A DNA stretch of 64,000 nucleotides from Arbacia lixula (Eukaryota; Echinodermata; Echinoidea; Arbacioida; Arbaciidae), in assembly GCA_963669155.1 (NCBI GenBank), contig OZ022597.1, positions 13,274,826-13,338,825 of the forward strand, given 5' to 3'. The first letter of the stretch is position 1; every line of letters starts with the position of its first letter. Under the pieces are notes generated by a model, which searched no databases, had not been told where the DNA came from, and worked only from the letters and a program-made list of their open reading frames with translations. The translations under genes were made by a program, and so were the position numbers. Positions 1 to 64,000 of the stretch are shown in pieces.

Positions 1-50
1 CTTGGTCGACATCCATCTGGTCGACATCCATTTGGTCTACATCTGTAGCG
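1..50. repeat. 15-bp minisatellite, end of an array
   Basis: Three tandem copies of a 15-bp unit (type CTTGGTCGACATCCAT) open the window. The same unit forms the larger array at 12146-12540, so the window probably begins inside or at the edge of another such array. Bases 51-230 are AT-rich and hold nothing I can identify. Confidence 0.7.
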
Positions 51-230
51 TCTCTGCTACTTATTTGTCGACTTTTCATCAGTTGATAATTGTACAGTAA
101 GTTTTCATTGTCTTACAAGTAATTGTTAATGTGCTAACATCTGAGGTAGATTTTGAATAGCAATCCAACATGCATGCCAAAGTGTTGATCTTTCTTTTAT
201 GTATTGCGCAATCGTGCCCTGGGCAGCCAG

Positions 231-834
231 GGGGGGTATTCCGAAAACTAACTTAGGAAAAATGTTATTGTATCTCAGGGACTTAGGAAAAAATTTATCT
301 TTTGGTATTCCGAAAAGCCAACTTACAATAAAAGATAAAAATTTTATTCAAATGAGCTAGAGATAAAATTTGTATGTAAATGAGCCTCCGAGATAAAATT
401 TTTATGCACATGAGCTAAATCGGTATTCTGAAACGCACTTAAGAAAAAAAGTTAGGATAAAAGATAAAACTGCTCCCAAGCAATTTTATCTCCAGACGTA
501 CGCGCCTAGGCCCATACCATTACGTGCAAAAATAATTCGCGCATTCAACTTTTTGCTCATGTGCGCATCAAATGCAATAAGGCGCGCTGATAGACATTGA
601 TGCGCAATGTCCCTTTCAGTTTCATGACATCACACCATCAGCTTGATGGTGTTAATGTATGCAAAAGACATGAAAGGACGTTTATTACTGGCTGCCTCTG
701 GGACATGAGCGCAGGGCATGCGCTCATTAACATTGGTTAAAATCTTCCTAAAATGTTTTTCGGAATACCAAAGATAAAATATTTTAAGGACATTGTATCT
801 TTTTTATCTCTGTGGATTTTCGGAATACTGCCCC
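231..834. mobile_element. Foldback element, family T, copy 1
   Basis: The left end reads GGGGGGTATTCCGAAAAC and the right end TTTTCGGAATACTGCCCC, which are inverted repeats. The inside is rich in short AAAGATAAAA / TTTTATC modules. It is followed 26 bp later by a second copy in the same orientation. No protein-coding capacity. Confidence 0.7.
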
Positions 835-860
835 AGGTCGCCGGACGTCACGTGATGTCT

Positions 861-1460
861 GGGGTGATATTCTGAAAACAAACTTAGGAAAAATTTTATC
901 GTATCTCAGGGACTTAGGAAAAAATTTATCTTTTGGTATTCTGAAAAGCCAACTTACGATAAAAGATAAAATTTTTATTCAAATGAGCTAGAGATAAAAA
1001 TTTTATGTAAATGAGCCTCGGAGATAAAAATTTTATGCAAATGAGCTAAATCGGTATTCTGAAACGCACTTAGGAAAAAAAGTTAGGATGAAAGATAAAA
1101 CTGCTCGGGCTAGGCCCATAGCACTATGTGCAAGAATAATTTGCGCATTCAACTTTTTTGCACATGGGCGCATCAAGTGCAATAAGGCGCGCTGATATAG
1201 GCATTGATGCGCAATGTCCCTTTCAGTTTCATGACATCACGTCACACCATCAACTTGATGGTATTAATGTATGCAAAAGACATGAAAGGACGTTTATTAC
1301 TGGCTGCCTCTGGGATAGGAGCGCAGGGGGTGCGCTCATTAATATTGGTTAAAATCTTCCTAAAATATTTTTCGGAATACCAAAGATAAAATATTTTAAG
1401 GACATTGTATCTCAGGGGAGATAAAATTTTTATCTCTGTGGATTTTCGGAATACCGCCCC
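861..1460. mobile_element. Foldback element, family T, copy 2
   Basis: A near copy of 231-834 in direct orientation, ending in TTTTCGGAATACCGCCCC. The two copies are highly similar across their length, including a shared block with ATGCAAAAGACATGAAAGG, so either a segmental duplication or two independent insertions produced the pair. A diverged fragment of the same family lies near 50840-51345. Short ORFs inside are chance. Confidence 0.7.
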
Positions 1461-2506
1461 AGGTGTCTGAAAATTATGTTAATCATATATTCATGATCGA
1501 TCTTAACTCTCACTTATAAAATATGGTAATTAATACACGATGTCACGTGGGTGCATAAACCAATTAATGCTCGAGCTCAGTACAGTGGGCTATTTTGGAA
1601 CTGAAATTTTCCTTCTCTCTCGCATACGTATATACTGAACCATCGAACACTGCGTAATGAGTGCTTCTATAATGCAGAGCATTTTGTCTTCATCAGCTAC
1701 GAGGCCCTGACATTTCGTATATACCCGGCTCGCTGGCGCGGGTAACCAGCCTTCATGTTGCTATATAGCAGATGTCAACGTCTTTCGCTTACAAGGACAG
1801 TGAACCGATATTTTGTTGCACCAATCCGAGCGGCTGTTTTTCGACGAATGCTTCATTGTTTCACCACGTAAAGTCCTACGATTTTCCGCTCTACGGACTG
1901 TACAGCACGATTATTTGCCTGCCGTTTCATCCAACTTCTGTACAGAATTTGCGCGAGCTAGAACGCCAGGACGACCACGATTTGTGATCTGAACTACAAC
2001 TTCATACTGCAAGTCAGCTCATCTGACGCCGTGTCACAGAGCCAGCGGACTTGTTTAAGAACTTTTATCGACCGAACATCGCCCTGCTGTCGTTGAATTT
2101 CAGCAGGGATGGACTCATCTGAACACCGAACTTTCGCCCAGCTCATCTGGACTATTTGCACTGAGCCTCGCGTTATTTAGCCCACACATAACTCACGCGG
2201 ACTATTTAATTTGGTGAGATCGTTCACATCACTGCATTGATGATGTGATTTGTGTATATGAATCAACTGTTTATTGTTTATGTCATTTCGAACGTTGTTA
2301 GCTTAACGTAAGCACTTTATGACCGACATTTTTGACCGCTAGCCTACAGTTAATTGGTTGTATCTTAACTGTGATTTTGCATTGTAAACCTATGTTACAC
2401 CGATTTGGTGACAAGTGACGTTTACTTATTTAGTGAAATCAACGGTTCTCTGGTTAATTCCGATATTATTTGTAGCATGATATAAGAAATAAGATTACTT
2501 AAGTTA
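1461..2506. other. Unassigned DNA, possible old LTR or repeat
   Basis: No exon or known repeat was recognised. Together with 4216-4790 it was one block before the Tc1 element landed. The joined block has an AATAAA (near 4430) and a TATA-like stretch, which could fit a solo LTR, but no terminal TG..CA pair with a target duplication was found. Short ORFs here show no known family. Confidence 0.3.
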
Positions 2507-4213
2507 CAGTTGTCCTCAAAATTATTCATACCCTTGTTAATTTTTATGATTTTTTATTTTTGTGATGAAATGAATGCATTTTGTCAAGTGTGTATATCAG
2601 TTATATGTGACCAACATGTGAAAGAATAACAACAATACACAATTCAAGAAATTCATCATTTCAGGGGTTTTTTATTCATGGATTTTCAAAAAATGCCATG
2701 TTCAAAATTATTCATACCCTAGGTTTACTGAGTCCAATGTCTTTCTTTAATAGTCAATAGCATAGCCTTTATTTCTTATGACTGCTTCTAGACGGTTCTT
2801 GTACGTGTCCACAAGCTTCCTGCATGTCTTCTGGGGGATGTTGGCCCACTCTTCCTTGGCAAAAGCCTCAAGCTGGGACAGGTTGGTTGGTTTCCTAGCC
2901 AACACTCTGGTCTTCAAGTCTCGCCACAAGTTCTCAATTGGATTCAGGTCAGGACTCTGACTTGGCCATTCGAGGACGTTGACATCATTGTCCTTGAACC
3001 ATTTCTTCACTACCTTGGCGGTGTGTTTTGGATCATTGTCCTGCTGGTACTTCCAATTAGGGCCAAGCTGGAGTTTCTCAGCGGATTCCTTCACGTTTTC
3101 ATCAAGGATCGTGATGTAATCCTCCTTTCTCAAGATTCCTTGGACCTTGACGAGGTTGCCTGTGCCACTGGAAAAGAAGCATCCCCATAGCATTATGTTT
3201 CCACCACCATGCTTGACGGTGGGCATAGTGTTCTTTGGAGTGTATGCTTCTCCTTTTTTCCTCCAGACGTATTCAACATCCATATGGCCAAATAACTCCA
3301 ACTTTGTCTCATCAGACCACAGGATGGTTGACCAAAAGCTGGAATCTTGCTTTAGATGACCTTTAGCAAAGGCTAGGCGAGCCTCCAGATGCTTTTTCCT
3401 GAGCAGCGGGGTCTTCCGAGGCCTACGTCCACGGAGACCTCCTCTGTGCAAGACTCGCTCAATAGTGGACCGTGACACCTTCGTCCCTGCCTGGTCAAGC
3501 GTTCGAAGTAGGGCCTTGGTTGTGGTCCGGGGGTTGTTGTTGACCTCTCGGCAGATTTTCCTGGCAAGTTTGGGAGACACCTTTCTCTTCCTGCCACGCC
3601 CACAGAGGTTTTTAACAGTACAGTATTGAACTTCTTGTGCTTGTTGATAATGCTCTGCACGGTTGCTACAGGGACATCATATTGCTTCGAAATGGCCTTA
3701 AAACCCTTTCCTTCAATGTGGGCACGCACAAGACGTTGCCGTAGGTCCTCACTGAGCTCCTTCTTCTTGGCCATGATGATCAGAAACTGAGAATGACCAG
3801 AACACGTTTCCTCTATTTAAAGTCTTATGGAAAGATGCTATGTGTTTGACAATAGTTTAACATTTGGTCAACAAAAAAGGTATTTAATCCATTGGAACAT
3901 CTTGAAATAACTATAGGACAAAGATTAACACATTCTCAGGAAAGGAAAACAATGAATACTATGAAGAAAGAACATTTTTGTTGAGGTATTGTCAGGGGTA
4001 TGAATAATTCTGAACATGAGGGAAAAATAACTTTTGGACTTATCTATTATTATGCAAATGAAGTTTAGCCAACTCATATGTGGATTTGTGCATAGCAACA
4101 AGTAGACAAAAGATACACAGGAAGTACCAACATAATAGCTTTTACAAAGGAAGAATCTAACAAAGACTGTTACTGTATTTTCAATGGGGTATGAATAATT
4201 TTGAGGACAACTG
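2507..4213 (-). mobile_element. Tc1/mariner (Tc1-like, DD34E) transposon
   Basis: The ends are perfect inverted repeats starting CAGTTGTCCTCAAAATTATT, and each is flanked by TA (2505-2506 and 4214-4215), the Tc1/mariner target duplication. A second, inner copy of the repeat (TTCAAAATTATTCATACCCT) sits near 2701-2720, with its partner near 3992-4012. This is the IR/DR arrangement of Sleeping Beauty-type elements. The 1707-bp size is normal for the family. One transposase gene lies on the minus strand and is broken by a frameshift. Confidence 0.95.
2747..3774 (-). pseudogene. Tc1-like transposase, frameshifted
   Basis: Cut-and-paste transposase of the Tc1 family. The N-terminal part (start at 3774, MAKKKELSEDLRQRL) holds the paired-type helix-turn-helix that binds the inverted repeats. 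The C-terminal part ends at 2747 with IRNKGYAIDY. The catalytic triad is visible: D in LWSDETK, D in QQDNDPKH, and E in LNPIENLW, with 34 residues between the last two (DD34E). The two parts lie in different frames, and the shift falls near 3610, in the linker that carries the GRGRK-type basic motif. The reading frames are otherwise open, so the copy is fairly young but cannot make an intact enzyme without frameshift correction. Confidence 0.93.
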
Positions 4214-4215
4214 TA

Positions 4216-4790
4216 TAACCGCTATCTCGAAATAACCGGTAATCCGTGCATTCATTTGCATTCTTTTGTGACTTGGTTATTTTACTTAACGGCCGATTTA
4301 ACAGTTACCCTAATTGGTTATTCCGGTTGCCTTAGCCGTGGCACACATCATGATTTCGACGTGCCGGTCGACAACCGTGGCATATTTCGACGACCGATTT
4401 TTACTCCACATTTAGGGATATTTTTCCAATAAACCGTGTACTGATGTGTTAGCTGAAGCATTATAAATTTTTAACCTAGACAATATTTATATTGTGCGTT
4501 GATTGAGACCTTTTGGCATACCTCAAATTCTTCAGTTAAACCGAGAATTTGACTTAACCTGCGGCGGCCTACCGCATTCATTGTAAAACCATTTGCTTCG
4601 ATTTGTGAATGATTTTATTTGCCCATGATTTCTTGATTTCTGGAGAAAGAAATATATAACACCAGAAATTACAGATTTGTGTGTCTTACTGTTTGTGTGT
4701 CCTTATCCTAGTGAGATCACAAAAGTAAAAAGTGTGTGGAGGAGGCGAACAAAATTCCTTCTGATTGCTTGCTTGCTGTTTGATTTTGCA
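4216..4790. other. Unassigned DNA right of Tc1
   Basis: Continuation of the block interrupted by the Tc1 element. It contains a CCAATAAACC near 4427 that could be a polyadenylation signal of an old LTR. No coding sequence or defined repeat end was seen. Confidence 0.3.
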
Positions 4791-5085
4791 CAAGGGTAAA
4801 GAATTATGTAATCTACAAAGTTGTAAAGCTCAATTTACGAAAGTCCTTTAATTTTTTTTAAAATAATTAATTTATGCTAATTTATGCGAGAAATCATAGA
4901 TTTTTGTATTTCTCACTAAATAAAGCCTCAGGAATAGCAATTTTTGGTACAAATGTCTTTCATAACTCCCTCATCAATTCTTCAAAGAAAAAGATAGGTT
5001 GTGGTAGTTATTTCTTATGTATTTTATTGTTTTTCAATTTTCTTATGTATTTCTTTGTTTTTCGTCGTGATTCAGATGCGTATGC

Positions 5086-5122
5086 GTGGGTGTGGGTGTG
5101 TGTTTGTGTGTGTGTGTGTGTG
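5086..5122. repeat. (TG)n microsatellite
   Basis: An imperfect TG run directly precedes the left end of the satellite-bearing element. The small ORFs read through it are artefacts of the repeat. Confidence 0.9.
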
Positions 5123-5214
5123 GTAGGCATTAGCAATATTGTGTCTCGCCCACTTGCGAAAATAACCAGAAATATCGCGATCTCCGTTGCTACGCAAAAG
5201 AATTGTATCCCTGA

Positions 5215-5776
5215 CCTCAAATGACCTTTGCTCTTATCCTGTGACCTCCAACGGTACCATAACATGAAGGTACCCCCAGTGCATCTATGACCCAAGTTAG
5301 GTTGTAATCCAAGCAACCTATGTGAAATTATTTGTCAAAAGAGTCTTGCAGGTAAACTTTAACGTATGACCTCAAATGACCTTTGACCTTATCCTGTGAC
5401 CTCCAACGGTACCATAACATGAAGGTACCCCAGTGCATCTGTGACCCAAGTTAGGTTGTAATCCAAGCAACCCATGTGAAGTTATTTGTCAAAAGAGAGT
5501 CTTGCAGGTAAACTTTAACGTATGACCTCAAATGACCTTTGACCCTATCCTGTGACCACCAACGGTACCATAACATGAAGGTACCCCCAGTGCATCTATG
5601 ACCCAAGTTAGGTTGTAATCCAAGCAACCTATGTGAAGTTATTTGTCAAAAGAGAGTCTTGCAGGTAAACTTTAACGTATGACCTCAAATGACCTTTGAC
5701 CTTATCCTGTGACCTCCAACGGCACCATAACATGAAGGTACCCCCAGTGCATCTATGACCCAAGTTAGGTTGTAAT
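5215..5776. repeat. 155-bp tandem repeat array with nuclear-receptor half-sites
   Basis: About three and a half units. Most units carry TGACCTCAAATGACCT directly followed by TTGACCT, so TGACCT half-sites stand in DR4 and DR1 spacing, with a fourth TGACCT about 9 bp on. The array resumes at 6810 after the inserted element. Confidence 0.85.
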
Positions 5777-6809
5777 TAAGCCTGAGTCATATCGATTTTT
5801 TCAGAAACCGGTGTTCGATGGCTTTGCGCCGATCGAACATCGATGCATCGATACATGACGTCACCCAGCCACTGCCAAGAGCCAATTTATGAATGAAAAT
5901 ATAGTAAGCATACGCAGTGCAATCCTTCCATTTCCCCACATAGTATTCCACCAAAACAAGCGTGCAATTCTCTATCACCTCGTACCAAAATCGACCTAGA
6001 ATTTCACTTTCATATATTTTATATGAATTATGAAAGGTATTCTCGGAGAATCTATTTTCTCACCGATACTGCACATGTAAGCGAATTTCGATTACTTCTT
6101 GTTTTTCCGTCAAAATCTTACAAATTAGCGTCAATATGGCATCGTATACATGTATGTAGGTTGGAATCTGTAGAGTCTATGCAACGCACGGGCAGAAAGT
6201 CAATCAGCTTCCGGGTTGCGATTTTTTTTTTCCGTAACCCTAATGCGTCGAAAAATCGCTTCCGGGTTTCGGACAACGTGACTGGATATTGTATCACTGT
6301 TTTGGCGACCACATGGTTATGACGTGATCTACGCGATGCACCAATCAGTGGTCTCCGAATCGCTGTACGGATTATTAGTCTGTACGTCGGCAGCGTGTAT
6401 GCAAATGAGCCCTACGCACGATTGCCACTGTATTTCCGGGTTTTCACAACACACGATGCTATCCGTTGTACAAAGTCTATGGACAATTGTTTGTTGTGGC
6501 GTTGCGCTGTATAGTAGTGATCGAATCAAATCCAAGTAGTATGTAGTAGCTGCTTGATCATCGAGCGACCTGTTCATTCTCTTGATGCGTTACCTGCAAA
6601 ACTCACAAAAGAGAGTAGGAACCAAGTAAGCAAATTAAAATTGTGGAAATATGAAGATAAATTGTGTATAACAGGACTATCAAACAAAAGATTTTGTGTT
6701 TTCTAGTCAATTTGGTAATTTCGTCGATGCATCGAATTCATCAAAACGAAATCGGAGTTCGACTTCTTCGATCGAACACCGGCTTAATAATCGATTCGAC
6801 TCAGGCCTA
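5777..6809. mobile_element. Nonautonomous hAT-type transposon with 8-bp TSD
   Basis: The ends are TAAGCCTGAGTC and its inverted match GACTCAGGCCTA. A further block (CCGGTGTTCGAT) inside each end extends the inverted similarity to about 45 bp. It is flanked by a perfect 8-bp duplication GTTGTAAT (5769-5776 and 6810-6817), typical of the hAT superfamily, and the split 155-bp unit continues across it. The 1033-bp interior shows no transposase; small ORFs on both strands match nothing I know. Confidence 0.9.
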
Positions 6810-7477
6810 GTTGTAATCCAAGCAACCCATGTGAAGTTGTTTGTCAAAAGAGAGTCTTGCAGGTAAACTTTAACGTATGACCTCAAATGACCTTTGACCT
6901 TATCCTGTGACCTCCAACGGTACCATAACATGAAGGTACCCCCAGTGCATCTATGACCCAAGTTAGGTTGTAATCCAAGCAACCCATGTGAAGTTATTTG
7001 TCAAAAGAGAGTCTTGCAGGTAAACTTTAACATTTGTGACGGACGACGGACGACGGACGGACGACGGACGGACGCCATTTGGATCCCTTAGTCTCGCCTT
7101 CACCTCCGGTGGGCGAGACAAAAAGTATTTACATAAATTGGAAAAGCTGATTTTATCCATAGGGTTATACACAGTCACATAGAGAAATAGCGAAATTTCA
7201 GTGACATGTGTTCGGTAAACGTAATCTGACACCCGCACGGTAGGTCCGATCGCCATAAATTTGGTATCAAATTGTGCGGGAAGGATCAGAGAAAAAAGTC
7301 AAGAAATTTCGTTCCGAAATATTGAGGCATTAAGAAGTACCGACAAAACTTCGACAGGGGGGGCCATAATGGCCCCCCCCCCCCCCCGGGAGTATTAGGG
7401 TTAATAATTACTTCTTGACCTCTCTTTAGTAACATAACTTTGCTCTCAGTTTATATTTCCACTGAGCTTTGACTTAA

Positions 7478-8116
7478 AGGGCCCCTGTCATCAAAATGTA
7501 TGTTGAATTCTATTGATGCAACTTAATATGTATATAATCAAATCACTAACTGTTCAATGGAAATATGTTTCCTATATTTTAAAATATTTTTTCTATATTT
7601 TTTCTCAGCCTTGATAAGCCCCGCCTCCAAAATATCCTCCAACTCAAGATTCCCCCTGTGACATCAGAGGTAGAAATTAGCAGGATAATAGAAATAATTT
7701 ATGCACAAACTAAGCATTGCAATGACTACCTGCAAGTGCTTATAATAGCATCACATAGCTAGCACATTTCTGACATAAGGAAACGATTATTCCCACATGA
7801 AAGGTTGTTAGATGGTATTATGTGAAAACATGTGATGCTGTTGTGGACAGGTGGAGGTAGTCATTGCAATGTTTAATTTGTGCATAAATTCTGCTTATTA
7901 TCCTGCTAATTTATACCTTTGATGATGTCACAGGGGGAATCTTGAGTTGGAGGATATTTTGGAGGCGGGGCTTATCAGTGCTGAGAAAAAAAAAGAAAAA
8001 TTATTTTAAAATATAGGACACATATTTCCATTGAACAGTTAATGATTTTGTAATGTACATACATGTATTATGTTGCATAAACATAAGTCGACATACATTT
8101 TGATGACAGGGGACCT
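7478..8116. mobile_element. TTAA foldback element, family D, copy 1
   Basis: The ends AGGGCCCCTGTCATCAAAAT and ATTTTGATGACAGGGGACCT are inverted repeats, and the element is nearly palindromic overall (GATAAGCCCCGCCTCC in both arms). It is flanked by TTAA at 7474-7477 and 8117-8120. Unit 2 of the host array (8988-8998) shows the empty site GACTTAAAACTT. Confidence 0.92.
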
Positions 8117-8382
8117 TTAAAACTTATTTATCTTTGACTCATTCAAATAAATAAATCCTCTTTCCTTGTCATTACGTATGCGACTTTATCGCAAGTCCGT
8201 TTATACGTGTACAATTACATTGATACAGACTTTTCTTCACAAAATTATCTTTTGTATCAAGCCAGTAATCTGACTAAACAACGTACGCCCTGTGCGCATG
8301 TATGTACACGTACACAAATGCACTGTAAATCCACACTGAACTACTTCCATGACCTCATTTATCTGAGAGGTTTATGCTTTAA

Positions 8383-8917
8383 AGATTGTCCGTCCCTTAA
8401 TTTTGCAAGCTTAAAATTTGAAATCGTCTATCACGATCGTAAATTGAAGAAAGTGTGATTCAAGACCATTCCTAAGAATATAGCATGTTGAAGCTTTCTG
8501 TATAGGCCTATGTAAAAAATTTCAGCCGTTAAATTTCAAACCGACTTTTTTCGTACTACGAAAAAAGTATTAGTCTTTGTTACAGTATCTATGTGGTTTT
8601 TATGCGTGTGTGAAATCCTAATTTCATGAGTAACTACCAAACTTTGGAGATGATTCCTTCCATAGAATACATGTATTTTTTTCATAATGCGTTTCATAAT
8701 TTAATAAACAGATTAATCAATAAAGCAGATATTTGAACACAAACTGCTAAGAGCCTGAGGTAAAGACTATTAATCAGACATTGTTTACGTGCATCATTTG
8801 AATTTTACACTACGTATCAGTTTCAAATTGTGAATATAGAGCTTGCTAACACTTCTCTATATGTTTTGCCTATGTTTCGATGGTTTTGTGGTGATCTGAA
8901 AAAGGGACTGGCTGTCT
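8383..8917 (+). mobile_element. TTAA element, family G, copy 1
   Basis: It starts AGATTGTCCGTCCCTT and ends AAAGGGACTGGCTGTCT, flanked by TTAA (8379-8382 and 8918-8921). The interior has the palindrome TTTTTTCGTACTACGAAAAAA. Other copies are at 38957, 53876 and 58500. Noncoding. Confidence 0.92.
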
Positions 8918-10471
8918 TTAATAATTACTTCTTGACCTCTCTTTAGTAACATAACTTTGCTCTCAGTTTATATTTCCACTGAGCTTTGACTTAAAACTTA
9001 TCTTTGACTCTTTCAAATAAATTAATCCTCTTTCATTGTCATTACGTATGCGACTTTATCGCAAGTCCGTTTATACGTGTACAATTACATTGATACAGAC
9101 TTTTCTTCACGAAATTATCTTTTGTATCAAGCCAGTAATCTGACTAAAAAACGTACGCCCTGTGCGCATGTATGTACACGTACACAAATGCACTGTAAAT
9201 CCACACTGAACTACTTTCATGACCTCATTTATCTGAGAGGTTTATAGGCTTTAATAATTATTTCTTGACCTCTCTTTAGTAACATAACTTTGCTCTCAGT
9301 TTATATTTCCACTGAGCTTTGACTTGAAACTTATTTATCTTTGACTCATTCAATCAAATTAATCCTCTTTCCTTGTCATTACGTATGCGACTTTATCGCA
9401 AGTCCGTTTTTCCAGGGCTCGCAGCGTGATTACAGCCGACTCGACTCGTGCATGCTCGCACCGCAGTGAATGGGATTTTTTTTGGAAACACCTGCCATTC
9501 TATTACCCGAACTCACTCCCTCGTACCGTCGTCCGAATAGCCTATGTACGTTACGTACCCGAGTACAACTTCAGGGGGGTAAATGCGATGGGAGAGTTTT
9601 CGTAAACAGATGCAATGGACATTCCATTTATTGAACTCAATCCCTCGTATTATTGTGCCCTTCGTGTCAACGTATGTACATCGAAGTAAAGTTTACAGCG
9701 GGGGGAAAGTTTCGATACAGGCTGTTACATTACACGCAATGTGCCATTGCGGCTATTTTCCAAGTGCGATGTTTCGGCTCGTTGATCTAGATTGTGAATG
9801 AATACGAGCGAATGATTTTGTTTCGAGTTTATCGATTTACGTTTGAAGAAAAATAAATTGTCTGGCTTTATTCGAGGAAGCGAAAAAATATTTGAAACAT
9901 GACAAAAAGGGCATTAGGCCATATGGTCTTTTCCAGTTTCAGCAGGTGAAAATGGACATTCCGTTTCCCCATAGACTTTGTGTAGTGGTACATGAAAAAG
10001 TTTACACAAAAAGTCAATACGCATTGAGTAGCGATGTTAAAATTTGTATCAGCCACTGTACCAACAACTCATTACAATCCACTTCAATCGGATCAATCGG
10101 CGCACAAAAAAGATTTTGACAAACACATTTGACATAAATACATCCTCACCTTTCACATTAATAGCATTTTGTCACTATTGAATGGAATGTTGGGTAATTT
10201 GGGGGGGGGGGGGGGGGTTGACATCGTTCTGATCAGTCAACGACTTTTTCCCATCCGCCATTATTCGAAAACGCAATGTCTTCAACGTAGAAGGCAGCAA
10301 CACACGTCTGTGTTCAAAGCCGTATGTACATACGCTATGTGCATGTTTTCCATGCGGCCGACCCCGGGCCGCGCGAGGCCAGGGTGAGGGGTACAATCGA
10401 GTGCGCTGGAGTCGAGTGCAGTCTGATTAGGCAGCTTTCTAACGCGAGACCGAACGTCGAGCTACTACGAG

Positions 10472-10589
10472 TGACGTCATGTTTTGCCACTGCGCATGCC
10501 CGAAAGCCTACACTCGCGTCGCCGTCCAATTCTGACGACGGGAGTCGGGGGAAAATTCCCCGATTCCACGATGTGGTGAAAACGACAAC
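10472..10589 (+). promoter_or_regulatory. CpG-rich promoter-like block with CRE and NRF-1 type sites
   Basis: TGACGTCA (10472-10479, a perfect CRE) is followed 12 bp on by TGCGCATGC (10491-10499, NRF-1-like). The CpG-rich tract ends at a good splice donor, GACAAC|GTGAGTGCG (GT at 10590). This is what a housekeeping-type promoter plus noncoding first exon would look like; the transcription start is inferred. Confidence 0.35.
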
Positions 10590-10782
10590 GTGAGTGCGAT
10601 TCACTTGTCTAAACAATCTGAATAGGTAGGTCTATTTTGTTGTTTCTACTTCTTGCATCATAACATAGTTTCTTGAGAGGGATTGAAATATAAACTATCA
10701 ATCATTATGCGATCACATTTTTTATGAAATCGTTTCTTAGATCATGTAAATTTGAGTGAAAGTTTTGAATTTCATGTCTTAG

Positions 10783-10848
10783 CCGAAGTCATGTTTCCCA
10801 GCGGAAATCGACAAGGCCGGCCGCCGCGGCTGGCGGGCGACACATCGG
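10783..10848 (+). CDS. Possible short first coding exon, unknown product
   Basis: After an acceptor-like TTTCATGTCTTAG, an ATG at 10791 opens MFPSGNRQGRPPRLAGDTS. The frame then reaches a strong donor, ATCGG|GTGAGTTG (GT at 10849). The GC-rich composition contrasts with its AT-rich surroundings. No continuing exon was identified downstream. It could be a captured gene fragment inside the hAT-like insertion, or chance. Confidence 0.3.
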
Positions 10849-12145
10849 GTGAGTTGCCTAGCCTAAATGGTTTTAGCTATCGGTATAAGCGCAGGTATTT
10901 GCACAAAAATACTCGTTTATGAACATTGTTAGGGTTAACTTTTCTGTTTATGGGTATGTTTAAGAAATTACTAGGCCTATCGTCCAGCATATCGCAGACA
11001 GTAGGCCTATGCAAATGCAAACATATCCCTAGCTCGGTGTAAGTTAAAGCCTGCATGCGCCGGAGCCTGAAGCTCGCCATTTCGGTTGATTCAGCGTGCG
11101 ATGTATTCGACCATAGCGCTGGCGAAGCTTCGCACCGCTCTACGCACATTTAGCCACGTGATATCGCTGAAGGCCGCGGCCCCGTCGTGAAAACCGAAAG
11201 CGGTTCTGCGACAGAACGAACGAGAGCTGCACAACGTCGATACGCCTCAGTTAACTCCTAGTAGCTGACGTTCGGTCTCAGGTTAGAAAGCTCCGTATTA
11301 TCATGATTGTAGTGAAGTGAGATCGTGTTTTGTGGCCATCTAATCTTTGAATTTCGTTGAGATTCTGGAGTAATTTCTGTTGCTGTTCCGTGTATTTTGA
11401 GGAAAAACAAGGCTTCCAATGAAAGTGTTTACATAAATGTTAAAACATCATTAATTACAAAATCAAGACAAAAATGACAATATATCAACAAAATGGAATT
11501 TCATATTTAAAATAAAGGCACCATTTTAATATTTAAAAATAGACAAAAAGAAACCTGTTGAAAAAATTGATATTTTGGGGGCAAATCATACACACTAGTA
11601 CAGCAACGTTGGTTGATGTGCATCGTATTATATACTATTTTACATGTATCAAATATGTATCAAATATCAAATAATATGGTACACCCTCTTTAAAAAATCC
11701 GGACGATCAACATGTACTCAATTTTACCTGGCCTTACTGCCAAATGAAAAAACAAACAAAACAAAAATTTTTAATGTTTAAGCCGCCAATGGGGGTATGG
11801 GTTTGGGAGCCCTTTCATATTTTAGGGATTTGCCTTGGTGCCCCTCTGACCTAACTTGCTGCCCTTGAAAAAAGTGAAAAAAGTGCCCCCCCAAAACTAA
11901 AAGTTGCCTGCCCCTAAAACAGGTGACTTTCGAGGCCTGTTATACGTGTACAATTACATTGATACGGACTTTTCTTCACCAAATTATCTTTTGTATTAAG
12001 CCAGTAATTTGACTACACAACGTACGCATGTATGTACACGTACACAAATGCACTGTAAATCCACACTGACCTACTTCCATGACCTCATTTATCTGAGACG
12101 TTAAGAGGCTTTAATAATTACTTCTTGACCTCTCTTTAGTAAACC

Positions 12146-12540
12146 TCATTCCCCACACATCCATGTGGTCGACATCCATGTGGTCGACATTCACTTGGTC
12201 GACATCCACGTGGTTGACATCCACTAGTTGACATCCATGTGGTCGTCATCCACTTGGCCGACATCCATGTGGTCGTCATCCACGTGGTCGACATCCATCT
12301 GGTCGTCATCCACGTGGTCGACATCCATGTGGTCGTCAGCCACGTGGTCGACATCCATCTGGTCGCCATCCACGTGGTCGACATCCATCTGGTCGTCATC
12401 CACGTGGTCGACATCCATGTGGTCGTCAGCCACGTGGTCGACATCCATGTGGTCGTCATCCACGTGGTCGACATCCATGTGGTCGACATCCATGTGGTTG
12501 TCATCCACGTGGTCGTCATCTACGTGGTCGTCATCCACGT
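12146..12540. repeat. 15-bp minisatellite, 26 or so units
   Basis: Tandem units such as GTGGTCGACATCCAT and GTGGTCGTCATCCAC alternate into a 30-bp higher-order period. Because 15 is divisible by 3, all three forward frames and the reverse frames stay open, producing long artefact ORFs (for example DDDHMDVDHV on the minus strand). Confidence 0.92.
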
Positions 12541-12760
12541 GGTCGAGGCCAACTGGTGTGCGAGGGACAGAGGGAAGTGGAGAGACCATGCTGAGGCCTT
12601 CATCCAGCAGTGGGTCGACAATGGCTGAAGAAGTCGAGTCATTTGGTCGATGCCCACTGGTATTATTATGTATAGGTATACATGTATTGATATGGTTATC
12701 CATGTTTCAATTAAAATCAATTCTATTCAATTCAATTCAATTCTTGAACAATAAATAAAG
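12541..12760 (+). pseudogene. LINE (non-LTR retrotransposon) 3' end remnant
   Basis: The frame ending at 12628 reads ANWCARDRGKWRDHAEAF and stops after QQWVDNG. This matches the RDRxKWR type C-terminus at the end of many non-LTR reverse transcriptase ORFs. It is followed by a short AT-rich 3' tail with TTCAA repeats and AATAAATAAA. The reverse transcriptase and endonuclease domains are absent, so this is a severely 5'-truncated copy joined to the minisatellite. Confidence 0.55.
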
Positions 12761-12812
12761 GCATTACCAGAAAGCCGATGGCATTTGGTCGACATTTGGT
12801 CGACATTCATTT

Positions 12813-12959
12813 GGGCCCTGTTGCAAAATGGTAACTCCGCCATCAATGGTAACTACCATGGTAACATTCTCTGACAGCCAATGACATTCAAGGTTTCCAT
12901 AAAAGTTGCCATTGGTAGCAAAGTCACCATCACTGGTAGGTTTTATGCAACAAGGCCCA
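12813..12959. mobile_element. Foldback MITE, family O, copy 1
   Basis: The left end GGGCCCTGTTGCA and right end TGCAACAAGGCCC are inverted, with GGTAAC / GTTACC blocks between. A second copy near 19050-20330 is split by element N. Confidence 0.75.
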
Positions 12960-12986
12960 GGTGAGATACCGGCCTTCAAATGACAA

Positions 12987-13952
12987 GGCATTAGCAATAT
13001 TGTGTCTCGCCCACTTGCGAAAATAACCAGAAATATCGCGATCTCCGTTGCTACGCAAAAGAATTGTATCCCTGGCTGATTGTGAAATATCTGCCATAGA
13101 ATGTAACATTCCATAAATGAGAAGGGCTATTTCACGCAATGCTACTTCCTCTATCTACTCCCCCTCCCCCACCTTCCCCCTTCTTTGAGATGGAATAAAA
13201 AGCCTCCACCAAGAGTCTTGCAAGTAAACTTTAACGTATGACCTCAATGACCTTTGACCTTATCCTGTGACCTCCAACAGCACCATAACATGAAGGTACC
13301 CCCAGTGCATCTATGACCCAAGTTAGGTTGTAATCCAAGCAACCTATGTGAAGCTATTTGTTAAAAGAGAGTCTTGCAGGTAAACTTTATCGTATGACCT
13401 CAAATGACCTTTGACCTTATCTTGTGACCTCCAACGGCACCATAACATGAAGGTACCCCCAGTGCATCTATGACCCAAGTTAGGTTGTAATCCAAGCAAC
13501 CCATGTGAAGTTATTTGTCAAAAGAGAGTCTTGCAGGTAAACTTTAACGTATGACCTCAAATGACCTTTGACCTTATCCTGTGACCTCCAACAGTACCAT
13601 AACATGAAGGTACCCCCAGTGCATCTATGACCCAAGTTAGGTTGTAATCCAAGCAACCCATGTGAAGTTATTTGTCAAAAGAGGGTCTTGCAGGTAAACT
13701 TTAACGTATGACCTCAAATGACCTTTGACCTTATCCTGTGACCTCCAACGGTACCATAACAGGAAGGTACCCCCAGTGCATCTATGACCCAAGTAAGGTT
13801 GTAATCCAAGCAACTTATGTGAAGTTATTTGTCAAAAGAGAGTCTTGCAGGTAAACTTTAACATTTGTGACGGACGACGGACGACGGACGACGGACGGAC
13901 GCCATTCGGATCCCTTAGTCTCGCCTTCACCTCCGGTGGGCGAGACAAAAAG
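12987..13952. mobile_element. Satellite-bearing element, family A, copy 2
   Basis: It has the same left end (GGCATTAGCAATATTGTG) and right end (GGGCGAGACAAAAAG) as 5126-7125. The core holds about four 155-bp units (13206-13870) and the GACGGACGACGG block. Bases 13073-13205 are a segment not present in copy 1. The paired half-sites (TGACCT, DR4 plus DR1) are kept in most units. Confidence 0.8.
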
Positions 13953-14770
13953 CAAAGACTGACGTTGTTGCAGCTCGGGAATGGGTCGTCACTCGGACGA
14001 TGTCGTTATAGCTCGGTAGTACACAAAGAGGGCGCTCTGTAGGATCGTTGATTAATAGCAGCCTGCCCTCAGTGGCCGGGATCGCTGCGTTGTCTGGATG
14101 ATGAGCAAATGAGAACAGGAGTTGTTACAGCTTAGTATGACTATATCATATCTACGACGCACTTGGCGCGAAAATATGCTTATACATCAGAAAACTTGAC
14201 TCTAGAAACATTTTTATTTCACTCACAGTTGATGTGGGAACTTCAACTATATGTAGGTTGCTATTTAGGTAAAAAATACCAAAAATAAGAAGAGTAAGGG
14301 GGAGCAATGGTGAATCTTCTGCTCTTTGCTTTGCTTCCATCACAGGACAGGACGTCTCTTGATCTCACAATCACATGACCACATCTCAAACAAGATCCTC
14401 AATGACAGTTGCCATGGTTACAAGTCCCCTAATTTTCAATTTTATTTTGGATATGAAAGGATGCAAAATGATAAACTGTGATATCACAACCTCACTGCCA
14501 AGTTACCAATTTGCTTCCCCCAAATGCCAATTTTTTAATAAAACTTTCTTAGTACTTGTCTGATTCTGAATTTTTTTTTTCCTTTCTTCTAATTTCCCAC
14601 TTCTATACATACGTGTTCAAATGATGTATCAAATGCACATTATGATGCATATTATTTGAAGAAAATCAATATTCCCCCCCCCCAAAAAAAAAAGTTAACA
14701 ACATATGGGAGAGCATCTCGCATGTGACGTCACAGTTTCAAAATTCCAAACAATCAGAACTTTCTTCACC
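13953..14770. other. Intergenic DNA with a degraded family E fragment
   Basis: Nothing coding was recognised in 13953-14570. Bases 14580-14770 resemble the middle and right arm of the family E foldback element (GGGAGAGCATCTCGCATGTG, TGACGTCAC). The ends are lost. Confidence 0.45.
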
Positions 14771-15298
14771 CTAATACTCCCAAAAGAAAAAGATAGGTTG
14801 TGGTAATTATTTATTTAATTGTTTTTCAATTTTCGTAAGTATTTTTTTGTTTTTTGTTAAACTTTCGCGCTATTTGAGGGTGGGTGTGGTAATTATTGAC
14901 ACTATTTGAAACAATGATACTTACTAGAAAAGTATTTACATAAAATGGAAAAACTCCTGATTTTGTCCATAGGGTTATACACAACCATTTCTTAAGTATT
15001 TCTTTGTTTTTTGTTGAGCTTTTTTGCTATTTGAGGGTGGGTGTGGTAATTATTGATACTATTTGAAACAATGACACTTACTAGAAAAGTATTTACATAA
15101 AATGGAAAAGCTCCTGATTTTGTCCATAGGGTTATACACAACCATTTCTTAAGTATTTCTTTGTTTTTTGTTGAGCTTTTTTGCTATTTGAGGGTCGGTG
15201 GGGTAATTACACTATTTGAAACAATGATACTTACTAGAAAAGTATTTACATAAAATGGAAAAGCTCCTGATTTTGTCCACAGGGTTATACACAGCCCC
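14771..15298. repeat. Tandem 120-bp repeat related to family C interior
   Basis: Three units share AAAGTATTTACATAAAATGG, TTTTGTCCATAGGGTTATAC and TTTGAGGGTGGGTGTGG. The same modules occur once in family C (7126-7180). The left edge CTAATACTCCC resembles the family C terminus, so this is probably a rearranged C element. Confidence 0.7.
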
Positions 15299-15359
15299 CG
15301 GATCAGCAAATTAGCTCGCTATTTTGTCTGATCAGGCTAACGAACACGCACCAAATGAG

Positions 15360-15695
15360 ACAACCCTCCCTCCCTCTATCCTTCCTTCCCTCTATCCATC
15401 CATCTACTCACTCAGTCCCATCTTGTAGTTGCCTTGAGTGTGAGCCACTCTGAATTGAGACCAGCTCAGTGGAAGTTTGCCTATCCCTCCCTCTATCCTT
15501 CCTTCCTTCCCTCCCTCCCTCCCTCTTTCCCTCCCTCCATCTACTCACTCAGTCCCATTTTCTAGTTGCCTTGAGTGTGAGCGGCTCTGAGCTGAGACCA
15601 GCTCAGTGGAGTTTTGCCTATCCCTCCCTCTATCCTTCTATTCCTCTATCCTTCCTTCCCTCCCTCTTTCCCTCCCTCTTTCCCTCCCTCCATCT
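15360..15695 (-). repeat. Damaged partial copies of a CCT2 exon in CT-rich repeats
   Basis: Two partial copies of the 3' half of CCT2 exon 15702-15801, each with its splice donor, lie at about 15406-15475 and 15543-15615, at spacings of 137 and 153 bp. They are separated by CCCTCCCTCTATCC tracts. The middle copy has a 2-bp loss and an in-frame TAG (AACTAG), and the first has substitutions, so they do not code. Each still ends CTGA|GTGAGTAG on the minus strand. Confidence 0.85.
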
Positions 15696-15701
15696 ACTCA
15701 C

Positions 15702-18700
15702 TCAGTCCCATCTTGTAGTTGCCTTGAGTGTGAGCTGCTCTGAGCTGAGAGACTAGCTCAGCCGAGTCATAGCCTGCATTGTCAGCAATGATGGTTGGCA
15801 GCTAGAGAGAATGAAAGACAGACAGTTAATTTCATTTAATTTAATTGATTTCCTCATTCAAAGTAAAAAATAATTGTACATAAACAAATTAATACTAAAA
15901 CAATCATAAAACATATTTTCAAAGGGATAGTCCACCCTTAAGATAAGTTGGTTTCAATACAAGCTGAGATAAGAAAGAACATATAAGGGAAATTTGGACA
16001 AAATCCGTCAAAGGATAAGAACGTTACGATCCTTTTAAATTTCAATTTTGTGACATTATATGCCAGGTGCTCTCCCATATATTGTGTGATGTATGATTCT
16101 ATAAATTGCCCCTTTTCTGTTGGTGAAGGAATAAATCTTTTTCATGGAGGGATGTGTGAAAAAAAAACATGTGTCTAATGATATATCAAATGCACAGGTA
16201 AAATGATGCATATCCTGAGAGAAAAAAAAAATTTGGACACAACATAATGGAGGGCAAACCTGCATGTGACGCCACAAAATCAAAAGTTTACAGAATCATC
16301 ACTTTCTTTTCCTTTGACGGTTTCTCAAACTTTAAAGATATGTTTCTTTCATGTTTCTGCTTTTGTTAAATCCAACTTAACATCAGGGTGAACTTTCTCT
16401 TTTACAGATCTTTAGATGTCAGCATTCAATGGCTGGTTAAGAGGGGTCAAGAGAGGGCAGCAGATCACTGGCGGGTGAGCGATGTCTTACCTGTCTGAGC
16501 GCCACAGCAAAGGCCTCAATGGCCACGGCTTCCTTGCCTGGCGTGGAGGCAGCCAACTTGCACACAGCGTTGGCCATCAGCATCTCAGAGGCACCTGTGA
16601 TGTGCAGCAACAAGGACAAGCAGGTGTCATGGTGAGTATCTCTATTTCACTGACTTAATCTTACCCTTTTACGGAGCAGCTCAACACAACTCTGCCTTAA
16701 AGGGGACCATCATGCATTACAAAACCAATACTTCACTTTTTGGTATTACAATTGAATATCAATCATACTGTTGTGGGGTCTGATACGTTTCTGTAATTTG
16801 AGAAAGATGCAATTGCTTAATATGGCGTGCGAACAACGGCTATCTTGATGTTCCGCACGTCATTTTGTTTGCACGTCCGCTAGATCAATACATGTACGTT
16901 ATTACTGTCAAGCGATTTATCTCACAACGGAAATGATAGTGAGCAGTGAGCACAATTCAATTTTTGAGTTTTTTTTGCTGGCTTTGATATATTGCAATTG
17001 TGATCGTTTAGAGTACACCGTTAGGGGGTATCATTATTGGAGCTGCGCTGACAGAACTATAGAGTACTGAAGTGGGTAACAGTGAGAGGTTTAGTGGTCC
17101 GATATTGTCTACTGGGCTACTGTCCGGCATTCCCAATTACAGTCCCCGTTGGGATCACCGCTGCTTGCTCTACTTGCATTGTTTAGAACCAGTTGTCTTG
17201 ACAATAATGCTCAAATGACGTCACACTTCGGTACTCTATTCAAACGTGATATCAAAAATGATTTCCTAGCAATGTAAACTCAGGATCTCAAACTTGTTTT
17301 GTATGTTCATTTGAGATATATCTTTGATGTAAGAAAGCTAAATCTCTGCCCGGTGGTACCCTTTAAATACTGTAACCAGCTTGGAGCATCTTCAGGTACA
17401 CCAAAGGATAGGTTTGATTACTGCCCTTGTTCAAGGATTTTGATGCTTTGTTGATCTATAATGGAATTTAAATGCCATTCTTCTAATAAAAATCAATTTT
17501 AACCTTATATAGCCCGGGCTATTTTGAAATCGCATAGCACGGGGGGGGGGGGGGGCAAAAACAGCCCCCCCCTAAGATCTCGACCGTTGATCACGCGATC
17601 GCGACGAAAATTGGCACGTGCGTCGCCGATGACGTAATCTCTACAATTCAATTGTAAATTGTACCAAAATTATTCAAATTTATTTTTAATTAATTAATTA
17701 TGCTAATTAATGCATAAAATCATAATTTGGTTGTAAATCTTTAAATATATAGCCCCAAAACTGCTAGATTTCAGTCCAGACAGTCTTCTTAGGATTATTA
17801 TCAAATTAGGATTAAAAAAAATGGCAATATCAAATTTTTTCCTATGTTCTTTATTGTTTTTTTGAATTCCTTATGTATTTCCTTGTTTTTTCAACTTTAT
17901 GTTTTCCATTGTTTTTTCGATGGAAATCGTTGGCAACACCATTTCAGTCATAAATAACATGAAATCTATTGTTTTTCATTAGTAAAGATAAAAATAATGA
18001 TACATTTATGAATTTTGGCTAGGTACAGAATTTGCATTGGATTTGTACATGAAATCATGTTTTTGAGCAATTTTGGGTCTGCATGCACGTACAAAATGTT
18101 ACATAACTTCGGAACCACATACCCCCGCGTCGCAAATTTGGTCTTAAAAGTTGCGTGGGACTTGGAGGAAAAAAGTCATGAAATGTCGCGGCGCGATCTT
18201 TATGCGTTACAAATTTATCTCGAAAAATGTTGAGGGGGGGGGGGGGGCTGTTTTTGCCCCCCCCCCCCCGGCTAGATAGGGTTAAACTACAGCAATTTGA
18301 CTGCCTCTGCTTCTTTGGTTACCTTCATGTAAAGAATAGATACTGTTCAGCTGTATATATCCTAAATAGTCCTTAAAGTGTCCATAGCGTGGGGAAAAAT
18401 ATCTCCTGTATTTTAATTAGAAAACTATGAGATGTGTGCAATTTGCCACTTGCTTCCTTTTTCTGCAAAGGAGGGCAGACAAGCTGTTAATGTATATCAT
18501 CTTGAGGAGTTTTAAAACACAGGCACGTCAGAAGATCAGATTTGATTCAAGCAGTAGACAACTGGGGCGTTGGTAGCAGCCTTACCTCCGCCGGGCACGG
18601 TGCGCGTGGTGCGGACTGTCTGAGACAGAACACAGAGGGCGTCATGCAGCGAACGCTCAACCTCATCCAGGATCTGCTGGGTGGCTCCTCGCAGCACGAT

Positions 18701-21700
18701 GGTGCATGCCTCACCTAGCGCCACACCGGAGAACTTAATCAGCTTGTCCTCACCTGGGGATGGAAGAATGAAGACGTCTTTGTCACTCACAAGCTTTCAC
18801 ATACAGTGCTTTCTCTTCCTATACATACGGGGCATTCATCTTTATTTTGCACTCATTATGCAAACTGTAAGGTATACCCTGTGTAACAGACAGGGTGTCC
18901 CATTTGCAAAAGTCATAAAACTCGGCAGGAATCAACAGTTATACCCTAGAATATTAAAGTGAAATGTCACAGTCATGGCTTCACAAACATGGAGCTGTTG
19001 CATTCGTAAATCTGAGAGAACGGAGTCGTACGTTGGAAAGAGCGTATTGGTCCTGGGCCCTGGGCCGGTATTCAATTCGATACTTAAGAAAAGTACAAAA
19101 AATACTTAGTATTTGGCTCAGCGAAGTATTTGGCTTAATCCATATTCAAGACAGTTCTTAGATCAAAACTTAGGTTAACGAAAATTCAGTAAAAATCTAA
19201 GCAAAATTGTGACGTCACGCACATCAGCTCATTCATCACAGCTGGCGAACAGTTTTGTGCGAAAATTCTCTATGGCTCTTTCCGTGTTGAAAGAACAATC
19301 GCACAATCATTTTGTGCGGTGAATTTCCATAGGTTTTGTGTACACATACGGTGTATACCGCAACGTATGGTAGTCTAACCAAAGACGAAGAGCGCTGCGA
19401 AGCGCAGCATGCAGCGCAGCGCTGCTTCGCAATACGTATACCTATATTGTACGCGCAGCGCTTTAGATGGTCTAGTTTAGTACTAAAATAGCATTAACAG
19501 ACTCTCAGTCTTTCCGTGGAGCAAGAATACGTGTTGGATATCAATTACCAGCATTCGAAATGAAGTGACACAAGATTTTACTAAAAGGTGCGTATTTTAT
19601 TCCGTTCAGAACTTCAATATAATGACCCCTGCTTTGGTCCTTCGTTCGTCCACTCTGAGCCGACGAATGGCAGTGTATGCATAGTACAGTTCTACAGGTA
19701 CCGTGCTGTAGGCGTAGCGTAGAGTAGCTGTACAGGCAAAGTCTGCAATCTGTGTATGCTTTATGGCCTAAGTTAATTATTTGTGTTGCTCTTTGGTGAT
19801 GTCTTGTGCTACGAGCTCAGTTATACGACGAATCCCGTTACGATTTATCGATACCGTTTAATTCAGTGTCAATGTATTTTTGAAGAGGATGTAAACGCTG
19901 ATAAGCAAGATGTTGGCGAGTTTCTTGATGGTGATTGTGAAGATGAATGCAGCCATTTCTCAAAACACGTAGCAATGAACTTTCAACGATGAATGGATAG
20001 CTAGGCCTATCTTAAGTGTCCTATCAGGAGTAGTCAAAATACTTAGTCAAAAATACTCATTTGAATAGCAAACATACTTAAGTACAAAAAATAAGTATTG
20101 ATTGGAGCAATATTTTTACTTATACTTAGCCAAATACTTAAGACAAAAATTGTCCTTTGAATACCATTTTTGGCTAAGTATTTTTATTTAAGCCAGATAC
20201 TAAGTATTTTAGTATTTTAGTATTTTATACTTAAGTATTGAATTGAATACCGTCCCTGTTGCATAAACTTACCATTGATGGTAACTCTGCCATCAATGAT
20301 AACTTTCATAGTAACATGGCTGTACCTTGCTGATCTCTGCACAAAGAATGCACAAAAAGAAACAGTTCTGATAAATGCAAAAAAAAAACAATGGAATTAA
20401 CAGTAATGTTACCAACTGTAAACTCACTGAAAAGAATTCATTATTTCAACATCCATGTCAGGCACTTTTGTCATTCTTGGCCCACAGATTTCCTGGAATT
20501 GATAAAAAACTCCAGAAATGTTACAATTTGAATCTAACTAAATCTTACACATTGGCCGATCATTTTTTGCTCTACTTAATTCAAATATTGCTGTTTTTAT
20601 TGAGAGAAACTTGTGCTGGAACTGAAGTTGCACTTAGTGCGCAGCTCTTGAAATGATCTTACCAACAAGGACTTTAGCGGCAGGGTTGTCCACCCCAATA
20701 GACTTGAGGATTGTAGCGCCATCGTTGGTCACTCTGAGCGGAGCGTTGGGACTACCGCTCTGCAAGATCTTATCCTGAGAGACGGAATCAGGAGAGAGCA
20801 CAAAGGAAACATAGCTGATATACAAGTAGACATCATGTACATACATGTATATACCTTGTAGACAGAGCCAGAATATGGCCCTCATTAATTTGTTACACTC
20901 TATCAAAATAATTTTTGGTGCATTCTCATATCATGAATAGTGTTTGCAAATTATAAAGTCTATACAAATGAAACAAACCTTTATTGCAACCTAATTGTCT
21001 TAAAGTAACATACAAGAATTCTCAAAATTGCTTAAAATGTTTTTTGCCAATTCATACGTAACGAACTGTTTGCAAGACATGAAGCATTATGACGGTAAGC
21101 ATTAGGTATTTCAACTGATTTATTCACCATACGATATATAGACTTATCAGTGATATTTGAGTGATGATAATCGCCTATTGCAAAAAGGCAATATCGTGCA
21201 GCTCTATTGGAAGCCCCATTGGTGTATTGCACATCTTCAGGCTAATGGTAATGAGAGAGTAAACCCTTACATCACCAGGCCTCGGAAACCTCATTGGTTT
21301 ACTAGACATCTACATGCCAAAGAGAGTGAACCCTATTACCAGGCCTTCAAAACTCCACTAGCTTACTACACATCTTCATGACAACAGTAATGAGAGAGTT
21401 CAAACCCTTACATTACCAGGCCTTGGAAACCCCATCTTCATTTTTTTTTTTTTGTGTGTGTGTGTGAAATAATTTCGGGGGCTGACACCGATGCTGTGCA
21501 GCAACACAACAAGCAAGTCGAATCATGAATTGCGAAGTCTGAACATCTGACCTTGATGCGAAAATATAAAAGATTACAACATACATTTTCCAAAACTGTG
21601 TACAAATTTATACATGTCACAGTATATATACACAGTATATTATAATACACAGTATATCAGCGAATGCTATGCGTGGGATCGTAATGCACTGGGTGCACAC

Positions 21701-22371
21701 TCGAGTGCAACTCCTTCGTTTTCACCCACGAAGCGGTCTCCATTGTGTATCTATGGCAAATGACGTCACGCCAAAACCGAGACTACCAGGCCTTGAAAAT
21801 CCCATTGGTTCCCCTCACATCTTCATGTGAAATGTATTGAGAGAGTGAAAGGGATATTAAACTCAGAAGATAAGTTGGTTTCAATAAAAGCAGAAACATG
21901 GAAGAAACATATAGTGAAGGCTCGAAAAAAAAGAAAATCATTTGATTTTAAAGTTTTGATTTTGTGGCGTCACAGGTGAGGTGCTCTACCATATGTACAA
22001 TTTTTATCGAAAATGTGCATTTTCTCAAAAAAAACTGCATCCTTGCACCTGTGCATTTGATACATCAGAAATACGTTTTTACACACATACCTGTCTGAAA
22101 AAAATTCTGTTGTCAATAAACAAACAAAAAACAACAATTTTTGGAATTATATTGTACGTCACAAAATTGTGTCTCCTTTTATTGAAACCAATATAATTTC
22201 AAGGTGAGCTATCCCTTTAATGATGACCTGTCTTACCATGCCCTTCGGTCCCAGCGCGCTCTTGATGAGGTCACCGATGGCAATGCCTCCGACGAAGGAC
22301 GACATGCGAGCTAGCTCCGCCTTCTCCTCCTCCGCATTCTGCTTCAGGATCTGCACCGGCTGTAGCGACAC
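15702..22371 (-). CDS. CCT2: CCT2, T-complex protein 1 subunit beta, internally incomplete
   Basis: CCT2 is one of eight subunits of the cytosolic chaperonin TRiC/CCT, which folds actin, tubulin and others using ATP. Five exons on the minus strand have GT-AG borders and matching phases: 22237-22371 ([16 protein letters not shown]), 20663-20774 ([20 protein letters not shown]), 18586-18753 ([20 protein letters not shown]), 16491-16594 ([22 protein letters not shown]) and 15702-15801 ([17 protein letters not shown]). About 206 of roughly 535 residues are covered. Missing are the start exon, about residues 80-345 (the GDGTT ATP motif, the rest of the N-terminal equatorial and intermediate parts, and the apical domain) and the last 70 or so residues. 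The missing centre should lie in 18754-20662, which holds transposon DNA. Exon 20663 ends in phase 1 and exon 18753 begins there, so direct splicing would stay in frame. It may be a deleted copy or an assembly loss; the visible exons show no damage. Confidence 0.9.
15921..16403. mobile_element. Foldback element, family E, copy 1
   Basis: It starts AAAGGGATAGTCCACCCT and ends AGGGTGAACTTTCTCTTT, inverted, with the family's internal GTGCTCTCCCATAT and TGACGCCAC blocks. It lies in a CCT2 intron. No clear TSD. Confidence 0.8.
16701..17362. mobile_element. TTAA element, family U
   Basis: The left end AGGGGACCATC and right end GGTGGTACCCT are inverted, with TTAA on both sides (16697-16700 and 17363-17366). 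Noncoding; in the CCT2 intron between exons 18586 and 16594. Confidence 0.75.
17503..18281 (+). mobile_element. piggyBac-like nonautonomous element, family B, copy 1
   Basis: The left end CCTTATATAGCCCGGGC and right end GGCTAGATAGGG are inverted and flanked by TTAA (17499-17502 and 18282-18285). Just inside both ends are poly-G/poly-C hairpins around CAAAAACAG. A CCC-type terminus plus TTAA suggests piggyBac. No ORF. Confidence 0.88.
18890..18960. repeat. mariner-type end fragment
   Basis: CAGGGTGTCCCATTTGCAAAAGTC is shared in shorter form with 59018-59060 and resembles the ends of the MITE at 37379. It is probably a half element. Confidence 0.45.
19045..20330. mobile_element. Foldback MITE, family O, copy 2 (split)
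   Basis: GGGCCCTG before element N and TTGCATAAACTTACCATTGA after it reconstitute the left arm of family O. The right arm is partial. Confidence 0.6.
19063..20253. mobile_element. 1.2-kb element N with inverted ends
   Basis: The left end GGCCGGTATTCAATTCGATA pairs with the right end TTGAATTGAATACCGT; the similarity continues into ACTTAAG. CCCTG lies at both borders (19058-19062 and 20254-20258), a likely 5-bp duplication. It occupies most of the interval where CCT2's central exons should be. A GCGC-rich palindrome is near 19390-19430. No coding region. Confidence 0.75.
21205..21437. repeat. Degenerate 80-bp tandem repeat (family R)
   Basis: Repeated CCCTTACATTACCAGGCCTT, CCCATTGGTTTACTA and CACATCTTCATG modules; related pieces are at 21778-21850 and 45520-45640. 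The short forward ORF at 21157-21381 is a by-product. Confidence 0.7.
21848..22216. mobile_element. TTAA foldback element, family E, copy 2
   Basis: The right end GAGCTATCCCT is followed by TTAA (22217-22220), only 19 bp from the exon edge at 22237. The left end is AAAGGGATATT. Noncoding. Confidence 0.78.
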
Positions 22372-22648
22372 CTGCACGAACAAGGAGAACGGGTTACTAG
22401 CTCATTGAGAATGAAGACCTTTCTAGAGCAAAACTTATCATTATTTGGCTTTCAAATCGGCAACACTGTTTTTGTTATTTTATGTAGCATTTTTTTCCCT
22501 AAAAACAAAGAGTGCTTGTCGCAAAACCTAAAACAAATAAAGAAGCACAGTAAAGTGTATTTTCCTCCAAGCAGCGCTTATGGGTAGACTACCATCTTTT
22601 TTCTGAGATAAATAAAAAAAAAGCGCAGCCAGGATCGGGATGGTGAGT

Positions 22649-23213
22649 GGTCCACAAACCGGCCCTTTTTTAAACCAGGCCCCCACGTTCTTCGGCTCAA
22701 TGCACGTTATCGAACGCTAGATGTGTGATTATTGTGTCTTTGCACATTAGTAAACAAAATGCATGATTTTCGGAGGAACAATTTAACAAAATGTGCACAT
22801 ACTTGACAATTGCACATTTTAGTTTGCAATATCCATTTTTCCACTTGGGTTCATATTTTTGTGATTTTCCCATCAATCGCAGCATGTTTCCCGTCGTTTT
22901 TTCATTCCACTGGAAGGAACAGGATCGAGACGCAATACTTAGTGAAATGTTGGCACTATACTCGTCGGATTTATGGAGATATCGCACATTATCGATGGAG
23001 GCCGATTTTCGAGGTTCAGTGATGTGAATGTGCGATACAGACCGAGCGTTGTTCAAAGCGCAAATTTCTCAGAAAGTGTCTCGCTATTCAATTAAAAAAT
23101 AGTGATTTAAATAGCATCACTTTGTTGATCTGTGAGTGAAATTTCAGTATTTTTCCTGTTCATCTTGGTATGAAAACAATCCAAGGAAAACAAGGGGGCC
23201 GGTTTGAGACACC
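22649..23213. mobile_element. Possible MITE, family V
   Basis: The left end GGTCCACAAACCGGCCC and right end GGGGCCGGTTTGAGACACC are imperfect inverted repeats. Three overlapping short ORFs inside look like chance. It lies upstream of CCT2's first seen exon; I could not locate CCT2's start codon exon in 22372-24017. Confidence 0.5.
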
Positions 23214-23462
23214 CGTATCATTACATTACTAGTCATGCTAGTAAGCTCAGCTGACCAAATCAATCCACAAAAATCAATTCATGGGGCTACAGCTACACTA
23301 ATACTGGTTACTAAGAACAATTTTCCGAGAAACAACACGTTATTTCATGTCTCAAAAATCATTAGATAAAGTAATCGTACCTAGGCCTACATCAAAAGCA
23401 AGAATAGCGTTCAGAATTAAATACTTAAGGAAATAAAGAATTATGTCAAAATACGAACCGGA

Positions 23463-23700
23463 AAGAGTTCCATATGCACCCCCCCCCCCCCCCCCATATT
23501 TTTTTTTTTGGAATAGCCTACTATCTAAAAGAGGGCGATTCTTTTGATGGGGGATGAGTAAAAAATGGGGTGAGGTATTTTTGGGGGTGAAAAGTGTAAA
23601 ATAATTCTTTTTTTAATTAAAAAAAAAAAAATTATTATTTAAGCGTTCTCTCTCTCTCTCCCTCTCTCCACCTCTCTCTCCCTCCACCGCTCTCTCTACT
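23463..23700. repeat. Homopolymer and CT-rich low-complexity DNA
   Basis: It contains a C17 run near 23479, T and A runs, and (CT)n at 23647-23700. A similar CATATGGAACTC next to a G-run appears inverted at 27683-27697, so both may belong to one repeat lying either side of the Harbinger element. Confidence 0.7.
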
Positions 23701-23779
23701 GCTAACATTTCACACGATATTCCGATTATACTCACATATGAATCATTACATGGATATTTCCTTACATTGCAAAAGACGG

Positions 23780-23856
23780 CGGGTGAGTGAGCTTTGATCC
23801 TCGATCGTCGGGTTATCAGTCCATTAGCTTCTCCACTATACCACGTAGACGAGTTG
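23780..23856 (-). tRNA. tRNA-like remnant, perhaps a SINE head
   Basis: On the minus strand, GTGGTATAGTGGAGAAGC resembles an A box with D-arm and GATCGAGGATCAAA a degenerate B box. CTGATAA would be an anticodon loop (GAT, Ile). The anticodon stem pairs poorly and the acceptor stem is unclear, so it is at best a tRNA pseudogene or SINE fragment. Confidence 0.3.
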
Positions 23857-23976
23857 AGAGCTAGAGGTGTTGTAAGCTATTAGGCATTTATTGTATGTAT
23901 TAATTCTTTAGTGTCGTAGAGGGCGTTATCATGATCACTCAGACGGTCGGCCTTGGTAAGTAAAATGCTATTGAAC

Positions 23977-24017
23977 TCTAAACCTAACCCTGACCCTAAC
24001 CCTAAACCTAAACCTAA
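23977..24017. repeat. Telomere-like CCCTAA repeats, left of Harbinger
   Basis: Degenerate CCCTAA/CCTAAA units (ACCCTGACCCTAACCCTAAA). They continue at 27380-27400 after the inserted element, with a further patch at 27537-27577. Confidence 0.85.
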
Positions 24018-24435
24018 ATGCCCAGTCACATATAGCCGACGCATGGCCAACGCACTGAAAAATTGGCAAAAAATGGAAAATAAGATGAGTGCGTCGTTGT
24101 GCGCCAAACTTCTGTCAAGATTTGGACAGAGGCTAGCGAATGTATAACGTGTTGGTAACGCGCTGTGCGTATCCTGGGCTGGTATATAGCGAATACAGGA
24201 CGCATACAGAGCGTATACATGAAATACCGCAACGAATGCATCGCGTATTGCTAGCGCGTTGAGCGAATGGCTACCGCCCAACCAGCGCATGCAGAGCGCG
24301 TCCAGAACTCATGCATCTCGTTCTCAACGCAAAGCCCGCGAAAAACAGCGGCCATGTGAATGCCTATATATGAAATCTTGCGTATGATTTCATATCAAAA
24401 TAATTGACGCGCCGAGAGTACACAACCTCTTCACG

Positions 24436-25659
24436 ATGCCACCCAAAAAAATACACCCACTATCCATGAAACCCAAGAAGAAGACACCGCTTGCTCCTGT
24501 CGTTGGTTGCCGCGCTCGTAGAGGCAAGTGCAAACAAAAAGAGATTCCCAGCCTGAACCCTCAGATACAGAGACAGGATCCTGAAGAGCCCAGCCTGAAC
24601 ATTGAGATACAGAGACAGGATCCTGAGGAGCCCAGCATGAACCCTGAGATACAGAGACAGGATCCTGAAGAGCCCAGCCTGAACATTGAGATACAGAGAC
24701 AGGATCCTGAGGAGCCCAGCATGAACCCTGAGATACAGAGACAGGATCCTGAAGAGCCCAGCCTGAACATTGAGATACAGAGACAGGATCCTGAGGAGCC
24801 CAGCATGAACCCTGAGATACAGAGACAGGATCCTGAAGAGCCCAGCATGAACCCTGAGATACAGAGACAGGATCCTGAGGAGCCCAGCATGAACCCTGAG
24901 ATACAGAGACAGGATCCTGAGGAGCCCAGCATGAACCCTGAGATACAGAGACAGGATCCTGAGGAGCCCAGCATGAACCCTGAGATACTTAGACAGGATC
25001 CTGAGGAGCCCAGCATGAACCCTGAGATACAGAGACAGGATCCTGAAGAGCCCAGCCTGAACATTGAGATACAGAGACAGGATCCTGAAGAGCCCAGCCT
25101 GAACATTGAGATACAGAGACAGGATCCTGAGGAGCCCAGCATGAACCCTGAGATACAGAGACAGGATCCTGAAGAGCCCAGCCTGAACATTGAGATACAG
25201 AGACAGGATCCTGAAGAGCCCAGCCTGAACATTGAGATACAGAGACAGGATCCTGAGGAGCCCAGCATGAACCCTGAGATACAGAGACAGGATCCTGAAG
25301 AGCCCAGCCTGAACATTGAGATACAGAAACAGGATCCTGAGGAGCCCAGCATGAACCCTGAGATACAGAGACAGGATTCTAGGGAGCCCAGCATGAACCC
25401 TGAGATGCAGAGACAGGATCCCAAGGAGCCCAGAATGAACTCTGAGCCGCCTAGCCTGGAGCCTGAGCTACACAGCCTGGGCTCTGTTGTTTCCGTTCAG
25501 GATGCTATCGAGGATGCTGCATCCCTTCCACCCTTATCCCTTACTCACTCGTATGCTGAGTCAGTAAGAACAAGAAGGCCAAAAAGGGCAACAAATTATC
25601 TGAGGAGGAGGAGAACTCATGGTAACTTTTCTAGAAGAAAACGAAATGATCTGGAATAA
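24436..25659 (+). CDS. 407-residue repeat protein inside the Harbinger element
   Basis: The product is unknown. The N-terminal 35 residues are basic (MPPKKIHPLSMKPKKK, CRARRGKCKQK). Residues 40-335 or so are 21 copies of a 14-residue unit of type IQRQDPEEPSMNPE, encoded by 42-bp repeats. Two variants alternate (SLNIEI and SMNPEI) in AB and AAB groups. The C-terminus is again basic (RTRRPKRATNYLRRRRTHG). It has no signal peptide or membrane segment. Autonomous Harbinger elements encode a second, Myb/SANT-like protein beside the transposase; this ORF is in the right place but shows no Myb domain. The last repeats diverge (QDSREP, QDPKEP), as expected at array edges. Whether it is translated is unknown; the frame could stay open because the unit is a multiple of 3. 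Confidence 0.6.
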   Translation: MPPKKIHPLSMKPKKKTPLAPVVGCRARRGKCKQKEIPSLNPQIQRQDPEEPSLNIEIQRQDPEEPSMNPEIQRQDPEEPSLNIEIQRQDPEEPSMNPEIQRQDPEEPSLNIEIQRQDPEEPSMNPEIQRQDPEEPSMNPEIQRQDPEEPSMNPEIQRQDPEEPSMNPEIQRQDPEEPSMNPEILRQDPEEPSMNPEIQRQDPEEPSLNIEIQRQDPEEPSLNIEIQRQDPEEPSMNPEIQRQDPEEPSLNIEIQRQDPEEPSLNIEIQRQDPEEPSMNPEIQRQDPEEPSLNIEIQKQDPEEPSMNPEIQRQDSREPSMNPEMQRQDPKEPRMNSEPPSLEPELHSLGSVVSVQDAIEDAASLPPLSLTHSYAESVRTRRPKRATNYLRRRRTHGNFSRRKRNDLE

Positions 25660-25762
25660 AAAAATCCAGCGATTACAGAAGGCCAGACAAGAAAAACGCA
25701 GCCTGGCAGAGACAAGCGGACATCATGTTCAAAGACGTTGCACACCTGCAAGGATGGTTTAA

Positions 25763-26038
25763 AGGGCATGTACTGTACTGGGAAGGCAAAAAAGCCTTCA
25801 AAATGTAATTGTTAGCAATCTTCTTGCCAATGGTCTTAACTTCATGTATTCTCTATTTTAGAAGCTTGCTGAAAGTTATTTGCCCTTAAATGATCTATAT
25901 TTGGAGTAATGAGTGATTAAATCACAAATCCTCAAAATGTTCGGCCCGAACATTTTGAGGATTTAATCATTAATCAGTAATTACTTCATATGTGGATCAT
26001 TTGGGGGCAAATAACTTTCAGCAAGTTTTTTAAATGGA
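25763..26038. mobile_element. TTAA foldback element, family H, copy 4 (truncated)
   Basis: It starts AGGGCATGTACTGTACTGGG after TTAA (25759-25762). The central palindrome is CAAAATGTTCGGCCCGAACA. The right arm stops at about 26038, lacking the outer 100 bp present in copies at 53302, 57395 and 61162. Confidence 0.8.
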
Positions 26039-26054
26039 CAATGCGAAACTGATC

Positions 26055-26210
26055 CAAAAACGAAATACGGTTCGTTAATCCGAACATTTATTACATTATG
26101 CCGAATGTTCGCTATTCCGAAAAAGGGATTAATCAATCTTCGGAAATACGAACCTCATTTCGTTTTCGGAATAGCGAACCTTTGAAATAACGAATCGTCT
26201 GAATAACAAG
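26055..26210. repeat. Short foldback with GGTTCG / CGAACC blocks
   Basis: Repeated inverted blocks such as TTCGCTATTCCGAAAA and TTTTCGGAATAGCGAA. It lies between the truncated H copy and the transposase fragment. Confidence 0.55.
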
Positions 26211-26389
26211 CTGTAGCCGATTAATGCAATGAATAAATCGCACACGAAGTACATGTCAAAAACATTAGAAAGTGTTTATTTGCTCTCACATTGAGATGTA
26301 GCCATTGTAGCAAATTATTGGAATCACGTCATGCAATCAGTCTCTGTATCCTGTATCCATACGAATAGTGGAAACGAAGGTGCTCTTGA

Positions 26390-26767
26390 TCATGTTAACT
26401 GAGTTGCCCCAGTGTTTGATGAGAGAGCAAGTTTGAGGCCAGGGTCGAGGGACTCTCTGTATGTTGTATTCTGCTTTGTGATTCTTGGGCCAACTCTTGT
26501 TAAAAGTTCAAACATCTCTGGCTGCATTCGCATGAAATTCTTGAAGGCTGATTGGTCTTCGTTACGGAGTTCAACAAGAAGTTGATCGCACAGGCCAAAC
26601 TGCCGTCGTCTACCAATCCAAGGTCGGATCCAGAATCTTCGTTGACGTCTCCTCCTTCCCCTTCTCCTGATAATATGGAGTTGGTGAAGTGTGAGTTCCA
26701 TTAGGTTTTGCTGATGTTGGAGAACAGCGATTTCATATTCTAACCGCTGCTTGTCGGGATCATCCAT
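26390..26767 (-). pseudogene. HARBI1-like Harbinger transposase, N-terminal fragment
   Basis: The 125-residue frame contains RRRQRRFWIRPWIGRRRQFG, LLVELRNEDQSAFKNFMRM, PEMFELLTRVGPRI and DPGLKLALS, all typical of the N-terminal region of PIF/Harbinger nucleases. The family normally continues for another 200 or more residues with the DDE catalytic core. Here the frame stops shortly after GLKLA, and nothing like the core is visible toward 25660. It is therefore an inactive remnant. It starts MDDPDKQRLEYEI at 26767. Confidence 0.88.
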
Positions 26768-27382
26768 CTTCCGAGATGGTTCTTCTAGACGTGGTCAGGA
26801 TCGAGGAACTTCACACGTGAGGGTCGTAGGGAGAATGATGCGGAGATAGTGTGGGGTGCGTTTATATATACTCTATGACTACGCGCTAAGAGTGCGCAAC
26901 AGCAACGTCGGGTGCGTTAGAGACTAGTTCAGCACTCGTTCAACACTCGTTCAGCGCGCCCTTATGCGCGACATGATCGCTGGCCATGCGTTTAAACCAG
27001 GCAACTTTTGCGCTAGATGTGCGTTGAGCGTTCGCTATACCTCGGCCGCCGTACTCACAACGAATACACACCGTGCACTCCGCCGATGTCTGGCGTGCTA
27101 TGCGCGTGACTGGCGACTTCTCGGCGCGTAGGTCCATGCGTCGAGCTCAACGCACAATTTTGAGCATGCACAAAAAATCTTGACGCGCACAGCGAATGGC
27201 GACGCTCGACGACGAATGTATAACGTTGGTCCAGCGCGCTGGACGAATGAGTAACGCATGAGTAACGCATGAGTAACACCTAGCGAACGACAACGCACTG
27301 GCCAAAATGACAAATTTTCGCCAATTTTTAACGCGCTGGCCATGCGACCCCCGTGCGTCGGTTATGTGTGACCGAGCCTTAA

Positions 27383-27955
27383 CCCTGACCCTAACCCTAG
27401 ACAATTCCTTAGCCGTTGAATTCGTCCAAAAAGGTGATTTTTAGGTCTGCATTAGCACCCGTCATTAGCTAGGCCCTAGCCCCGAGCCGAGCCGGCCTAG
27501 CCCCGGGAGTCTATGTGGCTAGCTACCCGTGATGTTTAACCCTAAACCTAACCCTAAAACTAACCCTAAACCTAATTTTTGTCACTTCCCCCTCCTAATT
27601 ATGCTATATTATGATGATATATATCACATTATATAGACCTATATATTTTTTTAAAATTTTAATGGGGGGGGGGGGGGGGGTGCATATGGAACTCTTGCCT
27701 ACGAACCATTTTGAAGATAGGCGTGAAATCCAAGGCAGTGTAGAATTTAAGGGTGTGAAGTATGGCGTGTGTGTTGCGTGTTGAGATGTGATACACTGAT
27801 CATACGCCAAAAACTCAATTTTTAACTTACAGGGAGCAGGTTTGTACGATAATAAAAGACATGATAAATAGCATTCCCTTTTCGTTTGTTTATTGAATGA
27901 TTGAATAAAATAATGACTGAGCACACGCAGGTGCGGTCAGACGACGTAGAAAATA
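27383..27955. repeat. Telomere-like patches and G-run region
   Basis: CCCTAA-type repeats at 27383-27400 and 27537-27577, then a G15 run near 27665. No gene seen; the 106-codon reverse frame at 27604-27924 is low complexity. Confidence 0.6.
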
Positions 27956-27958
27956 CGA

Positions 27959-28563
27959 ATATACGTACCTTTACGGTTCTTGCATCGCAATGCATGGCGG
28001 GACGGAATTCTAGTACGCGAGCGTTCAGCGATCGCTGCGGTCATATCGTTTACACGCTCATGACGCTAGCCGCGGCGAGCACGAAGTTCAATATTATTGT
28101 TTTTATGTTACAGATTTGTTATGTGGATCTGTTCCGACGTGAATACTTTCAGTAAATCTGAATCATATTTTAACGATAAGAATTTTGATTTGTATTATTG
28201 TACTTTTTATTTATTTAATTTAATTCTATTTAATTTCACACATCACATCACAACACACACATCTTTGCACATATGGGACTACCACCCATATCTCGACGTC
28301 TCGAATGTCACTCTCTTTGCTTATTATTTTCTCAACAAACTCTTTATGAATCATTTAGATACAATAATACGAATCAAAAGTTCTCATCGAAGAAATACAA
28401 TTCAGATTTACTGAAAATTATCACGTCGGAACCGATCAAAGTAACAAATCTGTAACATAAAAATGACATTGTAATCAATGACCGCAGCGATCATTGAACG
28501 CTCGCGTACTAGAATTCCGTCCCATAATGCCTTGCGATACAAGAACCGTAACGGTACGTATTG
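27959..28563. mobile_element. Long foldback element, family P
   Basis: The two arms of about 200 bp are inverted copies: GGGACGGAATTCTAGTACGC near 27999 matches inverted GCGTACTAGAATTCCGTCCC near 28503, and TTTTATGTTACAGATTTGTT also recurs inverted. The unique centre is about 28160-28390. ORFs within it are palindrome products. Confidence 0.8.
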
Positions 28564-29699
28564 CACTGAGATATGAAATTGGCCAAATATGAATTGGCGA
28601 GGCTTACTTCGAACCATCGGGTCTTCGCGTCGGGCCGCGTTATCGCGTAACCCGACCTTTCGTGAAAACAGCCACATTTATTTACGAAAGGTCGGGTTCA
28701 CCATTTGTGAAATATACCCGTTAAATCTACAAATAGTTGGGTCCATTAACCCGACTCTTCGTAAAATTTAGCCAGCAAATATACGAAGGGTCGCGTCCTT
28801 CACGCGCATTTCTACAACAAATAAATATGATGAAAAACGGCTTGAATAAAAACTAGCATTCAATGCACAAAGTCAGCCTTTGCCTTGAGAAGTCTAGAGG
28901 TGAGTACAGTTTAAATTTCGCTAAATTGTCGAAAAATGGAATTTATTTATGATATGTCATAGTGTTGTGGGAAATTTACTTTAATTCCTTAACATTTTGA
29001 AATAACTGACCTAGGTTGTATATCATGAGATTATGGTGTAATCAACTCCTGCACTTTAAAATTGTTTTCATCGTCGAGAGTTGAATTTCGGCTGAATTTC
29101 CCCCGACACCAACGCACACGCAACATCTTCCCCAGACTTTTGGGCAGATGTAGTCAATGCTAAGTTAATGTTGCCTGTGCCTCTAGCTCCGGGACTGCTC
29201 CCGCGCAGCGGGAGCCCGCTCACGCAGTGAGCGGGCTGGTCGCAGTAACTGTGCCTCTTGCACGTGTTTTGGTGATCGGCCATAGGCTAGCGAGTAGCGA
29301 GTAGTGCTTCCTAGTAGGGGTCCTTAAAAACTTTCATGCATACCCTTGATATTTCTGGACCAATGATTTATATATTTATTCATATTTGTTTGGGTTTTTA
29401 AAAATAGAACTTGAACTTAATTGAACTATGTAACTCTATGCAGGATATGGACTCGCCACTCACCAGAGTCAGACATGAGTAGATCTAACCTTCCCATTCA
29501 TTAAATGCCTCTCAATAGCCTAGAATGACAAGAATCACTATAAAAAGCACAAACAGTCGTGGGATTTTTTTATGTGATATAATTGTTTTTTTAAACGTTT
29601 TCTTCTAGATTATTCTACTACTTCGGCCTTATCATGCCATGGATCTATTGATCTGATGCTAGCTACTGAAGAGTGACGAGCAAAAAAAAGGGCAAAGGT

Positions 29700-31095
29700 A
29701 AGAAAAGAATCTAGACCTATATCTTTTCCAGAGGGGGGGGGGGGGGGGATTGAAAGTCATCTGATATAGATTTCCAGACACAGATTTTCCTTCAAAACTG
29801 AAATCTAATGTAGATGTAAAGTTTGCATGGTGTCAAACAGAGGCGTGGATCCTGGGGGGTGGGGCGGGGGGGCAGTTGCCCCCCCCCCCCCCCCAAGAAA
29901 ATTTCGGGAGGCAAAGATACCATTTTGCCCCCCCTCCCCCAATAATTTCCCAACAAAAAAAAAAAAGAAAAAAGAAAGAGAAAGAGAATAGAAAGGAAAA
30001 GGAAGGAAGGTAGTGAAATGAAAGCGTAAAACAAGAAAAAAGAAAGAAAATGGGACATTGGGAAGCGTTCGCTCGCTTCGCTCGCTCACATTTAAGTATC
30101 TTAACCAATGCTGATGATAATTACTATTCTTATGAAAGGAAATCAGTTTGCATCTTCTGTTTCCATCTAATGTTATACTATTCTTCTACTCATAGGAAGT
30201 AATATAACCAAACAAGATATCACTCCCAGAAATCGAGCGGCCAGTTCACCTAAAAAATAGATAAACTTTCAGGAGATAACGGCCTGGATTTAAAAAAAAA
30301 AACGCAAAACAAAAACACATTCTTCAAGATGATTTCGGGCAGCAAGTAGCTTATTGTAGCAGCGAGATTCCAAAATATTATATTTAGGCAGCAAGGTGGG
30401 TGACAAAGATTTTGGGACGAATCCATATAATTTTGCCGGGATCGCTGGCTTTGCTCGCTATGGTAGAAAGAGAATGGATTCGGACTGCAAGCGAGGTAGC
30501 TATTATAAAACAGTTTCATATTCGTCACACAGGTGATTGAATGTATTATTGAGATATCATACAGGCATGACAGGTTTATTCTGATGATAATGATAATAAT
30601 ATCACATTTTTATCACATTATTATGATGACAAAATAACACTTCTATCGTATGGAAAAGGGTATATTTTTCCTCGCTCACTGCGCTTGTTCGTTTCATATT
30701 AATGGTTTTGAAAGCAAACAAATTCAGTGAGATGAGACCGAAAAGATAATGTAGATGTTTCATTGGCTCACAGCGCAATTTGCCGAAGGGTTTACTACAT
30801 CTACCATAAAAGACTGTGTGCTTCCTCACTCGCTTCGCTCGCTCATAATATTAAAGAACAGAGTGGTGTGGGGGCAGCAACAATGGACCAGCGATGTGAC
30901 AAAATAGAGTTCATATGTAGCAGCAAGGTAACCATGTATATATATAAATACATTAGGTATCATTTATGCGTATATGAACACTAAACCCTTCTCTCATAAC
31001 AAGAATTTTTTTATTTTTTGCTTGCTCGCTTGGGTTCATTTCCGCTTGGTTGTCTTGCCCCCCCCCCCCCCCCCCCCCAATCCGAAAAATGGATC
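29700..31095. repeat. Low-complexity repeat with TCGCTTCGCTCGCTCA motifs
   Basis: G/C runs at 29733-29748, 29866-29894 and 31059-31078 bracket modules with CGCTCGCTTCGCTCGCTCAC (30067), CTCGCTTCGCTCGCTCATAA (30826) and weaker relatives near 30440 and 30670. The reverse ORFs at 29792-30108 and 30250-30528 read through this repeat and are not genes. Confidence 0.6.
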
Positions 31096-31458
31096 GACGT
31101 GTCTGGTGTCAAAGGAAATGTAATGTGGATACATGAAGCAGCCTGGAGAACAGGGGGCACCTACACTACAGTATCCAGAGGGAATAATAATTGATACCTC
31201 CCTTGCTCTCTAGTCTTATTCATTTTAGAGGAACAATGCTCAGGCTGACAGTGAAACTACAGAAGAATTTTAGATGGTGGTTTGGCAATTAGGATGGGGT
31301 GCAACCATTTCTTTTCACATTATTTGCTTAACTTTTTTTAAACCAAAAAATTAGTAATGGGTAGGGAGGGGTATTAGTGACTAGCTTCACTGGACACCCT
31401 AGACTCTGTAGAGCCATCTTTACAAAATTGAAAAATATTTTCTTACTTTATTAGCATC

Positions 31459-33433
31459 ATGGATTGCCCATCTGATATGGATTGCTCATCCGATGAGGAA
31501 GGAAACATTTTACCAAACCTTAGCTGCTCAAGAGCAGGAACAGAGCAAAGGTAAGAATATCTATTTTTCTATCAATTTTCTATCTTAATATCTAGAATAC
31601 TTTATCCAACAATCCAGAAAAACAATTTTTAAGAAGTTATCTCTCAGTATGCAGTTTGGAATCAAGGAAAGATTTTTTTTATTTTAAACAGCTCTAAACA
31701 GAAAGAGAAAACTTGAAGGGAAAATATATAGGCTTCCACCTTCCATTCAATCACTGATTGACTCATAATATTAATCATCAAACACATTCTACTTCCTGGA
31801 TCTTTTCATTCTGAAGCAAACTTGTAGCAAGTATGGTCAGAATGGTTTAATTTCTTTTCAACTTAACAGGGGGTGGATATATATGTATTTGTTGCGATTT
31901 TATATGCTTTTTAGCTCACAAATGTTTAAATCCATACTATTTAGCAAATGTTTGATCAAGTTTTGGTTTGTACTTAGCAAGTAAATGGCTTCAAAAGTGA
32001 ACTTAAAGTCTAATCTTTTGTTTTGTTTTGTTTTGTTTTGTATACTACTTCAACACTCTTATCTGATGACAACAAAGAGATAGATCTAGATGACATGCCA
32101 AGCTGCTCTACTGCATGACTTCAGAAAAGGTAGAAATGTATCGCTTTATCTCTAAATTATTGAAGTTTCCAGCTACCACAGATCACTTGTGAGTAACTTT
32201 GAGATTTACTGCAAAATATATCTCCCAAATTAAGTGTTTGGTTATGGGAACCTGGTGGTCCCTGCATCAAGCATATGGGAAATACAAAGTTAAATACTCA
32301 ACAGGTTAACTTACTCTTTTGAACACACGAATCATTGCCAAATTATTAATGAAAGTAAATATGATATTGGAGGAATGACCTTTATTTAGAATATATCTAT
32401 TCCAACGGGACAATTGAAATGTAATGGAGTAACTGAATGTGTCATCTGATTACTGTGATGTGGTATATTGGCCCTCCCATTTCCTGAAACAGGCAAGATA
32501 AGCAAGTTCTTATACATGTATTTCTTTTTCTGGATGTCTTGTACAACATTCCATTTAGATAATAAACTTGAACTGACAGCATTATTATGGATAGGGGGGA
32601 TACTAGGGGAAAAGAATTGGTTATCGATGTCACCCGTAATAGAATATTAAAATGTAAAGGGAATATGTGTTCTATATTATGTTTGCAGAACTGCACGTAT
32701 GAAGTTCAATACACTTTAATAGAATTTGTTTGTTTCTGTCACCAGGTCTCGGCCAGAGTTCATTCAGCAGAATGAACCGAAGCATGTGAAGACAGCCAAC
32801 AGCCAGTTTGAATGTACATGTATGCTCTATCGGGAGAAATGGCATGCCATCAAAGCCAGCAAAGCTTTCTTCAGGGATAGCACAAGTGTAGCTTCACTGA
32901 TGCTATCCACAGCTACCAAGGTAAACGCTGGTGTTCCAGTAGCATGTGACAATGAATTCGCCTTTCTTGTGGATACTTCCAGTCTTGAATTTGACCAGGA
33001 CCTTACATGCGACGAGACCGGCAAATACAAAAAAAACAGTTATTCCCGATGCGAGTTGGCCGTGGATGGTGAACACAACATATTTGGGTTGAAAATGGGT
33101 CCCAAGACTGGTACTGAAAGATACACACTTCTCCGGAGGTATTATTCCCACCGTGATACCTTTGGATTTTTCAGGACAATATATGAGCTACAAAGGGATG
33201 GAGTGCAGAAATGTCCAGTCGTCTTAATACGATATGAGTGGAGAGGACAGAAGACAGCATTAAGAATGACGGCTCATTGTCACTGCAGACAGAATGATAG
33301 CCCCTTCATCCGATCAAAGAAGGCCTTGATTGAAGAACTGAAGAAGCCATCATGTCAGTCAGCACAGAACAAGCTGAACGAGAATTATAAATCTGTCTTT
33401 CGGATTATATCTAAACATACATTGTATGCCTGA
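31459..33433 (+). CDS. Two-exon gene, 259 residues, function unknown
   Basis: Exon 1 (ATG 31459, donor AG|GTAAGAATAT after 31550) encodes an acidic, Cys-containing leader, MDCPSDMDCSSDEEGN. Exon 2 starts after TTTCTGTCACCAG at 32746 and runs to TGA at 33433. The join is in phase and gives TEQRSRPEF. The main part has several Cys/His residues (FECTCMLYREKW, MTAHCHCRQ), a conserved-looking core (KAFFRDSTSVASLML, LVDTSSLEFDQDLTCDETG, YTLLRRYYSHRDTF) and a basic end. From memory it resembles the N-terminal region of long multi-copy invertebrate proteins that carry transposase-like domains further on, but I cannot confirm this. No catalytic domain follows before 36.8 kb. It may be a truncated transposon ORF within 28605-36981 or a small host gene. 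Confidence 0.55.
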
Positions 33434-36400
33434 GTAGCAATGTTAAGTTCATATTAAGTACATGACATAGTTGTTTTATATTTCACTTTTTTTATTGTTT
33501 AATGGATCTTGAGTGGTGTCCATCCATCTGGGATGGTAATGGAGACTTGATGGTTTGATCTTGAGTTTTGACCTTACTTGGAAGGTATATGATGGGGAAC
33601 CCATGCCAGAGTAGAAGGTTACCTCAAGGTCAAGGTACTCTACAGGAAGCATACACTTTTAGTTTTTTTTTTATTGTTGGGGTAGATAACTTCACAATAA
33701 ACCTTAAATGGACCTGTACTTGGTGAAAGCTAGGTCGTAGAAGTACATTTAAATAGGTTAGAGGTCAAATGAGGTCAACTGTATTAAAATTTACAAGCAA
33801 GCACACAAGCTAGGCAGTTAGACACATTATTGGACACATTGTTACACTTGTGACTTGACTGGTTACTAATATTTTTAGTCATTGTGTGCATGAGATTAGT
33901 ATTTGTAGCCTACATCATTTGTTGAAAAGCAGTTTTACTATTTCACTTCATTCTGACTTACTAGTACATGATTTAGCATTTTTAAGAAATGTGCATCTGA
34001 TTACAGACAGTCCATGTACAGACAGTCCATGATAATAAGGAGGGTGACTTTATATCAGCTTACTGGTCTGTCCACTGTCATGCTGCCCACAGTTGTTGTT
34101 TTTTTTTTTTTTTAATCAAATTACTTGTGGAGATATCATTTATGGCATGTTGCTAACCATACTAAAGTCCATGCTTGAAAGCATATTCCAGATCTAATCT
34201 TCAAATTTTGAACACTGATAGAAATGTCTGGTAATTCTAGAGGAGCAGGTTTACAAACAGGAGTAAAGAGCATTCAACAAATAGCAGTTTGATGTAAGTT
34301 TGAATGGAACTTCTATACTCTGTTAAATCATTTCTGCACATTTATGCACAGGTTTTAGACCACCTAATTAAGTTACAGTGTCTTTTGCAATTTTTCCATG
34401 AGCATTCAAACAAAAGCTCAAAATGTGATATATTGCTTTTAATTTATAGATTTCTATAGGGAATAATCAGCCAATATCATAAACTCCTAGCTCCTTGCAT
34501 ACAACCTTTACAACCGTTTCATGAAATTATGCAAAGACTTCATAAAGTTCTACAATTTACTTTGTTTCTTGTAATATTTGTTACTTGTTTTTGCTTGATT
34601 GGTTTTTGTTTATTTTTCACTTCTACTTGATGCCAGGCTGAATATCCCCTGTTATGCATTTAGAGTACTGTCTAAGTCTATGTCATTGCCTCCACCTGAT
34701 ACATGTATCTTTCTTAGCTGGTCAGATCCTTCATGAGTCTCTTAACGTTGGTGACAAGACAGATTGAAGTGAGAACATATTTAGTTTGCCTAATCTTGTT
34801 TAAAGTTCACCAACTCATCAGGTCTGCAGGTGCATGTGTTATTGGTCATTAATGTCAATGTGACAGGAAGGCTTTCTTTTAGTTGAGTTTAAATACTATG
34901 TTTTACTATTCTTTTAATCTTGCCAAGTTATGTAGATCATCAAAGATGGCTTTTGTTTCTGTGTTTGATATCTTAATGCCTCTGCCACTTGGTAAAGGCA
35001 GAGGCATTTTCATGCTTATTGTTCAATTTTTTGACTGTTAGAAAGTAGTTAACTTATAATATTCAACTGGACGATCACTAAATTATAATAACAGCATGGT
35101 GATTTTGGTATGGGGGAGGGGAGTAGTGGTGGCATCAAAGTTGCAATAAATGAAAAGGGAAAGCCCCCATTTGGGAGTGCAGGGTGGTAGAGGGGCTCTT
35201 GCAGTTTGCATTGTCACATATTTTTTTCTCTATGTATTAATTAGTCACTTTGCCCAAGCCAGAGCAATGTATATGCCCCCCCCCCCCTCCCTCTAACCTA
35301 CACCACTGCAGTAATTGCATATAACAAGTGACACATTTTCTTGATAACTTGTGAGATAAAATGAGATCTAACAGCATAGAGTTAATATAATTCTATGGAT
35401 CAAACATATACATGTGTGCATTGAGCATTATTGTAGCCAGGGGATGGGAGGGGGGCACATTGTGTCCCCTAGAGTCCTCCTGCACCTTAAGAGCATTTTC
35501 TAGTAAATTTGCTGACCTTTTCTAAAATTGTATAGGAAACAATTTGATGCATAACCATGATAACTTTGGTATGCCCGTCTTGCCTGATATCTTTTGTTGC
35601 CATGTCAACCATAATTGGCAGCCATGCCAAACAGAAAGGTTGTTTTTTTTTCTCTAATACCATTTCATTTGACAATGAATCCTTGGGTTTTACTGCTTCA
35701 GTTTTCTCAAGGGTCTAAATATGAAGTTATAATTTTTGAAAGGGTTATAAATAATTGTACATGTGTATATGATTTTCCCTTTTCTCTTGTGAAGAAAACA
35801 TTATACAATCGATATGAAATAATTTTGATAAAAGAATTTTAAGTTGTATACAGAAAAGAACAATTTTAGCCCATTTTATTTATTTCTTTATGTTCCGAAT
35901 AACACCCCACTTTTTGACCTTTCCAAACATCAACCTCATTGAATCAAACTTAATGGCAAACATGAAAGTATAACTTGTGATGACGGACAAACTTGATTGC
36001 ATGCAGCAGGAATCCCTTTGTTTTGGTTTACTTTTTCTTGTTGATGTTTTATGCGTTAAAATGAAACTTTCATGTTCTACTTTTCTGCAAATAAATGTGA
36101 TGAAATAATCACTGAAACTTTTGATGGCGAGTTCTGTGCACAATTTGTCCTTGTCGGTGTATGACGAGTAGAAAATACAGTCATGGCAGGGAGGAGGTGA
36201 CATTAAAAGAAAATAGCTCGAAATTCTATTAAAAAGCACAATTGATATTAAACAACAACTATTTAGGTCGAATGGTCAGACAAACAGAGCTGAATAGCAC
36301 TGGACCAACTTGGGGAGTAGCTGAAATTGATAACTGCAATGGTACGATGTGATGATATATCTATAGACCAAGGGTCATTGGACAAACTTAAGTCTGGATA

Positions 36401-36765
36401 AAACTAAACGGCTTGCCATGGATTAATTACGTAGGCCTCTAAAACAATGAATAGGGGCGGCGCCAGGATATTTTGAAGGGGGGGGGGGACCCATACACGA
36501 CTACGTTTTAAATTGGAAAATAAGGGTATATTACAATTACATAACTCGTACAGCCCTCTTTTTCCCCGTGTCTTTTTTACGCCTTTATATAAACAAAACA
36601 AAAAAATATGGAGGTATTATATAGTTCCATTACCCAGTCCTTCCTTTCCCCATCATGCTTTATTTTTTTTTCCTTGTTCAGCCTTGTTCTTCTCTCTCTC
36701 TCTCTCTCTCCTTTTCTCCTCCCCCTGCTCCCTATAAGGGCGCCGGCCCCTACGTCTTAAATGGT
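33434..36765. other. AT-rich DNA, no gene seen
   Basis: It contains a perfect 12-bp-stem hairpin at 34975-35008 (AATGCCTCTGCC / GGCAGAGGCATT), a C run at 35275-35286, G runs at 35448-35456 and 36478-36488, and (CT)n at 36693-36710. Short ORFs (35487, 35615, 35880, 36513) are unsupported. Confidence 0.6.
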
Positions 36766-37378
36766 TTTAGAATGATTTTACCCGATGCTTCGTAATTTGA
36801 AGGTACCTTTTTCATAAATGTTCACGTAAAGAATTAGTCTTATGTCAATGACCACCATTACAAAAAATAACATTTTTTCCACCTGATTTACCCGACCTTT
36901 CGTAGATAAAGGGGCTGTTTTCACGAAAGGTCGGGTTACGCGATAACGCGGCCCGACACGAAGACCCGATGGTTCGAAGTACATACATGGATGTAAGCCA
37001 ATTGGCGATAACGAACATGAATGAATGAAGTGTAATAAATAAAGCTCACGTAAGAAATAAGTAGAGAGTCCAATGATGATGTGTGATGATGTCAACGAAA
37101 GAAGGGGCTCACGCTATGGATGATGATGCGGAGACTTTTGAGTCGCGACTTCAGGAACGTGGCTGAAGAGCCGTGAAGTCTCCTGTCGGGAGGCACGTGT
37201 TGTCTCGTACCGGAGCGAAATTCTGGGAGATGCTGACTCGAACCAAGATGATGCGGGAGTGATGATATATGATACGGTCTTTAGGCCCATGTGTGCCCGA
37301 CCGTATCGTCGCTCGGTGGAAATTTCCGTTCACTACCATCGGGGCATTACACAATACCAATCAAATAATATAAATATA

Positions 37379-37832
37379 CAGGGTGTCCCAGAAAAAAGGA
37401 AACCCGTTTTTCGAGCTCGATAACGTAATCATAAAATACCATATTATTATAAAAATAACAGCAATATCGAGAATAAAGTATCTTCTTTCGTTTGGTACCA
37501 AATTCACGACGAATTGTTCACGCATGACTGATTTCAAGCAATTGCAAGTGCTCGGTGTCAGAAACGTTTTGCGCAGAATAATGAATGCTGTTTGCACTAC
37601 GTCGATGCTTCCTTACAAATTTTGACCGTTTGTCCTGCGTAAATTGATTTTGACAATTATTTTTTAAGCACCTGTTGCTCCTCAACGCATGACTCTTATC
37701 TATCATGTAAGGTGTCAAATGAAAGAGGAAACACCATGCTTTCTAATGATGTGTATAATATTCCATGATTTTGTTCAGTCAACTAGAGAAATAAAAAAGA
37801 ATCTCGGTTTCCTTTTTTTCTGGGACACACTG
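37379..37832. mobile_element. mariner-like MITE
   Basis: The ends CAGGGTGTCCCAGAAAAAAG and CTTTTTTTCTGGGACACACTG are inverted and flanked by TA (37377-37378 and 37833-37834). CAGGGTGTCCC is a widespread mariner-type terminus. 454 bp with no transposase; the 80-codon frame at 37383 is not recognisable. Confidence 0.85.
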
Positions 37833-37834
37833 TA

Positions 37835-38459
37835 TAATTAATAATAAATACTTTGATGATGATGAGATACGCTGAGCGATGGTATAGCTAGACAAAGGAC
37901 CACTAGAATAGCGTTGAAGTGCACGCACGTAGGCAACGATGCGCGATAGGTTGAAATAACGCACGTGACAGAATACATATTTAACAACAAACAATAGAAT
38001 TCCGTAACGTGGAAAATTACTGGTAGAACACAAGGCAAACGTACATGGAAAAATACAGAGCATGAAAATGAAGAGTGACTGATGAGTCACGACAGCAGCT
38101 TTGAAACAGAGTGACTTTTTTTCTCACCACGAGGAAATTACCAATACCCACCAAGAGGGGGCGTTTTAACGAAATACTTGTATGAGTCACAGGTGAAGAG
38201 AATGATCGAGAATGCAGCAAGAAGGAAGCTTGACAGAAATTTGACAGCACTAACACAAACAAACGACGCTGACTAAAAGATGAATTTAATTTTGTTTTTT
38301 TTCCCTGGGCTCTCCCTCACATCATTCCTCCTCCTTCCCCGCCCCCCTTCCCTCCTCCGCCCCCTCCACTCCTCCGCCCCCTCCCCTCCCCCACCCCTCT
38401 TCCACCTCACCCTGTTTCTTTCCTATCCCCTAAACATTTCGCCTTTTCTCCACCGTTAA
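37835..38459. other. Unassigned DNA with C-rich tract
   Basis: 37835-38290 holds no recognised feature; reverse ORFs at 37779-38090 and 38017-38262 have no family match. 38300-38450 is C/T-rich low complexity. Confidence 0.5.
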
Positions 38460-38956
38460 GGGAAAGTCCACCCTGAAGTCAAATTGATTTTAATGAAAGC
38501 AAAAACATGAAAGAATCATATAAGTGAAAGTTTTGACGAAAATCTGTCAAAGGATAAGAAAGTTATGATTTTGATTTGTGGACTTCACTTGCGAGATGTA
38601 GTATTTTTGTGTGTGAAAAAGTTTATTTTCTCAAAATGACCATGTTACCTGTGCATTTGATATATCATCAAACATAATGTTCTCACACTCATACCCCTAT
38701 GAAAAAGATTTATTCCTTCATCAAAAAGCGGGAAAGGGGGAATTTATGGGGAAAATATTACACAACAATATGGGAGAGCATCTCGCAGGCATGGGCGGTT
38801 TGGGGTTGGGGGACACAATATCAAATGTCCCCCACTATCTTAGGTCTTGAACAGGTGCGTACTTAGGAAGTTTCGGGTTGGGATTTCCACCCCCCCTCAG
38901 AAGTTATCCCCCCCTGTTTTTTTTCTGAATGTATTTTTTCATTTATTTCATATTAA

Positions 38957-39473
38957 AGACAGCCTGTCCCTTTTTCAGATCATCACAAAACCATCGAAAC
39001 ATTGGCAAATATAGAGAAGTGTTTAGCAAGCTGTATATTCATAATTTGAAACTGATACGTAGTGTAAAATTCAAATAATGCACGTAAACAACGTCTGATT
39101 AATAGTCTTTACCTCAGGCTCTTAGCAGTTTATGTTGAAATATCTGCTTTATTTATTAATCTGTTTATTAAATTATGAAACGCATTATGAAAAAATTGTT
39201 CTATAGAAGGAATCACCTCCAAAGTTTGGTAATTACTCATAAAATTATAATTTCACACAAGCATAATAACCACATAGATACTGTAACAAAGACTAATACT
39301 TTTTTCGTAGTACGAAAAAAGTCGGTTTAAAATTTAACGGCTGAAATTTTTACATTATACAGAAAGCTTCAACATGCTATATTCTTAGAAATGGTCTTGA
39401 ATCACACTTTCTTCAATTTACGATCGTGATAGACGATTTCAAATTATAAGCTTGCAAAAGGGACGGACAATCT
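38957..39473 (-). mobile_element. TTAA element, family G, copy 2
   Basis: Reverse orientation relative to 8383-8917, flanked by TTAA (38953-38956 and 39474-39477). It retains TTTTTTCGTACTACGAAAAAA. G and C runs follow at 39503-39519 and 39627-39647. Confidence 0.9.
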
Positions 39474-39747
39474 TTAATATATCATTGTTATTATCATTTA
39501 ATGGGGGGGGGGGGGGGGGTGTTAAGGAGGTTAACCCCACCCCCACCCCATTTCCGTATCCTTCTCTTTTTTAAATAGTTATATTTATATATTTTTTTTC
39601 CCTTTTGCTTGTGTCTCGGTCGTTACCCCCCCCCCCCCCCCCCCCCTTATTGAGAGCACTTTCAGAGACTGGGCGGGATCAAGAAATTATGGAAATTCTT
39701 ACTTGAAAATATCGTATATAGTTTATCCTTCGACGGATTCTCCTTAA

Positions 39748-40395
39748 AGGGCCCCTGTCATCAAAATATATGTTGACTTCTGTTGATGCAGCTTAATATG
39801 TATATAACAAAATCACTAACTGTTCAATGGAATTATGTGTCCTTTATTTTAAAATAATTTTTCAATATTTTTTCTCAGCACTGATAAGCCCCGCCTCCAA
39901 AAAAATCCTCCAACTCAAGATTCCCCCTGTGACATCATCAAAGGTAGAAATTAGCAGGATAATAGACATAAATTATGCACAAACTAAACATTGCAATGAC
40001 CACCTGCAAGTGCTTATAATAGCATCACATAGCTAGCACATTTCTGACATAAGAAAACGAATATTCCCACATGAAAGGTTGTTAGATGGTACATGTATTG
40101 TGTGAAGACATGTGGTGCTCTTGTGGGCAGGTGGAGGTAGTCATTGCAATGTTCAATTTGTGCATAAATTCTACTTATTATTATCCTGCTTATTTCTACC
40201 TTTGATGATGTCACAGGGGGAATCTTGAGTTGGAGGATATTTTGGAGGCGGGGCTTATCAGTGCTGAGAAAAAAATAGAGAAAAATTATTTTAAAATATA
40301 GGACACATATTTCCATTGAACAGTTAGTGATTTTGTTATGTACATGTTATGTTGCATCAACAGAAGTCAACATGTATTTTGATGACAGGGGACCT
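39748..40395. mobile_element. TTAA foldback element, family D, copy 2
   Basis: The ends AGGGCCCCTGTCATCAAAAT and GATGACAGGGGACCT are flanked by TTAA (39744-39747 and 40396-40399). It splits the right arm of E copy 3. The ORFs at 39827 and 40014 are mirror images from its two arms. Confidence 0.92.
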
Positions 40396-40489
40396 TTAAA
40401 CCTCCTCTGAAGGCTCTGATATATGTTTCTTTCACGTTTCTGCCTTTATTTAAACCAATTTCACATAAGGGTGAACTTTACCTTTAACT

Positions 40490-41035
40490 TGCTCCTCTTT
40501 CTCTTCCCGGTCACTTTTTTTACCCCTGTCTTCGTTCTCTCACAAACTGCCCTACCGCGTTTTCCCTCCCACTTCCTTTGATCTATTTTTACTCTCTGAA
40601 GGTCTCTTCACGTCCATCCTCTCCCTAACCAGAAATTTTATTTTCACTTTTCGGTTCTTCACCGTCTGAGACCACTCCCCATTCCCGACAAAATAACTCA
40701 TCCATTTCTTTTGAAGTCACACCCCACCTCCCCCCCCCCCCACACACACACACCGCTCCTCGGCTTCTAACCCTAACCCAAAGTGGAAAATGAAAAAAAA
40801 AAAACGAAAAATGATATCACATATTCAAATAAAAAACTGGATGAATAAGGTACTGCTTTTTCCTAACACTGGTGTATAAAACGGTTTTTAAAATGAATGA
40901 ATTAATAAATTGATAAATAAATGTTGATTTTACACATTTCTTTTTGTTGGAAACATTGCCAATTTTTGTTTATTAACCCCCCCCCCCCTCGAATTTTCTC
41001 TATTTGAAGCATGACGGGTATCGTCACTAGTCACG
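40490..41035. other. Unassigned CT- and AT-rich DNA
   Basis: Pyrimidine-rich 40490-40760 with C and CA runs, then AT-rich. No exon found. Confidence 0.5.
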
Positions 41036-41038
41036 TCT

Positions 41039-41152
41039 GGGGGTCATATTCATGAAAGTTTACTTGCCTAGTTGGTTACTAGTTACTACAATGCATTTCA
41101 ATGCACTTAAGTAACTAACTAGGCTTAGTAAGGTTTCATGAATGTGGCCCCT
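41039..41152. mobile_element. Short foldback MITE, family J, copy 1
   Basis: GGGGTCATATTCATGAAAG pairs with TTTCATGAATGTGGCCCC. The same outer blocks lie around element H3 at 61079-61577. Confidence 0.7.
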
Positions 41153-41154
41153 GT

Positions 41155-41830
41155 CAAGTAGAAAGAAGAAATAAGTACATGTAGGTAGATTAATGTTGGT
41201 ATCTGGATAGATATACACATAGGAACGGAGAAAAATTAGATGGATAGATAAGGAGGTATAAATAGGTAGATTATAGGAAGAAGACGGTATGTGTAGATAG
41301 AAATAATACATGGGCAGTTCATGCGTAGATTGATATATCTGAACAGATAATACATGTGTAGATAGAAATGTATAGAGTTAAGAAGATTAACGTGGGATGT
41401 ATCTTGAAAGATATAGATAGGAGCGATAAGAGATTGGTAGGTTGGCAGAAAGCTAAAAAAGTACATTGTAGGTAGATCACTATTATGTACGGGTGTACCT
41501 TGATTGCTATTTTATGTAATTGTAGGTAGAAATAGAGATAGAAATGGATAGAACTATAAATACATGTATGGCCTAGTAGAAAAAGTGTGGGTAGATTGGG
41601 ACGGTAGAGAGATAGAGGTAGGTCAACTATTCATTGGATGTATATGCAGGTAGAAAGGTATAGATATAAGATAGGACTGGAAGAGTAAACAAGGTTGGAG
41701 TATAAGTCAGTGGAAATGCACATAGATGTAGGTAGGTATAGTTGTATAGATAGACAAGCAAGACGATAGATAATACATGTAATTTCCATGTACATGAGTG
41801 TATCTAGATAGGCATACGTAGTGTTGGAAG
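41155..41830. repeat. Degenerate TAGATAGG-rich array
   Basis: Dozens of GTAGATAG, TAGGTAGA and GATAGATA words over about 675 bp without a fixed period, resembling an old GATA-type microsatellite. Reverse frames at 41060-41466 read through it and are artefacts. Confidence 0.7.
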
Positions 41831-42244
41831 AAATCTATTTTTCAGTACCGGTACACCCAACTAACTAGTCAACTCCCTGGACTGTATTTAGCAATCCGCC
41901 GACAACGAACGTTGGTGGCGCATCACATACAAAAAATGTTCACCCTGGATTTTTTTTTTTCGGGCAGACAGATTCGTGGAGTCGCGCAACCAGTGGTCTG
42001 GCGCGGTGTGCGTACTATGTCAATCAGTGGTGTAATGTGTGTGGGAGAAGAGGCGGACAATAAAATACAGCCAGTATCTGGACTACCAATTAACCCAAAC
42101 ACATCCTCACAGCCTCAGACACACATACACTTACCCATACACAATCACTAACCCACGCTTATATTCATATACACAGCCACTCACAGACACCACTCATGAA
42201 CACAGACTATACTAGTAGTGACTGCAAAGCCAGCGAGCTTTCAA

Positions 42245-42680
42245 CGGGAAAGTCCACCCTGAAGTTAAGTTGGTTTTTACAAAAGCAGAAGCTATTTTAT
42301 TAGTAAAGGATTGACAAAAGTCCGTCAAATGATAAGAAGTTATGATCTTTGAAGGTTTGATTTTTTTTTTTTATGTCTCATGCAAGGTGCTCTCCCATAT
42401 GATGTGTGTGCTGTATGATTCCATGAATTGCTTTTTCTGTTTTTGATGAAAGAATGAAATGGTATGTGTCTAAAAACATGTGTCTAACGACTATCATTCG
42501 ATATGAACATTTTCAAAAAATGAGTATACAACATATGGGAGAGTATCTGGCACAGGACATCATAAAATAAAAACATTAAACAATTTTAACTTTCTTACTG
42601 TTTGACAGATTTTCATCAAACCTTCATTAATACGATTGTTTCCATGTTTGTGCTTCTGAACTTCAGGGTACACTTTCCCT
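42245..42680. mobile_element. TTAA foldback element, family E, copy 4
   Basis: The left end GGGAAAGTCCACCCTGAAG pairs with the right end TTCAGGGTACACTTTCCCT, then TTAA (42681-42684). The left flank is TCAA, a possible mutated site. It lies just beyond the RPL36A 3' end. Confidence 0.8.
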
Positions 42681-42823
42681 TTAATGACCAGGATAAACTC
42701 AAACTCCGCTTTGCACATATGCTACAACTTCTCCTATCCCCTCACATCACCTAATCCTTTCCATCACACAAGCGCAAAACACGAAGAGATCCAGAATGCA
42801 TCAAGTGACGTAGAATCTGCAAA

Positions 42824-42829
42824 TTTATT
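42824..42829 (-). terminator. Candidate polyadenylation signal of RPL36A
   Basis: AATAAA on the minus strand, about 230 bp after the stop codon, and the only AATAAA I found in that interval. Use is inferred. Confidence 0.4.
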
Positions 42830-43058
42830 CACAGTTATTCGGACGTTGGCAGACAGTGAGAAGAATCTTTCATGGTGAGATGGTGAGAGTTTGCTTCCAT
42901 ATGAGAATATGGAAACTGGCTCTGCTCTTCCTGACAGAGTCTTGTGTCTTGTCAGTGATACGGCTCTGTCGTGAGTGGTACGGCAGGGGGTCTTGAAGGA
43001 GGCGAGTCGTCTTCAGACGGGGTGTCTTGAGTGGGTTCTCTAGGATAAGCAGGAGCAT

Positions 43059-46000
43059 CTAGAACTGGATCATTTGTCCCTGGAGGTGACAAGAGAAGAT
43101 ATAAGATTACATTTAAAATAAGATGACTGTGTAACAGAACATAAAGGAAACCACGCACAATAAAACATGAGAGGAGAACAAGTTCATTCCAGGCCTTACA
43201 AATCTATGTGTGTGGGTATGCAATGCAAAATACATGTACATTGAGAAATGTCACAATTGATAATTTTCTGCAAAGTTACACCATTGTTAAAATCCCAGCT
43301 GCATTGGTGAAAGTTTAAATAATTTGACAAAATTTGAAAGTGCTTGAGTGTTTTTTTTTTTTTTTTTAAAGTAAGAAAGGGCAGTGCTGCTTTGCTTTGC
43401 ATCGTTAAATTAACATGCCATTGATTTGAGATTTTACAACGCTCCTATGACAGGTTTATCTATCGCTAACCCTCCGTAATTTAACCCTATATAGCCCGGG
43501 CTATTTTGAAATCGCATAGCCCGGGGGGGGGGGCAAAAACAGCCCCCCCCTAAGATCTCGACCGTTGATCGCGCGATCGCGACGAAAATTGGCACGTACG
43601 TCACCGATGCCGTAATCTCCACAATTAAATTGTCAATTGCACCAAAATTATTCAAATTTATTTTTAATTAATTAATTATGCTAATTAAATGCATAAAAAT
43701 CATAATTTGGTTGTAAATCTTTAAATATAGCCCCAAAACTGCTAGATATCAGTCCAGACACTCTTCTTAGGATTATTATCAAATTAGGATTCTAAAAAAT
43801 GGCAATATCAAAGTTTTTCTTATGTATTTTATTGTTTTTTTAATTTCTTATGTATTTCTTTGTTTTTTCGACTTTATGTTTTGCATTGTTTTTTCGATGG
43901 AAATTGTTAGCAACACTATTTCAGTCATAAATAACATGAAATCTATTGTTTTTCATCAGTAAAAATAGATATAATGATACATTTATGAATTTTGGCTAGA
44001 TACAGAATTTGCATTGGATTTGTACATGAAATCACGTTTTTGAGCAATTTTGGGTCTGACATGCACGTACAAAATGTTACGTAACTTCGGAACCGTGTAC
44101 CCCCGCGTCGCAAATTTGGTCTTAAAAGTTGCGTGAGACTTGAAGGAAAAAAGTCATGAAATGTCGCGGCGCGATCTTTTCGCGTTACAAATTTATTGCG
44201 AAAAATGTCGAGGGGGGGGCTGTTTTTGCCCCCCCCCAGGCTAGATAGGGTTAAGGCATACCCTTGGGTGTTCACAAACACAGATTTATAATAGAACTGA
44301 TCAATTGATCCCGACAGCAGAGGGAAAACATGAAAATTCACTCGCAGGAGCTCCTTCTAACTAAATATCGACAGCATGCAAAGCATTGTGCTGAAGAAGT
44401 ATACTTTAAGGATGAAGCCCCCCCCCCCCTCCTCCCCCCCCCCCCTTCTATGTGGGGGCTTAGGTTCCCAGAGACCTCATGTAATACAAGAAATATACAA
44501 TGCTGACAGGGGCCCTTTGGTGCTATGTGGGAGCTTAGGTGCCCCATACGTTACAAGAAATATACAATGTTCATGTGGGCCCTTGTGGGGGCTTAGGCGC
44601 CGAGAACCCCCATGGATGTAATTCTTTGACTGCCCGGTGGCACCTACCTTCCTCTTCTTGTCTCCACCCAGCTCAAAGTGCTTGCACCTCTTGATGGGCA
44701 GCTGCTTGCGGAATTTGCACTCGGCGCACTCCATCCTCAGCACAATCTTCTTGGTGGTCTTAGCCTGGAGAGGGCACCAGAGCAAGAAAGTAGTCCAGGT
44801 CAATAAACAAGCATGTTTCCTCTCAGAATAAGCCGTTTTCATTTTGTATTCCCAACTTGCCCCCTCACTGCCTAGAAACATGATTATATTCATCCAGGGT
44901 GGTCCCAAGAGAATCTTTTAACCCATTTCTTACTAAGCCTGCAGATAAGCGGGCTGGCTTTTCTCCACTCAGATACTAAGCAGCGTGACTCTGGTGTAAT
45001 CTGCTTCAATGACAATAGCTGACGGGGGGGTGTTTCACCAAGCTGTTCGTAAGTTACGAACGACTGGTGATCCCTTCTTGTGCTAAATCTGATTATCACT
45101 GAACAAAGTGTGGTATCGCATTTCGCACAAGAAGGGATGACCAGTCGTTCGTAACTTACAAACAGCTTGGTGAAACACCCCCAGGTTTTGTATAAACTTC
45201 CAATTCCTCATAGGGTGCAATTAAGCCACACTTCTTTGGTGACTGCAGTTCCATGGCAAACGTTGACATCCTAACTGGTGCAGGCAGGGAAAAAATTCAT
45301 TCAAAATTTTCGGGGGCTACTTCTTGAGCACATTGGTCAATTTGGGTACAACTTTCCATTGAATCTATGGGAATTTTCAAGGCTCTTTTAACATTTTCCA
45401 GGGATCTTTTGAGCACTTTGGGGGCAAAATCGCCCCGCGCCCCCGTGTATTTTTTCCCTGGGTGCAGGGCTTTAACCCTTTCAGTACCAAGCCGTAAAAT
45501 TCCTACAGAGTTATTAACCTTCTACACTTACATTACCAGCACTTGAAAACCCAACTGGCTTACTACATGTACACATCTGCATGGCAATGGAAATGAGAGG
45601 GTTAACCCTTACATTACCAGGCCTTGAAAAAGCACCTGCATTTGCATGTTAACGCAAGTGGTGAGAGTTAATAAAACCATGGTACTGGTCAAGAGGCTTT
45701 TGCCATTTTGCAAAATATTGGTTGCTTTATATGGTTGTAATCATGGCAGCCTATGTTTAGAAGGCACTATTCAGTTCACAACTTTTTCCTGAATAATTCA
45801 TGATAGGCAGACAGGTTTTCATAGCCATGAATACACGAAGCCATTTTATCTGGTCAGTATTCATTCTACTGATTTTAATTTGCTTAGTAATTGCTTCATA
45901 TCCTCCCGGTCCCCCATGGTTACAAACACCAAAAGCTGTTTAAACTACACTCCAGCTCAAAGGAATTGGCATAGGGAAAGGGAAGGAGCCGCAGTTTTAA

Positions 46001-48457
46001 ACCGCGGTATATTTTGTCCAGTTCAGCATGAAACGCGATGCTTTAGCCTAAAAGGTATCATGTTTCATGCTGAACTCGATAAAATATACTGCAGTTTAAA
46101 ACTGTGGCTCCTTCCCGTTCTTCCCTTTCCCTATGCCATTTCCTTTGAGCTGTAGTGTATGTACCTTCTTGCGGAAGATGGGTTTCGTCTGTCCTCCGTA
46201 GCCCATCTGTTTCCTGTCGTAGCGCCGCTTCCCTGTAGGGGTGATGAATGACGGAATGTCATCAAGAAAAGAATGATGCAGTCACTAGGCGATCGCCTAG
46301 CCTAACCTCCAGTATGTCAAACACTTATTATCCTGAAAAATAGAGACTAGCCACCTAATATTCTCCTCTTATCTCAGCACGCTAGCTAAGAAATCAACAG
46401 GGATTAGTCCAATGCAGCCAGACCCCATTCCTGGATACTTTTCATTATAAATGCCATATCTTTTCAAATCTTGATTTTGTGACATCACGTCACGTGCGAT
46501 GCTCTCTCACATATGTTGTGTGTTTTTTCCATAAATTGCTCTTTTTCTGTTTTTGATGAAGAAGTACATCTTTTTCATATTATGTGTAAAAACATGAATC
46601 TAATGATATGTCAAATGCAATAGTAAAATAGCGTTGTTGCCAACAGAAATTGCGCACTCACCATGCCTCTAGATTTCGCTTATCTGTACATGGGTATTTT
46701 CAAAGTGATTTAGCATTGTGATCCCATGTGATCAGCGAAAAACCGATTGCAGCATCGTGTTCAGCATACCCGGAAGCGCCTAGGCCCAGCCGGACAATTT
46801 TGTAGCGCGATAGATTGCGATGCTGTCACTCAGGTAAGCAACAGTTTCTGATTCTCACTACCTAAATTATGCATAGTAAACTTGTCCCTTACATCAAATG
46901 ATAGGAAATCTTCCTCTCTTTCATCCTATATGAATTTCTTACAATCCAAGGATTCAGATCATATTTTTCTGGGCCTTCAAAGTGGACCTTGCATGCAAAA
47001 AGCGTGTGCCATTTTTGCTTCACTACGCGACGTGCATGGATTTGTGTGCAGGGTGTGTGTAGTGCGTATGGGCAGCGAGCTATCGGCTACGGTAGTACTA
47101 GTATTGCAGACAGTATCGGGCGTCCGTTCAGACACCCTACTCTTATTGAAACCAACTTAATTTCAGGGTGGACTTTCTCTTTGATCAAAATATACGCACC
47201 CTGTGTGTAGAGAGAAGCCTTGCCAGCCTTGTACTGGGTGACCTTGTGGTTCATGTGCCGCTTGCACTTCTTGCAATACGTGCGGCGTGTCTTTGGAACA
47301 TTCACCTGAAGAGAGAATAAAGCATACAAAAATACATTGTGGATAAACATCAAATGTTGACATTCCCTGAAGAGAGTACGCATAGGCCTACAAGAAAAAA
47401 ATGTGGATGAACATGATAAGTTGACAAAAGAACATTCAATTCCAATGTTTAAATCTAGTTAGTTCACGATCAGATTCTACTAAAATATTTCCTTTGAAAA
47501 TACATATCGAAACAAAAAGTTGAACCTGTAAAGAGAAAGTTGTGTTAGTGGGCTTTGTGCACAGCAGCAGCATTGTCACTGTCACCACAAACATGCAAGA
47601 GCATGTTCGTTAGCTGTCGCTACAAACTGGCAATTATACCAAATGCCAGTTTATGCTGACAGCAACATTGCATCATCAATGGCAATGCCGGCATGGGGAT
47701 GGCTGATTGACAGTGTGCAACGCCAATGCGAATGACACGATTTAGAAAATCTATGCTTCATTTTCACATTGCAACTGCTAGACTACTTCCCGAATTAGCT
47801 GCGGTGCGAAACTATCATATAATTTTTCATGAAATAGCATAGTGAACGGATACCCGTTATTTTGCTCTGATATGCGGTGGTAGAGCCGTATCTTACACTG
47901 GCCCTGGCCTGGGGCTGGGCCCCTAATTTTAGTAATATCATGATGGAAATGGTCCCCACATCAAATCATTGCATGCGACAGGATGCGATTTGGACTTTGG
48001 TTTCATGAATTTTGATACGATTGCACTTTCAGTTTTTACTCCATTCTTCGCAAAATACGAAAATTTATCATTCCAAAGTAGAAAATGACGTCATGGTTGA
48101 AGCCTCCACATCATCAACACCTTTATTAGAATAATTAATCTTTATGCACTGAATTTTGTCGAAGTTCGAGTCATAAAATAACCCTAAGGCCTTTTCACAT
48201 GTATTTCCATTCATATTACACGCGTGCATTGCAAGCAGCAGATCACCTTGTTTACGATCCGCGAAGGAAACGGGGGTAAATCCGAGCTATATAAACCGTG
48301 AGCAAAATCGAACAAGAGTGTAGTATTGCTCAATAAACAAATGTTCGTGTGGACTAGTTAATAAATAATGATTTCATGATAGATCATAAGCCGAAAATGT
48401 TCAGATGTGGCTGATTAGTAGTGATATAGCTTAGGAAATTTGTTCATCGCGTACCAT
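43059..48457 (-). CDS. RPL36A: RPL36A, large ribosomal subunit protein eL42 (L36a/L44)
   Basis: A component of the 60S subunit near the tRNA exit site. Five coding exons on the minus strand: 48455-48457 (ATG only), 47200-47305 ([20 protein letters not shown]), 46165-46232 ([19 protein letters not shown]), 44648-44764 ([20 protein letters not shown], ending GGDKKRK) and 43059-43079 (GQMIQF, stop TAG). All introns are GT-AG with consistent phases, giving 104 residues, the usual size in insects and other invertebrates. The Cys pairs CKKC and CAEC form the family's zinc-binding site. Pro54 in the TKPIF loop, linked to cycloheximide sensitivity in yeast, is present. The frame ends intact, so this looks functional. 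Introns are packed with foldback elements. Confidence 0.97.
43485..44250 (+). mobile_element. piggyBac-like nonautonomous element, family B, copy 2
   Basis: The ends CCCTATATAGCCCGGG and CTAGATAGGG are flanked by TTAA (43481-43484 and 44251-44254). It has the same G/C-run hairpins as 17503-18281. It lies in the last intron of RPL36A. The small reverse ORFs inside are not genes. Confidence 0.9.
44415..44615. repeat. 72-bp partial tandem repeat
   Basis: Units share TATGTGGGGGCTTAGG, TACAAGAAATATACAATG and GGGCCCTT. It abuts exon 44648-44764 within about 35 bp. Confidence 0.7.
45024..45182. mobile_element. Hairpin MITE, family I, copy 1
   Basis: A near-perfect foldback: GGTGTTTCACCAAGCTGTTC at one end and its inverse at the other, with CGTAAGTTACGAACGACT arms. 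RPL36A intron. A second copy is at 60664-60824. Confidence 0.88.
45308..45472. repeat. Short interspersed repeat, family Q, copy 1
   Basis: TTCGGGGGCTACTTCTTGAG to GCCCCCGTGTATTTTTTCCC; matches 55151-55282 over most of its length. Confidence 0.75.
45945..46159. mobile_element. Foldback MITE, family L, beside an RPL36A splice donor
   Basis: The ends TACACTCCAGCTCAAAGG and CCTTTGAGCTGTAGTGTA are inverted; the arms share TCAGCATGAAAC and the inverse. The right end is 5 bp from exon edge 46165, so the element supplies intron position +6 onward of that donor. Confidence 0.85.
46440..47181. mobile_element. Family E element, copy 5, with a 500-bp insert
   Basis: The middle of E (GTGACATCACGTCACGTGCG, AATGATATGTCAAATGC) is followed by foreign DNA (about 46632-47137). 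The E right end then resumes (ATTGAAACCAACTTAATTTC, AGGGTGGACTTTCTCTTT). That end is 18 bp from exon edge 47200. Left end lost. Confidence 0.65.
46655..46840. promoter_or_regulatory. Promoter-like fragment with ETS site and divergent donors
   Basis: CCCGGAAGCG (46769-46778, ETS/GABP-like) lies between a minus-strand ATG|GTGAGTGCG (ATG at 46662-46664) and a plus-strand CACTCAG|GTAAGC (GT at 46834). The GC content is locally raised. Activity is inferred only. Confidence 0.3.
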
Positions 48458-48520
48458 TTTGATAGCGGTCTCACGTCAAAAGGCAGATAAATGGCGTATT
48501 TAAGACGGTTTGCTATTGGC
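48458..48520 (-). promoter_or_regulatory. RPL36A: RPL36A core promoter with TOP-like start
   Basis: Upstream of the ATG at 48457 lie CCTTTT (48483-48478, a candidate 5' terminal oligopyrimidine start), a TATA-like TTAAATA (48503-48497) and a CCAAT box (48519-48515). The 5' UTR would be about 26 bases. TOP starts are typical of ribosomal protein genes and allow growth-dependent translation control; the exact start is inferred. Confidence 0.6.
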
Positions 48521-48613
48521 CAAAACATGTACCCTGCACATGAGTCGTGGTTGATGATTGGTTTAATACAGCAGGTGAGAATGTAAGTACGGTAGCCTTA
48601 CTGTATCATTGTA

Positions 48614-48615
<2 letters not shown>

Positions 48616-48663
<48 letters not shown>
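48616..48663. repeat. (AC)n microsatellite
   Basis: About 24 uninterrupted AC units some 100 bp upstream of the RPL36A promoter. Confidence 0.97.
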
Positions 48664-48664
<1 letters not shown>

Positions 48665-49195
48665 TTAATTTCTCTTGTTTTGATTTATTGGTGTAGTTGT
48701 GTATAATCATTATAATATATTTGTTTTATTTCCGGGTAGAATAATCAAAAGAAAAAATACGATGTGACAAACATTATAAAGAAGAAACATGAAACTAGTG
48801 TTCCCTTTTCTGTTTCTTGTATTATGTTTTCTCTTTGGATCTGACCCCATCTATGTCATTACTTCCTAAAACCGATAGAAAAAGAAGAGAAAAACAAAAA
48901 GAGAAATATCATGAAAGGGAATGGATTTATCAGTAATCCTTCATGGCGTTAAGTTTTTGAATACAAATATTATATTCACACTTTTTTCAAGTGTGTAAGT
49001 CTAACTAATATTATTATCATTCCATTGTTGTAACATCTTTTAAAACGTGCAAATAGCATAAAAGTTGAATTGATTTACTCACATAACTCGAATAAAAAAT
49101 ACAAAAAAAGTAAATAAATGCATACATTCTAAAACAAAAGTCCTTCGTTTTTCCTCAAATATCATTAATTTGTAATAACTTAGATTGCTTCTTTC
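48664..49195. other. AT-rich DNA, nothing seen
   Basis: No exon or repeat end was recognised; the 62-codon reverse frame at 49079 runs into foldback K. Confidence 0.5.
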
Positions 49196-49198
49196 AAT

Positions 49199-49400
49199 TA
49201 GCCTAAGTACTAGGCTGTGAGGTGCATGGACACAACCCAATCTGTTAACAACTATGTCTGATAACACAGACTATGCCCCAATTCAGCCTCAAGCGAAGCC
49301 AGAGGAGCTATGACGTCATTAAGGCGTAGTCTGTGTTACCAGACATAGTTGTTAACAGACTGGGTTGTGTCCATGCACCTCACAGCCTAGTACCTAGGCT
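49199..49400. mobile_element. Foldback MITE, family K
   Basis: Arms of about 85 bp: TGAGGTGCATGGACACAACC recurs inverted as GGTTGTGTCCATGCACCTCA. The loop is CCCCAATTCAGCCTCAAGCG. Single copy in the window. Confidence 0.85.
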
Positions 49401-49426
49401 AGAATTAGTTTTTTCCTCTTTTTCAT

Positions 49427-49652
49427 GCCAAACCGCCCCAGTTCCCAGGACTTTAACAGAAAAAGAGCAATTTATGGAATAATACATCACACAACATAGC
49501 AGAGCAACTCGCACGTGATTGACACAATACAAAAATCACAAATCATTTTCTTTTGTATTTTTTAAATGTAAAGCCTTCACTTATTATGTTGCTTTTAATT
49601 AGTTTTTCTGTCATCAAAACTAATCATACTTCAGGGTGGACTTTCCCTTTTA
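49427..49652. mobile_element. Family E element, copy 6 (truncated)
   Basis: Right part only: AGCAATTTATGGAATAATAC, then TTCAGGGTGGACTTTCCCTT at the end. Confidence 0.65.
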
Positions 49653-50129
49653 CTTGATACTTGATTACTTGGTACCATCATCTATTGAACAATTGTATGA
49701 TTGCGATGTCCAACTTAATGTTGTCAAGTTGTCATCTTGTCAGTGTACTGGACTTTATTTTTAGACGACCAGACACAAAATAAATCTTTCATAAAATGGT
49801 AGATACATGTGGGACTTATCAAAGCATGAAAAAAAAAATCGTGCATCTTCGAGTTCGGGTAGAAGGAAATTCTAAATACAAGATTGTTTTCTCCATTCTG
49901 ACCTGATAGGCCTACATGTATGTTATTTGAACCTCAATGATTACCTTAGGTCTGCAAAATAAATTTGTAGTTTTATATGCTATATTTCACATTTAGAAAA
50001 CTTAATAAAGATATTATTGAGACTAATGAAAATTACTACACATTGTATCTAATGTAGTTAATCAAACAGTAGTATTGATAATGTAATCAGGACAACATTG
50101 GCATGAAGTGTAATTTTCATTCAGTTTAA

Positions 50130-50690
50130 AGGGTTACTAAATTAAAAAAGTAAATTCCCACTAATCTATATAAAATTATCCATTAATAACGGATTTCACA
50201 TTCGTTTGCCGCATTATAGTCTCATTTTGACGAAAATTGAAAAAAAAAAAATGCACACCTTCAGTGACGTCAGAAAAGTCAAAATGCCATAAATGCAAAT
50301 GCCAACGGCGTGACTAAAATATTTTATTCACGCCGTTCATACAATACGTCACCAATGGGAACCACAAATCTTGTCCGAGGTTTGTCTGAGTAGCAACAAC
50401 TAATAGATTGCGCATTCAATCCATTGAATCTGAATGACAAGATGCAGGTGAATGCAAAAACGCGTTACTCCGAAGTTAGGGGGAAAGTTGTGAATACATT
50501 ACGAAAATGGTATATTGTTGACTTCCGTACAATCTATGGCATTTTTACTTCCCTGACGTTACTGGAGGCGTGTGTTTTTTCAAATTTTCTTCAAAATTAG
50601 ACTTTATTGCGGTAAACAAATAAGAAATTCGTTTTTAGTGGATAATTTTACAAAGATTAGTGGGAATTTATTTTTCTAATTAGTAATCCT
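50130..50690. mobile_element. TTAA foldback element, family W
   Basis: AGGGTTACTAAATT pairs with AATTAGTAATCCT; inner arms AATTCCCACTAATCT match inverted. TTAA flanks both (50126-50129 and 50691-50694). Noncoding. Confidence 0.88.
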
Positions 50691-50694
50691 TTAA

Positions 50695-53297
50695 CACAGG
50701 AGGTAAATCAGTCAACTTCATGCAAAGTTGATTTCTGCAATTAAATTTCTTATCTTAAAAATGTTAGCTTGGTAATTGCATGCACAAAGAAGAATCATTA
50801 CTATTTGACTTAAATAAAACCTATTGTTTCTTCCAAAGATAATTTTTGGAATACCAAAGATAATATTTACTCTTTATGTTGTGATACTGCATGTTTGTAA
50901 TAGTTTTCCTTTGTAACCGTTGTAATAATTTTGACCAGCCATATGTTTGTACGACACTTAGATCCATAATCATCCGTCAGATAACATTTACATTTAAAGT
51001 CATTTAGCGATTAGTAACTTGTTAATTCCCCTCTCCTTTTTTTTTTTAATAGATAACGATGATAAATTGAGTATTATCTCTCGTAATCAATGTAAGATAC
51101 TTCGGATTATTTTGATATGATGAATGTATCTAAGTACACGTATTTATTCCTTGTGTTGTGACACTGCATGTTTGTAATAGTTTTCATTTGTGACCGTTGT
51201 AATCATTTTGACCTGCCATCTGTTTGGCACGAAACGGTGGACCTGGTCTATGTATGTATGTCTGCCACTCTTGAACTTGAATAAAGTCATGATATAACAA
51301 CAACACAACATTTGTATCTCTGTGAAATTTCGGAATACCCCACCAGCACTTAACCCTTAGTATGCCATACGATCTGATTAGTTCAGTAAATCACTTGTAA
51401 ACAGGTACATGTGACCCGCAAGTGACATGCAAACAATTTTGAAATGGTGTTTTAAAAAAAAAGAGAGGAAAGTCTTAGAAGGGAAATCACCTTTTGAGCC
51501 ACCGTAGTAGATGAACCGATAGCAAATTACGGTTGGATCGATACAACATTTGCTCAGCTCAACTTACGATCTGAAAGGGAGTTGCGAAACTTTATCCCTG
51601 CAATTAAACTGCAAGCAACATTTGTTGGTTCCAAAGAGGAGCAGCTATCTTGAGTGTGTTCCTTCCTTAGAGAATGAGGTATGTTACATATCCTTAAGGG
51701 ATTTTTCATAATCGAATTAAGCTGCGGGCAGATAATTCATCTTGCGAATGTATCTCGGTCGGTGTCGAGTGTCTCCCCTTCGACACTGTACTACTCTCGT
51801 CGTATACCATGCCCTAATTGTACGGCGTATCCCTGGCAGCGCGACGCTACGTTGCTGCATCATGAATGAGTCTGTGCTGTGTCTGACTGTGATTAATGGC
51901 GTGTGGATGAATGGATTTGACTTTGCACTGTCTCTGTCTGTGAATGCGATGCAGTTCAAACGAGTGTGTTGTCGATGAAACGACAATGTTATGTGATCAT
52001 TATTGATGTGCTGCACAAACATAATCCCTGTTGAGCTGGTCATAAATGATGTGGACTAGCTCAGTATTGTACGTGTAACTTTGTATGATGGCATGGATGG
52101 GGTGGCCATTCTCGCCGCACTTATGATTTGAGTAATGAGACGAAAACAAATGCATATTTCGATATACTCTTAATACACTAAATCACACTTACTTACTTTC
52201 ATGCTTTATATTTTCAAAAATCATTTGGCTTAAACACTTACGAATAATTGTATTTTCAGTGCAAAAGTGTTAGCCTGTCAATATTTGTCAACAATAAAGT
52301 TGTGGCCCTTAATTTAAACGCCGCACTGTTTACGTGACTGTAGGATATTGTCAATGGGCTTTTCCTGATCGATTATGCGTTCGATTTTATGGCGACTTGG
52401 TGATTTGAAAAAAGAAAGAAAAAAAGGAAATATGTAGTTTGCTTATTCATGTGATTTATGTTTGAGGTAGACTCTTGATAGAAGAATTCTATTTTCTTTA
52501 AAGCTACCCTAGATGTTTGATGGAACGAGGTCTGAAAAAAAGGGACTGCCATAATAAGAGAGTCTTCATTTCTCTTAACGCGCATGACGTTGTGCCGAAT
52601 CACTCTCCCAAATAACTATGGTAGTATACATTTTTCGAAATATTCCTGGATTCACCTATCATTTTTTTGTTATTTTGTAAAAAAATATTATATGCGCATT
52701 GCATGCAGCCATGCAGCCAGCCCGATGCTCTGCTTCCTTAAATGGCAGTGGTATTGCCCCATGGGGTACTACAATTTTTTCAGGTTTCAGACGACCCACC
52801 CAAAACCTCATTCAAATCTAGCGATTGCTGTCATTTCCTTCAAAGTCAATTTCCAGTTCTATTTTGGGGGATGGATTTATAGTTCTGATACAGTATCTTC
52901 ATCCATTTTCTATGTTTACAACATTTTATTCTTTTGACTTGCAAAAGGGACACTCTGTCTTTAATAAAGTGCAACTAGGAAAACAAAGACCACATCCTAG
53001 CAACTGCACTAGAGGCTCTATCTGAAGAAGGACAGTATCATGAATCTTAATCAAGACATGCTGAGATCACAAGGATGTGTTGTGTACACACTAAAGAAAT
53101 GTTTACTTGGTTGATGATGTGATTTCTTGAATACAAGCATGCATGAAAAGTGTATCATATCAGCATTACATGCACTTTGTACAGTGTTGTCTATTGACAT
53201 GAACACTGACAAAATAATAACAAAGACACGTTCCAGTTCATGTATTTACACATTTACAGTATGTTTGCTACATAATGGCACACTAATCACATTGATG
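50695..53297. other. Intergenic DNA, mostly unassigned
   Basis: A diverged family T fragment spans about 50840-51345 (TTTTGGAATACCAAAGATAA; AATTTCGGAATACCCC). 51350-52480 shows no recognised gene; overlapping ORFs at 51681-52043 on both strands have no family match. 52490-52975 has weak family G-like edges (TTGCAAAAGGGACACTCTGT, TTTAA). 52980-53297 is unassigned. Confidence 0.45.
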
Positions 53298-53301
53298 TTA
53301 A

Positions 53302-53671
53302 AGGGAGTATACTGTACGGGGAAGATAAAGCGCCTTCAAAAGGTGATCATGAGCAATCTTCTTGCCAATGGTCTTAAATGAGTGTATTGTCCATTTTAGA
53401 AACTTGCTGAAAGTTATTTGCCCTCAAGTGGTCCACATGTGGAGAATGTAGTGATTATTTTCAAAATTATCAAAATGTTCAGGCCGAACATTTTCAGGAT
53501 TTGTAATCTAATCACTAATTTCTCCACATATCGATCATTTGAGGGCAAATAACTTTCAGCAAGTTTCTAAAATGGACAATACATGTACACTCATTTAAGA
53601 CCATTGGCAAGAAGATTGCTCACGAGCACCTTTTGAAGGCTTTTTTGTCTTCCCAGTACAGTATACTCCCT
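53302..53671. mobile_element. TTAA foldback element, family H, copy 1
   Basis: AGGGAGTATACTGTAC pairs with GTACAGTATACTCCCT; arms of about 185 bp meet at AAAATGTTCAGGCCGAACAT. TTAA at 53298-53301 and 53672-53675; the latter is shared with the adjacent E element. Confidence 0.93.
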
Positions 53672-53875
53672 TTAAAGGGAAAGTCTAGACTACCCTGAAG
53701 TTAAGTTGACTTTAATAGAATCAGGGGCATGAGAGAAACCGTATATAAGTGGAGGTTTTATGAATGTCCATCAAAAGATAAGAAAGTTATTTTTTTTTTG
53801 TTTCCTTACATTTTAGTTGCTCTCTCATATACTATTTTTTGTGGATAACATCAATATTCTCTGAAGGATATTTAA

Positions 53876-54396
53876 AGACAGCCACTCCCTTTTTTCAGAT
53901 CACCACAATACCATCGAAACATTGGCAAAACATATAGAGAAGTGTTAGCAAACGCTATATTCATAATTTGAAACTGATACGTAGTGTAAAATTCAAATAA
54001 TGCACGTAAACAACGTCTGATTAATAGTCTTTACCTCAGGCTCTTAGCAGTTTGTGTTGAAATATCTGCTTTATTGATTAATCTGTTTATTAAATTAGAA
54101 AACGCATTATGAAAAAAAAATGTTCTATAGAAGGAATCATCTCCAAAGTTTGGTAATTACTCATAAAATTATGATTTCACACATGCATAATAACCACATA
54201 GATACTGTAACAAAGACTAATACTTTTTTCGTAGTACGAAAAAAGTCGGTTTGAAATTTAACGGCTGAAATTTTTACAAATACAGAAAGCTTCAACATGC
54301 TATATTCTTAGAAATGTTCTTAAATCACACTTTCTTCAATTTACGATCGTGATAGACGATTTCAAATTTTAAGCTTGCAAAAGGGACTGGCAATCT
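53876..54396 (-). mobile_element. TTAA element, family G, copy 3
   Basis: Reverse orientation, flanked by TTAA (53872-53875 and 54397-54400). It has the same internal palindrome as the other copies. Inserted in family E copy 7. Confidence 0.92.
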
Positions 54397-54628
54397 TTAA
54401 CCTGTGCACATCGTTAGACACATGTTGTTACACACAAACCTCTATGGAAAAGATTTATTCCTTAATCAAAAACAGGAAAACAGCAATTTATGGAATCATA
54501 CAACACACAGCATATGGGAGAGCAACTCACAAGTGACATTCCCAAATCAAAACTTTAACAATAACAAATCATAATTGTTTTATGCATTGATTGATTGTTT
54601 GTCAAACCTTCATCAATATGTTGCTTTA

Positions 54629-55014
54629 CACATGAATGTCCGCCACCCATCCATTCAGTTTACATCAGAGGTTGAGTGTGAAGGGAAGATAGCATTCTTA
54701 GACACGATGGTTCACAGGCACGAGAACCACAGGCTCTCCACCTCAGTTTACAGGAAGCCTACCCATACAGACCAGTACATTGTGTTCGACTCTCACCACC
54801 CCACATCGGTGAAGAGAGGGCTGGTGAAGTGTCTTTTTGACAGAGCATTCGCCTCGTGACAAGCCCACAACAGCCAAGCAAAGAAAACCCCTTTAAACCC
54901 CTACTTACTACAATTTTGTGACACACCTGACGAGGTGTTGCAGCGGCGCATGAAATGTCGTGATCTTTTCGATTCCGTTTACCTTACATTACGAGACAAA
55001 GGATTATCAGTAGC
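54629..55014 (+). pseudogene. Penelope-like retroelement fragment with 12-bp TSD
   Basis: The frame 54636-54859 reads HPSIQFTSEVECEGKIAFLD, STSVYRKPTHTDQYIVFDSH and HPTSVKRGLVKCLFDRA. These are landmarks of the C-terminal part of Penelope-like reverse transcriptase (FLD, YRKPTHTD, HP..VKRG). The first half of the reverse transcriptase and the GIY-YIG endonuclease are absent. A perfect TATGTTGCTTTA lies on both sides (54617-54628 and 55015-55026), a target duplication. Dead copy. Confidence 0.85.
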
Positions 55015-55150
55015 TATGTTGCTTTATTGTTTCTGCTTTAATCAAAACCAACTTACATGTAACTCTGGGGTTGACTTTTATTCAATCCTCTCAATGCCTG
55101 ACAAAACATAGCTTGATGTGATTTGTGTACGTGTACGATTTGTGTACATT

Positions 55151-55282
55151 TTCGGGGGCTCCTTTTTGAGCACATTGGCCAATTTGGCTACAATTTTACA
55201 TTGTGGTCTATGGGGATTTTGGGGGCTCTTTTACATTTCGGGAGCAAAATCGCCCCGAGCCCCCATGTATTTTTCCCCCTGG
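55151..55282. repeat. Short interspersed repeat, family Q, copy 2
   Basis: TTCGGGGGCTCCTTTTTGAG through GCCCCCATGTATTTTTCCCC; homologous to 45308-45472. Confidence 0.75.
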
Positions 55283-55973
55283 TGTACATGTACATGTACA
55301 AGTAGAACTTGTGAATGAAATGACACGTGTGTAAAGAGTTAATTTTGGAAGTTGCAGAATCCACTATTCCTCTACGTATTTGCTAAAGAATTATTTGTGA
55401 AGTTTTCATTTACAATATAAATGTTGACCAAGCCTGCAGTTTCTACCAAGCAGTAGACATTTAATCAGCTCTTCCAACAGATCTCATTTCATTTTGAAAT
55501 GTACTGTAAGCCAATAATGTGGTATTAAAGTCTGATTTCTGAATAAGGTATACACTGTAGAAACATCACATGCAGAATCAGAGTACTTTGTGTGTGGCTG
55601 TAGTCTGTGGAGAACAACAATTATTGTTTACGTCTGAAATAAGACCCTTTAGTGACCATACCCCATAGTGGTCCTTTCATACAGCAAGTGCTGTATTGCA
55701 CCAGTAAGCATGCAGTGAGTGGGCTTTGATGAATTATTCCTGCATCAAAAACGTGAGCTATTCCTTGAATTTTGAGAATAGCTGTAGGGTTGTGGTTCCA
55801 ACAGCACAGAAGAGTGTTGTCAGATAATCTTGATTGCACCTCAAGCTGCTGCATGAGTTCATATACCAGCATGGTCGATATGACGATTGGATACAGGTAC
55901 TGTACATGTAGATTCTACGGAGGCATGCGTTCAAGCGCTAGATAGCTAGCATAGCATGTAGTGGACAATTGAG
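55283..55973. other. Unassigned DNA
   Basis: No exon or repeat recognised; the reverse frame 55621-55872 lacks a family match. Confidence 0.45.
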
Positions 55974-55978
55974 CATAG

Positions 55979-56389
55979 GGCGTGTTTATCAACTCTTTTT
56001 TTTGGTAGAATTAAGGTTTCCAAACGCGTTATATTTTTTAAAAACACGTTTAAATGAGTTGATAAACGCAAAGGTGTTTTGATTATGGGGTTTGGAAAGC
56101 TGTTTTGAAACACGCAAATTTGTACGATCCTAAACGCGTTTAAAGAAGCGAGATAAACGCAAAACTGTTTTAAAACGCATTTAAATCGCGTGTTTTCGGT
56201 GACAAGGTCGGTTTTCGACTTGGGCGATCGAGTTGATAAACGCACCTTTTTTTAAAGGTGTTTGAAAGCGCGTTTGGAAATGCGTTCGTAAAGGCCTTTG
56301 GAGCTGATAAACACACCATTTTTTTAAACGCATTTGGAAACGTGTTTGAAAAGGCCTTTGGAAATTTCTGAAAACTTGATAAACACGGC
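55979..56389. mobile_element. Foldback MITE, family M
   Basis: GGCGTGTTTATCAAC pairs with TTGATAAACACGGC; CATAG on both sides (55974-55978 and 56390-56394) is a probable 5-bp duplication. The interior repeats AAACGCGTTT and TTGATAAACGC words. Reverse ORFs in it are by-products. Confidence 0.75.
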
Positions 56390-56394
56390 CATAG

Positions 56395-56881
56395 TGATAT
56401 CATGCAAACTCAGTTCGTTTTCTCCCATATGTGCATGTGTAATGTGCATATTGTAGTGGGCGTGGGAGCAGTGTACATGTATGCTTTATAAAGCGCCAAT
56501 GCTGTTTATCACAATCAAAACTGTGATAAAAGCAACTTTCAAAAAATATTGGCAACTCCTTCATTCGTGAAAACATAAGCTTACACAGTACTGGTACAGA
56601 ACTAGAACGGGCCACATACTGGCACACCTGTAGAGGAAGCTAGTATTTGCCCAGCTTGTTTGAGTTCTTGGGTCTATAATACTTGAGGACACTATCTGGG
56701 TGCTGTGGCAACGGATAAAATCTGCTAAAGTGTACACGGCACGACATACCAACTTCTCCTTGTTGTGTAGGTATAATAAGCCTGCAGTGAAAAACTATCG
56801 TTGTTTAAGTATGAGAAAAATATCTAGTCTCCATTCATACATCATTTTCAACTGGTCAGTGCCAGTGATGTACTGCTTGCC
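56395..56881. other. Unassigned DNA
   Basis: Short overlapping ORFs on both strands, none recognised. Confidence 0.4.
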
Positions 56882-56885
56882 TTAA

Positions 56886-57390
56886 AGGGAAGTTCACCCT
56901 GAAATTGCATGTACATGTATTTTGGTTTCAATAAAAAGAGACAAATGAAAGAAACATATTCGTGAAGGTTTGACGAAAATCTGTCATACATGTACATGTC
57001 GGATAAGAAAGTTATGATCTTTTGAAATTTAAATTTTGTGAGTTCACAAGGGGCTCTCCCATTGTGTACAGAATAATTCATCAATTGCTCTTATTTTTTG
57101 TTTTTGACAATGGACTGCTTTTTTTAATACAGGTGTGTGCGTAAAATATTTTTAATGATGTATGGAATGCACAGGTTAAAGGATTCATTTCTTTTTGAGA
57201 AAATGCACATTTATGAAAAAAAAATACAACATGTAGGAGAGCACCTCGCACGTGACGTCACAAACTCAACACTTTAGAAGATTGTAACTTTCTTGTCCTT
57301 TGACGGATTTTCGTCAAATCATCACTTATATGTTCCTTTCATGTGTCTCCTTTTATGGAATCCAACTTAAATTCAGGGTGAACTATCCCT
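56886..57390. mobile_element. TTAA foldback element, family E, copy 8 (complete)
   Basis: AGGGAAGTTCACCCTGAA pairs with TTCAGGGTGAACTATCCCT; TTAA at 56882-56885 and 57391-57394. The second TTAA is shared with the adjoining H element. Best-preserved E copy, 505 bp. Confidence 0.92.
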
Positions 57391-57394
57391 TTAA

Positions 57395-57759
57395 AGGGAG
57401 TATCCTGTACTGGGAAGACATAAAGGCCTTCAAAAGGTGATTGTGAGCAGTCTTCTTGCCAATGGTCTTAAATTCATGTATTGTCCTTTTAAGAAACTTG
57501 CTGAAAGTTATTTGCCCTAAAATTATCCACATTTGGAGTAATTAGTGATTATATCACAAATCCTCAAATTGTTCGGGCCAAACATTTCAAGGATTTGTGA
57601 ATTAATCACTAATTATTCCAAATGTGGATCACATGAGGGAAAATAACTTTCAGCAAGTTTCTAAAATGGACAATACATGAATTTCAGACCATTGGCAAGA
57701 TGATTGCTCACGACCACCTTTTGAAGGCCTTTTTGTCTTCCCAGTACAGTATACTCCCT
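57395..57759. mobile_element. TTAA foldback element, family H, copy 2
   Basis: AGGGAGTATCCTGTACTGGG pairs with CCCAGTACAGTATACTCCCT; TTAA at 57391-57394 and 57760-57763. Confidence 0.93.
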
Positions 57760-57763
57760 TTAA

Positions 57764-58002
57764 AGTCTACAAATCCACAACATGCCATCTTATCCTTGTT
57801 ATCCTTGTTGTGTGGGTATAATTAGCCTGTAGCGGGCCACTCTGCAAACAGGCTGAGTGGACTACTGGCAAGGAAGGTGAGGAACTCCCTCAAGAAGGCA
57901 AATAGTCACTTCAGTACAAAGAGGGGTGCTTGATGAGGGATGTTACATAACAATAGCCCAGGCAGCAATCAATACTGAATAGGAAAGAAGGAGGAGCTGG
58001 GG

Positions 58003-58046
<44 letters not shown>

Positions 58047-58330
58047 TGTGCGTGTGTGTGTGTGTGTGTGTGCGTGTGGGTGCGTGTGGGTGAGTGACTG
58101 TGTGTGTAATTGCTGTAATTGCTATTAAAAAAAAAAAAAGTATATTTGTTTATTATGATGAAATCCTTTAAGTTTGTTAATTTGTGCAGAAATAGAGGAC
58201 ATTGCTGTATCATGTATAATTTTGAATGGAATTGAATAAAGATTAGTGAAAAAAAAGTATCTGTGTGTCTGTGTGTGTGGTGGGGATGGGGGGGGGGGGG
58301 AGGAATGTGTTCATTGTAGTCATACAAGAA
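57764..58330. repeat. Intergenic DNA with (TG)n tracts
   Basis: 57764-58000 is unassigned. (TG)n with interruptions spans 58003-58110, and a second GT/G tract is at 58262-58305. The 138-codon reverse frame rich in His and Thr is the microsatellite read backwards. Confidence 0.8.
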
Positions 58331-58495
58331 TGAACTCCATATTTTGTTTCAAATATTGATACACTGTAGTCGTAATGATTGTGTTGCCAATAATCAATGG
58401 GAGAGGAGGGTAGGAAGGTTTTGGAGGAAGTGTGGGAGATGACAGGTACATGTAGGGTATCTTGCTGTCACTTGAACTTCCATATTTTCAAGGCA
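58331..58495. other. Unassigned DNA before G4
   Basis: Nothing recognised. Confidence 0.4.
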
Positions 58496-58499
58496 TTAA

Positions 58500-59012
58500 A
58501 GATTGTCCGTCCCTTTTGCAAGCTTAAAATTTGAAATCGTCTATCACGATCGTAAATTGAAGAGAGTGTGATTCAAGACCATTTCTAAGAATATAGCATG
58601 TTGAAGCTTTCTGTATATGTAAAAAATTTCAGCCGTTAAATTTCAAACCGACTTTTTTCGTACTACGAAAAAAGTATTCGTCTTTGTTACAGTATCTATG
58701 TGGTTATTATGCGTGTGTGAAATCCTAATTTTATGAGTAACTACCAAATTTTGGAGATGATTCCTTCCATAGAACATTTTTTTTTCATAATGCGTTTTCT
58801 AATTTGATAAACAGATTAATCAATAAAGCAGATATTTCAACACAAACTGCTAAGAGCCTGAGGTAAAGACTATTATTGTTTACGCGCATTATTTGAATTT
58901 TACACTACGTATCAGTTTCAAATTATGAATATAGAGCTTGCTAATACTTCTCTATATGTTTTGCCAATGTTTCGATGGTTTTGTGGTGATCTGAAAAAGG
59001 GACGGGCTGTCT
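58500..59012 (+). mobile_element. TTAA element, family G, copy 4
   Basis: AGATTGTCCGTCCCTTTTGC to AAAAAGGGACGGGCTGTCT; TTAA at 58496-58499 and 59013-59016. It is followed at once by a mariner-type end (CAGGGTGTCCCAATTG, 59021). Confidence 0.93.
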
Positions 59013-59340
59013 TTAAAGACAGGGTGTCCCAATTGAAAAAGTCATGAAACTCGGGTGGGAATCATCAGCCTGCCCTGATGATAGCTTGTATGAAACATTA
59101 TTAAAATAATACACGGATTAATATGTCATTTTGACATGTCAAGTTCCCAGCGAACCTCTAAAAACACTGTTCATATTCATTGAAAAAGCCGCAATATTGT
59201 GGTGTTTTGAACAGCTGGACACTTTCCACACCCCTAGCTAGAACAAACATGCGATGGTTACATGTCCCACTTTGCCATATAAATCTTGCAATTACCGAAT
59301 CACATGCCTGAGCATGATGCACGAGGCGCAATATTGTGGA

Positions 59341-59645
59341 TATTTTGCGGATGCAGTGTATAAGATTCGTTTACCGCAATATTGCGGTATTATTACTAGG
59401 TCTCGATCTGCAAAATAGCTGCAAAATAGGCAGAAAAATGGAGGAAGCAGATACCACATTACTTGAGTGATTCCCGCTCATATACGCATGGATATTTTGC
59501 GGATGCAGTGTATAAGATTCGTTTACCGCAATATTGCGGTATTATTACTAGGTCTTGATCTGCAAAATAGCTGCAAAATAGGCGGAAAAAAGGAGGAAGC
59601 AGATGCCACATTACTTGAGTGATTCCCGCTCATATACGCAGCTAT
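59341..59645. repeat. 152-bp tandem duplication
   Basis: Two units of about 152 bp with few differences, each with GCGGATGCAGTGTATAAGAT, the palindrome ACCGCAATATTGCGGT, and GATTCCCGCTCATATACGCA. Noncoding. Confidence 0.9.
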
Positions 59646-60660
59646 CGGTAAAATTGCCGCAGATGTTGTTCTTATTTTATGGATAGGTGTTGTATGAATG
59701 GGGCTATTGGGTAAATAAATGAAAAGGGTTGGGCAGCTGATTTCACAATCAGACTACATACATGTTACTTCAGTCCAAGGTTTGTTGAGTAGTTATTTTT
59801 TTTATCAAGCGCAGTATGCAGATCCCACCTACTGGTAAATATCTCTGACTTCAGATTAGTCTGGCTTTTTATTACTTTAGACTTCCTCTGTCTATTTTCT
59901 TTATGGCCTAACTATTGGCACAAGTACTTAACTAGTAATTATCTCAGAGAAATACTTTTGTTGGCATGGATTTGTAGAATACTTTGTATCTTAGAGACGT
60001 AGTATGTACAAACATACAGGCTGTACCAACAAAAGACAATGGCTTTGATGTAAAAACTCAGTATCTTAAGCCCTGTTCATGTATATGTCCAGGTGTATAC
60101 ATCTGCAAAATAAGCGCAACATTTGCAGCAATTTTGCCAATGCATTTTCTGATAGTGAATATGAGTCACTCAAATGATACAAGTAAAAGTATTTGCTTCC
60201 TATTTAGTATTTTGCCAAAATACTAGGCCACTCTGACATCTTTCTAAAGTTGATGGCACGTTATCAACTCCATTGCGCGTTTTAAAACAAACATTTTTCT
60301 TCATGTCCAAACTTTTTCCATTGTCTAACTTGCTTGTTATAACATGAAAATGCAGAACAAATACCACCACATTTCACAGACCTATCATGGGGACAAAGGG
60401 GAGGGAAACTACTAGTGAAAATCTCTTGTTGATTGATAAATTTAAGGCTAGAGAATATGCTTTTGAAATGATTGGCTTCAGTCTTCTACCTGGCTGACTT
60501 ATATGCATGTAGCCTGTGGTAGTATACTGAGCAAAAATATGTTAATATTGAATACTGGAGTATTTTACCTAAGTATTTTGCTAAATCAGAATCATAGGTA
60601 AAAGAAAAAGACCTACTAGCCATTTCATGTATTGAATACCAATTTTGCATGATTGAATAC
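59646..60660. other. Unassigned DNA
   Basis: About 1 kb without recognisable repeat ends or exons. The 80-codon plus-strand frame at 59984-60226 has no family match. 59640-59660 and 60100-60130 share GCAAAATTTGCAGCAATTTT-like words with the preceding duplication region. Confidence 0.4.
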
Positions 60661-60663
60661 CTT

Positions 60664-60824
60664 GAGGGTGTTTCACCAAGCTGTTCGTAAGTTACGAACG
60701 ACTTTACGAACGACTGCATTGTGCTAAATGTGATACCACACTTTGTTCATTGAGAATCTGATTTAGCACAAGAAGGGATCACCAGTCGTTCGTAACTTAC
60801 GAACAGCTTGGTGAAACACCCCCC
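60664..60824. mobile_element. Hairpin MITE, family I, copy 2
   Basis: GGGTGTTTCACCAAGCTGTT pairs with its inverse at 60804-60824; homologous to 45024-45182. One arm carries an extra TTACGAACGACT duplication. Confidence 0.88.
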
Positions 60825-61078
60825 AGTTCTTGGTTTCTAAATCAGATTCTCAATTTATTTGATTCCCATCAGCTATAGTTGAAATCTAATCTTTATAGAT
60901 TAAAATTCTTGTCGTTAACAAGCGTCTGAATTCAAAGTTTATGATTTGTCAAATTTGATGAGGATTGTAGAAAATTCATTCCCACTATGTCAAAAAAAGG
61001 AACGAATCTCATTTAGCATGAAAACAGATCACCAGCCGTGCGTAGCTAATTAATGCATATCTTGGTGAAATGGGGCCC

Positions 61079-61577
61079 AGGGTCCATATTCATGGAACCT
61101 TGCTAGCCTACATTGAAGCTGGTTACTAAAAATACATGTACGGTAGCTGAATGCAATTTAAAGGGAAAATACTGTACTGGGAAGATAAAAAGGCTCTCAA
61201 AAGGTGATTGTGAGCAATCTTCTTGCCAATGGTCTTAAATTCATGTGTTGTCCATTTTAGAAACTTGCTGAAAGTGATTTACCCTCATATGATCCACATC
61301 TGGAGTAATTAGCGATTAAATCCCAAATCCTTGACTGTTCGGGCCAAACATTTTGAGAATTTGTGTTTTAATTACTATTTACACCAAATGTGGATCATTT
61401 GAGGGCAAATAACTTTCAGCAAGTTATTAAAATGGACAATGCATGAATCAAAGACTAGTATTGGCAAGAAGATTGCTCGTGATTACCTTCTGAAGGCTTT
61501 TTTTGTCTTCCCAGTACAGTTCATGCCCTTTAACAACTAACTAGGCTTAGTATAAGTAAGGTTTCATGAATATGGCC
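61079..61577. mobile_element. Foldback MITE, family J, copy 2 (split by H3)
   Basis: GGGTCCATATTCATGGAACC on the left and GGTTTCATGAATATGGCC on the right are J ends; the element is split at a TTAA by H copy 3. Confidence 0.75.
61162..61529. mobile_element. TTAA foldback element, family H, copy 3
   Basis: AGGGAAAATACTGTACTGGG pairs with CCCAGTACAGTTCATGCCCT; TTAA at 61158-61161 and 61530-61533. Confidence 0.9.
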
Positions 61578-61902
61578 GCTGGACTTATTTTTCTTTTTTT
61601 GGAATTAAAAATGTGCAAGAGCCTGGAAGGCAGCCTACTTACGCCACTGAGGAGTGAATGGATTCCCTCCAGCAGCGTGCATTCACCGGGTCTCATGAAA
61701 GAAATCCTTCTCAGTTTGCCTTTTATAGGCTAAACAGGAAAGCTCTTCTATTGTGCGACATTTGCCGCCCCTTTGTACGAGAGTTAAACATGGGGTACAC
61801 AAGGCTTCAGAATTTGTTACTGCTTTAAGTCCTGATCAAAGGGCATTAGAGTAAGCTGCCAGCAAGCTAGAAGTGGCTCAGTTTTCAGCTATCCGCTCTT
61901 TT
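61578..61902. other. Unassigned DNA
   Basis: No exon, repeat end or ORF of note. Confidence 0.4.
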
Positions 61903-61906
61903 TTAA

Positions 61907-62148
61907 AGGGAAAGTCTACCCTGAAGTAATCCTGGCTTTAGAAAATGCAGAAACATGAAAGAAATAAATAAATGAAGGTTGGACAAAAATCCACCATAAC
62001 AGAGTTTTGAATTTTCAGATTCTTAATTTTGTGACGTCACTTGCGAGGTGCTCTGCTTTAAGTTGTTTGCTATTTAAAAAAAAAACATTTCCATCTTCTC
62101 AAAAGGAGTTTTACCTGTGCATTTGATATATCATAGGCACATGATGAA
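61907..62148. mobile_element. TTAA foldback element, family E, copy 9 (left part)
   Basis: AGGGAAAGTCTACCCTGAAG after TTAA (61903-61906). It breaks off at about 62148, where a reversed family B element begins. Confidence 0.75.
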
Positions 62149-62844
62149 AAACAGCCCCCCTCGACTTTTTTCACAAAAAATTTGCAACGCCAAAAAAGAT
62201 TGCGTTGCGACGTTTCATGACTTTTTTCCTTCAAGTGTCACGCAACTTTTAAGTCCAAATTTGCGAAGCAGGGTTACGCGGTTCTGAAGTTACTTAACAT
62301 TTTGTATGTGCATGTCAGACCAAAAATTGCTCAAAAACATGATTTCATGTTCAAATCCAATGCAAATTCTGTTTCTAGCCATAATTCATAAATGTATCAT
62401 TATTTTTGTTTTGACTGATGAAAAACAATTGATTTCATGTTATTTATGACTGAAATAATGTTGCCAATGATTTACATTGAAAAAACAATGGGAAACATGA
62501 AGTCGCAAAAAACATAGAAATACATAAGAAATTAAAAAAACAATAAAATACATCAGAAAAAAATTGATATTGTCATTTGTTTAAATTCCAATTTGATAAT
62601 AATCCTAAGAAGATTGTGTGGACTGAAATTTAGCAGTTTTGGGGCTATATTTGAAGATTTATAACCAAATATTGAATTTACGCATTAATTAGCATAATTG
62701 ATTAATTAAAAGTAAATTTGAATAATTTAGGTGCAATTGACAATTGAATTGTGGAGATTACGTCATCGGTGACGTACGTGCAAATTTTCGTCGCAATTGC
62801 GCGATCAACGGTCGAGATCTTGGGGGGGGGGGGGCTGTTTTTGC
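62149..62844 (-). mobile_element. piggyBac-like element, family B, copy 3 (ends lost)
   Basis: Reverse copy of the B interior (AAAAACAGCCCCCCTCGACT through GATCAACGGTCGAGATCTTG and a G12 run). The outer CCCTATATAGCC termini and TTAA sites are missing. Confidence 0.85.
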
Positions 62845-62912
62845 GGGTCCTTCCCTTTCTTCCCTTTCCCTTTCCCGATGCCAATTCCTTTGAGCTGGAG
62901 TGTACATGTAGG
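62845..62912. mobile_element. Family L right-arm fragment
   Basis: TTCCCTTTCCCTTTCCCGAT to CCTTTGAGCTGGAGTGTACA matches the right arm of 45945-46159. Confidence 0.65.
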
Positions 62913-63290
62913 AACATTGTAAAAAGAAAAATATATAAATCCCTCAGAATACATATGTATGTAGTATATTTCCTTCTGTAGTGTTCTAGAGGAAAAGGGA
63001 TAACAAAGTATGACTTGCAATTACTGCATCTTCAGGTTATCACTGCTACATGTATGCAGCATGCATTGTGATGTTAAAAGAGGGTGCCCCCACCCCCCCC
63101 CCCCCCCCCCCCCCCTTTGGACAGGTACAGGTCGAGAGTGGGTACACATGTCTACACTTTAGATTGTTTGCTACAATGTGATTGGTATTAGTTTTTGGAG
63201 ATGGAAGAAAGGATGCCCTTGTAGCTATAAGCCTTAAGGCCCACATTATACTCCGCTGACATCACCCATTTTCACACATGTACAGCTGCA
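62913..63290. other. Unassigned DNA with C run
   Basis: A C run of about 24 bases lies at 63089-63114. No gene seen; the reverse frames over it are low complexity. Confidence 0.5.
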
Positions 63291-63294
63291 TTAA

Positions 63295-63873
63295 AGGGTC
63301 CCTTTTTTTTTTTCTATATTTTTTCTCAGCACTGATAAGCCCCGCCTCCAAAAAATTCCTCCAACTCAAGATTCTTGTTGTGACATCATCACAGGTATAA
63401 ATTAGCAAGATAATAGACATAATTTATGCACAAACTAAACATTGCAATGACTACCTGCAAGTGTTTATAATGTCATCGCATGTTTATACAATGTATTTCC
63501 CCCCTTGGCATAGCTACACTGTAGCACATTTCTGACATAAGGAAACGATTATTCCCACATGAAAGGTTGTAAGGTTGTATTGTGTGAAGACATGTGATGC
63601 TCTTGTGGGCAGGTGGGGGTAGTCATTGCAATGTGTAATTTTTGCATAATTCTGTCTATTATCCTGCTAATTTTTCCCTTTGATGACGTCACAACAAGAA
63701 TCTTGAGTTGGAGGAAATTTTTGGAGGCGGGGCTTATCAGTGCTGAGAAAAATATAGAAAAAATTATTTTAAATTATAGGACACATAATTCCATTGAACA
63801 GTTAGTGATTTTGTTAAATACATGTTAAGTTGCATCAACAGACGTCAACATACATTTTGATTACAGGGGACCT
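63295..63873. mobile_element. TTAA foldback element, family D, copy 3
   Basis: TTAA at 63291-63294 and 63874-63877; right end CAGGGGACCT as in the other copies. The left arm lacks about 90 bp next to its end. Confidence 0.88.
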
Positions 63874-64000
63874 TTAAAGGCGGGAAGGCAGCAAAGTGTT
63901 CGTCAGCAGTTAGAGAGATTCTAATTACCAACATGATCAGAATCCCTTTCATTTCTTCAGAAAGTACCGCAATGAATCCTACAGTTAATTAGCTTTCTGG

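Follow-up and report, generated by a model that had tools for sequence, protein, structure and literature searches.

A probable Mutator-like transposon of low copy number with an internal deletion in the genome of Arbacia lixula

The element and its surroundings

The window (the whole 64,000-nucleotide stretch of Arbacia lixula DNA that was analysed) contained an element that, after comparison with other copies in the genome, spanned 28601-36999 (8,399 bp). Both sides were flanked by the 9-bp target-site duplication AATTGGCGA, at 28592..28600 on the left and 37000..37008 on the right, and both were confirmed against the other copies. The left terminal inverted repeat (TIR) was about 98 bp long (28601..28698, plus strand) and identical in eight of the 10 complete copies; the right TIR, placed by the same comparison, lay at 36890..36999 on the minus strand. 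Aligned copies set the left tip at 28601 (GGCTTAC..., beginning GGCTTACTTCGAACC) and the right tip at 36999 (...GTAAGCC). Within the window, positions 28605-28697 and 36890-36981 matched each other as inverted ends at 95.7% over 93 bp (E 2e-36). A private 14-bp insertion at the tip of the right TIR (36982..36995), without counterpart in the other nine complete copies, explains why the sequence-only reading, which had placed the ends at 28605 and 36981, stopped short of the true borders; the inverted ends that it recognised are real and recur genome-wide.

The same reading had noted subterminal repeats in both orientations, and these were recovered as the motif ACCCGACCTTTCGT. Two exact copies were found in the left end (28650..28663, plus; 28684..28697, minus), followed by two subterminal copies with two mismatches each (28749..28762, plus; 28783..28796, minus), so that four exact or near matches in a palindromic arrangement lay within 200 bp of the left tip. 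The right end carried two exact copies (36890..36903, plus; 36923..36936, minus), with a further copy at 36780 on the plus strand that had three mismatches. Elsewhere in the window the motif was matched only once, at position 1705 and with three mismatches.

Between the ends lay the remnant of a gene on the plus strand. Its first exon (31459..31550) contains the ATG, encodes an acidic stretch and was found in four of 14 copies (the window copy, C2, C21b and C14). Its last exon (32746..33433) encodes the N-terminal region of a Mutator-like element (MULE) transposase up to about 33383 and closes with a short novel tail and a stop, both of which result from a deletion described below. Read as two exons (31459-31550 and 32746-33433), the gene gives the 259-amino-acid product previously described for a single spliced gene at 31459-33433, but this reading skips a small acidic middle exon at about 32046..32129 (plus strand), which was missed earlier and emerged from comparison with other copies. 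In the window the acceptor AG of the middle exon is gone, whereas all nine other copies with the site keep it, and the window copy alone has an in-frame TGA there (32116-32118), seen in no other copy covering the place. In C2, the small acidic exon was present three times (about 3625-3715, 5430-5510 and 6200-6275 in C2-copy coordinates), apparently duplicated in frame. The product had also been described as Cys/His-containing; the HCHC stretch is present, but it is partly a private mutation, since all six other copies covering it read HGHC. The 259-residue product matched no Pfam model at E 10, its best match among PDB sequences had an E of 0.19, and tblastn against phage records found no relative. 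No confirmed relative emerged from viral contigs either, whether the query was the N-terminal protein, the transposase core or a two-sequence alignment.

Several other features were observed in the window. A separate, MITE-like inverted-repeat element at 27961-28561 ended some 40 bp before the left border of the main element and had 84-bp arms at 90% and inner 87-bp arms at 84%. A Tc1-type transposase (HTH_Tnp_Tc3_2, DDE_3, HTH_SB) at 2747-3816 on the minus strand was split over two overlapping frames and is therefore apparently broken. On the plus strand, a 423-amino-acid open frame (24388-25659) was built around a 42-bp unit repeated in tandem about 21 times and matched no Pfam family over its cut-off, and on the minus strand an open frame at 44477-44917 matched ribosomal protein L44 (6.7e-10), possibly as a processed copy. 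Neither Rfam families nor tRNAs were detected in scans of the window.

Copies in the genome and a shared internal deletion

The left end served as query against the source genome of the window (607 Mb in 590 contigs); the counts that follow are lower bounds. At least 24 matches were obtained (E 9.6e-42 to 5.2e-33), of which 20 paired up to give 10 complete elements of 5.4-25.4 kb on contigs 2, 8, 9 (two), 10, 12, 14, 19, 21 and 22 (the window copy). A further four ends (contigs 1, 15, 21 and 59) stood alone, with no partner among the matches, which brings the family to about 14 insertions. All 10 complete copies had TIRs of about 95-98 bp. The 9-bp target duplication was perfect in eight of them, including the window copy; C19 matched at eight of nine positions and C10 had an 8-bp duplication. 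As all 10 duplicated sequences differ, the copies represent separate insertions.

When the genome was searched with the last exon of the window protein, 13 matches were found (86-100% identity), all inside copies of the element family. Every complete element carried a piece of the gene, although C12 had only 37 amino acids of it; because the 20 paired ends bound gene-bearing elements of 5.4 kb or more, the end is not a short repeat that occurs without the gene. On the left side, mean pairwise difference rose from 0.41% in the TIR to 0.6% at element positions 99-200 and 1.2-1.6% at positions 201-500. On the right side, where all complete copies but C9a were used (nine of 10), the TIR differed by 1.3% and the adjoining 2.8 kb of interior by 1.8-3.2%; gapped cells were excluded throughout. 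Conserved ends with drifting interiors would fit a requirement that the ends work at each move.

Two members of the family, C2 and C15, both carried one nested insertion of 11.5 kb with 14-bp ends (CATGGGCGGAAATC/GATTTCCGCCCATG), flanked in C2 by a 7-8 bp duplication and hAT-like in form. A family member apparently moved with this insertion inside it.

Alignment of the window copy to C2 located the deletion that shaped the window gene. At 33382..33384 the window jumps from C2 position 7517 to 10340 with a 3-base overlap, so that about 2.8 kb of the C2 transposase is missing, and the tail past the junction does not continue the transposase. The suggestion that the segment could be a truncated copy was accordingly borne out. 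Five of the 10 complete copies (the window copy, C9a, C9b, C8 and C10) have the identical junction, for which the simplest reading is a single deletion, after which the deleted form multiplied.

The transposase and a relative on contig 18

In C2, the frame of the window protein runs on beyond the point at which it ends in the window, into a core followed by a C-terminal part, and is broken by one TGA and one TAA. The core gave three matches to Mutator-type Pfam models: Mutator (PF20700; E 3.3e-4, 20.2 bits against a cut-off of 26.5), MULE (PF10551; E 5.7e-3, 17.5 bits against 27.6) and Transposase_mut (PF00872; E 0.035, 13.4 bits against 21). As all of these core scores fall below their cut-offs, the lineage is divergent. 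The C-terminal part of C2 weakly matched SWIM (E 0.083, 12.9 bits against 19.6), a zinc finger that is common, but not universal, in MULEs. Pfam matches were weaker when the C2 read-through was used as query (7.7e-4 for Mutator, 0.02 for MULE), and no FLYWCH match was listed for it at E 5. Among solved structures the core matched only 6xg8 (E 0.0097), an IS256-type 'Mutator family transposase' from a bacterium. A single-sequence structure model of low confidence (mean pLDDT 34) was set aside.

Searching the genome with the core piece recovered only C2 and C15 as family members, both broken, and no intact autonomous copy was found in this genome search. C1 and C14 had C-terminal pieces only. 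The same search also returned a short fragment on contig 15 at 6574522 (52 amino acids, 50%) and a distant relative on contig 18. There, 4554043-4556622 (718-3297 of the extracted locus) holds an open MULE-like transposase frame of 860 amino acids, which matched the C2 read-through at 23% over 591 amino acids (E 2e-30) and the window protein at 21% over 162 amino acids (E 7e-6), each E value being for one comparison. Its match to the Pfam MULE-type model reached 20.7 bits against the cut-off of 27.6. No second copy of the frame turned up in the genome. The 9.9 kb surrounding it contained no long pair of TIRs, and a single AT-rich pair of 18 nt (89%) on either side of the frame was taken as chance. 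A two-sequence profile of C2 and the contig-18 protein, run against the PDB, matched 6xg8 at E 0.057, with an unrelated lipoprotein at the top (0.0083).

The catalytic residues of MULE DDE transposases follow the order D-D-(C/H)-E. This order was present in both C2 and the contig-18 relative, in which D309, D377, C400/H403 and E514 (numbered by the C2 protein) are conserved, and was absent from the window copy, where the region is deleted. A scan of the genome with PF10551, in which 31 candidates were scored, gave 12 other matches, seven of them above the cut-off, and did not list the element family. The C2 and contig-18 profile was run on two of these 12, both from contig 12; one of them was weakly matched, at E 2.9e-5 for a search restricted to two sequences, and the other gave no match. 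Both contig-12 proteins are MULE-derived by their Pfam match and SWIM-type by reading.

The continuation of the frame in C2, together with the matches of the contig-18 protein to both the core and the window protein, identifies the 259-residue product as mostly the N-terminal part of a MULE transposase and not a separate accessory protein. The sequence-only reading had offered an accessory DNA-binding protein as one possibility. We rejected this, including in the form of an accessory zinc-finger protein, as the frame runs on into transposase in C2, the product has no Pfam match and its HCHC stretch is partly a private mutation. The N-terminal region matches no Pfam model, and so none for FLYWCH, FAR1, CCHC or C2H2.

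Origin of the truncated copies and comparison with known systems

Taken together, the segment very probably belongs to a low-copy family of MULE cut-and-paste transposons and is a non-autonomous member with an internal deletion. It had been proposed as an undescribed or unrecognised DNA transposon; a DNA transposon it is, but an undescribed kind is not supported, since the target duplication, TIRs and transposase all point to MULEs. On good but not complete evidence, the element represents a new family within this known superfamily, and among the literature matches listed we found nothing on it. A Tc1/mariner origin was also considered. These elements duplicate a 2-bp TA target; here, a TA lies inside the conserved TIR tip and the actual duplication is 9 bp, so the element does not belong to that group.

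If the truncated frame encoded an N-terminal-only protein, selected as a KP-like repressor or accessory binder that occupies the TIR repeats in competition with the transposase, the spread of one junction to half of the complete copies would be accounted for, as would a last-exon frame that is still open in three of these five (the window copy, C9a and C8) and the changes in C9a, which relative to the column majority are three synonymous and no replacement. Against this, the window copy has two synonymous and 11 replacement changes and C8 one and seven, stops or frameshifts interrupt the frame in C10, C21 and C9b, and exon 1 with its ATG is missing from C9a, C9b, C8 and C10. Summed by hand over 11 copies, there were 14 synonymous, 38 replacement and four stop changes, that is, 14 against 42 (1:3.0), compared to about 136:500 sites in the longest copy (1:3.7). 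These counts leave out the last 16 codons (the new tail), gapped codons and the single extra base of C9b, and the few changes common to two copies were counted twice. Judged by these substitutions, the last-exon frame appears on the whole to be in neutral decay, and we consider a selected repressor very unlikely.

Two further explanations would change the identity of the element itself. In a Pack-MULE, the 259-residue product would derive from a captured host gene fragment; gene capture is known for MULEs, as described in the part of PMC8277862 covered here, and the contig-18 relative lacks long TIRs nearby. However, that relative is itself a MULE-like transposase with the same N-terminal region and core, and in C2 the N-terminal region is continuous with the core, so the gene is the element's own and capture of a host gene is highly improbable. 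An undescribed DNA-transposon superfamily outside Mutator could be argued from a core that is below all Pfam cut-offs and an N-terminal region with no Pfam match and nothing below E 0.19 in the PDB. This, too, is very unlikely, given the 9-bp duplication, the TIRs of about 95 bp, three sub-threshold Mutator-type Pfam matches together with that to 6xg8, and the conserved D-D-C/H-E order. A more elaborate proposal stays within MULEs: the family and the contig-18 gene might belong to a deep, undescribed clade that has an N-terminal DNA-binding fold of its own. Such a clade would once have given rise to a host-domesticated protein of 860 residues, and its truncated copies would encode a repressor consisting of the N-terminal region only. 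We regard this combination as unlikely.

For the internally deleted MULE copy that we favour, the following course of events is proposed. A full-length transposase would bind the palindromic repeats in the TIRs, putatively through its N-terminal region, cut both ends and insert the element with a 9-bp stagger. The catalytic core was lost while the ends were kept, probably by incomplete gap repair at the 3-base microhomology, and deleted copies such as that in the window may then have been moved in trans. The leftover 259-residue frame would be a relic of the transposase N-terminus that is now drifting neutrally.

MULEs are described as rare in animals, with a median number of 0 across 100 animal genomes in the covered part of PMC8277862. 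The family described here adds about 14 MULE insertions in one animal genome; its transposase escapes the Pfam cut-offs, and the family clearly illustrates that a fragment of a transposase can be mistaken for a new protein gene. The contig-18 gene, with its open frame of 860 residues, is a candidate domesticated transposase.

Deletion derivatives with intact ends that are mobilised in trans include the P-element KP, maize Ds and non-autonomous Mu elements. The window copy resembles these in its internal deletion with the ends kept, but differs in that one end is disturbed by the 14-bp insertion and in that there is no evidence of a selected repressor function. The bacterial protein 6xg8 is a weak sequence match to the catalytic region, but comes from a bacterial insertion sequence. 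Phantom, a MULE group of invertebrates, has a FLYWCH finger in some members, not all, and the present element has no FLYWCH match; likened by description only, both are animal MULEs, and the element fits the target duplications of 8-10 bp and TIRs of 18-613 bp given for Phantom in the covered part of PMC6446971. In that source the word echinoderm occurs once in the main text, in section 5, and does not appear in the table parts covered. Compared to the animal MULE/MuDR elements it describes, the present core falls below Pfam cut-offs and the N-terminal region matches no Pfam model. The element is like them, as far as the covered part of PMC6446971 goes, in its 9-bp duplication (8-11 bp in MULEs), its long TIRs, its DDE transposase with weak MULE, Mutator and SWIM signals, and the broken or deleted copies that accompany it.
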